Of a DNA stretch of 36,106 bases, positions 1 to 36,106 are shown one piece after another. This stretch comes from Thalassovita sp. GTDB taxonomy: Bacteria; Bacteroidota; Bacteroidia; Cytophagales; Flammeovirgaceae. The first letter of the stretch is position 1, and the number at the start of each line of letters is the position of its first letter. Both the position numbers and the translations under genes were made by a program. The notes beneath the pieces were generated by a model. It was not told the origin of the DNA. It was given only the letters and a program-made list of their open reading frames with translations, and searched no databases. Location of the stretch: NCBI GenBank assembly GCA_002729595.1, contig PBYL01000388.1:1-36106 (forward strand), read 5' to 3'.

Positions 1-385
1 AAAGGAAGCGCTCTAAAAGGGAGATTATTCTGGATTTGTTTTTTTACATTCTTGATTTTTTCAAGGGTTTACCCTTGATCTCTTTTTTTATTCTTCAAGA
101 ATTCATATCTGTTATAGATACTTTATTATCAATCTGTTCTTAACACTTATGGGCAACCTAAACATCTTTCATTTTATATTTGTAGCTTATTGAAGCAAAT
201 CTTAAACTACGAGTAGTATAATTTATCTACTAAATATTAGTACTTCAGTGTTTAGAAAAGTTTCTTCAATTTTTAAATGTAACAATCTAAAGAAGTAAAT
301 ATATTTTCTAGAACTCAGTATTTATTTTAAGCTATAAACACTTTTCATAATGTGAAAATAACAATAGGTCTACTGCCTCAAGTTG
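1..385. other. Non-coding stretch at window start
   Basis: No convincing gene is seen. The main structure is a perfect inverted repeat at 61-78 (TCAAGGGT, TT, ACCCTTGA) followed by a T-rich run, listed separately. The rest is AT-rich and carries many stops in all frames. The downstream minus-strand kinase ends at 386, so this stretch is its 3' flank. Confidence 0.6.
61..90 (+). terminator. Hairpin with T-run (possible terminator)
   Basis: Arms TCAAGGGT (61-68) and ACCCTTGA (71-78) form a perfect 8-bp inverted repeat with a 2-nt centre, followed by TCTTTTTTT at 80-88. On the plus strand this looks like an intrinsic terminator for something upstream of the window. The very short loop and a related inverted repeat at 1782-1804 leave an operator role open. 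Confidence 0.4.
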
Positions 386-1486
386 TTATTTATCAAGTGT
401 AGGTAGTGAAACTATAAATGTTGTGCCTTTTCTTGGTTGGCTTTCTACCAATATCTCTCCATTTAATTTATCAAGACATTCTTTTAAAATATATAAACCT
501 ATTCCAGAACCTGGTTTTTTATCTGTTGCTCTATAAAACATTTTAAAGATTTTTGACTGCAATCCTTCTTCTATACCTATCCCATTATCACTTATTTTTA
601 TTTCTGCTTTATGAAGCTTTGTCTTTATATCAATTGTTATTTGTGAATCTTTTCCATATTCCTTCAAAAACTTAAATGCATTCGATATTAAATTATTAAG
701 GATGATTGTTATCCTTAATCTATCACTTATAAAAGTAGCGCTTTCGTTTACATTTAAATAAACCTTGATATTTTTATCAAGTATTATTTGTTGATACGCC
801 AACAAGATTACATTGACTAATTGTTTAAATTCAATTTTTTCTCTACAAAGCTCTATCCTACTATTTCTTGAATAATCTAGAATATCATTTATAAATTGGT
901 CAAGATTTGTAAGCGTTTTCATTTTTAACATATTCAGCTTGTGTATCTCAGCTAAATCATCTGTAGCTAATATTAAATTAGAAAGTCCAATAGCAGATGC
1001 AATAGGGGCCCTTAGATCATGAGTTACACTATATACAAATCTTTCTAATTTATTGTTGGCCTTTTCTAGTTCTGCATTTTTTACTTTGATCTCTTGAATC
1101 TTTTCTTCTTTTGCTATATTCACAGAAAAATCAAGATTCATTATTTGAGGTTGTAATACAACTATATAATAGTTATTTAAACCTTTTTCTTTATTTTCAT
1201 ATGGTATTATAGATACTAGATAATTTCGCTTATTATCAGAAATAATCTTTATATAACTTGGTAGGGATTTAGAACATTTTGTTTTCTTACAATTATCAAA
1301 CACTCTATTAAACATCTCTTGATAAGGAGATTCAAAAACATCTTCAATAGTTTTTACCATCTTAAAAAAGACTTCCTCCTTTAAATCACTTGAAGTGATT
1401 ATTACTCCCTCAATATCAATACATACAGCTATAGGCAAGCAATTATCTACTAAATATTTTTGGACATCATTTTTTATAGTATACAT
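386..1486 (-). CDS. Cytosolic sensor histidine kinase (HisKA/HATPase_c)
   Basis: A sensor kinase that would autophosphorylate on histidine and pass phosphate to an unidentified response regulator. Numbered from a TTG at 1516 it has 376 residues. The ATG at 1486 (residue 11) is the more ordinary start and gives 366, so I chose it. In the long numbering: residues about 15-125 look PAS-like, 133-160 form a coiled-coil linker, and the HisKA H-box SVTHDLRAP holds the phospho-acceptor H166. The N-box is around N274-N279, the G1 box DNGIG is at 310-314 and the G2 box GSGIGLY at 336-342. There is no transmembrane segment or signal peptide, so it should sense an internal cue. No response-regulator gene lies beside it; the LytTR regulator at 2288 belongs with the other kinase. 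The gene stands alone between two non-coding stretches. The kinase call is firm; the signal is unknown. Confidence 0.9.
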   Translation of the reverse strand: MYTIKNDVQKYLVDNCLPIAVCIDIEGVIITSSDLKEEVFFKMVKTIEDVFESPYQEMFNRVFDNCKKTKCSKSLPSYIKIISDNKRNYLVSIIPYENKEKGLNNYYIVVLQPQIMNLDFSVNIAKEEKIQEIKVKNAELEKANNKLERFVYSVTHDLRAPIASAIGLSNLILATDDLAEIHKLNMLKMKTLTNLDQFINDILDYSRNSRIELCREKIEFKQLVNVILLAYQQIILDKNIKVYLNVNESATFISDRLRITIILNNLISNAFKFLKEYGKDSQITIDIKTKLHKAEIKISDNGIGIEEGLQSKIFKMFYRATDKKPGSGIGLYILKECLDKLNGEILVESQPRKGTTFIVSLPTLDK

Positions 1487-1516
1487 GCAGACACAATTAT
1501 TTAACTCAATAAACAA

Positions 1517-2287
1517 TTTGAGTTCTTACACAAAAACTGTCTATAACTTTAAATAAATCTTATAAATTAAGTTTATAATAAAACAACTGGAATATGTTAT
1601 GATTAAAGTTGAGGTTAATATGACACTGATTATAAATGGTTGGACTCTTTAGGTATAAATCGCTATATTGAATGATAATATCTAACTCACTTTTTCTACT
1701 TACTAAGTTAAGATCTCTAATTTAAACCATCTATAATTTTTTTCAAAAATATGAATATTAAAAAAAGTATAAAAGAGTATATACCCTTGAATTTACCAAG
1801 GGTAAATCCCTGATTATAGATGGTATGTATACTTTTTAAGTAATACGCTGTTAGATACCCTAAACTTTTCAAAATCTCTTTTTTAATAGAAATGGTTTTT
1901 TCCTCTTTCTGAAACTATCCTGCTCACAATTTTTTCGTGGGGTTTCTCAATGACTAAACTTAAAATAATTATCCTATTTGCTAATTTAGGCTTCTTATTC
2001 ATTACAAAAAGAACCTGTACAAGAAAAAGATAGCATGTAAAATAGATTATTTTCTAATGCCTTTTGGTTTGAGTTTAATATGGGTTAGCTCTCATTGTCT
2101 CATAGACTCTTCTATAAATGTTGCAAAAATTGCCTTATTTGGTACCTCATGACTACTTATATCACCACAGTATCAAGAAGGCATCATGGTTATCGGAAAT
2201 ATGATAGGAAGAGATATAATATGTTTGGTTTGTTAGATTTCTATGGTATTATACAAGAAATACATTGTAGAAATAGAAATCAAATCT
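1517..2287. other. Long intergenic stretch with inverted repeat and gene relic
   Basis: About 770 bases without an intact gene. It holds an inverted repeat at 1782-1804 (TACCCTTG, 7 nt, CAAGGGTA) related to the one at 61-78, and a likely gene relic at 1950-2293. A plus-strand reading frame at 2095-2313 is open but its composition (many Y, R, C, H) is not protein-like, and it overlaps the end of the response regulator. Confidence 0.5.
1782..1804. repeat. Inverted repeat TACCCTTG/CAAGGGTA
   Basis: Perfect 8-bp arms (1782-1789 and 1797-1804) separated by 7 nt. The arm ACCCTTGA also forms the inverted repeat at 61-78, so related sequences sit on either side of the histidine kinase gene. It lies about 300 nt upstream of the kinase start and has no T-run, so an operator is more likely than a terminator. 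Confidence 0.4.
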
Positions 2288-2293
2288 TTATAA
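1950..2293 (+). pseudogene. Possible decayed gene relic
   Basis: An ATG at 1950 opens a peptide with a secretion-signal-like start (MTKLKIIILFANLGFLF). Reading one A fewer in the A-run at 2006-2010 joins it to EPVQEKDSM in the next frame. A third frame, from about 2057 to 2293, continues with hydrophobic, protein-like sequence broken by TGA at 2150 and TAG at 2234. This pattern suits a small secreted or membrane protein gene eroded by frameshifts and stops. No family is recognised, and in AT-rich DNA this could still be chance. Confidence 0.3.
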
Positions 2294-3022
2294 TGCATTA
2301 CATGCCTTCATAAATTTATCTTTTCTACGCACAGATACTTCCAGTTGTGTGCCATCTAAAAGGGTAACAAAACCACTTTTGGAATAAGCATGCACAAAGT
2401 TCAAGTTTATAAGATGAGAATTATGTATTCTAAAGAAGCCTGAATCTGACAGTAAGTCATCAAAATATTTCAAGGTTTTGGAAACTGTATATTTCTTTTT
2501 ATCTACTGTAAAAATATGACTATAGTTTACATCTGCTTGGAATCGAATAATATCTTTTATATTCAGGAATAAATAACCTTCATTATAGTAAATACTTATT
2601 CTTTTTGAAGCATTTACTTCTGAAATATGTGATTGTAATACATTTAATCTTTCACTCAATGCATCTTGTTCTTTCTTTTTAAAAGCTTTTTGAATGGCAT
2701 TCTCGAAATCCTCTGATTCAATAGGTTTCAATAAATAATCAATTGCTGAAAATTTAAAAGCCTGAATGGCATATTGTTCATAAGCAGTCGTAAAAATCAG
2801 GCTAAAATTTCGAAAGCTAATTGCCGATAATACATCAAATCCTGTCTGCTCGACAAGTTGAACATCGAGAAATACAATTTCAGGTCGGATATGATCAATC
2901 CCTTTTATTGCTTCTGCTGCTGTATTGAAACAAACAACTCTGACTTTTTCTCTATATGGTTCTAAGAGATATAGCATTCTGTCTGTACAATGTTTTTCAT
3001 CATCAACTATGGCTACGATCAT
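2288..3022 (-). CDS. LytTR-family response regulator
   Basis: A two-component response regulator: a receiver domain (residues about 1-120) followed by a LytTR DNA-binding domain (about 150-244), the AlgR/AgrA/LytR layout. The start used is the ATG at 3022, giving 244 residues and starting directly at the receiver core (MIVAIVDDE). An in-frame start at 3043 would overlap the kinase gene by 17 nt. Visible receiver residues are the acidic pair DD in VDDE, the phospho-acceptor D53 in VFLDVQ, the TT of IFTTAYEQYA and the lysine of LLKPIE. The kinase gene ends 5 nt upstream, so the two are co-transcribed and form a cognate pair. The family binds direct-repeat sites near target promoters; no target is identifiable here. 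The assignment is firm. Confidence 0.93.
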   Translation of the reverse strand: MIVAIVDDEKHCTDRMLYLLEPYREKVRVVCFNTAAEAIKGIDHIRPEIVFLDVQLVEQTGFDVLSAISFRNFSLIFTTAYEQYAIQAFKFSAIDYLLKPIESEDFENAIQKAFKKKEQDALSERLNVLQSHISEVNASKRISIYYNEGYLFLNIKDIIRFQADVNYSHIFTVDKKKYTVSKTLKYFDDLLSDSGFFRIHNSHLINLNFVHAYSKSGFVTLLDGTQLEVSVRRKDKFMKACNAL

Positions 3023-3026
3023 AAGC

Positions 3027-4823
3027 TTAAAAATAAGTTTCAAGTGGAACGCTTACCTCCACTCTGGTTCCCTTATCTGGTAATTTATCAATTATTTTGA
3101 GTTTACCTGTTGTCTTTTTTTGATTATTTAAAATTTTTAATCTGTTTTCTGTAATAGCAATTCCCAAGGATTTCTTAGCATTGTTTGCATTTGTCTGCCC
3201 TCTTCCGATACCATTGTCGTCAACAATACAAATCAACAAGTTATCCTCTTTTTTTATTTCAATTTCAATATAGCCCAGTTTATCTTTTTCGACAAAGCCG
3301 TGCCAAATACTATTTTCAATAAATGGCTGTAACAATAATGGAGGCACCAAGATATTTTCAGCATCTAAATTTGTATCTACAACTATCTTATAGATAAATT
3401 TTCCCGGTAAGCGTTTTGCTTCAACCTGTAAATACAATTCGATAAACTTTAAATCATCACTTAAAGAAATTTCTTGATGCTCAGAATTTTCTAAAACCAT
3501 TCGCATTAACCTAGCAAATTTGGCCAAATATTCTTGAGCAGTATTTTGATCATTTTTCAAATAATAATCTGCTATTGAATTGAGAGAATTAAAAATGAAA
3601 TGAGGATTAATTTGGGATCTAAGTGCTTTTAATTCTGTTTCAGATACCAATGCTTTGAATTCAGCTTCTTTTTTCTCTCTCAGTACATCTTGTCTTTTTT
3701 TGTATAATATAAAACCCACTACTGTTGCCAATAATAGTATTCCCCCACCTAACAATACATTGTTTTTAAGGGTAATTTGCCTTTCAATTTCTGCCTTTGC
3801 CAGAGTTCTTTCCTTATCAAAATCAAATTCCATTTGTTGTTGATTAATTTCTACCCTCCGGTTCTGATTGTTAATGCTGTCTTTCAGAATTGAAAATTTA
3901 TTTTGCGCTTCTAGTGCTTTTTGGTATTCTTTCTTTCCAGAATATAAATCTGCTAGTGTGCCCCATGCTGATTTTTGCAGAAAAAGATTGCCCTGTTTTT
4001 CACTTAACTTTAATGACTCCAAGGCATAATACTCTGCTTTTTTCAGATCATTATTTTTTAAATATGCCATTGAAGCATTGGCATATGCTGTTGGACGTAC
4101 AAACTCAATCCCATTGGCCTCAATGAGAGCTAAACTTTTTTCTGCTGACATAACAGCTGAATCACCTTCTCCAGCTTTCTCATACATCAGTGATAAATTG
4201 CTATAAAGATTGGCTTTATAAGTGAGATTACTTTCAACTAGTCCATTTGATAGCGCTTTTTGGTAATAAAAAATGGCAGAATCCACCTTATTTATAGAAC
4301 CATAAACATTGGCGATATTGGCAGTGGCTGTAAGTGCTAATGATTTGTTATTATGCAAAACTTCCAGAAAATAATACAGTGCTTTATCATATTCTTCTTG
4401 TTCGTAATATATAGTTCCAATACCTCCATATATTCCCCATTGCAAAGATTTTAAATCTGGGTATTTTTCAGCAATAGTAAGTCCTTTATGATAGTAATCC
4501 AGAGCCTTATATGGATTTGAAAATGAATATTGAAAAACAAGAGCAAGCCTTTCATATGCCAACAAAATACCTTTGTAATAAGCTGCTCCTTCTGCAATTG
4601 CTAAGGTTTCATTAGCAAATTTAAGCAAAGTTGAATCTGATGGATTGGCAAAAAGAGCTTGTTTTAAAAAATCGTTTCTAAGATTAATAGTTGTAGTATC
4701 CTTTGCAGGTAGAGTTGTTATAAGATGGGATAGCGAATCCAGCTGATGTTGAAAATCCTGTGCATTTACTATTGATATTGAAATACTAACCAGAATAAGA
4801 GAAAAACCAAAGGCAAATTTCAT
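3027..4823 (-). CDS. TPR-containing LytS/YehU-type sensor histidine kinase
   Basis: Membrane sensor kinase paired with the LytTR regulator downstream. The start used is the ATG at 4823 (MKFAFGF); an ATG two codons upstream is also possible and gives the 600-residue numbering used here. A signal peptide (about 3-23, ending VNAQ) is followed by tetratricopeptide repeats from about 85 to 310, with clear units such as YYEQEEYDKALYYFLEVL. A coiled stretch and one membrane helix (about 358-376) follow. The cytosolic part is a His_kinase domain: SQINPHFIFNSLNSI carries the phospho-acceptor H410, then an N-box around ENSIWHGF (505-512) and a G1 box DDNGIG (537-542). This periplasmic-TPR design is common in Bacteroidota. 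The ligand is unknown. A TATATTTG -7-like element lies at 4838-4845 just upstream. Confidence 0.92.
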   Translation of the reverse strand: MKFAFGFSLILVSISISIVNAQDFQHQLDSLSHLITTLPAKDTTTINLRNDFLKQALFANPSDSTLLKFANETLAIAEGAAYYKGILLAYERLALVFQYSFSNPYKALDYYHKGLTIAEKYPDLKSLQWGIYGGIGTIYYEQEEYDKALYYFLEVLHNNKSLALTATANIANVYGSINKVDSAIFYYQKALSNGLVESNLTYKANLYSNLSLMYEKAGEGDSAVMSAEKSLALIEANGIEFVRPTAYANASMAYLKNNDLKKAEYYALESLKLSEKQGNLFLQKSAWGTLADLYSGKKEYQKALEAQNKFSILKDSINNQNRRVEINQQQMEFDFDKERTLAKAEIERQITLKNNVLLGGGILLLATVVGFILYKKRQDVLREKKEAEFKALVSETELKALRSQINPHFIFNSLNSIADYYLKNDQNTAQEYLAKFARLMRMVLENSEHQEISLSDDLKFIELYLQVEAKRLPGKFIYKIVVDTNLDAENILVPPLLLQPFIENSIWHGFVEKDKLGYIEIEIKKEDNLLICIVDDNGIGRGQTNANNAKKSLGIAITENRLKILNNQKKTTGKLKIIDKLPDKGTRVEVSVPLETYF

Positions 4824-4837
4824 ACACACCTTGATAA

Positions 4838-4845
4838 CAAATATA
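4838..4845 (-). promoter_or_regulatory. Candidate -7 element for the TPR kinase/LytTR operon
   Basis: Read on the minus strand this is TATATTTG, a full match to the Bacteroidota -7 consensus TAnnTTTG, about 15 nt upstream of the kinase ATG. No TTTG lies at the usual -33 distance, and the leader would be very short, so support is weak. Confidence 0.3.
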
Positions 4846-4965
4846 TTTTGGAATTATTAAATCTACATACTTTCACAAATAATCAAGCTTTCCAAACAGA
4901 AAATAAATGCATGTCTACAGAAAATAAATCTTGCTTTGCCTCTACTCGATCTCTCCTTAGCTTAG

Positions 4966-5451
4966 ATGAAAAATAAATTTCATTTGATGAATACTCAAAA
5001 TATTTCCGGTTTTTTTACTAAAACTGACAAATCACTACTTGGTGTTTGCTGTAACATTTCATTAAAATATAATCTCCCTCCAATCCTCGTCCGGTTTGCC
5101 CTCATATTGTTGACTTTTCTTTTTATTCCCATTGGAATTATAGTTTACCTAACCCTCTTTTTAATCTTCATAAAGCAGATGAAAAGAGCTGTAAAGTATG
5201 CGATAATAGGTTGCCTTTTAGGAATGCCTTTGAGTTATTTTTTCCAGTCAGAAATGGTTCAAAATCTTGCTGGAGGTATAACAGGATATATGATGAATTT
5301 TCTGTCAATAGCAAATGAAATGGATAGGTATATGGGCAATGGGTTGAGCATTGTTTGGAATGGTATCTTAGGCATTATGCTATCTGGTATTGCCGGAGGT
5401 ATTGGTGGTTATTACCTAGAGAAAAATAAACTTGATAAAAAAAATATATAA
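4966..5451 (+). CDS. PspC-domain membrane protein
   Basis: A small membrane protein of 161 residues (154 if the ATG at 4987 is used). Residues about 18-70 match the PspC fold: SLLGVC, then a helix, then PPILVRFALILLTFLFIPIG and a long hydrophobic helix. The second half is unusual: a second hydrophobic stretch at 75-93, an amphipathic region, and a glycine-rich helix near 133-152 (GILGIMLSGIAGGIGGYY) like a glycine zipper. PspC proteins act in envelope-stress responses in enterobacteria; in Bacteroidota the role is mostly unknown. It is divergent from the TPR kinase operon (142 nt between starts) and followed after 3 nt by a lipoprotein gene, so the two probably form an operon that the LytTR system may control. 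That regulatory link is inference. Confidence 0.75.
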   Translation: MKNKFHLMNTQNISGFFTKTDKSLLGVCCNISLKYNLPPILVRFALILLTFLFIPIGIIVYLTLFLIFIKQMKRAVKYAIIGCLLGMPLSYFFQSEMVQNLAGGITGYMMNFLSIANEMDRYMGNGLSIVWNGILGIMLSGIAGGIGGYYLEKNKLDKKNI

Positions 5452-5454
5452 TGC

Positions 5455-6045
5455 ATGACTCACTTTAAGACACTTCTTCTTTTATGTATTTCATTAATTG
5501 TATGTACAGGTTGTTCCTCCAAGGATGTTGATCCTAAAATAGACAATCAAGATGAATACTTTTTCAAGTTTAAAGTTGATAGCAATCTTGTGGAATATGA
5601 ATACAAATCTGAGACACAAATTAATCTTACAGGATTGTTAGGATATGATGTTAATTCAGGGCAATACACCTTGAACATAGCAGGTATTGACAATATATTT
5701 GAAACTACCTTCACCAACAGATTAACAATTTTTATTGGAAACTCCTCAGAGCTATCTACTGGTGTAACCTATTCCAATATCTCTGAACAAGGAGATGAAA
5801 CTCCAGATTTTATTTTTTTAGTGGGGTATTATGATATAGAAGGTAATCTCTATTCAGCTGGGTTAAATACTATAGCAGAATTGTATAAAACAACTTTTGT
5901 AAAACTTTCTCAGATTACTGAAACTCAAATTAGTGGTACTTTTTCTGGTACTCTGCTCCAGTATGATACCAACGGAGGCACATTAAAACTACTTGACTCA
6001 GTAGTCATTTCAGAAGGAGAATTTAATGTGCCTATTATGAATTGA
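5455..6045 (+). CDS. Hypothetical lipoprotein
   Basis: Not a family I recognise. The first 20 residues are a lipoprotein signal with lipobox VCTGC, making C20 the lipidated residue, followed by SSKDVDP. The remainder (about 175 residues) is rich in T, N, Y and alternating hydrophobic residues and should be a mostly beta-strand domain exposed at the cell surface or in the periplasm. The gene starts 3 nt after the PspC-domain gene, so it is probably translated from the same message. There is no clear Shine-Dalgarno sequence. Similar small beta-rich lipoproteins are common in marine Bacteroidota. No catalytic motif is visible. Confidence 0.75.
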   Translation: MTHFKTLLLLCISLIVCTGCSSKDVDPKIDNQDEYFFKFKVDSNLVEYEYKSETQINLTGLLGYDVNSGQYTLNIAGIDNIFETTFTNRLTIFIGNSSELSTGVTYSNISEQGDETPDFIFLVGYYDIEGNLYSAGLNTIAELYKTTFVKLSQITETQISGTFSGTLLQYDTNGGTLKLLDSVVISEGEFNVPIMN

Positions 6046-6427
6046 AAACTCGCTTTTTACTCCTATAACTTTTTGAAACTTTTATTTCAATCCTAATTGA
6101 TAATCAAACATAATAGCCCATTATACGCTTTTTCTGCATTTTTATAACATCATCTTCTCCTATTCCATTTTCTAACTGCAACTCAAAAGACTCAAACGAT
6201 TTGTACACTACTATCCAACTATCAAATTTTTAAAACTACTTGTATTCGACTTTGAAATACAAAAAATTAACTAAAATCGCTTTTGGTATTTCTACGCAAT
6301 AGTAGTTCGGCATAAACCCTTCAATGCCTAGCTTCTATCCTTTTATTCCACATCCTCTATTGCTTGCAGTAATACACTGCAACCGAAAAATGAAGCAAAT
6401 TTTTGTTTCATTCAAATTCTTACAATC
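6046..6427. other. Intergenic stretch upstream of radC
   Basis: AT-rich, with no gene seen. One feature stands out: an inverted repeat TTGCAGT (6364-6370), 5 nt, ACTGCAA (6376-6382), about 45 nt before the radC start. TTGCAGT is also the 3' half of the plasmid's iterons. No confident promoter consensus was found. Confidence 0.5.
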
Positions 6428-6892
6428 ATGTCTTACAAAAAATTCGATCCTAATTATGTAGCTGAAGTTAAAATCTCATACTCCTCAAAAGTACCAGCTA
6501 GTAAAAGACCTACTATTACATCTTCTGCTTCAGCTGCTGAAATCTTAAGAAAACACTGGGAACCTGGACAACTTGGCTTTGTTGAAAGTTTTAAAATTCT
6601 ATTACTCAACCGTGCTAACAAAGTATTAGGTATTTACACTGTTTCTACTGGAGGTATTTCTGGTACTGTGGCTGATCCTAAAACAATCTTTATTGCAGCG
6701 CTAAAAAGTTCTTCTGTATCATTAATACTTTGCCACAATCATCCAAGTGGAAACATTAATCCTAGCCAAGCTGATATAAATTTAACTAACAAAATTAAAG
6801 AAGCTGGTAAGCTACTTGATATTTCTGTTCTCGATCATATTATTCTAACAGAAGAAAATTACTTCTCTTTTCTTGACTCCGGGTTATTATAA
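6428..6892 (+). CDS. radC: RadC-like JAB/MPN-domain protein
   Basis: A 154-residue protein of the RadC (JAB/MPN, JAMM metalloprotease-like fold) family, without the N-terminal helix-hairpin-helix part of full RadC (about 225 residues). Short versions like this are typical of Bacteroidota plasmids and integrative elements. The conserved glutamate in FVESFKILLLN (E53) and the metal-binding signature LCHNHPSGN (H103, H105, S107) with D116 are all present, so a zinc site should form. The biochemical role of RadC is unsettled; despite the name, a DNA-repair role is doubtful, and mobile-element copies are thought to help transfer or establishment. It is monocistronic and followed 4 nt later by a strong terminator. 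Start ATG at 6428; no Shine-Dalgarno sequence. Confidence 0.9.
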   Translation: MSYKKFDPNYVAEVKISYSSKVPASKRPTITSSASAAEILRKHWEPGQLGFVESFKILLLNRANKVLGIYTVSTGGISGTVADPKTIFIAALKSSSVSLILCHNHPSGNINPSQADINLTNKIKEAGKLLDISVLDHIILTEENYFSFLDSGLL

Positions 6893-6895
6893 TTT

Positions 6896-6923
6896 AAATC
6901 CCGGCAAAAGCCGGGATTTTTTT
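6896..6923 (+). terminator. Strong intrinsic terminator after radC
   Basis: Arms AAATCCCGGC (6896-6905) and GCCGGGATTT (6910-6919) pair perfectly around an AAAA loop, and the T-run continues to 6923. It begins 4 nt after the radC stop codon. It is the clearest terminator in the window. Confidence 0.93.
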
Positions 6924-7260
6924 ATAATTCTAAGTTGAAATCAATTCGGATAAAAAAATATCTCCGGGGATTTTGGATTCCGGTTAATTTAAAATATGTC
7001 TATTGCATGAGTAAATACATTACTAATCTAACCCTATAAGTTCCTGTATACAATTCATATTCTCCACTATCTAAAACTGATTTTGCACATTAGATCAATG
7101 ATCGACTTTAATCATCTTATTACTTTAAACAATGCATCCTGATATCATTTTTTTTATGGCAATCGAAACGCTATAAACCTCTACACCAATCCGAATTTCG
7201 ATTATATTTTTATTATATTTTTTCTAAAGAAAAAATAACTTTTCTTATACAGACATCTCT

Positions 7261-7312
7261 CCGATGGACTGCCCCCTTATATATTTTTAATATATTTTGG
7301 GCAGTCTATCGG
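7261..7312. repeat. Long inverted repeat (hairpin/cruciform)
   Basis: Arms CCGATGGACTGCCC (7261-7274) and GGGCAGTCTATCGG (7299-7312) match at 13 of 14 positions, the exception being a G-T pair. The 24-nt spacer holds a second inverted repeat, ATATATT/AATATAT (7279-7285, 7289-7295). The arms are by far the most GC-rich stretch of the block. No T-run follows directly, which argues against a simple terminator and makes an oriT or recombination-site element possible. Confidence 0.6.
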
Positions 7313-7424
7313 GAATTTTAAAAAGTTCTGTAAAATAATCTTTAAACCACTTATCATGCTGAATACCAGCACTTTACAAAAGTGTGACTTATTCCTACAT
7401 TTGAAGATATGAAATATCTAATAT

Positions 7425-7694
7425 TGTAATTATATTTTCGATTATATTCAATATATATATTCTTGAGAAAATCGCCCTTACAGATATATTCAGAGCACTT
7501 TTTGACTATAATTTTTCTATATTTTTTTCTATAATATTTCACAAAAAAAGATGGTAGATTTATTTCTGCCTATAATATGAGACTATAATTATATTTTTGA
7601 TTATATTTAATTTATATCTTTTTGAGGAAATAAGCCCCTCAGATACTTCTAGAACGTTTTTTGACTATAATTTTTCTATATTTTTTTCTATAAT
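7425..7694. repeat. Imperfect 111-bp direct repeat (two copies)
   Basis: Copy A at 7425-7535 and copy B at 7584-7694 align without gaps at an offset of 159 nt, at about 80% identity by eye. The 3' half, TTTTTGACTATAATTTTTC and onward to CTATAAT, is identical. Copy B ends 10 nt before the BfmA-like start codon, so the repeats may hold tandem promoters or binding sites for that protein. Confidence 0.7.
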
Positions 7695-7704
7695 TATCTT
7701 TAAA

Positions 7705-8058
7705 ATGAATCCTATATACAAACCTGTCCAATTAGATGTACAAACTCACAAAAATTTAACGCTTCTAGCAAAAAGACATAAAAGAAGTATTAAGCAATTC
7801 ACTATAGACATGATCGAGTTTTTTGAAAAAACTGGGATTGATCCCACTGATGCGAAAGCTTCTTCTTTAACTGAAGCTGTACAAAACCTAAAAAGCGAAA
7901 CACTAAAGATCAACCAATTAAATCAGGAAATACAAACTTTACACGACACCATTAAAAGAGGCTTTTCAATCGTAACAGATAATCAGCAAGGATATACCAA
8001 TTCTACTAAAGATGCACTAAATTTATTAATGGCTGAAATTATCAAAATAAATCAATAA
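7705..8058 (+). CDS. bfmA: BfmA/BtgA-like mobilisation accessory protein
   Basis: A 117-residue protein starting at the ATG at 7705 (MNPIYKPVQLDV); the reading frame is open further upstream, but that part runs through the direct repeat and is not protein-like. Residues 1-45 resemble a ribbon-helix-helix/CopG-type fold: a beta strand (KPVQLDVQT), then KNLTLLAKRHKRSIKQFTIDMIEFF. This is the pattern of Bacteroides BfmA/BtgA auxiliary proteins, which bind oriT and help the relaxase. Residues 60-117 are helical and likely coiled-coil, for oligomerisation. It is followed after 22 nt by a TraN-like gene on the same strand and lies beside the candidate oriT block. The family call rests on pattern recognition, not on a search. 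Confidence 0.65.
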   Translation: MNPIYKPVQLDVQTHKNLTLLAKRHKRSIKQFTIDMIEFFEKTGIDPTDAKASSLTEAVQNLKSETLKINQLNQEIQTLHDTIKRGFSIVTDNQQGYTNSTKDALNLLMAEIIKINQ

Positions 8059-8080
8059 CCTTATTTAATTCCTATTGCTC

Positions 8081-9058
8081 ATGAGATTTCTTTTTGAGGA
8101 TAAATTATTGTTGCTGAAAGTATGTGTTAAAAACTTCTTTTTTAGAGTAGTACTTCTTTTACTCTCATTTTTCTTTCCAACATTTATTGCAAATGCATAT
8201 GATACTGTATTTGTAGCTACCAACTTTACTACCCATTTATTATTTGAAGATTCTATCATTCATACGGAATGTTTGCCAGCAATTTCTCCCGTTTATGATG
8301 AATCTGGATTTATGGTAGACTCTGTAATGCAAGTAGGATTAAATATCGATCACAATAAAATATATCTTTATGCTAATACCAATCAATTACCAGATGCTAA
8401 TTTGTATGTAGAAACTACTACTGGTATCTACATGTTTATCCTTGTTTATAAAGAAACTCCTCAAAAACTTTTTTCCCATATTGAAAGAAACAGAGCCATC
8501 TATGATAATAAAACGGCTAGTAATAATATAATTATTACAAATAGTATGGCTGAAAATACAGCACCATTAATTCAAGAAATAACAACTAATACAACTCCTG
8601 AGAGGAGAAATAATAATAGTAGCAAATTTGATAATCAATGTGAGCAAATTATACAGAAAGAAAAATTTCAAACTGCTACTGCTAAAAGAGATATGAGGAT
8701 AGAGTTTGCTGTAAGTTATCCTTATACTTCAGGTGAATATACCTACATTCATGTCTATTTAAATAATCTGTCTAATATTCCTTTTAATCTGAGAGGAGAT
8801 ATTTTATTTATTTCTAGTGAAAAAAGTAAAATAAAAAGACAAACTGTAACAGAAATAAAACATGATCCTGTATTTGTCTATAATCAAAAATCAGAAAACA
8901 TTCAAAGAGGATTCCCACTACATACCATTTATGTTTTCAAAAATTTCACCTTACAGGATAGTAAAAAGCTTTCTTTACATTTAATTGAGAAGGATGGAGG
9001 GCGAGATATTACACTTACTTTAAATCATAATTATCTTCTAAATGCCAAGAATTTATAA
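8081..9058 (+). CDS. traN: TraN-like conjugation protein (DUF4138)
   Basis: A TraN-family component of the Bacteroidota conjugation channel, functionally related to VirB9 and expected in the periplasm/outer-membrane core complex. Start ATG at 8081 gives 325 residues. A hydrophobic signal segment (about 18-40, ending FIANA) is followed by YDTVFVATNFTTHLLFEDSI, the N-terminal beta strand pattern typical of TraN. A low-complexity N/T-rich linker (about 145-195) precedes a C-terminal beta domain with IEFAVSYPY and IHVYLNNLS. Unlike the other channel genes it is on the plus strand, with the BfmA-like gene, and converges on the relaxase gene with only 16 nt between stops. Splitting traN from traM is unusual for CTnDOT-type loci. 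Confidence 0.75.
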   Translation: MRFLFEDKLLLLKVCVKNFFFRVVLLLLSFFFPTFIANAYDTVFVATNFTTHLLFEDSIIHTECLPAISPVYDESGFMVDSVMQVGLNIDHNKIYLYANTNQLPDANLYVETTTGIYMFILVYKETPQKLFSHIERNRAIYDNKTASNNIIITNSMAENTAPLIQEITTNTTPERRNNNSSKFDNQCEQIIQKEKFQTATAKRDMRIEFAVSYPYTSGEYTYIHVYLNNLSNIPFNLRGDILFISSEKSKIKRQTVTEIKHDPVFVYNQKSENIQRGFPLHTIYVFKNFTLQDSKKLSLHLIEKDGGRDITLTLNHNYLLNAKNL

Positions 9059-9074
9059 CCTATATTGACTTCAT

Positions 9075-11837
9075 TTATAATCTAGGTTTCACATTTCTTA
9101 GAGTATGATTACTATTTAGAGTTACTAATGAATTATTATTCATTGTTTGTTTTGTTTCTACTTTCATCTCAATAGCTGCTTTTTGGTTTTGATCTCGACT
9201 GATTGATTCTTCTAGTTTTTCAACGTCATCAGTATACACATGGCAACCTTTATTTCCTCTACTAACATCCACATACCACTGTTTTAACCCTGCAGCTTGG
9301 TGGCTATCTCCTGATATTACAGGAATAATATAGTTTAAGGTACTGCCCTGAATGCTATGAGAAGTACGGGTATATGCATAATCTAAAAAACCAAAATCTT
9401 TTGGAAGCCTAATTCCATTTTCAAACTCTAACTCTTTGCTATGAAATGCCTTCACTTTAAGAATCTGACCATTATATACTCCATCTTTTTTTGAGTTAAA
9501 ATTTATTTTTATCATCTCACCTTTTGCAACTGCCATTTTTTCCTTTCCATACACATTAAATTTAATGGCCTCACTAATGGGTAAGACTGCTTTTTTTTGA
9601 GTTTTCAAATCTTTTATAAAAATACCTTTATGATCTATACTTATTACCTCATGCCTACTAGACTTTACAAATCCTTGCTTTATTCCATCTATTCCTTTTG
9701 AGTTTTGAATAAATTGAATAATGTGACCTCTTTCATAGTTACTTGTATCTTTTCTTTCTGCTATTGTCCAATTTTTAGACTTGTAGACAAACAAAGATTT
9801 ATCTTTATTATCTAAGAGTTTTCGATCTTTCAGTTCCTGCCTAATTGCAAAAGATATTTGATTTTTTTCTTTATGAATAGGTGCGGTAGCAGCAACAGTC
9901 ATTCCCTTTTCTGATAAATTAGCATATTTTTTTGCTACCTCTTTATAAATATTATCTCCTTCTTGATGAATCCATTCAAGTCTTTTTAACTGATCTAATG
10001 AACCCTTGATCTTACCTTGAGTGATTGCTTCTACTGCAATTTTATAATCCCCCTTTTGCCTCCATATGTGATTAATTTCTGCTATGCTCACAGAATCTTT
10101 CATATACTTAGAAACCATTCGAAAGGGATTTCCTCTAACAACAGATTCATGTTGGGTTTCATCTCCCATAAGTATAACCCTAGAATTACATTTTTCAGCT
10201 AACTGAGCTATCTTCAACATAGATTTTCCACCTAATAACCCTGCTTCATCAATAAGCCATACTTTACCTTTAGCTTCTTCTTGTAAATGAGTCGACTTCT
10301 CAAGTATTTGAGTAGTATTCACATTTTTAAATCCATCTTTTACAAGTACATCTACAGCATTGGTAGTGGGAGCAAATGCCATAAAATCCTTTCCTAAAAG
10401 TTCTCGTAATTCCTGACAAGAAGTAGTTTTACCCACTCCTGCCCTACCTTTCACTAAAGTAAATCTATCTCGTGAAGAAAGTACATGCTTAACTGCTGCT
10501 CGTTGACCTTGGTTTTCCTTACATTCTTTCTGCAAAAATTCATGCTTAAATTGGTATTGAGTAGCATCTTTAACAATAGGATGTAAAATATTTAATCCTT
10601 TTTGAAACTCAGAAAGGATTTTAAGCTCTTCTTTAATAACCTCTATCGTAGTGACTTCTGCTACTCCTTTATAATCTTTCCCAAATTTCAATTTTTGGTT
10701 TTCTATACTAGCGATCTCTATCTGTTTTACAGTGGTTTTACCAATTCCATTTATAATGGCATCAGCCATAAATCTACCTTTCTTTACTACACTATTTCGT
10801 TCAAAATTGGATTCGATAGCATAGTTCAAAGATTGTTGAGCAGCTACACTCTGTTTTAAATAGTATTGCTGAGAAACTTTATCATTTTGATTTTTTACAA
10901 ATTGTTTTAACCTATTTTCTTTAATCTTCTTAAGTTGCTTTCTGTCTTTACTACTTAATTGAGCATTCCAACTCTCCATTAATAAAACTTCTTTAGTTTT
11001 AATTTTTTTACCTCGGGTAAACTCTCCTAACTTGTCTCGTTCTTTATCTGAAAGTAGTCGTCCTTTTGCTTGCTGCAATTTCATCTCTGCATTTTTAACC
11101 TGTGTGCTTCTCTTAGAAAATTTTTCAATCAACGCTTTTGAAAAGCCCTTAATCTCCCATTTCTTACCTTTCCGTTGAATTTCATATCCTAGTTGTTGCA
11201 AATGTTCAGCAAGCGTCGAATGATAAATGGCTTCATAATAGGATAAGCTCGAGATTACATTTCCAAATTCTGCTGCTTTCCATATACCGTCATAGTTTCT
11301 AGTATAATTCCAAAGCAAAATATGACTATGTAAAAACATATCTTCTTTATGATTACCTACTGCCCTTGCCGTATCATGGTTAAATACACTCGATAATAAA
11401 TTTTCAGTATCTTCATTGGCAAAAGAATTTTTTTTGAGTCCAGCTCTTTTTCTTGCCTGTACTTCTAATTCCATATATTTCAACATAGTTTCTACAGCTT
11501 TACAATGCGCTTGCTTTATACTATCATCTTTTAGTAAGGCCCATGTAATTGAAACTGATTTTGGAGGAGCTATTACCAACTCTTCATTTAACCGAGGGTG
11601 TTTAATATCCCTCACTTTAAGTTTTTCTCTAGTTACTGGATGCCGATTCATGGCTAAAGCATCATACTGTTCTTCTGTTACAGCACCTACTAAACCTAAC
11701 AATTCCGCTCCTTTACCCACCCACTTACCTTGTGAACTACCACCTTCCTCATGATAGTTGAGATGTTCTTTAAAATACTGTTTTTGAGATTTCTGAGTAT
11801 GGGAGTCTTTCCAATCTCTTGAAACATGTCTAAGCAT
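9075..11837 (-). CDS. MobF relaxase with helicase domain (TrwC/TraI-like)
   Basis: The conjugative relaxase: nicks oriT, stays covalently bound to the 5' end and unwinds the strand. The start chosen is the ATG at 11837 (MLRHVSRDW), matching the usual MobF N-terminus and giving 920 residues; a TTG at 11873 would overlap the coupling protein gene. Two tyrosines near the N-terminus (Y21 in QYF and Y28 in NYH) fit the catalytic pair. A metal-binding His triad is seen in NHKEDMFLHSH (H163, H170, H172). The C-terminal SF1 (RecD2-like) helicase shows Walker A GRAGVGKTT (464-472), Walker B IDEAG (529-533), MGDETQHESV, and the late motifs SHSIQGST and YVDVSRGNKG. It is shorter than TraI of F (about 1750) and close to TrwC (about 966). 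It is the last gene of the transfer operon, just after the coupling protein. Confidence 0.92.
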   Translation of the reverse strand: MLRHVSRDWKDSHTQKSQKQYFKEHLNYHEEGGSSQGKWVGKGAELLGLVGAVTEEQYDALAMNRHPVTREKLKVRDIKHPRLNEELVIAPPKSVSITWALLKDDSIKQAHCKAVETMLKYMELEVQARKRAGLKKNSFANEDTENLLSSVFNHDTARAVGNHKEDMFLHSHILLWNYTRNYDGIWKAAEFGNVISSLSYYEAIYHSTLAEHLQQLGYEIQRKGKKWEIKGFSKALIEKFSKRSTQVKNAEMKLQQAKGRLLSDKERDKLGEFTRGKKIKTKEVLLMESWNAQLSSKDRKQLKKIKENRLKQFVKNQNDKVSQQYYLKQSVAAQQSLNYAIESNFERNSVVKKGRFMADAIINGIGKTTVKQIEIASIENQKLKFGKDYKGVAEVTTIEVIKEELKILSEFQKGLNILHPIVKDATQYQFKHEFLQKECKENQGQRAAVKHVLSSRDRFTLVKGRAGVGKTTSCQELRELLGKDFMAFAPTTNAVDVLVKDGFKNVNTTQILEKSTHLQEEAKGKVWLIDEAGLLGGKSMLKIAQLAEKCNSRVILMGDETQHESVVRGNPFRMVSKYMKDSVSIAEINHIWRQKGDYKIAVEAITQGKIKGSLDQLKRLEWIHQEGDNIYKEVAKKYANLSEKGMTVAATAPIHKEKNQISFAIRQELKDRKLLDNKDKSLFVYKSKNWTIAERKDTSNYERGHIIQFIQNSKGIDGIKQGFVKSSRHEVISIDHKGIFIKDLKTQKKAVLPISEAIKFNVYGKEKMAVAKGEMIKINFNSKKDGVYNGQILKVKAFHSKELEFENGIRLPKDFGFLDYAYTRTSHSIQGSTLNYIIPVISGDSHQAAGLKQWYVDVSRGNKGCHVYTDDVEKLEESISRDQNQKAAIEMKVETKQTMNNNSLVTLNSNHTLRNVKPRL

Positions 11838-11869
11838 TAGTGAGATTATTACAATGAATTTAATTGTTT

Positions 11870-14086
11870 TCAATTAGCTTTTTGAGTTACAGATTGTCTA
11901 GTATTTTGACCTGAGCAAAAACTTTTAGCATCATTTACAATCAATTCTACTTCATCAACAATCTTTTTTTGTACAACTGATAATTTATTCTCAAAATCAT
12001 CTGTGTCTACTGCATCACATAGATCATTCTCTATCTTCTTGGAAGGATGTTGAACATATTTTAGCCTGCCTTTAGAGAGTAACCTATAGCCCTCTTTAGT
12101 TTGGGTAGATGCTATTACCTCTCCTTTCCTTAAATCACTAAACTCACCAGGCTTTACTCTAGGTTTATTTACTTTTCTGGTAGTACTACTTGTTTTATCA
12201 CTCCCCTTTTGTTTAGTCTCACTTTTTTCATCTACCTCATCGTCCCCAAATATCTCACTCATTTCTTTAGCAGTTTTCCCTTTTGAGTTCATAACAATCA
12301 AGTTATAAAAACCTTGAAAGAACTCTTCCGCCGTATTTTTTAATTCTAATCCATAAGTATGGCTATTTTGCAATGCTGCGATTATACTACCTCCACCTTC
12401 TCTTACTGTGGTGAGTATATGGTTTAAGTCAGGAATGATATATTTACTCAGTTCTTCAAAGAGCACAAACCATTCTCTTTTCCCTCTGTTTCGCATCTTA
12501 TTCATGCCTATTGATACAATTGTTGAAATCAATGGGGAATAAACTGTTTGCATATCTTCATTACACCCAATTGCCAAAACTCCACCATTCACATTGTTGT
12601 TTAGATCTAAAGAAAAGTCATTGCGTGTGAGCAAGTACATAGAAGGTTTATCATCAATCTTGGTAAGAAAGCTTCGCAGTTTCCCCAAGGTACCACTAGC
12701 TTGTTCACCTGCACCATTGGTAATACAACTTCTAATATCTGCAACCATAGGTTGGATATCAATATTTTCAGCCATCATTGGTAATACTTTTTCTAACTCA
12801 AAATGGCATACTAAGCGAATAAGATGAGGAATGGTACAATAAGCAGGATATGATTCTTTTAAAAAGAAAATGATAGCAGCAAGTAAACTCTCTGCCGAAT
12901 CAGAAAAATAAGCATTTCCTGTATCTTCTGCCCTGGCTAGGTTTTTATGTAGAGTCATAGCTACTAGCTTTGCTTTAGCCATATTATCTACTTCTTTAAG
13001 GGGATTGCATCCTAATGAATGTTCTGGATTATGAAATGACAAATAATAAAATGGGTATGACAAATTGTATTTACCATACTTTTCCAAGTAAGTTGCATAG
13101 GCTGTTTCAGCAATGTCGTGTTGCTTGTAATCTACTATTATTCCACATCTTTTATTTAAAATGAAACTATGAACGATTTGCTTTAATATAGTGGTTTTAC
13201 CAAATCCAGATCCACCAATTAAAAGTATATGATTTGTCCAGTCAGTGATATTTAGCCATCCTCCCTGAAGATATTTCATTGATAAGGCCATAGGGGAATT
13301 TGCCTTTCGATGTATTTTGAATTTGACTTTCCGTTTATGATTATGCAAATTAAATATTGCTATAATCCCCAGAATATTTATCAGCCACATCAAACTATAA
13401 ATAATCAAATCATACCCCTGATGTATATAATGCAAGAGACTATAATAATTAACTTGAATTACTACTCCTGCAACCAATAAAAGAATCCCTAAAAAAATAT
13501 TACCTCCATATTGTTGCCAATGACTTTTCCATTTAAATGCAAAGGCAATCAATATTATTAATTTAAGAACTACAAAAATTATTGAGTCAAAAAAAACTGT
13601 GATCAAACCAGAATAAAGAACATAGCTTTCAAGCAATATGAAAGCTGAACCAAGAATTAATAAAGTAGTAGTAATTATATCTTGATAAATAAAAGTGGGT
13701 AATTTAATTTTAGTTTCAGGGCTGTTTTCAGTTTGCATGTCCACTAGAATCAAAGGAGACATCAATAAAAAAAATAAGCCAAAAGGAAGAATTATTGGAA
13801 AATAAATAAAGATGATAGCATATAAAGCAATAGCCAAGATTGTAGTAATGAGTGATGCTGTTTTACTACTTTTTTGCAAACAGGCTATAAAAATACTGAA
13901 TGAAGGCAACAGAAAAGTTAACATCAAGAAGACCTTCTTAATGATTTCTACAGGAATCTGATGATAGATTGCTAGAAACTCATCAGTTGCTAGGTTCATT
14001 TCTATTAGCCAAATTACAAGCAAAACGCCTATAATAATAAATTGAATAAATACCATAGAAATAGTATCTCTCTTATGATCTTCCAT
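11870..14086 (-). CDS. Type IV coupling protein (TraD/VirD4-like ATPase)
   Basis: Inner-membrane ATPase that links the relaxase-DNA complex to the secretion channel. It has 738 residues. The N-terminal 250 residues are strikingly hydrophobic with about seven or eight predicted membrane helices, more than the two of classical VirD4/TraD. The cytosolic part has Walker A GGSGFGKTT (291-299) and Walker B WFVLFEE (539-545), then a motif region around VREGGGSIIAALQNSH (561-576), where the glutamine is typical of the family. The tail from about 620 is charged, probably a relaxase-contact region. Its stop codon overlaps only an alternative relaxase start, and the preferred relaxase ATG is 32 nt downstream. 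The gene is followed directly by its MobF partner, as in R388-type systems. Confidence 0.9.
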   Translation of the reverse strand: MEDHKRDTISMVFIQFIIIGVLLVIWLIEMNLATDEFLAIYHQIPVEIIKKVFLMLTFLLPSFSIFIACLQKSSKTASLITTILAIALYAIIFIYFPIILPFGLFFLLMSPLILVDMQTENSPETKIKLPTFIYQDIITTTLLILGSAFILLESYVLYSGLITVFFDSIIFVVLKLIILIAFAFKWKSHWQQYGGNIFLGILLLVAGVVIQVNYYSLLHYIHQGYDLIIYSLMWLINILGIIAIFNLHNHKRKVKFKIHRKANSPMALSMKYLQGGWLNITDWTNHILLIGGSGFGKTTILKQIVHSFILNKRCGIIVDYKQHDIAETAYATYLEKYGKYNLSYPFYYLSFHNPEHSLGCNPLKEVDNMAKAKLVAMTLHKNLARAEDTGNAYFSDSAESLLAAIIFFLKESYPAYCTIPHLIRLVCHFELEKVLPMMAENIDIQPMVADIRSCITNGAGEQASGTLGKLRSFLTKIDDKPSMYLLTRNDFSLDLNNNVNGGVLAIGCNEDMQTVYSPLISTIVSIGMNKMRNRGKREWFVLFEELSKYIIPDLNHILTTVREGGGSIIAALQNSHTYGLELKNTAEEFFQGFYNLIVMNSKGKTAKEMSEIFGDDEVDEKSETKQKGSDKTSSTTRKVNKPRVKPGEFSDLRKGEVIASTQTKEGYRLLSKGRLKYVQHPSKKIENDLCDAVDTDDFENKLSVVQKKIVDEVELIVNDAKSFCSGQNTRQSVTQKAN

Positions 14087-14121
14087 TCCTTAAAATTTAA
14101 GATTAGTATATATTGAAACTT

Positions 14122-15105
14122 TCAAGGTTTTAACAATACCTCTGTTTTTGCATTGAGCACAATAGATGATACAGCAATTTTTTTCTTTGCCGCATTAATA
14201 GTTACATTTTGTAAAAGAGGAATCGCAGAAGTATTGATAGTTGCACCTGAACTACTATTAATCGCATCCATTTTGACTTCACGTGCTAATTGTTGTTCTA
14301 TTAAGGAAGGAGCAAAAATACCTCTTGTATTGTCACCAACATCATATGCATGTAAAACCAAGTTATTTGTTTGGATTTCAATTTCTAGTCTATCTTGTGC
14401 AAAACTTACCATACCATATAAGAAAGTTCCAGCACTAATTTTTTTTCCTTTAATAATAGTATCTTTTATTACTACAAGTGTCACTCTTGAGCCGTCTCTA
14501 ACTTTGGTTTTCTCCCACACTTGAGCCATTATCTCAATACTACCCCTATCAAATGAATGGTTTCCAGAAGTTGGACTACCTTGTTTATACCTTCTGAAAA
14601 TTCTAATTTTTGATGTTGATTGCTTCACTGATAGACTATCAGATACTGAAGATATTTTAGCTTTAGGTCTTCTATTTTCTTCTTGTGTCTGAGTAGTAAC
14701 ACTAGTTTCAAGAATGACTTTTGTTTTTTGTTTTTGGCTTAACTTAGCTTGATTAACATTAACTTCTTGCTGGCTATAATCAGCCATAGCAACAGTATCT
14801 TCTTTTTTACTTTCTGTTTTTTCTTTAGGAGACAAAAAACTAAAAAAACCTGATGTGCTATCTTTTTTAAATCTACCTTGTAACTCATTATAACCACTTG
14901 GCTTTCTATCTTCTGCTACCTTAAAAAAGTCTTCATTATTCTGCTTATCAAGCACTTCTTTTTTTTCACTATTAATATAAGTTTCTTGTGTATCTGTTGA
15001 TTCTCTTACACTAATTTGTCTAAACTGATAAGCACTTAAAAGTAATGGTACTGTAGCTATAATGATTATACGAAATATTGTGAATTTCACTTTAAAAAAT
15101 TCCAT
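14122..15105 (-). CDS. traM: TraM-like conjugation protein (VirB10-like)
   Basis: Conjugative-transposon TraM family, the VirB10-like component that spans inner and outer membranes. It has 327 residues: one N-terminal membrane helix (about 9-26), a long charged, low-complexity periplasmic linker (about 30-170, rich in K, E, S, T and Q), and a C-terminal domain from about 175 with the family signature RVTLVVIKDTIIKGKKISAG and later ARGIFAPS-like sequence (NTRGIFAPSL). The linker length suits spanning the periplasm. It sits between traK and the coupling protein. The small traL gene, which usually lies between traK and traM in CTnDOT-type loci, has no room here (52 nt). Confidence 0.85.
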   Translation of the reverse strand: MEFFKVKFTIFRIIIIATVPLLLSAYQFRQISVRESTDTQETYINSEKKEVLDKQNNEDFFKVAEDRKPSGYNELQGRFKKDSTSGFFSFLSPKEKTESKKEDTVAMADYSQQEVNVNQAKLSQKQKTKVILETSVTTQTQEENRRPKAKISSVSDSLSVKQSTSKIRIFRRYKQGSPTSGNHSFDRGSIEIMAQVWEKTKVRDGSRVTLVVIKDTIIKGKKISAGTFLYGMVSFAQDRLEIEIQTNNLVLHAYDVGDNTRGIFAPSLIEQQLAREVKMDAINSSSGATINTSAIPLLQNVTINAAKKKIAVSSIVLNAKTEVLLKP

Positions 15106-15157
15106 GGTATTCTATATATTTTTCATTAGATATTTAAACCGATGTACCAGCTTTTAT

Positions 15158-15772
15158 TTAAAATATTGGACTGATATCTACTATTTTCATCTCCATAAGT
15201 ATCGCTCCATCAGTGTTTATAGAATTATTAATGGACAAATCCATAATTTTGAAGACCAGAAATAAATTACGCTTATTTACTTCTTCTGCATTGATATAAA
15301 GAGATTGACTGCCATATACTACTCCAAACGCTGGATCTGTACTCATATCAATTGCTATAGAATCAATTTGAACTCCTGTTCTTGCAGATGTGTAACTCCC
15401 TAGAATATCAATCATTTTTTCTTTTTGATGTTGAGATTTCACATAATTTAAAGCGCCTTCACTAAGAAGGCTTTCTGCTTGTATGAGCTGATATTCATAG
15501 TTTGAGCTTTTTGCAGCAAAACAGAGTCTATAAACTTTTTCCACATGATTCATATATTGAAACTTTCTTTGATATGGAGTATTAATACACCGACTATAAG
15601 CCTCATTCACCTCATTTTTATATTGCATATAGATTATTGCCACTGTTAGCATACAAACTGCAGAAAAAACTAACAACATATTTCGCAATAAATCAAAATC
15701 GCGTTTATATCTTGGTAATGAAAGTACATCTTTTAAGGCAGGTACTTTAGTAATCTCTCTTCGAGTTTTCAT
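15158..15772 (-). CDS. traK: TraK-like conjugation protein (VirB8-like)
   Basis: TraK family of Bacteroidota conjugation systems, VirB8-like, a bitopic inner-membrane protein that helps nucleate the channel. At 204 residues it matches the usual length (about 205). A short cytosolic N-terminus with KDVLSLPRYKRDFDLLRN leads to one membrane helix at about 31-48, then a periplasmic domain of about 155 residues expected to have the NTF2-like alpha/beta fold. It lies 37 nt downstream of traJ and 52 nt upstream of traM in the same operon. Nothing is missing compared with the family. Confidence 0.85.
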   Translation of the reverse strand: MKTRREITKVPALKDVLSLPRYKRDFDLLRNMLLVFSAVCMLTVAIIYMQYKNEVNEAYSRCINTPYQRKFQYMNHVEKVYRLCFAAKSSNYEYQLIQAESLLSEGALNYVKSQHQKEKMIDILGSYTSARTGVQIDSIAIDMSTDPAFGVVYGSQSLYINAEEVNKRNLFLVFKIMDLSINNSINTDGAILMEMKIVDISPIF

Positions 15773-15809
15773 AAAAAAATAGATTTGGACTGTAAGATTG
15801 ATAATTTCC

Positions 15810-16745
15810 CTATTTCACCTTAAGACCAAAAGCAGCCAATTTTTTGCCGACTGGAGTCGCTTGTATCAAATTGGAGGTGAGTGTCATGGAAGAATTAAAA
15901 GCTTGACCTATTGTATCTCCTGTACCTATAATTAACCCTGTTAAATAAAATGCCGAAACATATAAACCAAAGATGGATACATTCAATCCTAACCGTCCAA
16001 TAACTTCTGTCAGTTTTACATCATTTCTAAGTGGGTCTCCAGTTTGTAAAAGATTTGTAAGCATAATCTCATACACATTGGCATTTAAAATATGTAGTAC
16101 TGTAAATACAAATAATGTCTGTACAAAAGCTCCCATCCAACGTAATCTTGCCTTTTCAAAATAAGGTAAAATAGAAAAAGCCAGTGCAAATGGACCAAGT
16201 GTGAACAGTATTCTATGAGATACTAATGCAAAAATCTGAACTGAGGTCCCTACGATGTAACACAAGCAAACAAATATGCTATCGATAAGTAAAAAAATTA
16301 TCTTTTTGTAATTTAGATTGATCAATACATCCCAAGCATTCATTTTAGTACCATCTGGTTTTAATATTTCTTCTCCAGACAATAAAGCCTCAGCCTTTTC
16401 TTGATTTAAAACACCAACATTCTCCAACTTTACATTTTCAACAATATCGTTCATATCAGGCGCTGTAGCAGTATTAATTGCCTCTATCAAAAAATCTACG
16501 AAACTGAAAATTGGATAATAAGCCCATATGATACCTATTACAATCAATCCTTTAATTACTCTTGAAACATCGAAGTATTTCTCTCCACTTGATTGCAGTG
16601 TAGTTTTTAAGTAGTTGTGTCCAAAATCTATCATAAAAAATACTTTCGCCACTAATCCAGATATTATGATCATTTTCACAGTATGATCACTTACTACATT
16701 AGTAACTATATCAGCCTTTAGCATTTCTGATATCACATCTTTCAT
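15810..16745 (-). CDS. traJ: TraJ-like conjugation protein (VirB6-like)
   Basis: TraJ family, the polytopic VirB6-like inner-membrane channel component. It has 311 residues and about six membrane helices: roughly 25-45, 66-90, 148-172, 178-200, 205-225 and 252-275. The sequence HRILFTLGPFALAFSILPYF in the middle is a recognisable VirB6/TrbL-type feature. The hydrophilic loop at about 95-145 lies between the second and third helices. It is followed by traK and preceded by the TraI-like gene, the same order as in CTnDOT. The gap to the gene before is 57 nt. Confidence 0.85.
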   Translation of the reverse strand: MKDVISEMLKADIVTNVVSDHTVKMIIISGLVAKVFFMIDFGHNYLKTTLQSSGEKYFDVSRVIKGLIVIGIIWAYYPIFSFVDFLIEAINTATAPDMNDIVENVKLENVGVLNQEKAEALLSGEEILKPDGTKMNAWDVLINLNYKKIIFLLIDSIFVCLCYIVGTSVQIFALVSHRILFTLGPFALAFSILPYFEKARLRWMGAFVQTLFVFTVLHILNANVYEIMLTNLLQTGDPLRNDVKLTEVIGRLGLNVSIFGLYVSAFYLTGLIIGTGDTIGQAFNSSMTLTSNLIQATPVGKKLAAFGLKVK

Positions 16746-16802
16746 ATCAGTTGAATTTTGTTTTCAGGAATTTATAATGAGTAATAAATACAAATTGAAT
16801 TA

Positions 16803-17390
16803 CTAATAGCGAGATAAACTGCTCATTTCAATGGCAGCTTTTTTCCAATCTCCTTCTTCATCTAAACTATTTCTTACCTGGTTTACAGCCTGATTTAACT
16901 CAGCTAAAGTCTGTTGAGCTTCTTCAAATAAAACCAGCGCATCATTCATCGTTTTAATTCTATCACTTTGAGTCATCAAAACATCACTCATGAGAACTAT
17001 ATTAACAAAGTCAATTGAAGCTGTCATTTTAACTATTGCTACATCATAATTAAAACTAACAAAACAATTACTTGCAGCAGCATCCATATTTAATGTAAGA
17101 TCTTTTGTCGTACAAACTGTACCCTCTATGACTGTTAATAAACGACGCATTGTTTGAAGGTTTTTTGCCCATTCTACTTTTTGTAATGCTTGTCTAACCT
17201 TAGCTTCTGCTTTTTCCATTGCTGCAATTGTAGCATTCATCGCTGATACTATTCCGTTTTGAGTCCCCATTTGAGATTCTAATATTGGAGCTGATACTAC
17301 TCCTTGCGCAAGAGATGAGTTACTTTGCACACTCAAGGCTCCTATTATGATGATTAAAATGTATTTCCTCATTTGATATAGAATTTTCAT
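16803..17390 (-). CDS. traI: TraI-like periplasmic conjugation protein (VirB5-like position)
   Basis: Secreted protein of 195 residues with a signal peptide (about 1-29, ending SLAQ) and a mature part almost entirely helical, including heptad-like stretches around MEKAEAKVRQALQKVEWAKN and AQQTLAELNQAVNQVRN. In CTnDOT-type clusters the gene between traG and traJ is traI (DUF4141), a VirB5-like component, so position plus architecture support that call. The start at 17390 overlaps the traG stop by one base (TAATG-type), which implies translational coupling; an ATG at 17372 is an alternative. It is not related to the MobF relaxase also called TraI in F plasmids. Confidence 0.7.
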   Translation of the reverse strand: MKILYQMRKYILIIIIGALSVQSNSSLAQGVVSAPILESQMGTQNGIVSAMNATIAAMEKAEAKVRQALQKVEWAKNLQTMRRLLTVIEGTVCTTKDLTLNMDAAASNCFVSFNYDVAIVKMTASIDFVNIVLMSDVLMTQSDRIKTMNDALVLFEEAQQTLAELNQAVNQVRNSLDEEGDWKKAAIEMSSLSRY

Positions 17391-19885
17391 TATTGTACTC
17401 GAACATTCTCAACTTCTTGGTTAATTGCTGCTCTGATATTACCATACTTTTCTTCTAAGGCTTTAATTTCTGCTTTTTCGCTGCCTACACTAGAATAGAC
17501 TTTTCGAGTTACTGGAGATACATCATAGTAAAATAACTTGGATATAGAACCGATGCCTTTACCTACTTTCACAAAGAATTGCCTACGTTCTTTACCTCCA
17601 GTCTCCATTCCTTTCAATAGTCGTAAATCCTTATCTGTTAAATCGAGTATTTCTCTTTTCTTATCAATATATTGGTTATCAAAAAGCACAAGTATTTCAG
17701 TATTATCTTTAATTTGATTGGCGACACCCACTTTGGCTAGCTTCTCTAAATCTTCTGCTCCTTGAGTTCCTGTATAGACCCTTCCACCATGCTTCTGTTG
17801 CGTTGCATAAGAATATCCTACAAACCTAGCCAACACAGGAGATAGAAATATTTTGTGAGCTTCATCAATAATAAATAACTTATCACAGCTAGGGTTTGCT
17901 ATCATCATTTCATTAACTTGTTGCATCATAATTGTTCCCACAAGTGGTAAAAGCGTACTATCATTTTCAATAGCTTTTAGATCATAAATCACAAGTGGCT
18001 CATGTACAGTGAGTGCATTGTTATGATTGAATAAAAATCCATATGTCCCACTTGGTAGATAGGCTTCTAATACTGTTTTAAAAGAAGTAAAATCGAAAAG
18101 CCTTTTCTTATCACTCGTCAATTTTCCTTCAAACTCATTGATGTAATTGAAGAATGTTGTTATTTCTGGATTTACTTCTTGATCATTCACATAATCACTA
18201 TAATATTTGGCAATCATATTAATCAGGATAGCTTCAGTATCTGGTGTAATACCTTCGTCCCTTTTCCACATCATGGTTAAAATAGTTCTTAAGAACAATG
18301 CCTTACCATCATCTAATAAATACTTTCCATAAGTATCTTTGGGTGTTAAAAACAAATTAGTACCAAAACTATCTCTCTCCTGCAAATCAAGATATTTTGC
18401 ATGATTAAACTTTCCAGAATTCTTTGAGCTATTTCCAATATCGCACTGAAATACATATTCACCTCTCGCTAATGATTCTTCAATTTGACCTTGTAACCAG
18501 AAACTTTTTCCAGATCTGGTTTTACCCACAATAAAAGCATGATTAGATGGGGCTATATTTTTCGGAGGATTTTTGATATTGAATAACACTGGTCGCCCAA
18601 AAAGATCTGTAAATATGCTTCCTTCTGGATCAGACTTGTAATGTCCTTCTGTATGGAGATAATTAACTGCCTGTTCAGTAGTACTAAAAAAAGTACGGTA
18701 ATTAGCTTTCATATTTCCAGGACAGCTACAGAAAAAAAGATTAGCAGTATCTCTGTTTTCAACTACTGCATGAGCACTTTTCATATTGCCAAAAGCTGAT
18801 TGAGTAAGGTTTGCATATCTGTTCAATACCTTTTCATCGTCATGATTCAATATCACATTTACTGATAATCTACATGCTCTGTATTCTTCCTGTGAAATGT
18901 TTTTAATATATCGATACAAATCTTCTTGTTTGTCTATGGCTGATTCTATACCAAATACAGAAAGGAAGTTCAACATCATTTTCTCCTGATTTTTCTTAAA
19001 CATCACTTTTTCGTTATCAAGCACCTCAATTGAAATATTTAGAACATGATTTACAGGTAAACCCAGACTTATTGGAAATGACATTGTACTTCCCAATCGG
19101 ATTATTGAAGGTACTTTTACTCCATTTTGATACACTTCTGGAGAAAACATTTTATCAGTATTATAAAATGAACCCACTTCTTGACCTTCTTTAGTAAGTG
19201 ATAATATTTTTACAAACTGATTACCCACTTTAAAATATTCTCCTGCCCTACCAAAATCCATATTTTGAATAATAGCTTCTCTTGCATCTGTTGATGGTGC
19301 ATCATAAGTAAGGTTAAAATAATCGTGAAAAGCATTGAGTAACTCAATACTTTTCAACGGAATCGCTTTAATATGCGGAATCATATTTAAAGCATTTTTA
19401 ACTGTTTGATACTCTACTTCACATTCTGCAATGTATTGATCTACTTTCTTAAAAGGTCGACTGTACATATAACTTAGTGCCCTGATATATGGATTATCTT
19501 GTATAGGTGATATCCGCCCACTACTATATCTGTTAGAGAAGGTTACATAAAGATTCACATACTGGCGCATTACAGGTCTAAAAGTATAATATCTTTGATT
19601 TGCTTGACCAGTATACATAGTCGTGTGATAATCACTTGGCAGCTCAAAAGGCTCAACATAAAAAAAAGATTGTTGATGAACCAAAGTTCCTGCTTTTAAG
19701 CGGTGAAGTAAATGATTAAAACCTTCGTAAATGCGATTGAAATCTTCAATGTAATGTGTAAAGACTTCTGGTAATTCCAAACGAAAACCATAAGTAATAT
19801 CTCCATTACCATTTACCAAACAATTATGTTTGATTTCTTGAATGGGACAAACCTTGGCAAATTCAGTACCTCTAAACTCAGTCAT
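17390..19885 (-). CDS. traG: TraG-like conjugation ATPase (VirB4 family)
   Basis: The VirB4-type ATPase that powers assembly of the channel and pilus. At 831 residues it matches Bacteroidota TraG (about 830). It has Walker A GKTRSGKS (454-461) and Walker B LFIIDEAHK (670-678). The sequence GRVYTGTQGAEDL (about residues 706-718) fits the arginine/glutamine motif region that follows. The N-terminal half (1-430) carries the VirB4 N-terminal domain and begins with a stretch typical of TraG (FAKVCPIQEIKHNCLVNGNG). It overlaps traF by 4 nt (ATGA) and the TraI-like gene by one base, so expression is coupled. This is not the coupling protein, which is encoded at 11870-14086. Confidence 0.92.
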   Translation of the reverse strand: MTEFRGTEFAKVCPIQEIKHNCLVNGNGDITYGFRLELPEVFTHYIEDFNRIYEGFNHLLHRLKAGTLVHQQSFFYVEPFELPSDYHTTMYTGQANQRYYTFRPVMRQYVNLYVTFSNRYSSGRISPIQDNPYIRALSYMYSRPFKKVDQYIAECEVEYQTVKNALNMIPHIKAIPLKSIELLNAFHDYFNLTYDAPSTDAREAIIQNMDFGRAGEYFKVGNQFVKILSLTKEGQEVGSFYNTDKMFSPEVYQNGVKVPSIIRLGSTMSFPISLGLPVNHVLNISIEVLDNEKVMFKKNQEKMMLNFLSVFGIESAIDKQEDLYRYIKNISQEEYRACRLSVNVILNHDDEKVLNRYANLTQSAFGNMKSAHAVVENRDTANLFFCSCPGNMKANYRTFFSTTEQAVNYLHTEGHYKSDPEGSIFTDLFGRPVLFNIKNPPKNIAPSNHAFIVGKTRSGKSFWLQGQIEESLARGEYVFQCDIGNSSKNSGKFNHAKYLDLQERDSFGTNLFLTPKDTYGKYLLDDGKALFLRTILTMMWKRDEGITPDTEAILINMIAKYYSDYVNDQEVNPEITTFFNYINEFEGKLTSDKKRLFDFTSFKTVLEAYLPSGTYGFLFNHNNALTVHEPLVIYDLKAIENDSTLLPLVGTIMMQQVNEMMIANPSCDKLFIIDEAHKIFLSPVLARFVGYSYATQQKHGGRVYTGTQGAEDLEKLAKVGVANQIKDNTEILVLFDNQYIDKKREILDLTDKDLRLLKGMETGGKERRQFFVKVGKGIGSISKLFYYDVSPVTRKVYSSVGSEKAEIKALEEKYGNIRAAINQEVENVRVQ

Positions 19886-20175
19886 GAAATCAGTTTTTTT
19901 AATGTTAAACTAGTATCTACAATATGTTTGGGAGATCGGAAAAATACCCATGCACTACTTGTGTAATCAATGTTATGATCAAGCTTTTCTTGGCGTCTTC
20001 TTAAAATGTAAGTGAAGAATATCACTAAAGGAATAATTATTATCAAAAGCCATTGATTGATTATTAAACACACTGATGGAATAAAAGCAGTGGTAAACCA
20101 CTGCTCAGAAGTTAAACCAAAAAAACGAATGGGTAGATTCATTTTCTTTTGGGTATAATAAGCTTGCACTTCCAT
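19882..20175 (-). CDS. traF: TraF-like conjugation protein (DUF4133)
   Basis: A 97-residue inner-membrane protein of the TraF/DUF4133 family, VirB3-like. Pattern: a hydrophilic N-terminus with NLPIRFFGLTSEQW, one long hydrophobic hairpin (about 28-57), then KKLI-type charged C-terminus including the RRRQEKLDHN stretch. It lies between traE and traG, exactly as in CTnDOT-type loci, 6 nt after traE and overlapping traG by 4 nt. Confidence 0.85.
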   Translation of the reverse strand: MEVQAYYTQKKMNLPIRFFGLTSEQWFTTAFIPSVCLIINQWLLIIIIPLVIFFTYILRRRQEKLDHNIDYTSSAWVFFRSPKHIVDTSLTLKKLIS

Positions 20176-20181
20176 CTCTAT

Positions 20182-20484
20182 TTAAAGTTCTACCCAACCA
20201 AAAAAGATTGAACTAAATATGGCTGCTACTACCCACGAGATTGCAGCTGTTTTAGCTTTTTGACTACTGTTAGCAAGTAGGTAAATAACCCAGATCAAAC
20301 CAGCACCTAAGCAAGCTTTAATACCCCAATCGAATATCCAATTTATTGTGGCACCCTGAGAACTCAAAGCTGTTTTGAATGCAGATAAATCACGTTTATC
20401 TGCTGCATAAGAATTAAGAGGAAATAAGACTACTGAAAGAAAATAAAAACTAAACCATTTTGCCTTTTTAAAAATAGTTTTCAT
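20182..20484 (-). CDS. traE: TraE-like conjugation protein (DUF4134, VirB2-like)
   Basis: A 100-residue protein from the ATG at 20484, preferred over an upstream in-frame start at 20532 because it begins a proper signal peptide (MKTIFKKAKW, hydrophobic core, NSYA at about 23-26). The mature protein has two membrane helices, around 48-66 and 76-96, ending SSIFFGWVEL. This is the TraE/DUF4134 pattern, a VirB2-like pilin candidate. The start at 20484 also removes the overlap with the small gene before it. It heads the conserved traE-F-G order. Confidence 0.82.
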   Translation of the reverse strand: MKTIFKKAKWFSFYFLSVVLFPLNSYAADKRDLSAFKTALSSQGATINWIFDWGIKACLGAGLIWVIYLLANSSQKAKTAAISWVVAAIFSSIFFGWVEL

Positions 20485-20500
20485 AATAAAAAAATTAAGA

Positions 20501-20812
20501 TTAATGAAATGAATTTGGACTATTAAAATCAATAAATATTGATTTATTTTTCTGCTTAATTAATGCTGGGGTTTTGAGGTTTTGTACACCTTCATTAGCT
20601 CCCTTACGATGTACATTTGTGGCTTCTATTATTGAATTATCAGCAGATACGAAATTGGCTTCTGTTGACTCCATAGTATGCACATCAGGCTCAACTTCTG
20701 AATAAGATTCTTCTTGAGTACTCGCAATTAGTTTATCTGAATTGTCTTGTAAATAGAAAAACATGAGACAACCTAATACCCAAACTGCTGAAATGATAAG
20801 GGAAAATAGCAT
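20501..20812 (-). CDS. Small single-pass membrane protein, first gene of tra operon
   Basis: Not recognised. It has 103 residues: one N-terminal membrane helix (about 3-21, LIISAVWVLGCLMFFYL) and a hydrophilic, acidic then basic tail of about 80 residues with no clear fold. It lies 16 nt upstream of traE and is the first gene after the candidate operon promoter at 20837-20862, so it is probably transfer-related. It could be an accessory or regulatory component specific to this plasmid family. Confidence 0.6.
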   Translation of the reverse strand: MLFSLIISAVWVLGCLMFFYLQDNSDKLIASTQEESYSEVEPDVHTMESTEANFVSADNSIIEATNVHRKGANEGVQNLKTPALIKQKNKSIFIDFNSPNSFH

Positions 20813-20836
20813 CGTACATTTTAATTATGTTCCCTT

Positions 20837-20862
20837 CAAACATAGTATCTATAGATACCAAA
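20837..20862 (-). promoter_or_regulatory. Promoter with 14-bp palindromic operator for the tra operon
   Basis: Read on the minus strand: TTTG (20859-20862), the perfect palindrome GTATCTATAGATAC (20845-20858), then TATGTTTG (20837-20844), a full match to the Bacteroidota -7 consensus TAnnTTTG. The spacing between TTTG and the -7 box is 14 nt, shorter than the usual 17-21, so the true -33 contact may differ. The palindrome lies against the -7 box, an ideal place for a repressor or activator. A similar palindrome lies at the partition operon promoter (33087-33100). Confidence 0.55.
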
Positions 20863-20895
20863 ATGCTTACCTATTCAAATAGGTAAGCATTTTTT
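20861..20895. terminator. Terminator-type hairpin between araC-like gene and tra operon
   Basis: Arms AAATGCTTACCTATT (20861-20875) and AATAGGTAAGCATTT (20878-20892) pair perfectly around a 2-nt centre (in practice a larger loop). T-runs flank it on both strands, longer on the plus strand. It lies downstream of the AraC-type gene (stop at 20957) and upstream of the tra promoter, so it most likely ends the former transcript and insulates the latter. Confidence 0.65.
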
Positions 20896-20956
20896 GCAAA
20901 TAGGTTAATAATTTCTAAAAAAGGTAAACATTCGATTTTATCAAAAAAAAGCAATA

Positions 20957-21580
20957 TTATCTCTTATTCTTATATACTGAGGGAGTACAGCCCTTATATT
21001 TTTGAAACTGCGAAATAAAATGTTTGACTGTATTATATCCTACCTCATAACTCACCATTTTAATGGTGACCAAATCATCTGTATCCAGCAAATTACAAGA
21101 CTCTTGTATGCGTAAAAAGTTCAGCATGTCTGTAAAGTTTTTGTATCCAGCAAGTTTCATAATATCATTTAAATGATGGCGATGCACTATTAGTTTTGAT
21201 GCTAATTCTTCTGCTTTTAAATCTGATTGTTTATAAAATTTAGCTTCTATTAATTCACTCAATCTTATCAGCGCTTTTTCCTCATAAGAACTTATTTTAT
21301 TTGACTCCTCAAACTTTGTATTTTCAACACTATCTTTACTTGCTTCCTCTACTGTTTTTTCTGATTGAAATTTATAGTATGTGATAATCACAGATACACC
21401 AAAGGTGTAAATAGGTAATACAGTTAAAACAAATGCCAACATGTGATATGATTTGCCAGTAAAGTATGCTAATAAATTTTCAAATAAGTTAGATGTATAA
21501 TTAGTTTGCAGGCTCCAAAATATCAATACCAACAAACTTATACATGTTAGTAACCAACTAATTTTATAAGGAGGTCTCAT
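20957..21580 (-). CDS. Membrane-anchored AraC-family regulator
   Basis: A transcriptional regulator of 207 residues. Two membrane helices (about 7-24 and 45-68) are followed by a short acidic linker and a complete AraC DNA-binding domain at about 103-207: first helix-turn-helix near 122-141 (LKAEELASKLIVHRHHL), second near 172-195 (MVSYEVGYNTVKHF), and the end signature FISQFQKYKGCTPSVY. Membrane-tethered AraC proteins with long N-terminal helical parts are frequent in Cytophagales; two helices is a minimal version. The sensing part would be the membrane segment or a partner. It is divergent from the gene at 21647 with only 66 nt between starts, so both are probably controlled from that gap; that gene's membrane protein is an obvious candidate partner (inference). 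It lies just upstream of the tra operon and may regulate transfer. Confidence 0.85.
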   Translation of the reverse strand: MRPPYKISWLLTCISLLVLIFWSLQTNYTSNLFENLLAYFTGKSYHMLAFVLTVLPIYTFGVSVIITYYKFQSEKTVEEASKDSVENTKFEESNKISSYEEKALIRLSELIEAKFYKQSDLKAEELASKLIVHRHHLNDIMKLAGYKNFTDMLNFLRIQESCNLLDTDDLVTIKMVSYEVGYNTVKHFISQFQKYKGCTPSVYKNKR

Positions 21581-21582
21581 GG

Positions 21583-21645
21583 CTTTAAGTTAAAAATTGC
21601 TTAGTTTAATAGTACTAAATTAGTAGTAAATAAATAAACTTAAAG
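21583..21645. promoter_or_regulatory. Divergent promoter gap with inverted 9-bp leaders
   Basis: CTTTAAGTT (21583-21591) and AACTTAAAG (21637-21645) form a perfect inverted repeat, each arm directly before one of the two divergent start codons. Both genes therefore begin with the leader AACTTAAAG. This may be a translation leader or the two halves of a regulator site. Related TTAAAG leaders precede some other genes here, for example the one starting at 23773. Confidence 0.45.
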
Positions 21646-21646
21646 T

Positions 21647-22258
21647 ATGCATAATTGGAAAAAGGCAACACTATTCTTTACGCTCATCTTCATGCTACTT
21701 TTAACAATACGTTCGATTTTACCATCATCAATTGTAAATAAAGTTCAACCTCAATCGACTATTATCAAGTCTCAAAAAACTGTTGAAAAAGAAATTATTC
21801 TACCTCCAGAAGAACTGGATTTAAACCATAAACAAAGTAATAATTTAGAAGAGACAGTTATTTTAAAGCAAGTTAAAGAAGATCAAGAAATCAATATTGA
21901 AACAAAAACAACTGCGCAAGACAAAAATCAAACCCCCAAAAAGTATATTAGAAGGTTTTCACCTAAACCACAATCCATAAAGGATGATTCAAAAAAGACA
22001 ACAAGTTTTACTGCATCAGTTATGGAGGAGCAAGTAATTATACATGGAGCCAAAATAACAATGGTTTTAGCCGATAATTCACTTATACATCCAGAAGTGC
22101 TTATAGAATCTGATACCGCTCAATTGATCTTAAAACTGAATAGTTTAACCTATAAATCAGAAAAAATGGCCTTACCTACTGAAAAGAGAAATCGTTGGAT
22201 GAATAAAAAACTTGTCTTAGGTAATAAGCAGGAATTTGTATTTAGTACAGATTTATAA
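21647..22258 (+). CDS. Membrane-anchored protein of unknown function
   Basis: Not recognised. It has 203 residues: an N-terminal membrane helix (about 7-26), a long charged linker (about 30-115, rich in K, E, Q, T) and a C-terminal domain of about 85 residues with beta-strand character (EEQVIIHGAKITMVLADNS onward). The layout, tether plus periplasm-spanning linker plus small domain, resembles TonB-like or TraM-like envelope proteins, but no diagnostic motif is visible. It is divergent from the AraC-type regulator and may be its signalling partner or its target. No Shine-Dalgarno sequence. Confidence 0.6.
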   Translation: MHNWKKATLFFTLIFMLLLTIRSILPSSIVNKVQPQSTIIKSQKTVEKEIILPPEELDLNHKQSNNLEETVILKQVKEDQEINIETKTTAQDKNQTPKKYIRRFSPKPQSIKDDSKKTTSFTASVMEEQVIIHGAKITMVLADNSLIHPEVLIESDTAQLILKLNSLTYKSEKMALPTEKRNRWMNKKLVLGNKQEFVFSTDL

Positions 22259-22348
22259 ATGAAAACTTTATTAAAATCATCTTTTAATTAAATTAGGCTG
22301 TTATGGCTATTATTTAAATGTAAATATGGAATTGTATTGGTTGTGCGA

Positions 22349-22400
22349 AATATGCGATTAATTCCGCTTAAAATATAATTAAACTGAATAATCGCATATT
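22349..22400. repeat. 12-bp inverted repeat between convergent genes
   Basis: AATATGCGATTA (22349-22360) and TAATCGCATATT (22389-22400) are perfect inverted copies 28 nt apart, in the gap between the plus-strand gene ending at 22258 and the minus-strand AntA-type gene ending at 22445. There is no T-run next to either arm, so a classical terminator is unlikely. Confidence 0.55.
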
Positions 22401-22444
22401 ATATAAACAGTCTGAATCTTTCTTGTACTTAGAAATACTCAGTT

Positions 22445-23086
22445 TTACTTTTTCTTCCTTTTTTTTGAAATAATTCCTGAGTGTTTTTCAATATAAACAT
22501 TCATAAGCTGAAGGTTTTTCTGATGTACTTCAAGTGCTTCCTCTAGATGAATTACACCTCCTTCAAAAGTTAAATTAGACATATAAGCAGCAAGATCTTT
22601 GGCTTTTTGTATAAAGTCTTGAAAACTACTAGCCAATAGCTGATCATTTTTAAAAAATAATTTTTCACCATCTAAATCTAGTTCGTAAAATTCCAGTTCA
22701 TCAACGCCCAACTTATGGAAATTGAATTGAAGCTCTTCTTGTTCTGTATAAATATAATCAGGGTCTTTATCTTTCTTCTTTTGGCAAAAGCTATAGAGAT
22801 CTGCTATGTCGGAAAAATACTGCCTAACTTCTTTACCCTTTTGGGTTTCTTCCATCATAGCTATATGCTTAGCTTTATCTGCTAACAGCATATATTGTAT
22901 TAAATCGCATTTGGTATTTTGTTGGGTATTTGGATCGAGGTATAAATAGTCCAAACCTTCTTTAAGTTTGAGATTGCTAATGGCAGTTTTTATCCAATTA
23001 TAAAATTCCGATTTAACTTCTAAAAAAGTGTATAACTCTCTGGCATCTACAAACTTCTTCTCAAATATTTTATAGGGCTTCATCAC
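22445..23086 (-). CDS. AntA/AntB-type antirepressor-like protein (first copy)
   Basis: A 213-residue protein with an N-terminal AntA/AntB domain (about 10-100): FVDARELYTFLEV, NWIKTAI, then MLLADKAKHIAMMEETQKGKEVRQYF, the phage-antirepressor pattern of ARELH...FSNWI...KGREVR. In phages such proteins bind and inactivate a repressor. The C-terminal part (about 128-205; ELDLDGEKLFF, AKDLAAYMSNL, LEEALEVHQK) is not the usual KilAC domain. It aligns by eye with the C-terminal part of the second copy at 30313-31050. The gene is the last of a minus-strand series after the TraO-like gene, with a 28-bp inverted repeat at 23134-23161 in between. Start at the first of two adjacent ATGs. Confidence 0.75.
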   Translation of the reverse strand: MMKPYKIFEKKFVDARELYTFLEVKSEFYNWIKTAISNLKLKEGLDYLYLDPNTQQNTKCDLIQYMLLADKAKHIAMMEETQKGKEVRQYFSDIADLYSFCQKKKDKDPDYIYTEQEELQFNFHKLGVDELEFYELDLDGEKLFFKNDQLLASSFQDFIQKAKDLAAYMSNLTFEGGVIHLEEALEVHQKNLQLMNVYIEKHSGIISKKRKKK

Positions 23087-23133
23087 TTATTTTTTTAAGA
23101 TTAAAAATACTTTTAAGATAGTGCCCTACTGTT

Positions 23134-23161
23134 TTTTCCTACTTGTTCAAAAGTAGGAAAA
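23134..23161. repeat. 28-bp inverted repeat upstream of first AntA-type gene
   Basis: TTTTCCTACTT (23134-23144), loop GTTCAA, AAGTAGGAAAA (23151-23161): perfect 11-bp arms. The T-run precedes and the A-run follows the stem on both strands, the opposite of an intrinsic terminator, so an operator or RNA structure in the leader of the AntA-type gene (start at 23086) is more likely. Confidence 0.5.
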
Positions 23162-23164
23162 TTA

Positions 23165-23773
23165 TTAAAAAAACACCCTTACACCACCCCCTAAAAACTT
23201 TCGTCCTACACCTTTTACATATTGCTGCTCTACACTAGCCAAAAGAGCTAATTTACCAACAGTATACTCCACTTCTATTCCACCAGTAACACCATAATTA
23301 ATTTTTTTATTCAGTACTTCTGAAGCAACATAATCATCATATACAACTATGCCTCCCAAATAAGGGTTTACAAAAAACTTATCTTTAATACTAAGTACAC
23401 TATACTGTCCTAGTAGCTTAAAGTAGTACCCCTCATAAGAAACCTGAAATGGATTTCCATATTCATAAGACAACATCAATTTTGCAGATAATCTATCTGC
23501 AAAATACTGCATATAGCTCAAAGAAAACATTGTTGTTTTTGTACCTTGAAGACCCTGAATAGAGAATGACTTTATACCTTGATTATGATAAAAAAACACT
23601 TGCTTTTCACCTAAAACCTGCTGCCTCCTTTTATTTATCTTACGTTCATTATATCCTTTAAACTCTTTCCTTTTATCAGGTTTATATTTTTTTCTTTGTG
23701 CCAACAGTACAGTATTTGAAAAAAAAGAAATAGTGACTATTAATAAAACAACTTGAATTATTTTTATCCTCAT
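23165..23773 (-). CDS. traO: TraO-like outer-membrane beta-barrel protein
   Basis: A 202-residue outer-membrane protein: signal peptide (about 1-25, ending LLAQ), a basic N-terminal segment (RKKYKPDKRKEF...KINKRRQQ) and then alternating hydrophobic strands to a C-terminal aromatic end (GGGVRVFF), as expected for a small beta-barrel. The strand pattern (GIKSFSIQG, FVNPYLGGIVVYDD, GVTGGIEVEYTV, LALLASVEQQY) resembles Bacteroidota TraO. An alternative is a PorP/SprF-like or other OmpW-type barrel linked to the adhesin, though those are usually longer (about 300). It lies 10 nt downstream of the PKD-like lipoprotein and well away from the other tra genes. Confidence 0.55.
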   Translation of the reverse strand: MRIKIIQVVLLIVTISFFSNTVLLAQRKKYKPDKRKEFKGYNERKINKRRQQVLGEKQVFFYHNQGIKSFSIQGLQGTKTTMFSLSYMQYFADRLSAKLMLSYEYGNPFQVSYEGYYFKLLGQYSVLSIKDKFFVNPYLGGIVVYDDYVASEVLNKKINYGVTGGIEVEYTVGKLALLASVEQQYVKGVGRKFLGGGVRVFF

Positions 23774-23783
23774 AGCTTTAAAA

Positions 23784-24479
23784 TTAAAGTGTGATTTTTA
23801 TGGATTTTTCCTCACTCCAGACATCATCATTATCTTTTACTTTCAGTTTTATTTCATACTGACCTAACTCTTGAAAAATAAAGTCTACAACACTTTTATT
23901 TCCTTGAATTTCTATACCATCTATAGTAAATAGATACTCTGTAATGTAGCCTCCATATTGCGCATCTAGATCTAAAGAAGAGGAAGCATCTACCTGATAA
24001 TGTAATGTGCGAATTACTCCTTTTTCAATTACTTCAAAATCTGCTACTGGTGGTAGGTTTTCGTATATGAATAGTTCTAGTGTAATTTTCTTTTGCTTGC
24101 CAAAAGAGTTTGACGCGAATACATCAACTATATGCAAACCGTATATTTCATCTGGAACATAGGTAACTGTATATATAGAGTCACTTTTTACTTCTTCTAA
24201 ATTCTCAATAAATGTTCCTTTATCACTTTGATAATTGATACTTTTCAAATTGGTTCCAACTACTTGAAAACTAAAAGTGTATTCTTTTGCATTAGATTTT
24301 ATTCCAAATTTTAAACTATCAGTTATTACCTCATAAGCATTTCCTAGTGAATCGGTTGTAGAACCATTTTTATAAAATGCCAAAACTGGTGGATCGCTAT
24401 CTTTTATGGCTTCTTCCCACCTACCTTCACATGAAAATAAAAATATTAGAACTGTTACTATACTAATTAGCCTTTTCAT
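23784..24479 (-). CDS. PKD-like lipoprotein
   Basis: A 231-residue lipoprotein with lipobox LFSC (C17). Two or so immunoglobulin-like beta domains are suggested. The C-terminal one (about 145-231) has PKD-type features: PPVADFEV, DASSSLDLDAQYGGYITEYLFTIDG and ELGQYEIKLKVKDNDDVWS. PKD-like domains mediate extracellular protein or sugar contacts. Its start codon overlaps the adhesin stop by 4 nt (ATGA), so it is translationally coupled to the adhesin and could anchor or present it at the outer membrane (inference). Followed after 10 nt by the TraO-like barrel. Confidence 0.75.
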   Translation of the reverse strand: MKRLISIVTVLIFLFSCEGRWEEAIKDSDPPVLAFYKNGSTTDSLGNAYEVITDSLKFGIKSNAKEYTFSFQVVGTNLKSINYQSDKGTFIENLEEVKSDSIYTVTYVPDEIYGLHIVDVFASNSFGKQKKITLELFIYENLPPVADFEVIEKGVIRTLHYQVDASSSLDLDAQYGGYITEYLFTIDGIEIQGNKSVVDFIFQELGQYEIKLKVKDNDDVWSEEKSIKITL

Positions 24480-27400
24480 CTTTTAAGAACTTTTAGATTT
24501 TGACTGAAAAAAGTAGGTGTTGAAATTTTAATCAAATACATTCCAGTAGGCAATGTATACAATGTTGTAGGCGGTATATTAATTTGATTGGAACCGACCT
24601 GAGTTGCTATAGTAGTCTCATACAAAACTTTTCCAATCGAGTTAAAAAATGAAATATGTACATCTTGAATAGGCCTATTCGTATTTAACTCTATTGCAAA
24701 ATCAAGTTTAAAAGGATTAGGAAAAATATTGATTTGATAGAAGTCAAATTCTTCTTCAAGGCTGGTAATGATACCGGTGGTATCAGTAGATCCAACTACT
24801 ATGCTTGTGCTTAAATTAGCACTACAGCCATTCTCCATATTGCTAATCAGCAAATTAACTGTGTAAACTCCTTCATCATAAAAAAATACAGCAGGATTTT
24901 GCTCTGAAGAAGTTTGACCATTACCAAATTCCCATTGATAAGTATTACTTGTTATTGTATCGAAAACATTAAACTCAATATATTCATAGTCAGAAATAGA
25001 ATCCTTTGAAACTTGGATACTATCTGGAAAGTCAAATACATTTATTGTTGTTAAAGCCGGAATAGAAGCACATCCATCATTATCTACACCTACACAGTTA
25101 ATCTCTATTGATTGGCTAGCAATAAATGAATAAGCAGTTCCTTTGGCCAGTTGTTCATTTGTTGTTGCGTTATACCAAGTATAATCAGTATTATTCGTAT
25201 TCTCGTTTTGACCAACCAGTAGAATTACTTCTTCACCTTCACAAAAATCATTTTTTGCTGCAATTATACTAGGTTCAGTAGCAAAGCTTTTTCTCACTTC
25301 TATTACTTTCTCAGCCTGATAATCACAACCGTTTATATTCACCTCATACGTGAGTGTATAGAGACCAGCCGAAACTAAAGAAGGTTCAAAGTAATTATTT
25401 ACTACTCCAAGCCCTGTCCAAGTACCCATTTTGTAGTCTGTGTAATCACTCAAATCAATAGCAAAACTATTCTCACATGTGCTTTCTAATGCACCAAGAC
25501 TTAACACTTCACTTCCAATTCCATCTGTTATTGTAATATTACGTTGGCCAAATGCCTGGCAAGAACCAACATTTACACTATATTTTATGGAATATGTACC
25601 TGCATCCAAGTTTGCTGGTACAAACAAAGAATCACTTATACCTTCACCACTAAAAATGCCTCCCTTTAAAGAAGTATCTATATCCGAAGCTAAATTATAA
25701 ACCTCTCCATATTTGCAAATGCTTATATCTTTACCTATATCTAGAGGCTCATTGTTTACTAATACTGCTTTAACTTCTTTTAATAGACTACTGCAATCTT
25801 GATTAGAAATAGCTTTTACATGATAAACACTAGTACTTGTAATAAGTCCAGTATTAAAAATTGTACCCTGAGAAATTATCTCACCATTTTGATACCACTC
25901 ATACCTTAAATTTGGAGAAGGTGATTTAACAAACAAATCGACCTCACCACTATTGCTACAAATAAAAGCATCCTCAATATCAGGTGGAGCAGGTATTTCA
26001 TGAATGTATGCAGTAACCTTTGTTCGTGGATAACTTTCACAACCTTCTGCTGATACTGTAGCCACATAATAAGACGTGGTAATAGACAAACTATCAATCG
26101 AAAAATTGTTCCCAGTGTAAAGAGGTTCTTCATCATCTTCATTTGAATACCAATTAATAGTACCTCCAAAACTATTATGAGTAGCTGTAAAACTCACTGA
26201 ACTAGTACCACAATAGTTTTTATCATTTGCAGTAGGTGGAGATGGAAGATCTGTTAAACTTATACTAACAGCTCTTTGTATTCCCTCACAACCGTTGATT
26301 ACAGCACTCACATAAATAGTGGTATTTTCAATGATCTCTGGAGAATAACTTTCACCTTCATAAATAAAATTATCTCTATCTAGATCAGAATAAAAGCGAT
26401 AAGTAGCTTCTTCAGAAGTAATAGGCAATGTGGGTATAATATTTACTTTTCCTTGTCCACATCGACTAATATCATTTATAATTGGTTGAGGAGGTTTAGT
26501 TTGGAAATCTATTTCCATTGTAGCAAGTTCGCTTTCGCAGCCTGATGCAGATATAGTACTTACATAAAATATCTGATCTCTATCTACCTGACCCACTAAA
26601 AAACTAGAACCTTCTCCTACTTTTATGTTTGATTGATTATACCAATAGTACTCCCCCACTCCACCTGTTGCTGTAAGTTCAACAAATTCATTTCCACATG
26701 TTGTATATTCAAAATCATTAGGTTTATCTGGAGCCTCATGAATAATTGCATCTATAGGTATCCGCTCACTCTCACAGTAAAATTTCCCATTATCCAACTC
26801 ACGAATTTTAACTGAAGACACGTAAAACCTAGTACTACTTTCTAAAGTAATAGTATATTCATTGCCTTGATAAATAGGATCTTCTGAGGTTTCTGAATCA
26901 AACCAAAATATAATATCGGCTGTGCTATTCGCAAATAAAGAAATATTTCCTTTACCACATACTTCGGTATTTTCAATCTCTGGAGCTTCTGGTTTATTTA
27001 ATTTATAAACATCCACCCTTGCTTTATCTGATTCACATCCATTTATTACTGCACTAACATAAAAATATATATCTTGTGTAATAGCTGTTTGAGTTGTATA
27101 AACGTCGCCTAATCCACTGGTTGTCAATTCATTATCTAAATAGTCGTACCATTTAAAATAATCCACTTCTGCTGGATGTGTTGCTTGCAAGGTAACAGGC
27201 TCTGTATTACACACAACTACATCTTCTGCATTTGGAGCTGGGGGAGTTTCTATTGGCTTTACTGTCAGTTCTGTATTAGATGAACAATCTTCTAGTAATG
27301 GATTGATTGCCTTTACACTATATACAATTTCATTATTAATCAATGTAGTTATAAGTTCGTTCCCTTTTTCTCCTTGAACTTCGACACCTTCTTTATACCA

Positions 27401-29056
27401 TTGATAGTTATACTTTGAATTGTAATTTTCAATAATTAAAACGGATTGACCTGTTTCACAAATCAAACTCTGGGTTAATACAGGCTTTTCGGGAGATTCA
27501 TATATAGTCAATAATTTACTCTCAGAACTAATACAACTATTTTGATTAGATACTGAATAAGTAATAGAAAACTCCTTTACTAATTCAGTTTCTTCAAAAG
27601 TTAAACTGGTAAGATTGATAATACTACCTTCAATATCGATCTCATCACTAGACCATTCTCCATTTTCAGGTGAAAAACCAGCAAAATCAAACAAATTTAA
27701 ATTATCAATATTTGAACATGAGGCAATATCATCTCCTGCACTCACAGGACTACTATCTTGAATGGTAACGCTTTTAAAAGCTGTTTGGACACAAGCATTT
27801 TCATCAAAATAAGTAAGAGTAAACTCATAAATTCCTGCATCTAAATCTGCTGGATCAAATACACTTTCCCCTTCTGTTAGCTGCACACCATCCCAACTCC
27901 AATAAAACCTTCCAGTTGATACGCCCCCTAACTCATTTCCATTGATTGTAGGAATTTCATCTCCATAAATACTCAGATCAATAACTCCGATATTACTGCA
28001 TATATCTAAATCACTACCAGCAAAAACTATAGGTTGAGGGTGTATAACAATTTTACGTACAATATCAGCTTCGCAAATCCCTTTTTTTGCTGTAAGTGTT
28101 ATTTCGTACTCACCTGCCGGAATATTAGAATTTGTAGTGTTTATAAAGTATTGCTCTCCTTCTTTTTCAATTAGATCATCTAACTCAGGGGTATCACTTC
28201 CAATTACTACTTCATCACCATCATATGTAAAATCTGTAATTTCTACTTTGTTATTCAAACAAACATCTTGTACTGATATACTTTGAGAAATCTCGGGATC
28301 TCCTTTTTTAAAATTAATTGTCAATTCTCGTATTCCATTATGGAAATGAAAAGTACACTTAATTAGATTATCACCATCTTGAGCCTGACTAACATCAAAA
28401 AAATAAGATTGATATTTTTCATCATCTGTAGGAAAAGCAATAATACTGCTAATTCCATTCAGACTTTCGACCTCAATCTTAGGAGTTGCTAAATATGCAT
28501 CAGAAGTAATTATTCCATCATCATTAAAATAGCCGTCTTCAGTAACAACAATTGTAGTATCTATAATCAATATTCTACTCTCATCATTACTACATAAATC
28601 GTATTCTAAATAATCACTTCCATCTTCAAAGTAAAGTTTGCTAATAAATACCTTTGTGTAAGTATCAGTTAAAACTTTTTCAGGTTCAATATCTTCACAT
28701 GACCTTGATTTTGGGAGTGTGCCACTTCGAGTGTATGCTTTATTATAAGTTTCTGTAAAAAAAAACTTATCACCAATGTTCAAATTAATATTAATGCCTT
28801 CTTCTTCTATCTTGTCTGGATCTCCTCCATTCCATAAACCTGAATAATAGAAATAATCATTAACTTCTGTACATATTGCTTGAGCTGAATTTCTTCTATC
28901 AATACCTTTAGAACCAAGATCAGGAAGAGAAATCATTGAACCATTATCCATCAGATATAATGTTTCTGTGCTCTCTGATGTCATTGAAGGGATACTCAAT
29001 TGCGCAATAGCACTAAAAGGAATACTAACAAAAAATATAAAAGTATAAATTCTCAT
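24476..29056 (-). CDS. Giant T9SS-exported Ig-repeat surface protein (adhesin-like)
   Basis: A 1526-residue secreted protein. Signal peptide at 1-18 (ending AIAQ). A unique N-terminal part (about 20-330) is followed by beta-rich regions and, from about 519 to 1098, about seven tandem Ig-like repeats of roughly 80 residues, each with a P-rich start, a CG or CN motif, an aromatic WY in mid-domain and YYVSAV..GCES near the end (Ig_7-like). A PKD-like domain lies at about 1362-1405 (YQWEFGNGQTS, VYTVNLLI). The last 85 residues are a type A T9SS sorting domain: INIFPNPF, then ISFFNSIGKVLYE and PTGMYLIKIS, ending LKVLKR. Such proteins are exported by the type IX system and attached to the surface. 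The host must supply that system; none is encoded here. It is the first of a coupled set with the lipoprotein and the TraO-like barrel. Confidence 0.88.
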   Translation of the reverse strand: MRIYTFIFFVSIPFSAIAQLSIPSMTSESTETLYLMDNGSMISLPDLGSKGIDRRNSAQAICTEVNDYFYYSGLWNGGDPDKIEEEGININLNIGDKFFFTETYNKAYTRSGTLPKSRSCEDIEPEKVLTDTYTKVFISKLYFEDGSDYLEYDLCSNDESRILIIDTTIVVTEDGYFNDDGIITSDAYLATPKIEVESLNGISSIIAFPTDDEKYQSYFFDVSQAQDGDNLIKCTFHFHNGIRELTINFKKGDPEISQSISVQDVCLNNKVEITDFTYDGDEVVIGSDTPELDDLIEKEGEQYFINTTNSNIPAGEYEITLTAKKGICEADIVRKIVIHPQPIVFAGSDLDICSNIGVIDLSIYGDEIPTINGNELGGVSTGRFYWSWDGVQLTEGESVFDPADLDAGIYEFTLTYFDENACVQTAFKSVTIQDSSPVSAGDDIASCSNIDNLNLFDFAGFSPENGEWSSDEIDIEGSIINLTSLTFEETELVKEFSITYSVSNQNSCISSESKLLTIYESPEKPVLTQSLICETGQSVLIIENYNSKYNYQWYKEGVEVQGEKGNELITTLINNEIVYSVKAINPLLEDCSSNTELTVKPIETPPAPNAEDVVVCNTEPVTLQATHPAEVDYFKWYDYLDNELTTSGLGDVYTTQTAITQDIYFYVSAVINGCESDKARVDVYKLNKPEAPEIENTEVCGKGNISLFANSTADIIFWFDSETSEDPIYQGNEYTITLESSTRFYVSSVKIRELDNGKFYCESERIPIDAIIHEAPDKPNDFEYTTCGNEFVELTATGGVGEYYWYNQSNIKVGEGSSFLVGQVDRDQIFYVSTISASGCESELATMEIDFQTKPPQPIINDISRCGQGKVNIIPTLPITSEEATYRFYSDLDRDNFIYEGESYSPEIIENTTIYVSAVINGCEGIQRAVSISLTDLPSPPTANDKNYCGTSSVSFTATHNSFGGTINWYSNEDDEEPLYTGNNFSIDSLSITTSYYVATVSAEGCESYPRTKVTAYIHEIPAPPDIEDAFICSNSGEVDLFVKSPSPNLRYEWYQNGEIISQGTIFNTGLITSTSVYHVKAISNQDCSSLLKEVKAVLVNNEPLDIGKDISICKYGEVYNLASDIDTSLKGGIFSGEGISDSLFVPANLDAGTYSIKYSVNVGSCQAFGQRNITITDGIGSEVLSLGALESTCENSFAIDLSDYTDYKMGTWTGLGVVNNYFEPSLVSAGLYTLTYEVNINGCDYQAEKVIEVRKSFATEPSIIAAKNDFCEGEEVILLVGQNENTNNTDYTWYNATTNEQLAKGTAYSFIASQSIEINCVGVDNDGCASIPALTTINVFDFPDSIQVSKDSISDYEYIEFNVFDTITSNTYQWEFGNGQTSSEQNPAVFFYDEGVYTVNLLISNMENGCSANLSTSIVVGSTDTTGIITSLEEEFDFYQINIFPNPFKLDFAIELNTNRPIQDVHISFFNSIGKVLYETTIATQVGSNQINIPPTTLYTLPTGMYLIKISTPTFFSQNLKVLKR

Positions 29057-29227
29057 AGGAATAAGATTGGATTCTATTCATCCTACTACTCAATGGTAAA
29101 TAGATGAATATTAGATATAAAAAATCAGATAGTTTATTGGGCTTGAATGAATAAAAAAGCAGCAAATTCCTAACCATAATTAAGCAATTATGATAGAATT
29201 CTTTTTTTGTTTTATTTTAACAAGAGA

Positions 29228-29983
29228 CTAATTACCTCGATTCAATAAAAATATTGTTAGTGCCGCAATAAGAATTCCTGTAACAACTGATATATCCTTT
29301 TCTTTTTGATTGTACTTTGAGGATTTATTTAACTCAGCTTCTGTTGAATTACCTATACTATCTTGAAAAAGAATAAATTCATCATCAACTTTAGCTGGAA
29401 GTTTATTATAAAGTAATGTTGTGTCACGAAAGCTAATACCTGAAATCAAAAGCTTCCATCTATCAGCTTTTTCAATTTTAATAATTGCTGTACGCGCACA
29501 TTTTTCATACTGACTATCTCTATTAATATGTTTACCATGAAATAAACAGTCATACGATACCTCAGCTAATTTTTTATTCTTATAGATTGTATCTAAATGG
29601 ATATTATTAAACTCTACAGGAGCAATTGAATTATTTTCTCTTTGAAAAAGTAACCAATACTTATTCAAATATGTAGGTACATCTAAATCAATAGCTAAAT
29701 TGCTTTTAGCATTCTGAGGATCTAAGTCAGATTCAATAATTACATTTTTGTTTTCAAAAATTTGATTGCCACTTTCATTAGAATATGAATTCTTTATAAT
29801 CATTTTCTTTTCTAGATCACTACTTACATAGATAATTTGATTGAGCATTGACTCATATTCAACAATTAATTTTATAGCTTCATCTTCAATAATTTTATCT
29901 TCTAGCTCATTCTCTTGAGCAAAGTTTAATGAAGGCATAAAAATGAAAAGCAGTATAATTAGCAGATTAAAAGAATAAGACAT
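29228..29983 (-). CDS. Secreted, C-terminally anchored protein of unknown function
   Basis: Not recognised. It has 251 residues: a signal peptide (about 1-22, ending NFAQ), a mixed alpha/beta periplasmic domain (about 25-225) with YWLLFQRENNSIAPVEF and a KCARTAIIKIEKADRWKLLISGISFRD stretch, and a C-terminal membrane helix (about 231-246) ending LLNRGN. The wording around DRWKLLISGISFRD recalls SnoaL/NTF2-like proteins, which end with a similar strand, but I do not assert it. It is upstream of the adhesin gene with 171 nt between, so it could be transcribed with it or separately. Confidence 0.55.
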   Translation of the reverse strand: MSYSFNLLIILLFIFMPSLNFAQENELEDKIIEDEAIKLIVEYESMLNQIIYVSSDLEKKMIIKNSYSNESGNQIFENKNVIIESDLDPQNAKSNLAIDLDVPTYLNKYWLLFQRENNSIAPVEFNNIHLDTIYKNKKLAEVSYDCLFHGKHINRDSQYEKCARTAIIKIEKADRWKLLISGISFRDTTLLYNKLPAKVDDEFILFQDSIGNSTEAELNKSSKYNQKEKDISVVTGILIAALTIFLLNRGN

Positions 29984-30312
29984 AAAGAGTTTTAATTACC
30001 CAAATAAAGCTAATTAAAAATTATTTACTTTTATTGAAGCAAGGAAAAAGAAAAAACATACCTTTGAAAAGTTTCTAAGGAAGTTAGGCATTAACTAAGA
30101 TACAATTTATCATGATTCTATGAATTGTTTGAACCATCGATACTTTTACTTTTAGAACTTAAAAAAAAATTGATCTTCTAAATTATTCAGGCTTTCAAAC
30201 AAGCTCATAGAATTTTTCTTGACAAGAAAACTGTAGCTAATATGTCAAATCACCTTTTTACAAGTTACACATTTTTTCATCCACAATTTATAGTTTGATT
30301 TTACATAAAAAA
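29984..30312. other. Intergenic stretch with 17-bp palindrome
   Basis: About 330 nt between the partition-operon AntA-type gene and the unknown secreted protein gene. No gene is seen. It contains the palindrome at 30214-30230 and one isolated iteron-like start (GTTACAC then a T-run) at 30264-30277. It must contain the end of the partition operon transcript and the promoter of the gene starting at 29983; neither can be placed exactly. Confidence 0.5.
30214..30230. promoter_or_regulatory. Perfect palindrome, operator-like
   Basis: TTTTCTTGACAAGAAAA is a perfect inverted repeat with 8-bp arms and a single central base, the size expected for a dimeric helix-turn-helix protein. It lies 83 nt past the stop of the second AntA-type gene and 231 nt upstream of the gene starting at 29983. 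Confidence 0.5.
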
Positions 30313-31050
30313 TCACTCCCCCTCCCCTAACTCTCTAATATCTCCTTCTGCAGGGAAGCTTTCTGGAGTATCTCCAATATTATCGATAATGGTTTTTCTA
30401 ATATCCTTATGGTGAATTCTGTTAAGTTCTTCTATGTCTTGTAATGAGTGTTTGTTTTTCATCATGCGGGTGTTAGTCATTTCGGTGGCAAAGTCTCTAC
30501 CTTTGAGTAATAGTGTAGGTAAAGCCTCATCTGGTAAAGGTTCGCCATTAAACAAAACTTGGCGACCTGCTAAGTCAATCTGCACATAATCTGCATGGCT
30601 CCCTCCTATTTCGGTAATGTTTTCTAGTAGCTTTTCTTTTGTACCTTCCAGCTTTACAAATGCTTCTAGCCTCTTATTCTGGTTTAATTCTTTTAACGCT
30701 TTTTCGCATTCGATAAAATATTCTCGTACTTCCCTACCCTTATCGTTATTTTGGAGCATGGCAATTTGCTTCGCACACTCCAAGGTTAAGTAATAATCTC
30801 TCTTACTAACTCGCTGATTATCAGACTCGCTAAATTTAGCGACACCATTTTCTTCTATTACTACTCCTTTGTAATTATAACCAATGGTACTATAATCAAC
30901 ATTTAATGTAAAATCATATTCCAACATCCTCTTAATCCAATTACTAAAGTCTTCTCCTTTTTTTTGCCCCCCTTTAGCTTGCACCACTACATAATGGTGC
31001 AATTCTCTAGCATTGACTAAATTTCCCTGATAAATTTTTATTATTTCCAT
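30313..31050 (-). CDS. AntA/AntB-type antirepressor-like protein (second copy)
   Basis: A 245-residue protein with a clear AntA/AntB domain at about 8-118: LVNARELHHYVVV, a lysine/glycine-rich insert, GEDFSNWIKRML, then YYLTLECAKQIAMLQNNDKGREVREYFIECEK. Phage proteins of this type neutralise repressors. The C-terminal part (about 155-232; DYVQIDLAGRQVLFNGE, RDFATEMTNTRM, IEELNRIHHKDI) aligns by eye with the C-terminal part of the copy at 22445-23086 and replaces the usual KilAC domain. It starts 15 nt after parB and is most likely in the partition operon, so it may act on plasmid maintenance or on a plasmid repressor. Confidence 0.82.
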   Translation of the reverse strand: MEIIKIYQGNLVNARELHHYVVVQAKGGQKKGEDFSNWIKRMLEYDFTLNVDYSTIGYNYKGVVIEENGVAKFSESDNQRVSKRDYYLTLECAKQIAMLQNNDKGREVREYFIECEKALKELNQNKRLEAFVKLEGTKEKLLENITEIGGSHADYVQIDLAGRQVLFNGEPLPDEALPTLLLKGRDFATEMTNTRMMKNKHSLQDIEELNRIHHKDIRKTIIDNIGDTPESFPAEGDIRELGEGE

Positions 31051-31065
31051 ATCTAAAAATTTTCA

Positions 31066-31914
31066 TTAAAACATTTTTTCCAAAGCATTCAATTCCTTTT
31101 TCACCTCTTTAATCAATATTTTATCTCTTGTCTTAACTGCTTGGTTTAGCTTATTGATTATTTCTTTTTGCATAAAAGTAATATCATTCCCTTTTACAGG
31201 AGTTTTCTTTCCTTTTAACTGTTTTTGCAACACATCAACAGAATCAATGCTTTCATTTTTAATAGTTTTTAAGCCCGCTAAGCTTTGCACTTCCTGTTTC
31301 TTAATGTTGGTCTTTCCTTTAAGTACTTCTTGTCTTAAAACGGGTGAAAGTTTATTTAGCCCTTGAGTGTATTTTGCATCTCGCTTGATGGTTTTTTCAT
31401 TTACACCATACTCATTAGCCAGTTTTTCAGCCGTATTTACCGAAGGGGACATTTTGTCCTTTTCGGTAGAATTTTGTCTTAGGTTCTGAATATTACCTGT
31501 TCTGTTTTTCTCCGTTTCGTACCTAAGGCCACGGTAATAGCTAATTTCTTCTTGAGTTAGATTTCTCCTACCCAACTGTATTTTTACCATGTAATCTTTT
31601 ACTTGATCGAGATCATCAAAATCTTTTTGAATAATCTTAAAATCAAGTTTATGCTCCTTACATATTCTATATCTGTTATGGCCATCAACCAACACATATT
31701 CGCCATTATTATTCCAAACTATAAGCGCATCTTTGCAACCTTCCTCCAAAATATTAGCTTCTAACTGCTTATATTCTTCGTCAGAAAGTGCACGAATAAA
31801 AGCTTTCAAATCATCATTAATAACGAGATTATTCTTAATGTGATCTTCACTTGTTGTTTTCTGCTGAATGGCAGCATTTAATATCTTACTTTTTGCAAAA
31901 ACTTTCTTAGCCAT
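31066..31914 (-). CDS. parB: ParB-like partition protein
   Basis: A 282-residue ParB-family protein that would bind the plasmid centromere and stimulate ParA. The ParB/Srx-type N-terminal domain (about 35-120) contains YVLVDGHNRYRI (73-84), in place of the GERR-type motif of classical CTP-binding ParB, then IQLGRRNLTQEE. A helix-turn-helix follows at about 160-185 (TAEKLANEYGVNEKTIKRDAKY). The tail (about 200-282) is basic and helical, suited to dimerisation. It overlaps parA by 8 nt. The VDGHNR form is common in ParB-like proteins of Bacteroidota mobile elements. Whether it still binds CTP is uncertain. No parS was identified. Confidence 0.87.
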   Translation of the reverse strand: MAKKVFAKSKILNAAIQQKTTSEDHIKNNLVINDDLKAFIRALSDEEYKQLEANILEEGCKDALIVWNNNGEYVLVDGHNRYRICKEHKLDFKIIQKDFDDLDQVKDYMVKIQLGRRNLTQEEISYYRGLRYETEKNRTGNIQNLRQNSTEKDKMSPSVNTAEKLANEYGVNEKTIKRDAKYTQGLNKLSPVLRQEVLKGKTNIKKQEVQSLAGLKTIKNESIDSVDVLQKQLKGKKTPVKGNDITFMQKEIINKLNQAVKTRDKILIKEVKKELNALEKMF

Positions 31915-32644
31915 GTAAAATCTCTTTTGATAAGTTCATATAATCTTCTGCTCCTTGTGATTTCTCGTTATAATCAAAAATAGTTTGATTGTTAAATGAT
32001 GCCTCTGTTAAAGCAATGTTTTGTCTAATAAAAGTATTAAATACCATATCTCCATAACCCTCTTGTACTGTCTCCTGAATAGTCTTATTAATCACCGTAT
32101 TATTTACTTGAGTCAACAAAATTCCTTTTATTTTTAAACCTGGATTCAGATTTTGTTTTAGTTCTTCAATCAATTCAAAAATGGTTTGCAAACCTTTTAT
32201 AGAAAAATATTGGCTCTGAGTGGGAATTATCACCTCGTAAGATGCGATCAAAGCATTGATAGTAAGTATATCTAAAGATGGAGGACAGTCAATCAACACA
32301 TAATCATATTGATCTTTTACAATACCTAAAGCTGTTTTAAGTTTAAAATAGCCATTTACATTTTTTCTCAATTCATCATCTGCACCTGCTAACTCTAAAT
32401 TAGCTGGCACTATATGTAAATTCCCACCAAGATCAATTATTGGCAATTCTTCATTTTTGCACAATGTTTCGTATACTGTAATCTCTGGTTCCTCCACTCC
32501 TACATGTTGGCTCAAATTAGATTGAGAATCAATATCAATTATCAAAACTTTCTTTTTCTGTATTGCCAAAGCTTTTCCTAAATTGACAGTTGTTGTTGTT
32601 TTACCTGTTCCCCCTTTATGATTAAGGATTGATATAATAGTCAT
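31907..32644 (-). CDS. parA: ParA-like partition ATPase
   Basis: A 245-residue ParA/Soj-type ATPase. The deviant Walker A is at 9-17 (KGGTGKTTT) with the preceding signature lysine, the A' motif is in LIIDIDSQSNLSQ, and the Walker B is LIDCPPSLD (about 117-125). It lacks the N-terminal DNA-binding domain of type Ia ParA, so a separate protein probably regulates the operon; the HTH/coiled-coil protein encoded 27 nt upstream is the obvious candidate. It overlaps parB by 8 nt. Confidence 0.95.
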   Translation of the reverse strand: MTIISILNHKGGTGKTTTTVNLGKALAIQKKKVLIIDIDSQSNLSQHVGVEEPEITVYETLCKNEELPIIDLGGNLHIVPANLELAGADDELRKNVNGYFKLKTALGIVKDQYDYVLIDCPPSLDILTINALIASYEVIIPTQSQYFSIKGLQTIFELIEELKQNLNPGLKIKGILLTQVNNTVINKTIQETVQEGYGDMVFNTFIRQNIALTEASFNNQTIFDYNEKSQGAEDYMNLSKEILHG

Positions 32645-32671
32645 CAGTTTGTCTCTATTTAGTTTAATTAA

Positions 32672-33061
32672 TTATTTATGAGATACTACTTTGTTCAACT
32701 CACTCCTTAAGTCACTTACCTCCTTTACTAAATGATAAATCATTTCATCACTCTTAATTTTCTGTTGTTGATGCATATCTAGTTGTTTTTCCAAATACTT
32801 TATTCTGTCTTTTAAATCCTTTAAGACCTCCCCATCTGATGTATAAGATTGAGATAATGGACTCCCAAATGTTTCAAGTAAATACTTTTTCTTGATATAA
32901 ATGGGAGAGGTCTTACCTTCTTCTTTCTTCTTCAATAATTCAGATGAATTAGGAAGTTTTTTAGTTTTATCTATAAACCTTCGCAAAGTACTTATACTTT
33001 TGCCAGTAAGCTTAATAGCTTGCGATACGGATACAAATTCTTGTGAAATATCTGACATCAT
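32672..33061 (-). CDS. HTH and coiled-coil protein at the head of the par operon
   Basis: A 129-residue protein (from the ATG at 33061; the ATG at 33058 is equally plausible and a longer frame to 33076 has no better start). An N-terminal helix-turn-helix (VSQAIKLTGKSISTLRRFID, about 12-31) of the MerR/excisionase-like type is followed by a YIKKKYLLETFG strand and a long C-terminal coiled coil (about 80-125). The layout resembles small plasmid DNA-binding proteins placed upstream of parA. It could repress the operon by binding the palindrome at 33087-33100 just upstream of its own start, or act as a replication accessory protein. The role is inference. Confidence 0.72.
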   Translation of the reverse strand: MMSDISQEFVSVSQAIKLTGKSISTLRRFIDKTKKLPNSSELLKKKEEGKTSPIYIKKKYLLETFGSPLSQSYTSDGEVLKDLKDRIKYLEKQLDMHQQQKIKSDEMIYHLVKEVSDLRSELNKVVSHK

Positions 33062-33086
33062 GGTAAACAAAAACATATTTTTTTCA

Positions 33087-33110
33087 ATATCTAAAGATAT
33101 ATCAAAGATA
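33087..33110 (-). promoter_or_regulatory. Promoter and palindromic operator of the par operon
   Basis: Read on the minus strand, TATCTTTG (33103-33110) matches the -7 consensus TAnnTTTG, and the start point would fall near 33096, inside the perfect palindrome ATATCTAAAGATAT (33087-33100). That layout suits repression. It resembles the palindrome at the tra promoter (GTATCTATAGATAC, 20845-20858); both fit TATCT-2 nt-AGATA. No good -33 box is seen. Confidence 0.55.
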
Positions 33111-33135
33111 GTTCTTTTGAAAATTCTTTGATATC
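33099..33135. repeat. Inverted repeat in the par/rep divergent gap
   Basis: ATATCAAAG (33099-33107) and CTTTGATAT (33127-33135) are perfect 9-bp inverted copies with 19 nt between. They lie between the par operon -7 box and the rep start and could bind a regulator that controls both divergent units. Confidence 0.5.
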
Positions 33136-33175
33136 AATTATACTTGAAAAAGTTTTTTTTACTCTGATTTTTAAT

Positions 33176-34837
33176 ATGAAAGGTTATTTACTTTACCCCC
33201 AAGACCAAGACAGTGAAAGCCCACTTACAGAACCTCAAAAAGAGGCTATCTGGAAATTACTCAATTTAAAATTAGAGGGAGAAAATAATATTGAGACTCT
33301 TACAAAAGATACGCAATGGCAGAATAATTTTGCTAGCATCAATGATGATATAAAAGAGCAAAGCTTAATTAAGTTTTGGATTGATAAGATTGATTTGGGC
33401 CTTAGAAACATTCCAGACGATCACTCTTTAGCTGGAATTAATTTTGATGATGGTTCATGCATATATATTCCCAATAGCTTTTCTTTTTCAAATAAAACAA
33501 CTCCTTTAGAGACAATGAGATTAAGATTACTCGATCTTGCTTATAAAGGAATTGACCCAGAGTTTTTGGTTAATAAAAAGAGAAAAGGATTTCAGGTTAA
33601 GGAAACAAATGAGAGTATTAAGACTAAAGCACATCAATATCTGGAATTTGCAAACAAAGAGTTCATAAGTTTTGCCTTTACATCTACTAAAAGTCCAGAT
33701 CAAAAAACGAATGATATTTCTTACAACTACCAGCTTAAAAACCATACAAAAAAGACGATAGCTCAGGCAGAAGAAATTATCAAATTTGTAATAGAGTGGG
33801 GGTACAAGCTTGGAACTACATTACCAGAAATTCAACAAAAAAGATCTACTAAATATTCACGCGATCTTTTGAAGTACCAAACAACTCCGATTAAAAGGCA
33901 GCTTGCATTATTTCCAATAGAGCAAAAGCAAAACCTTAGAAAGATAGAGGAAATAATAAATGCTAAAAGCAGTAATATACAAACAACAAAAAGTAAAGGC
34001 TTAAGGTACGATTACATTCCAGAAAAACTTGTTCTAAAAGATGGAGAGTTCACAGATGATGAACTGAAAGCTATTATATCTGTAATGATCTTGATTAACA
34101 AAGCTAAAGAGCATGAGCAGTTTAAAACCATTGATACTTCGTTGTCTTACTTTACATTGAGTATAAATGAATTTAACAAGTACTTTGGTGTACCATCTAC
34201 AAAAAGAGGAGCAGACAAAAAACTTAGATTTACAGGAAGAAAATCTGAAGAAGCTAAACAGGCATTATTAAATCTAAGTAAAAAAGTAATTGCTACACAC
34301 TTTGAAAAAAGGCTAAAATCAGGCAATAGTAAAAGTGCTAAACGTAAAATGATTACTGAGGTAGTTCCAATTATAAATCCTCTTAAAATAAGTATAAATG
34401 GCGAATATGAGATAGGGGATAAGCTTCCATTAGAAGAAGGAGAAGTAACTGTTGCTGTAAACAGAATATTCTTTGAAAACTTGGGTGAGTCTGGTAGTTT
34501 TTTCTTTATTCCCGAAAACATCAATTTAGAAATAACTACTGCTGCAGGAGGCAAAAGAGTTTCTCCAGGAGTACGAAATTTTGGTGTATGGCTACATAGT
34601 ATAACACCCAAAAAGGATTTAACATGGGAAGTTACCTATCCAAAGCTAATAGATATTCTATGGTTGCATAAATATCAAGAAGAGGGTAGAAAAAGCTTGA
34701 TTAAGAAAAGTATTCAAAAAGCTTTTGATAATGCAATAGCCAGAGGGATATTAGAAAAGGTAACTGAAGGAGTGTCAGTTGACGGTTATGTGAAATACAC
34801 ACTGCATTTTACCCAATTGTATATAAATTTCAGATAA
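33176..34837 (+). CDS. Plasmid replication initiation protein (Rep, iteron-type)
   Basis: Replication initiator that should bind the iterons lying directly downstream. I chose the ATG at 33176 (MKGYLLYPQ), giving 553 residues; the frame is open to about 33128 but that part is not protein-like. The C-terminal half (about 285-553) looks like a two-winged-helix Rep_3/RepB domain: an opening DDELKAIISVMILI, then SINEFNKYFGVP, a LLNLSKKVI strand-helix unit, and a second domain with GVWLHSITPKKDLTWEVTYPKLIDIL and a helical end. The N-terminal 270 residues are unfamiliar, making the protein longer than typical iteron Reps (300-400). It is divergent from the par operon and its stop codon at 34835-34837 touches the first iteron. 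The rep call is firm on context; the N-terminal domain is unassigned. Confidence 0.85.
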   Translation: MKGYLLYPQDQDSESPLTEPQKEAIWKLLNLKLEGENNIETLTKDTQWQNNFASINDDIKEQSLIKFWIDKIDLGLRNIPDDHSLAGINFDDGSCIYIPNSFSFSNKTTPLETMRLRLLDLAYKGIDPEFLVNKKRKGFQVKETNESIKTKAHQYLEFANKEFISFAFTSTKSPDQKTNDISYNYQLKNHTKKTIAQAEEIIKFVIEWGYKLGTTLPEIQQKRSTKYSRDLLKYQTTPIKRQLALFPIEQKQNLRKIEEIINAKSSNIQTTKSKGLRYDYIPEKLVLKDGEFTDDELKAIISVMILINKAKEHEQFKTIDTSLSYFTLSINEFNKYFGVPSTKRGADKKLRFTGRKSEEAKQALLNLSKKVIATHFEKRLKSGNSKSAKRKMITEVVPIINPLKISINGEYEIGDKLPLEEGEVTVAVNRIFFENLGESGSFFFIPENINLEITTAAGGKRVSPGVRNFGVWLHSITPKKDLTWEVTYPKLIDILWLHKYQEEGRKSLIKKSIQKAFDNAIARGILEKVTEGVSVDGYVKYTLHFTQLYINFR

Positions 34838-35310
34838 GTTACACGTCTTTTTGCAGTAAAGCTATATTTAAAGCTCACTATTTGGTTTCTTTGAAGAATT
34901 AAATCTAAACAAGTTACACGTCTTTTTGCAGTAAAAAAGTTCATTACAACCCATGAATACAGATTTAGTAAATAATAATCACTGCAAAAAGCAACTTGAT
35001 TAACCTTATAAACCTAAATCAAAAGGGTTACACGTCTTTTTGCAGTAAGGTCTTATTCTACATTTTTGATAAAAATTCTAAATTCTCTTCAATACTGGTA
35101 AAGTTACACGTCTTTTTGCAGTGAGAATATACTCCAATCTATGAAAAAAGCTAATTCAGCTCAATTTTGACAGTTATATAATCTCCTAAGGATGTTTAGA
35201 GCATATTTCACAAAAGTTACACGTCTTTTTGCAGAAGACTACCACTAAAAGAAAATAGAAGCATTTCCTGTAGTAAGGACAAAGCAAAAGTTACACGTCT
35301 TTTTGCAGTA
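34838..35310 (+). repeat. Six spaced iterons (family 1)
   Basis: Six direct copies of G followed by TTACACGTCTTTTTGCAGTA (21 bp) start at 34838, 34913, 35027, 35103, 35216 and 35290; only the last two bases vary. The first directly abuts the rep stop codon. The start-to-start distances alternate, 75, 114, 76, 113 and 74 nt, while the intervening sequence is not conserved. These are almost certainly Rep-binding iterons. A reverse half-copy (CTGCAAAAAG) lies at about 34982-34991. Confidence 0.92.
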
Positions 35311-35322
35311 AGGGTATTTTGT

Positions 35323-35354
35323 AAGTAGATTATTAAAAGATTAATAATCTACTT
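35323..35354. repeat. Hairpin 1 in origin region
   Basis: Arms AAGTAGATTATTAA (35323-35336) and TTAATAATCTACTT (35341-35354), perfect 14 bp with a 4-nt loop, between the two iteron clusters. It shares the core AGTAGAT with two later hairpins. Confidence 0.7.
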
Positions 35355-35383
35355 TAACAAAAACAGTGTTATATTACCTCAAA

Positions 35384-35400
35384 ATTACTTTTGCAGTAAT
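35384..35400. repeat. Degenerate palindromic iteron
   Basis: ATTACTTTTGCAGTAAT keeps the iteron's TTTTGCAGTA end but is itself an inverted repeat (ATTACT/AGTAAT, 5-nt centre). It lies 3 nt before the tandem iteron cluster. Confidence 0.5.
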
Positions 35401-35402
35401 AA

Positions 35403-35511
35403 GTTACACGTATTAATGCAGTAGGTTACACGTATTGCTGCAGAGGGTTACACGTATTTTTGTAGTTAGGCACACGTATTAGTGCAGAGGGTTACACGTA
35501 TTTTTGTAGTT
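35403..35511 (+). repeat. Five tandem 22-bp iterons (family 2)
   Basis: Units start at 35403, 35425, 35447, 35469 and 35491, an exact 22-bp period (about two helical turns). All share ACACGTATT; the 3' half varies (TGCAGTA, TGCAGAG, TGTAGTT). Units 3 and 5 are identical, and a 30-bp block at 35441-35470 recurs at 35485-35514, so the array grew by a 44-bp pair duplication. The family differs from the spaced one at ACGTATT versus ACGTCTT. Probably the core origin where Rep is loaded. Confidence 0.92.
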
Positions 35512-35514
35512 AGG

Positions 35515-35605
35515 TGTATTGTAACTAGTTGATACAAAGATAGTTATCCAATAATTTTATGGGTCATTATATTTATTATATATTATTAGTATTATAATAT
35601 ATATA
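35515..35605 (+). other. Likely DNA unwinding element with DnaA-box-like site
   Basis: Next to the tandem iterons is TTATCCAAT (35544-35552), 7 of 9 to the DnaA box TTATCCACA, then a stretch from 35553 to 35605 that is nearly all A and T (TATTATATATTATTAG and similar). Iterons, DnaA box and AT-rich tract in this order are the usual layout of an iteron origin. Based on layout, not on a tested site. Confidence 0.55.
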
Positions 35606-35642
35606 GAATCTACTTTGTTTTTAGATACAAAGTAGATTCTAT
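35603..35642. repeat. Hairpin 2 in origin region
   Basis: Arms ATAGAATCTACTTTGT (35603-35618) and ACAAAGTAGATTCTAT (35627-35642), perfect 16 bp with an 8-nt loop, at the far edge of the AT-rich tract. Little T-run follows, so it is not a classic terminator; a primosome-assembly or structural element is possible. Contains the AGTAGAT core. Confidence 0.75.
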
Positions 35643-35659
35643 TTCAAGACCATTTCTAA

Positions 35660-36005
35660 TATATTCCACTCTTATATTACAGTAAAGTAAAATCAAATAT
35701 ATCATATCTACTAAACACAGTAGATTTTTACATAACGTTAAAAGGTACATCAAAAAATACAGTTAAGCAAAATGAATATTTAAAGCCATTATTAGCATAT
35801 CATTTACCAGAAACCATAAATAATACTCCTCAACGATTTATCCTAGTATTTGAAAAATTCACATATGTTTTTTTCTGAAATGAATGGAGATAGGGATATA
35901 GAAATTACAACTGGTTCAAAGACAATATTAGGCGCGGATGAAATTTAAAAGTTAATTCCCAGCGCACAGATTATTCGAAAAAATGTAACAAAGTTTGACC
36001 AATAG
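35660..36005 (+). pseudogene. Frameshifted gene remnant
   Basis: A protein-like frame runs from 35660 to about 35868 (including LKPLLAYHLPETINNTPQ and RFILVFEKFTYVF) without a start codon. It then shifts frame at the T-run 35868-35874: removing one T joins it to SEMNGDRDIEITTGSKTILG and ADEI, which meets TAA at 35946 but continues sensibly (KLIPSAQIIRKNVTKFDQ) to a TAG at 36003. Both halves have ordinary protein composition. I do not recognise the family. A sequencing error in the T-run could explain the shift but not the missing start or the TAA. Confidence 0.5.
35706..35725. repeat. Hairpin 3 in origin region
   Basis: ATCTACT (35706-35712), 6 nt, AGTAGAT (35719-35725): a perfect 7-bp inverted repeat with the same core as hairpins 1 and 2. 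It falls inside the open part of the gene remnant, so part of the similarity may be chance. Confidence 0.45.
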
Positions 36006-36106
36006 CAGGACAATTAGCAAAAGACTACCCCATAAAGATTTAATTAGTTTCCTTTTGCATGAAGTCCAGCAATTAGTAGGGGGAGTGAGCAAATTTTTTG
36101 TTCACA
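36006..36106 (+). other. Window end, open frame of unclear nature
   Basis: A plus-strand frame is open from about 35989 to the window end (TISKRLPHKDLISFLLHEV, then QQLVGGVSKFFVH). It has no start codon and is a third frame relative to the preceding remnant. It could be a further frameshifted piece of that gene or chance; the window ends before this can be judged. Confidence 0.25.

Follow-up and report, generated by a model that had tools for sequence, protein, structure and literature searches.

Tandem and spaced iterons beside a RepE/pi-type initiator gene: a likely basic replicon of a Bacteroidota plasmid with a candidate copy-number control array

The rep locus and its neighbourhood

The window, i.e. 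the whole stretch of 36,106 nucleotides that was analysed, is one entire contig (G000:C388); the draft genome bin to which it belongs has 487 contigs and a completeness of 77.7%. A search for an overlap between the contig ends found none, and circularity is therefore not shown. The region of interest contains the gene for a replication initiator (Rep), followed by two arrays of iterons, an AT-rich element and a perfect hairpin, while parA and a parB-like gene sit on the other side of rep from the arrays (Table 1). The inverted repeat in front of rep resembles the iteron little and is a candidate operator for Rep autoregulation. Two genes with an AntA-type antirepressor domain are present in the window (30313-31050 and 22445-23086); the first adjoins parAB, is also kept there in the closest related plasmid, and gives a weak-to-moderate PADLOC candidate match (PDC-S13).

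Rep matched no family in Pfam or NCBIfam, including Pfam Rep3_N (PF01051), which is matched by 3 of 22 homologues, and a sequence search against solved structures gave no credible match. In its predicted structure (overall pLDDT modest at 65, with a good C-terminal part), residues ~220-551 form two winged helices of the RepE/pi type. For residues 220-551, the model aligns with iteron-bound pi (2nra) at Z 13.3 (3.5 Å over 221 residues), with iteron-bound RepE54 (1rep) at Z 13.0 and with domains 2-3 of RctB (5tbf) at Z 11.9, well above the Z of ~6-8 that unrelated winged-helix proteins reach.

Table 1 Features of the rep locus and the iteron region (window coordinates)
Feature	Position	Strand	Basis or remark
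parB-like gene, parA, small unassigned gene	31066..33076	-	syntenic in sister plasmid
Inverted repeat TATCAAAGA-N16-TCTTTGATA before rep	33100..33133	.	mostly kept in sister plasmid
rep, 553-aa initiator counted from first ATG	33176..34837	+	ORF opens at TTG 33128
Spaced iteron 1	34838..34856	+	repeat scan
Spaced iteron 2	34913..34931	+	repeat scan
Broken inverted iteron, without core ACACGT	34979..34997	-	
Spaced iteron 3	35027..35045	+	repeat scan
Spaced iteron 4	35103..35121	+	repeat scan
Spaced iteron 5	35216..35234	+	repeat scan
Spaced iteron 6	35290..35308	+	repeat scan
Broken direct iteron, right half TTTTGCAG, immediately before tandem block	35383..35399	+	
Tandem block, five degenerate origin iterons	35403..35509	+	starts 35403, 35425, 35447, 35469, 35491; period exactly 22 nt
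32-nt block, second copy at 35483-35514 (44-nt duplication)	35439..35470	+	
TTGATACA, at site of family-conserved TGATNATCA-like box, degenerate in window	35529..35536	+	
Putative DNA unwinding element, AT-rich	35564..35605	.	sequence composition
Perfect hairpin, 16-bp stem, 8-nt loop	35603..35642	.	outer edge of unwinding element

Iteron arrays in the window

At up to two mismatches, the iteron GTTACACGTMTTNNTGYAG occurs eleven times in the window, all of them in this region and on the forward strand; 0.02 copies would be expected by chance. A repeat scan bore out the original prediction of six spaced copies, which share the 19-mer GTTACACGTCTTTTTGCAG unchanged and start 75, 114, 76, 113 and 74 nt apart, followed by five tandem copies at 22 nt. 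A further 113 nt separates the start of the last spaced iteron from that of the first tandem copy, which means that the alternation (75, 114, 76, 113, 74, 113) spans six intervals. The spacers had been described as having no obvious sequence in common, and in fact the three 189-nt units outside the iterons are 33% identical in register versus 31% for shuffles (p = 0.22). For the tandem block, the predicted duplication with a period of 44 nt is present, its length being 32 nt and not the 30 bp given earlier. The core difference between the two sets (ACGTC in the spaced, ACGTA in the tandem copies) likewise holds for all eleven copies in the window, but this position is variable among the tandem copies of the sister plasmid. 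Hidden iterons on a unit of 37.7 nt (75 being twice and 113 three times this length) were also considered and dropped, the broken inverted copy being out of register. The exact 19-mer was not found in viral contigs, and among 390 genomes of the order it occurs only in the genome of the window and in that of the sister, apart from one stray copy with a single mismatch.

Conservation of the two-array layout

The closest relative of Rep (L001/L056) is encoded in a genome of the same genus and is 66% identical to it. The gene order of this sister plasmid is syntenic (AntA-domain gene, parB, parA, small gene, rep), with 73-77% identity at the DNA level, and downstream of rep it carries six identical copies of the 19-mer of the window, followed by a degenerate tandem block with a period of mostly 22 nt. 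Its spaced iterons lie 37, 158, 142, 67 and 74 nt apart, with spacers that do not align with those of the window. A comparison of related origins had been asked for as a test of whether the 75/114 alternation is conserved, and the nearest relative does not have it: the sister retains six copies, at unrelated distances, and a tandem block, so that the two arrays have been preserved, but not the alternation.

Four genomes belonging to the same GTDB family supplied a wider set of origins with relatives of Rep. The loci were taken with their flanks, and direct repeats were sought in each by means of a position-weight matrix that had been trained on that locus. L050, L074, L075 and L059 were excluded from the array statistics because their repeats could not be clearly recognised as origin iterons close to the matching gene. 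Iterons are found in nearly all of the loci, typically as a tandem block of at least four copies at 20-23 nt with the others distributed over 0.2-1 kb. This layout, which is directly observed, is common to about 20 related plasmid origins: the tandem block is farthest from rep, and the spaced array always lies between the two. Three loci (the window, L056 and L051) have the arrays 3' of rep, and most other origins have them 5' of it. Seen from the AT-rich element, however, only the direction of rep varies, while the order of hairpin, AT-rich element, tandem block, spaced array and rep is constant. The spaced array is scant or missing in L043, L055 and L062 and is thus no strict requirement within the family. 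In 13 of the 15 testable non-redundant origins, similarity among the copies is higher in the spaced than in the tandem set (median difference 0.15, Wilcoxon p = 0.01); L063 is an exception, the degenerate copies there not being those of the tandem block. Particular spacings were noticed in some of the arrays, i.e. distances near 96 and 107 nt in L063 (1408-2620) and L065, and an alternation of 22 and 40 nt across several pairs in L052 (2763-3400). Comparison of the origin DNA with plasmid records gave only weak AT-rich matches.

Iteron dialects

To compare iterons between plasmids, the matrix of each origin was run against the arrays of all other origins. Among plasmids of the same bin (126 pairs), a matrix reached on a foreign array at most 0.57 of its own score (median about zero), whereas orthologous plasmids from different bins, including the window and L056, reached 1.02-1.17. 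Rep identity and iteron cross-match are correlated (Spearman 0.50). Iterons thus differ within a bin, an observation made directly on the sequences, and a dialect persists across hosts, as would be expected if iterons decide incompatibility; since the genomes include draft bins, the plasmids of one bin are not proven residents of one cell. The bins G000, G001, G005 and G010 contain 7-13 Rep loci of this one family each, with mutually non-matching iterons, and some of their Rep genes are interrupted by stop codons (e.g. G005:C40).

Proposed replicon and copy-number control

Judging from the sequence, the Rep model and the analogy with studied replicons, the region is likely to constitute the basic replicon of an iteron plasmid of the theta type, in which the spaced array would serve as a negative locus for copy number and incompatibility. 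The best reading of this array is that of a control locus comparable to incC or ori2-inc, acting via titration or via Rep-bridged pairing. The earlier proposal of a dedicated control or looping array can be retained to the extent that the split into tandem and spaced iterons recurs across the Rep family and that the spaced array is probably a control element; its second part, helical phasing under selection, is unsupported, given the unrelated distances in the sister and the pooled intervals discussed below.

By analogy with RepE, pi and RctB, whose fold Rep shares in the predicted structure, Rep would bind both sets of iterons, the tandem copies weakly and the spaced copies strongly, with the conservation of the iteron sequence being used as a stand-in for affinity. 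Rep monomers would fill the five weak tandem iterons beside the AT-rich element and, once on the tandem block, could melt this adjoining unwinding element. The six strong spaced copies would meanwhile titrate Rep. When Rep is plentiful, the Rep-bound spaced copies may pair with the tandem block, either in cis or in trans, by which initiation would be blocked.

In P1 (oriR/incA) and RK2 (oriV), as in the window, the origin iterons are accompanied by extra iterons that limit copy number; these systems differ from the window in iteron positions, numbers and spacings (a comparison of known layouts, not of sequences). The likeness to the oriS/ori2-repE-incC region of F lies in the Rep fold (Z ~13) and in tandem iterons adjoining an AT-rich element, and in F a second group of iterons, incC, is the locus for copy number and incompatibility, consisting of five iterons the deletion of which raises the copy number (PMC13028717). 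The second group of F, which titrates Rep and pairs in the way proposed for the spaced array, lies beyond repE, whereas that of the window is located between origin and rep and consists of six perfect copies 74-114 nt apart. Chromosome 2 of V. cholerae is replicated by a fold relative of Rep, RctB (Z 11.9), and its ori2 combines a replicating half, in which the iterons follow one another regularly head to tail, with an adjacent inhibitory half that contains more of them, similar to the window; this ori2-inc, adjacent to ori2-min, reduces copy number about tenfold (PMC6090056). A second type of site resembling the 39-mer was not found in the window. Closer in taxonomy, the Rep_3 plasmids of Persicobacteraceae (pPPrrn and others; PMC10645730) belong to the same phylum and contain Rep relatives by tblastn (36-38% identity to the relative L051), but in two records tandem-like repeats were found with no clear spaced array beside the matching gene.

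The present data provide a definition, at the level of sequence, of a replicon for poorly studied Bacteroidota plasmids, of which many occur per genome bin. With presumably weak tandem sites, presumably strong scattered sites and a dialect for each plasmid, titration and pairing could be told apart by experiment in about 20 natural parallel origins.

Origin of the iteron spacing

The 75/114 alternation is too regular for chance (P ~1e-5 for six intervals drawn from those of related arrays), and the control-locus model gives no account of this regularity. That the copies themselves are chance or functionless low-complexity repeats has practically no probability in view of their number relative to the chance expectation, and is ruled out by conservation, as six of six copies are identical in the diverged sister. 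A role of the spaced copies as a centromere (parS) for the adjacent parAB, and not as Rep sites, is also very improbable. It would fit with parA and a parB-like gene located 2 kb off and with the fact that parS sites often consist of spaced repeats, but the spaced copies have the same iteron sequence as the tandem origin block, and the iteron sequence follows Rep, as shown by the correlation given above. For the spaced array as a control locus bound by Rep, a serious though not quite probable origin of the alternation is a tandemly duplicated two-iteron unit of 189 nt, of which it would be the fossil, the spacers having drifted while the iterons were held in place by Rep. Intermediate stages of such a process are seen elsewhere, with residual identity between the spacers of the 107-nt units of L063 (47-51%, z 2-3.2) and of the 55-nt units of L039 (up to 48%, z 3.8), and the tandem block of the window contains a recent 44-nt duplication. 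Yet the three units of the window lack residual homology, and drift to saturation should have brought indels, while the unit lengths agree within 2 nt.

Alternatively, the spacing itself could be functional, with Rep-bound copies on one helical face and the array folding into defined loops, which is considered unlikely. In its favour, apart from the alternation, the six spaced copies of the window are loosely clustered on one face of the helix (R = 0.85, p = 0.04), and equal intervals recur within arrays beyond permutation (p = 0.0003, and p = 0.003 with the window left out). Moreover, L063 and L065 differ by 246 substitutions and by a single indel, which measures 10 nt, although these spacing comparisons were picked after the data had been seen and are thus leads and not proof of selection. 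In another system, a half-turn shift between neighbouring iterons abolishes the cooperativity of Rep (Bowers 2007, as cited in PMC4980987). Against functional spacing, the distances in the nearest relative are unrelated and correspond to 0.52, 0.05, 0.52, 0.38 and 0.05 turns (modulo 10.5), placing its six spaced copies on two opposite faces. When the arrays are pooled, a 10.5-nt period is absent from intervals above 45 nt (p = 0.15); the weak signal among all intervals above 30 nt (p = 0.005) vanishes without the steps of 40-45 nt and is due to these being two tandem steps. In most other related pairs of arrays, indels of 1-5 nt are common, and the faintly homologous spacers behind the equal intervals of L039 and L063 indicate that part of their recurrence goes back to duplication with later drift. 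Family-wide selection on iteron distances with free spacer sequence, by which each spaced array would work as a folding device, a DNA ruler determining the way in which it is brought to the origin by Rep, is unlikely, and similarly little credence is given to 75/114 (window), 86/96/107 (L063/L065) and 22/40 (L052) as lineage-specific solutions of such a ruler. The exact 75/114 distances are probably lineage-specific and dispensable for the function of the putative control locus.

Unwinding element, hairpin and other origin boxes

Beside the tandem iterons, the A+T content rises to 97% in a window of 30 nt, and the position of this putative unwinding element is conserved across the family. A DnaA box was not found in the window at one mismatch or fewer, and relatives show scattered matches with one mismatch. 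In 20 of 22 non-redundant origins, the score of the hairpin lies above the 95th percentile of shuffled sequences, and the stem sequences differ from origin to origin. Both in the window (35603-35642) and in the outer flanks of L036-L072, no run of T comes after it in most cases, and it is therefore no obvious terminator. Placed at the outer border of the unwinding element, it is perhaps a structure for priming or helicase loading, and it represents an additional, conserved part of the replicon. An IHF site is not claimed for the window, as the IHF-like match there carries two mismatches. Across the family, the IHF-like sequence WATCAANNNNTTR is enriched, 14 of 22 origins having it within one mismatch against an expectation of 2.6, and these sites lie within the TGATNATCA-like box in the outer flanks, at +17 to +38 from the tandem block.
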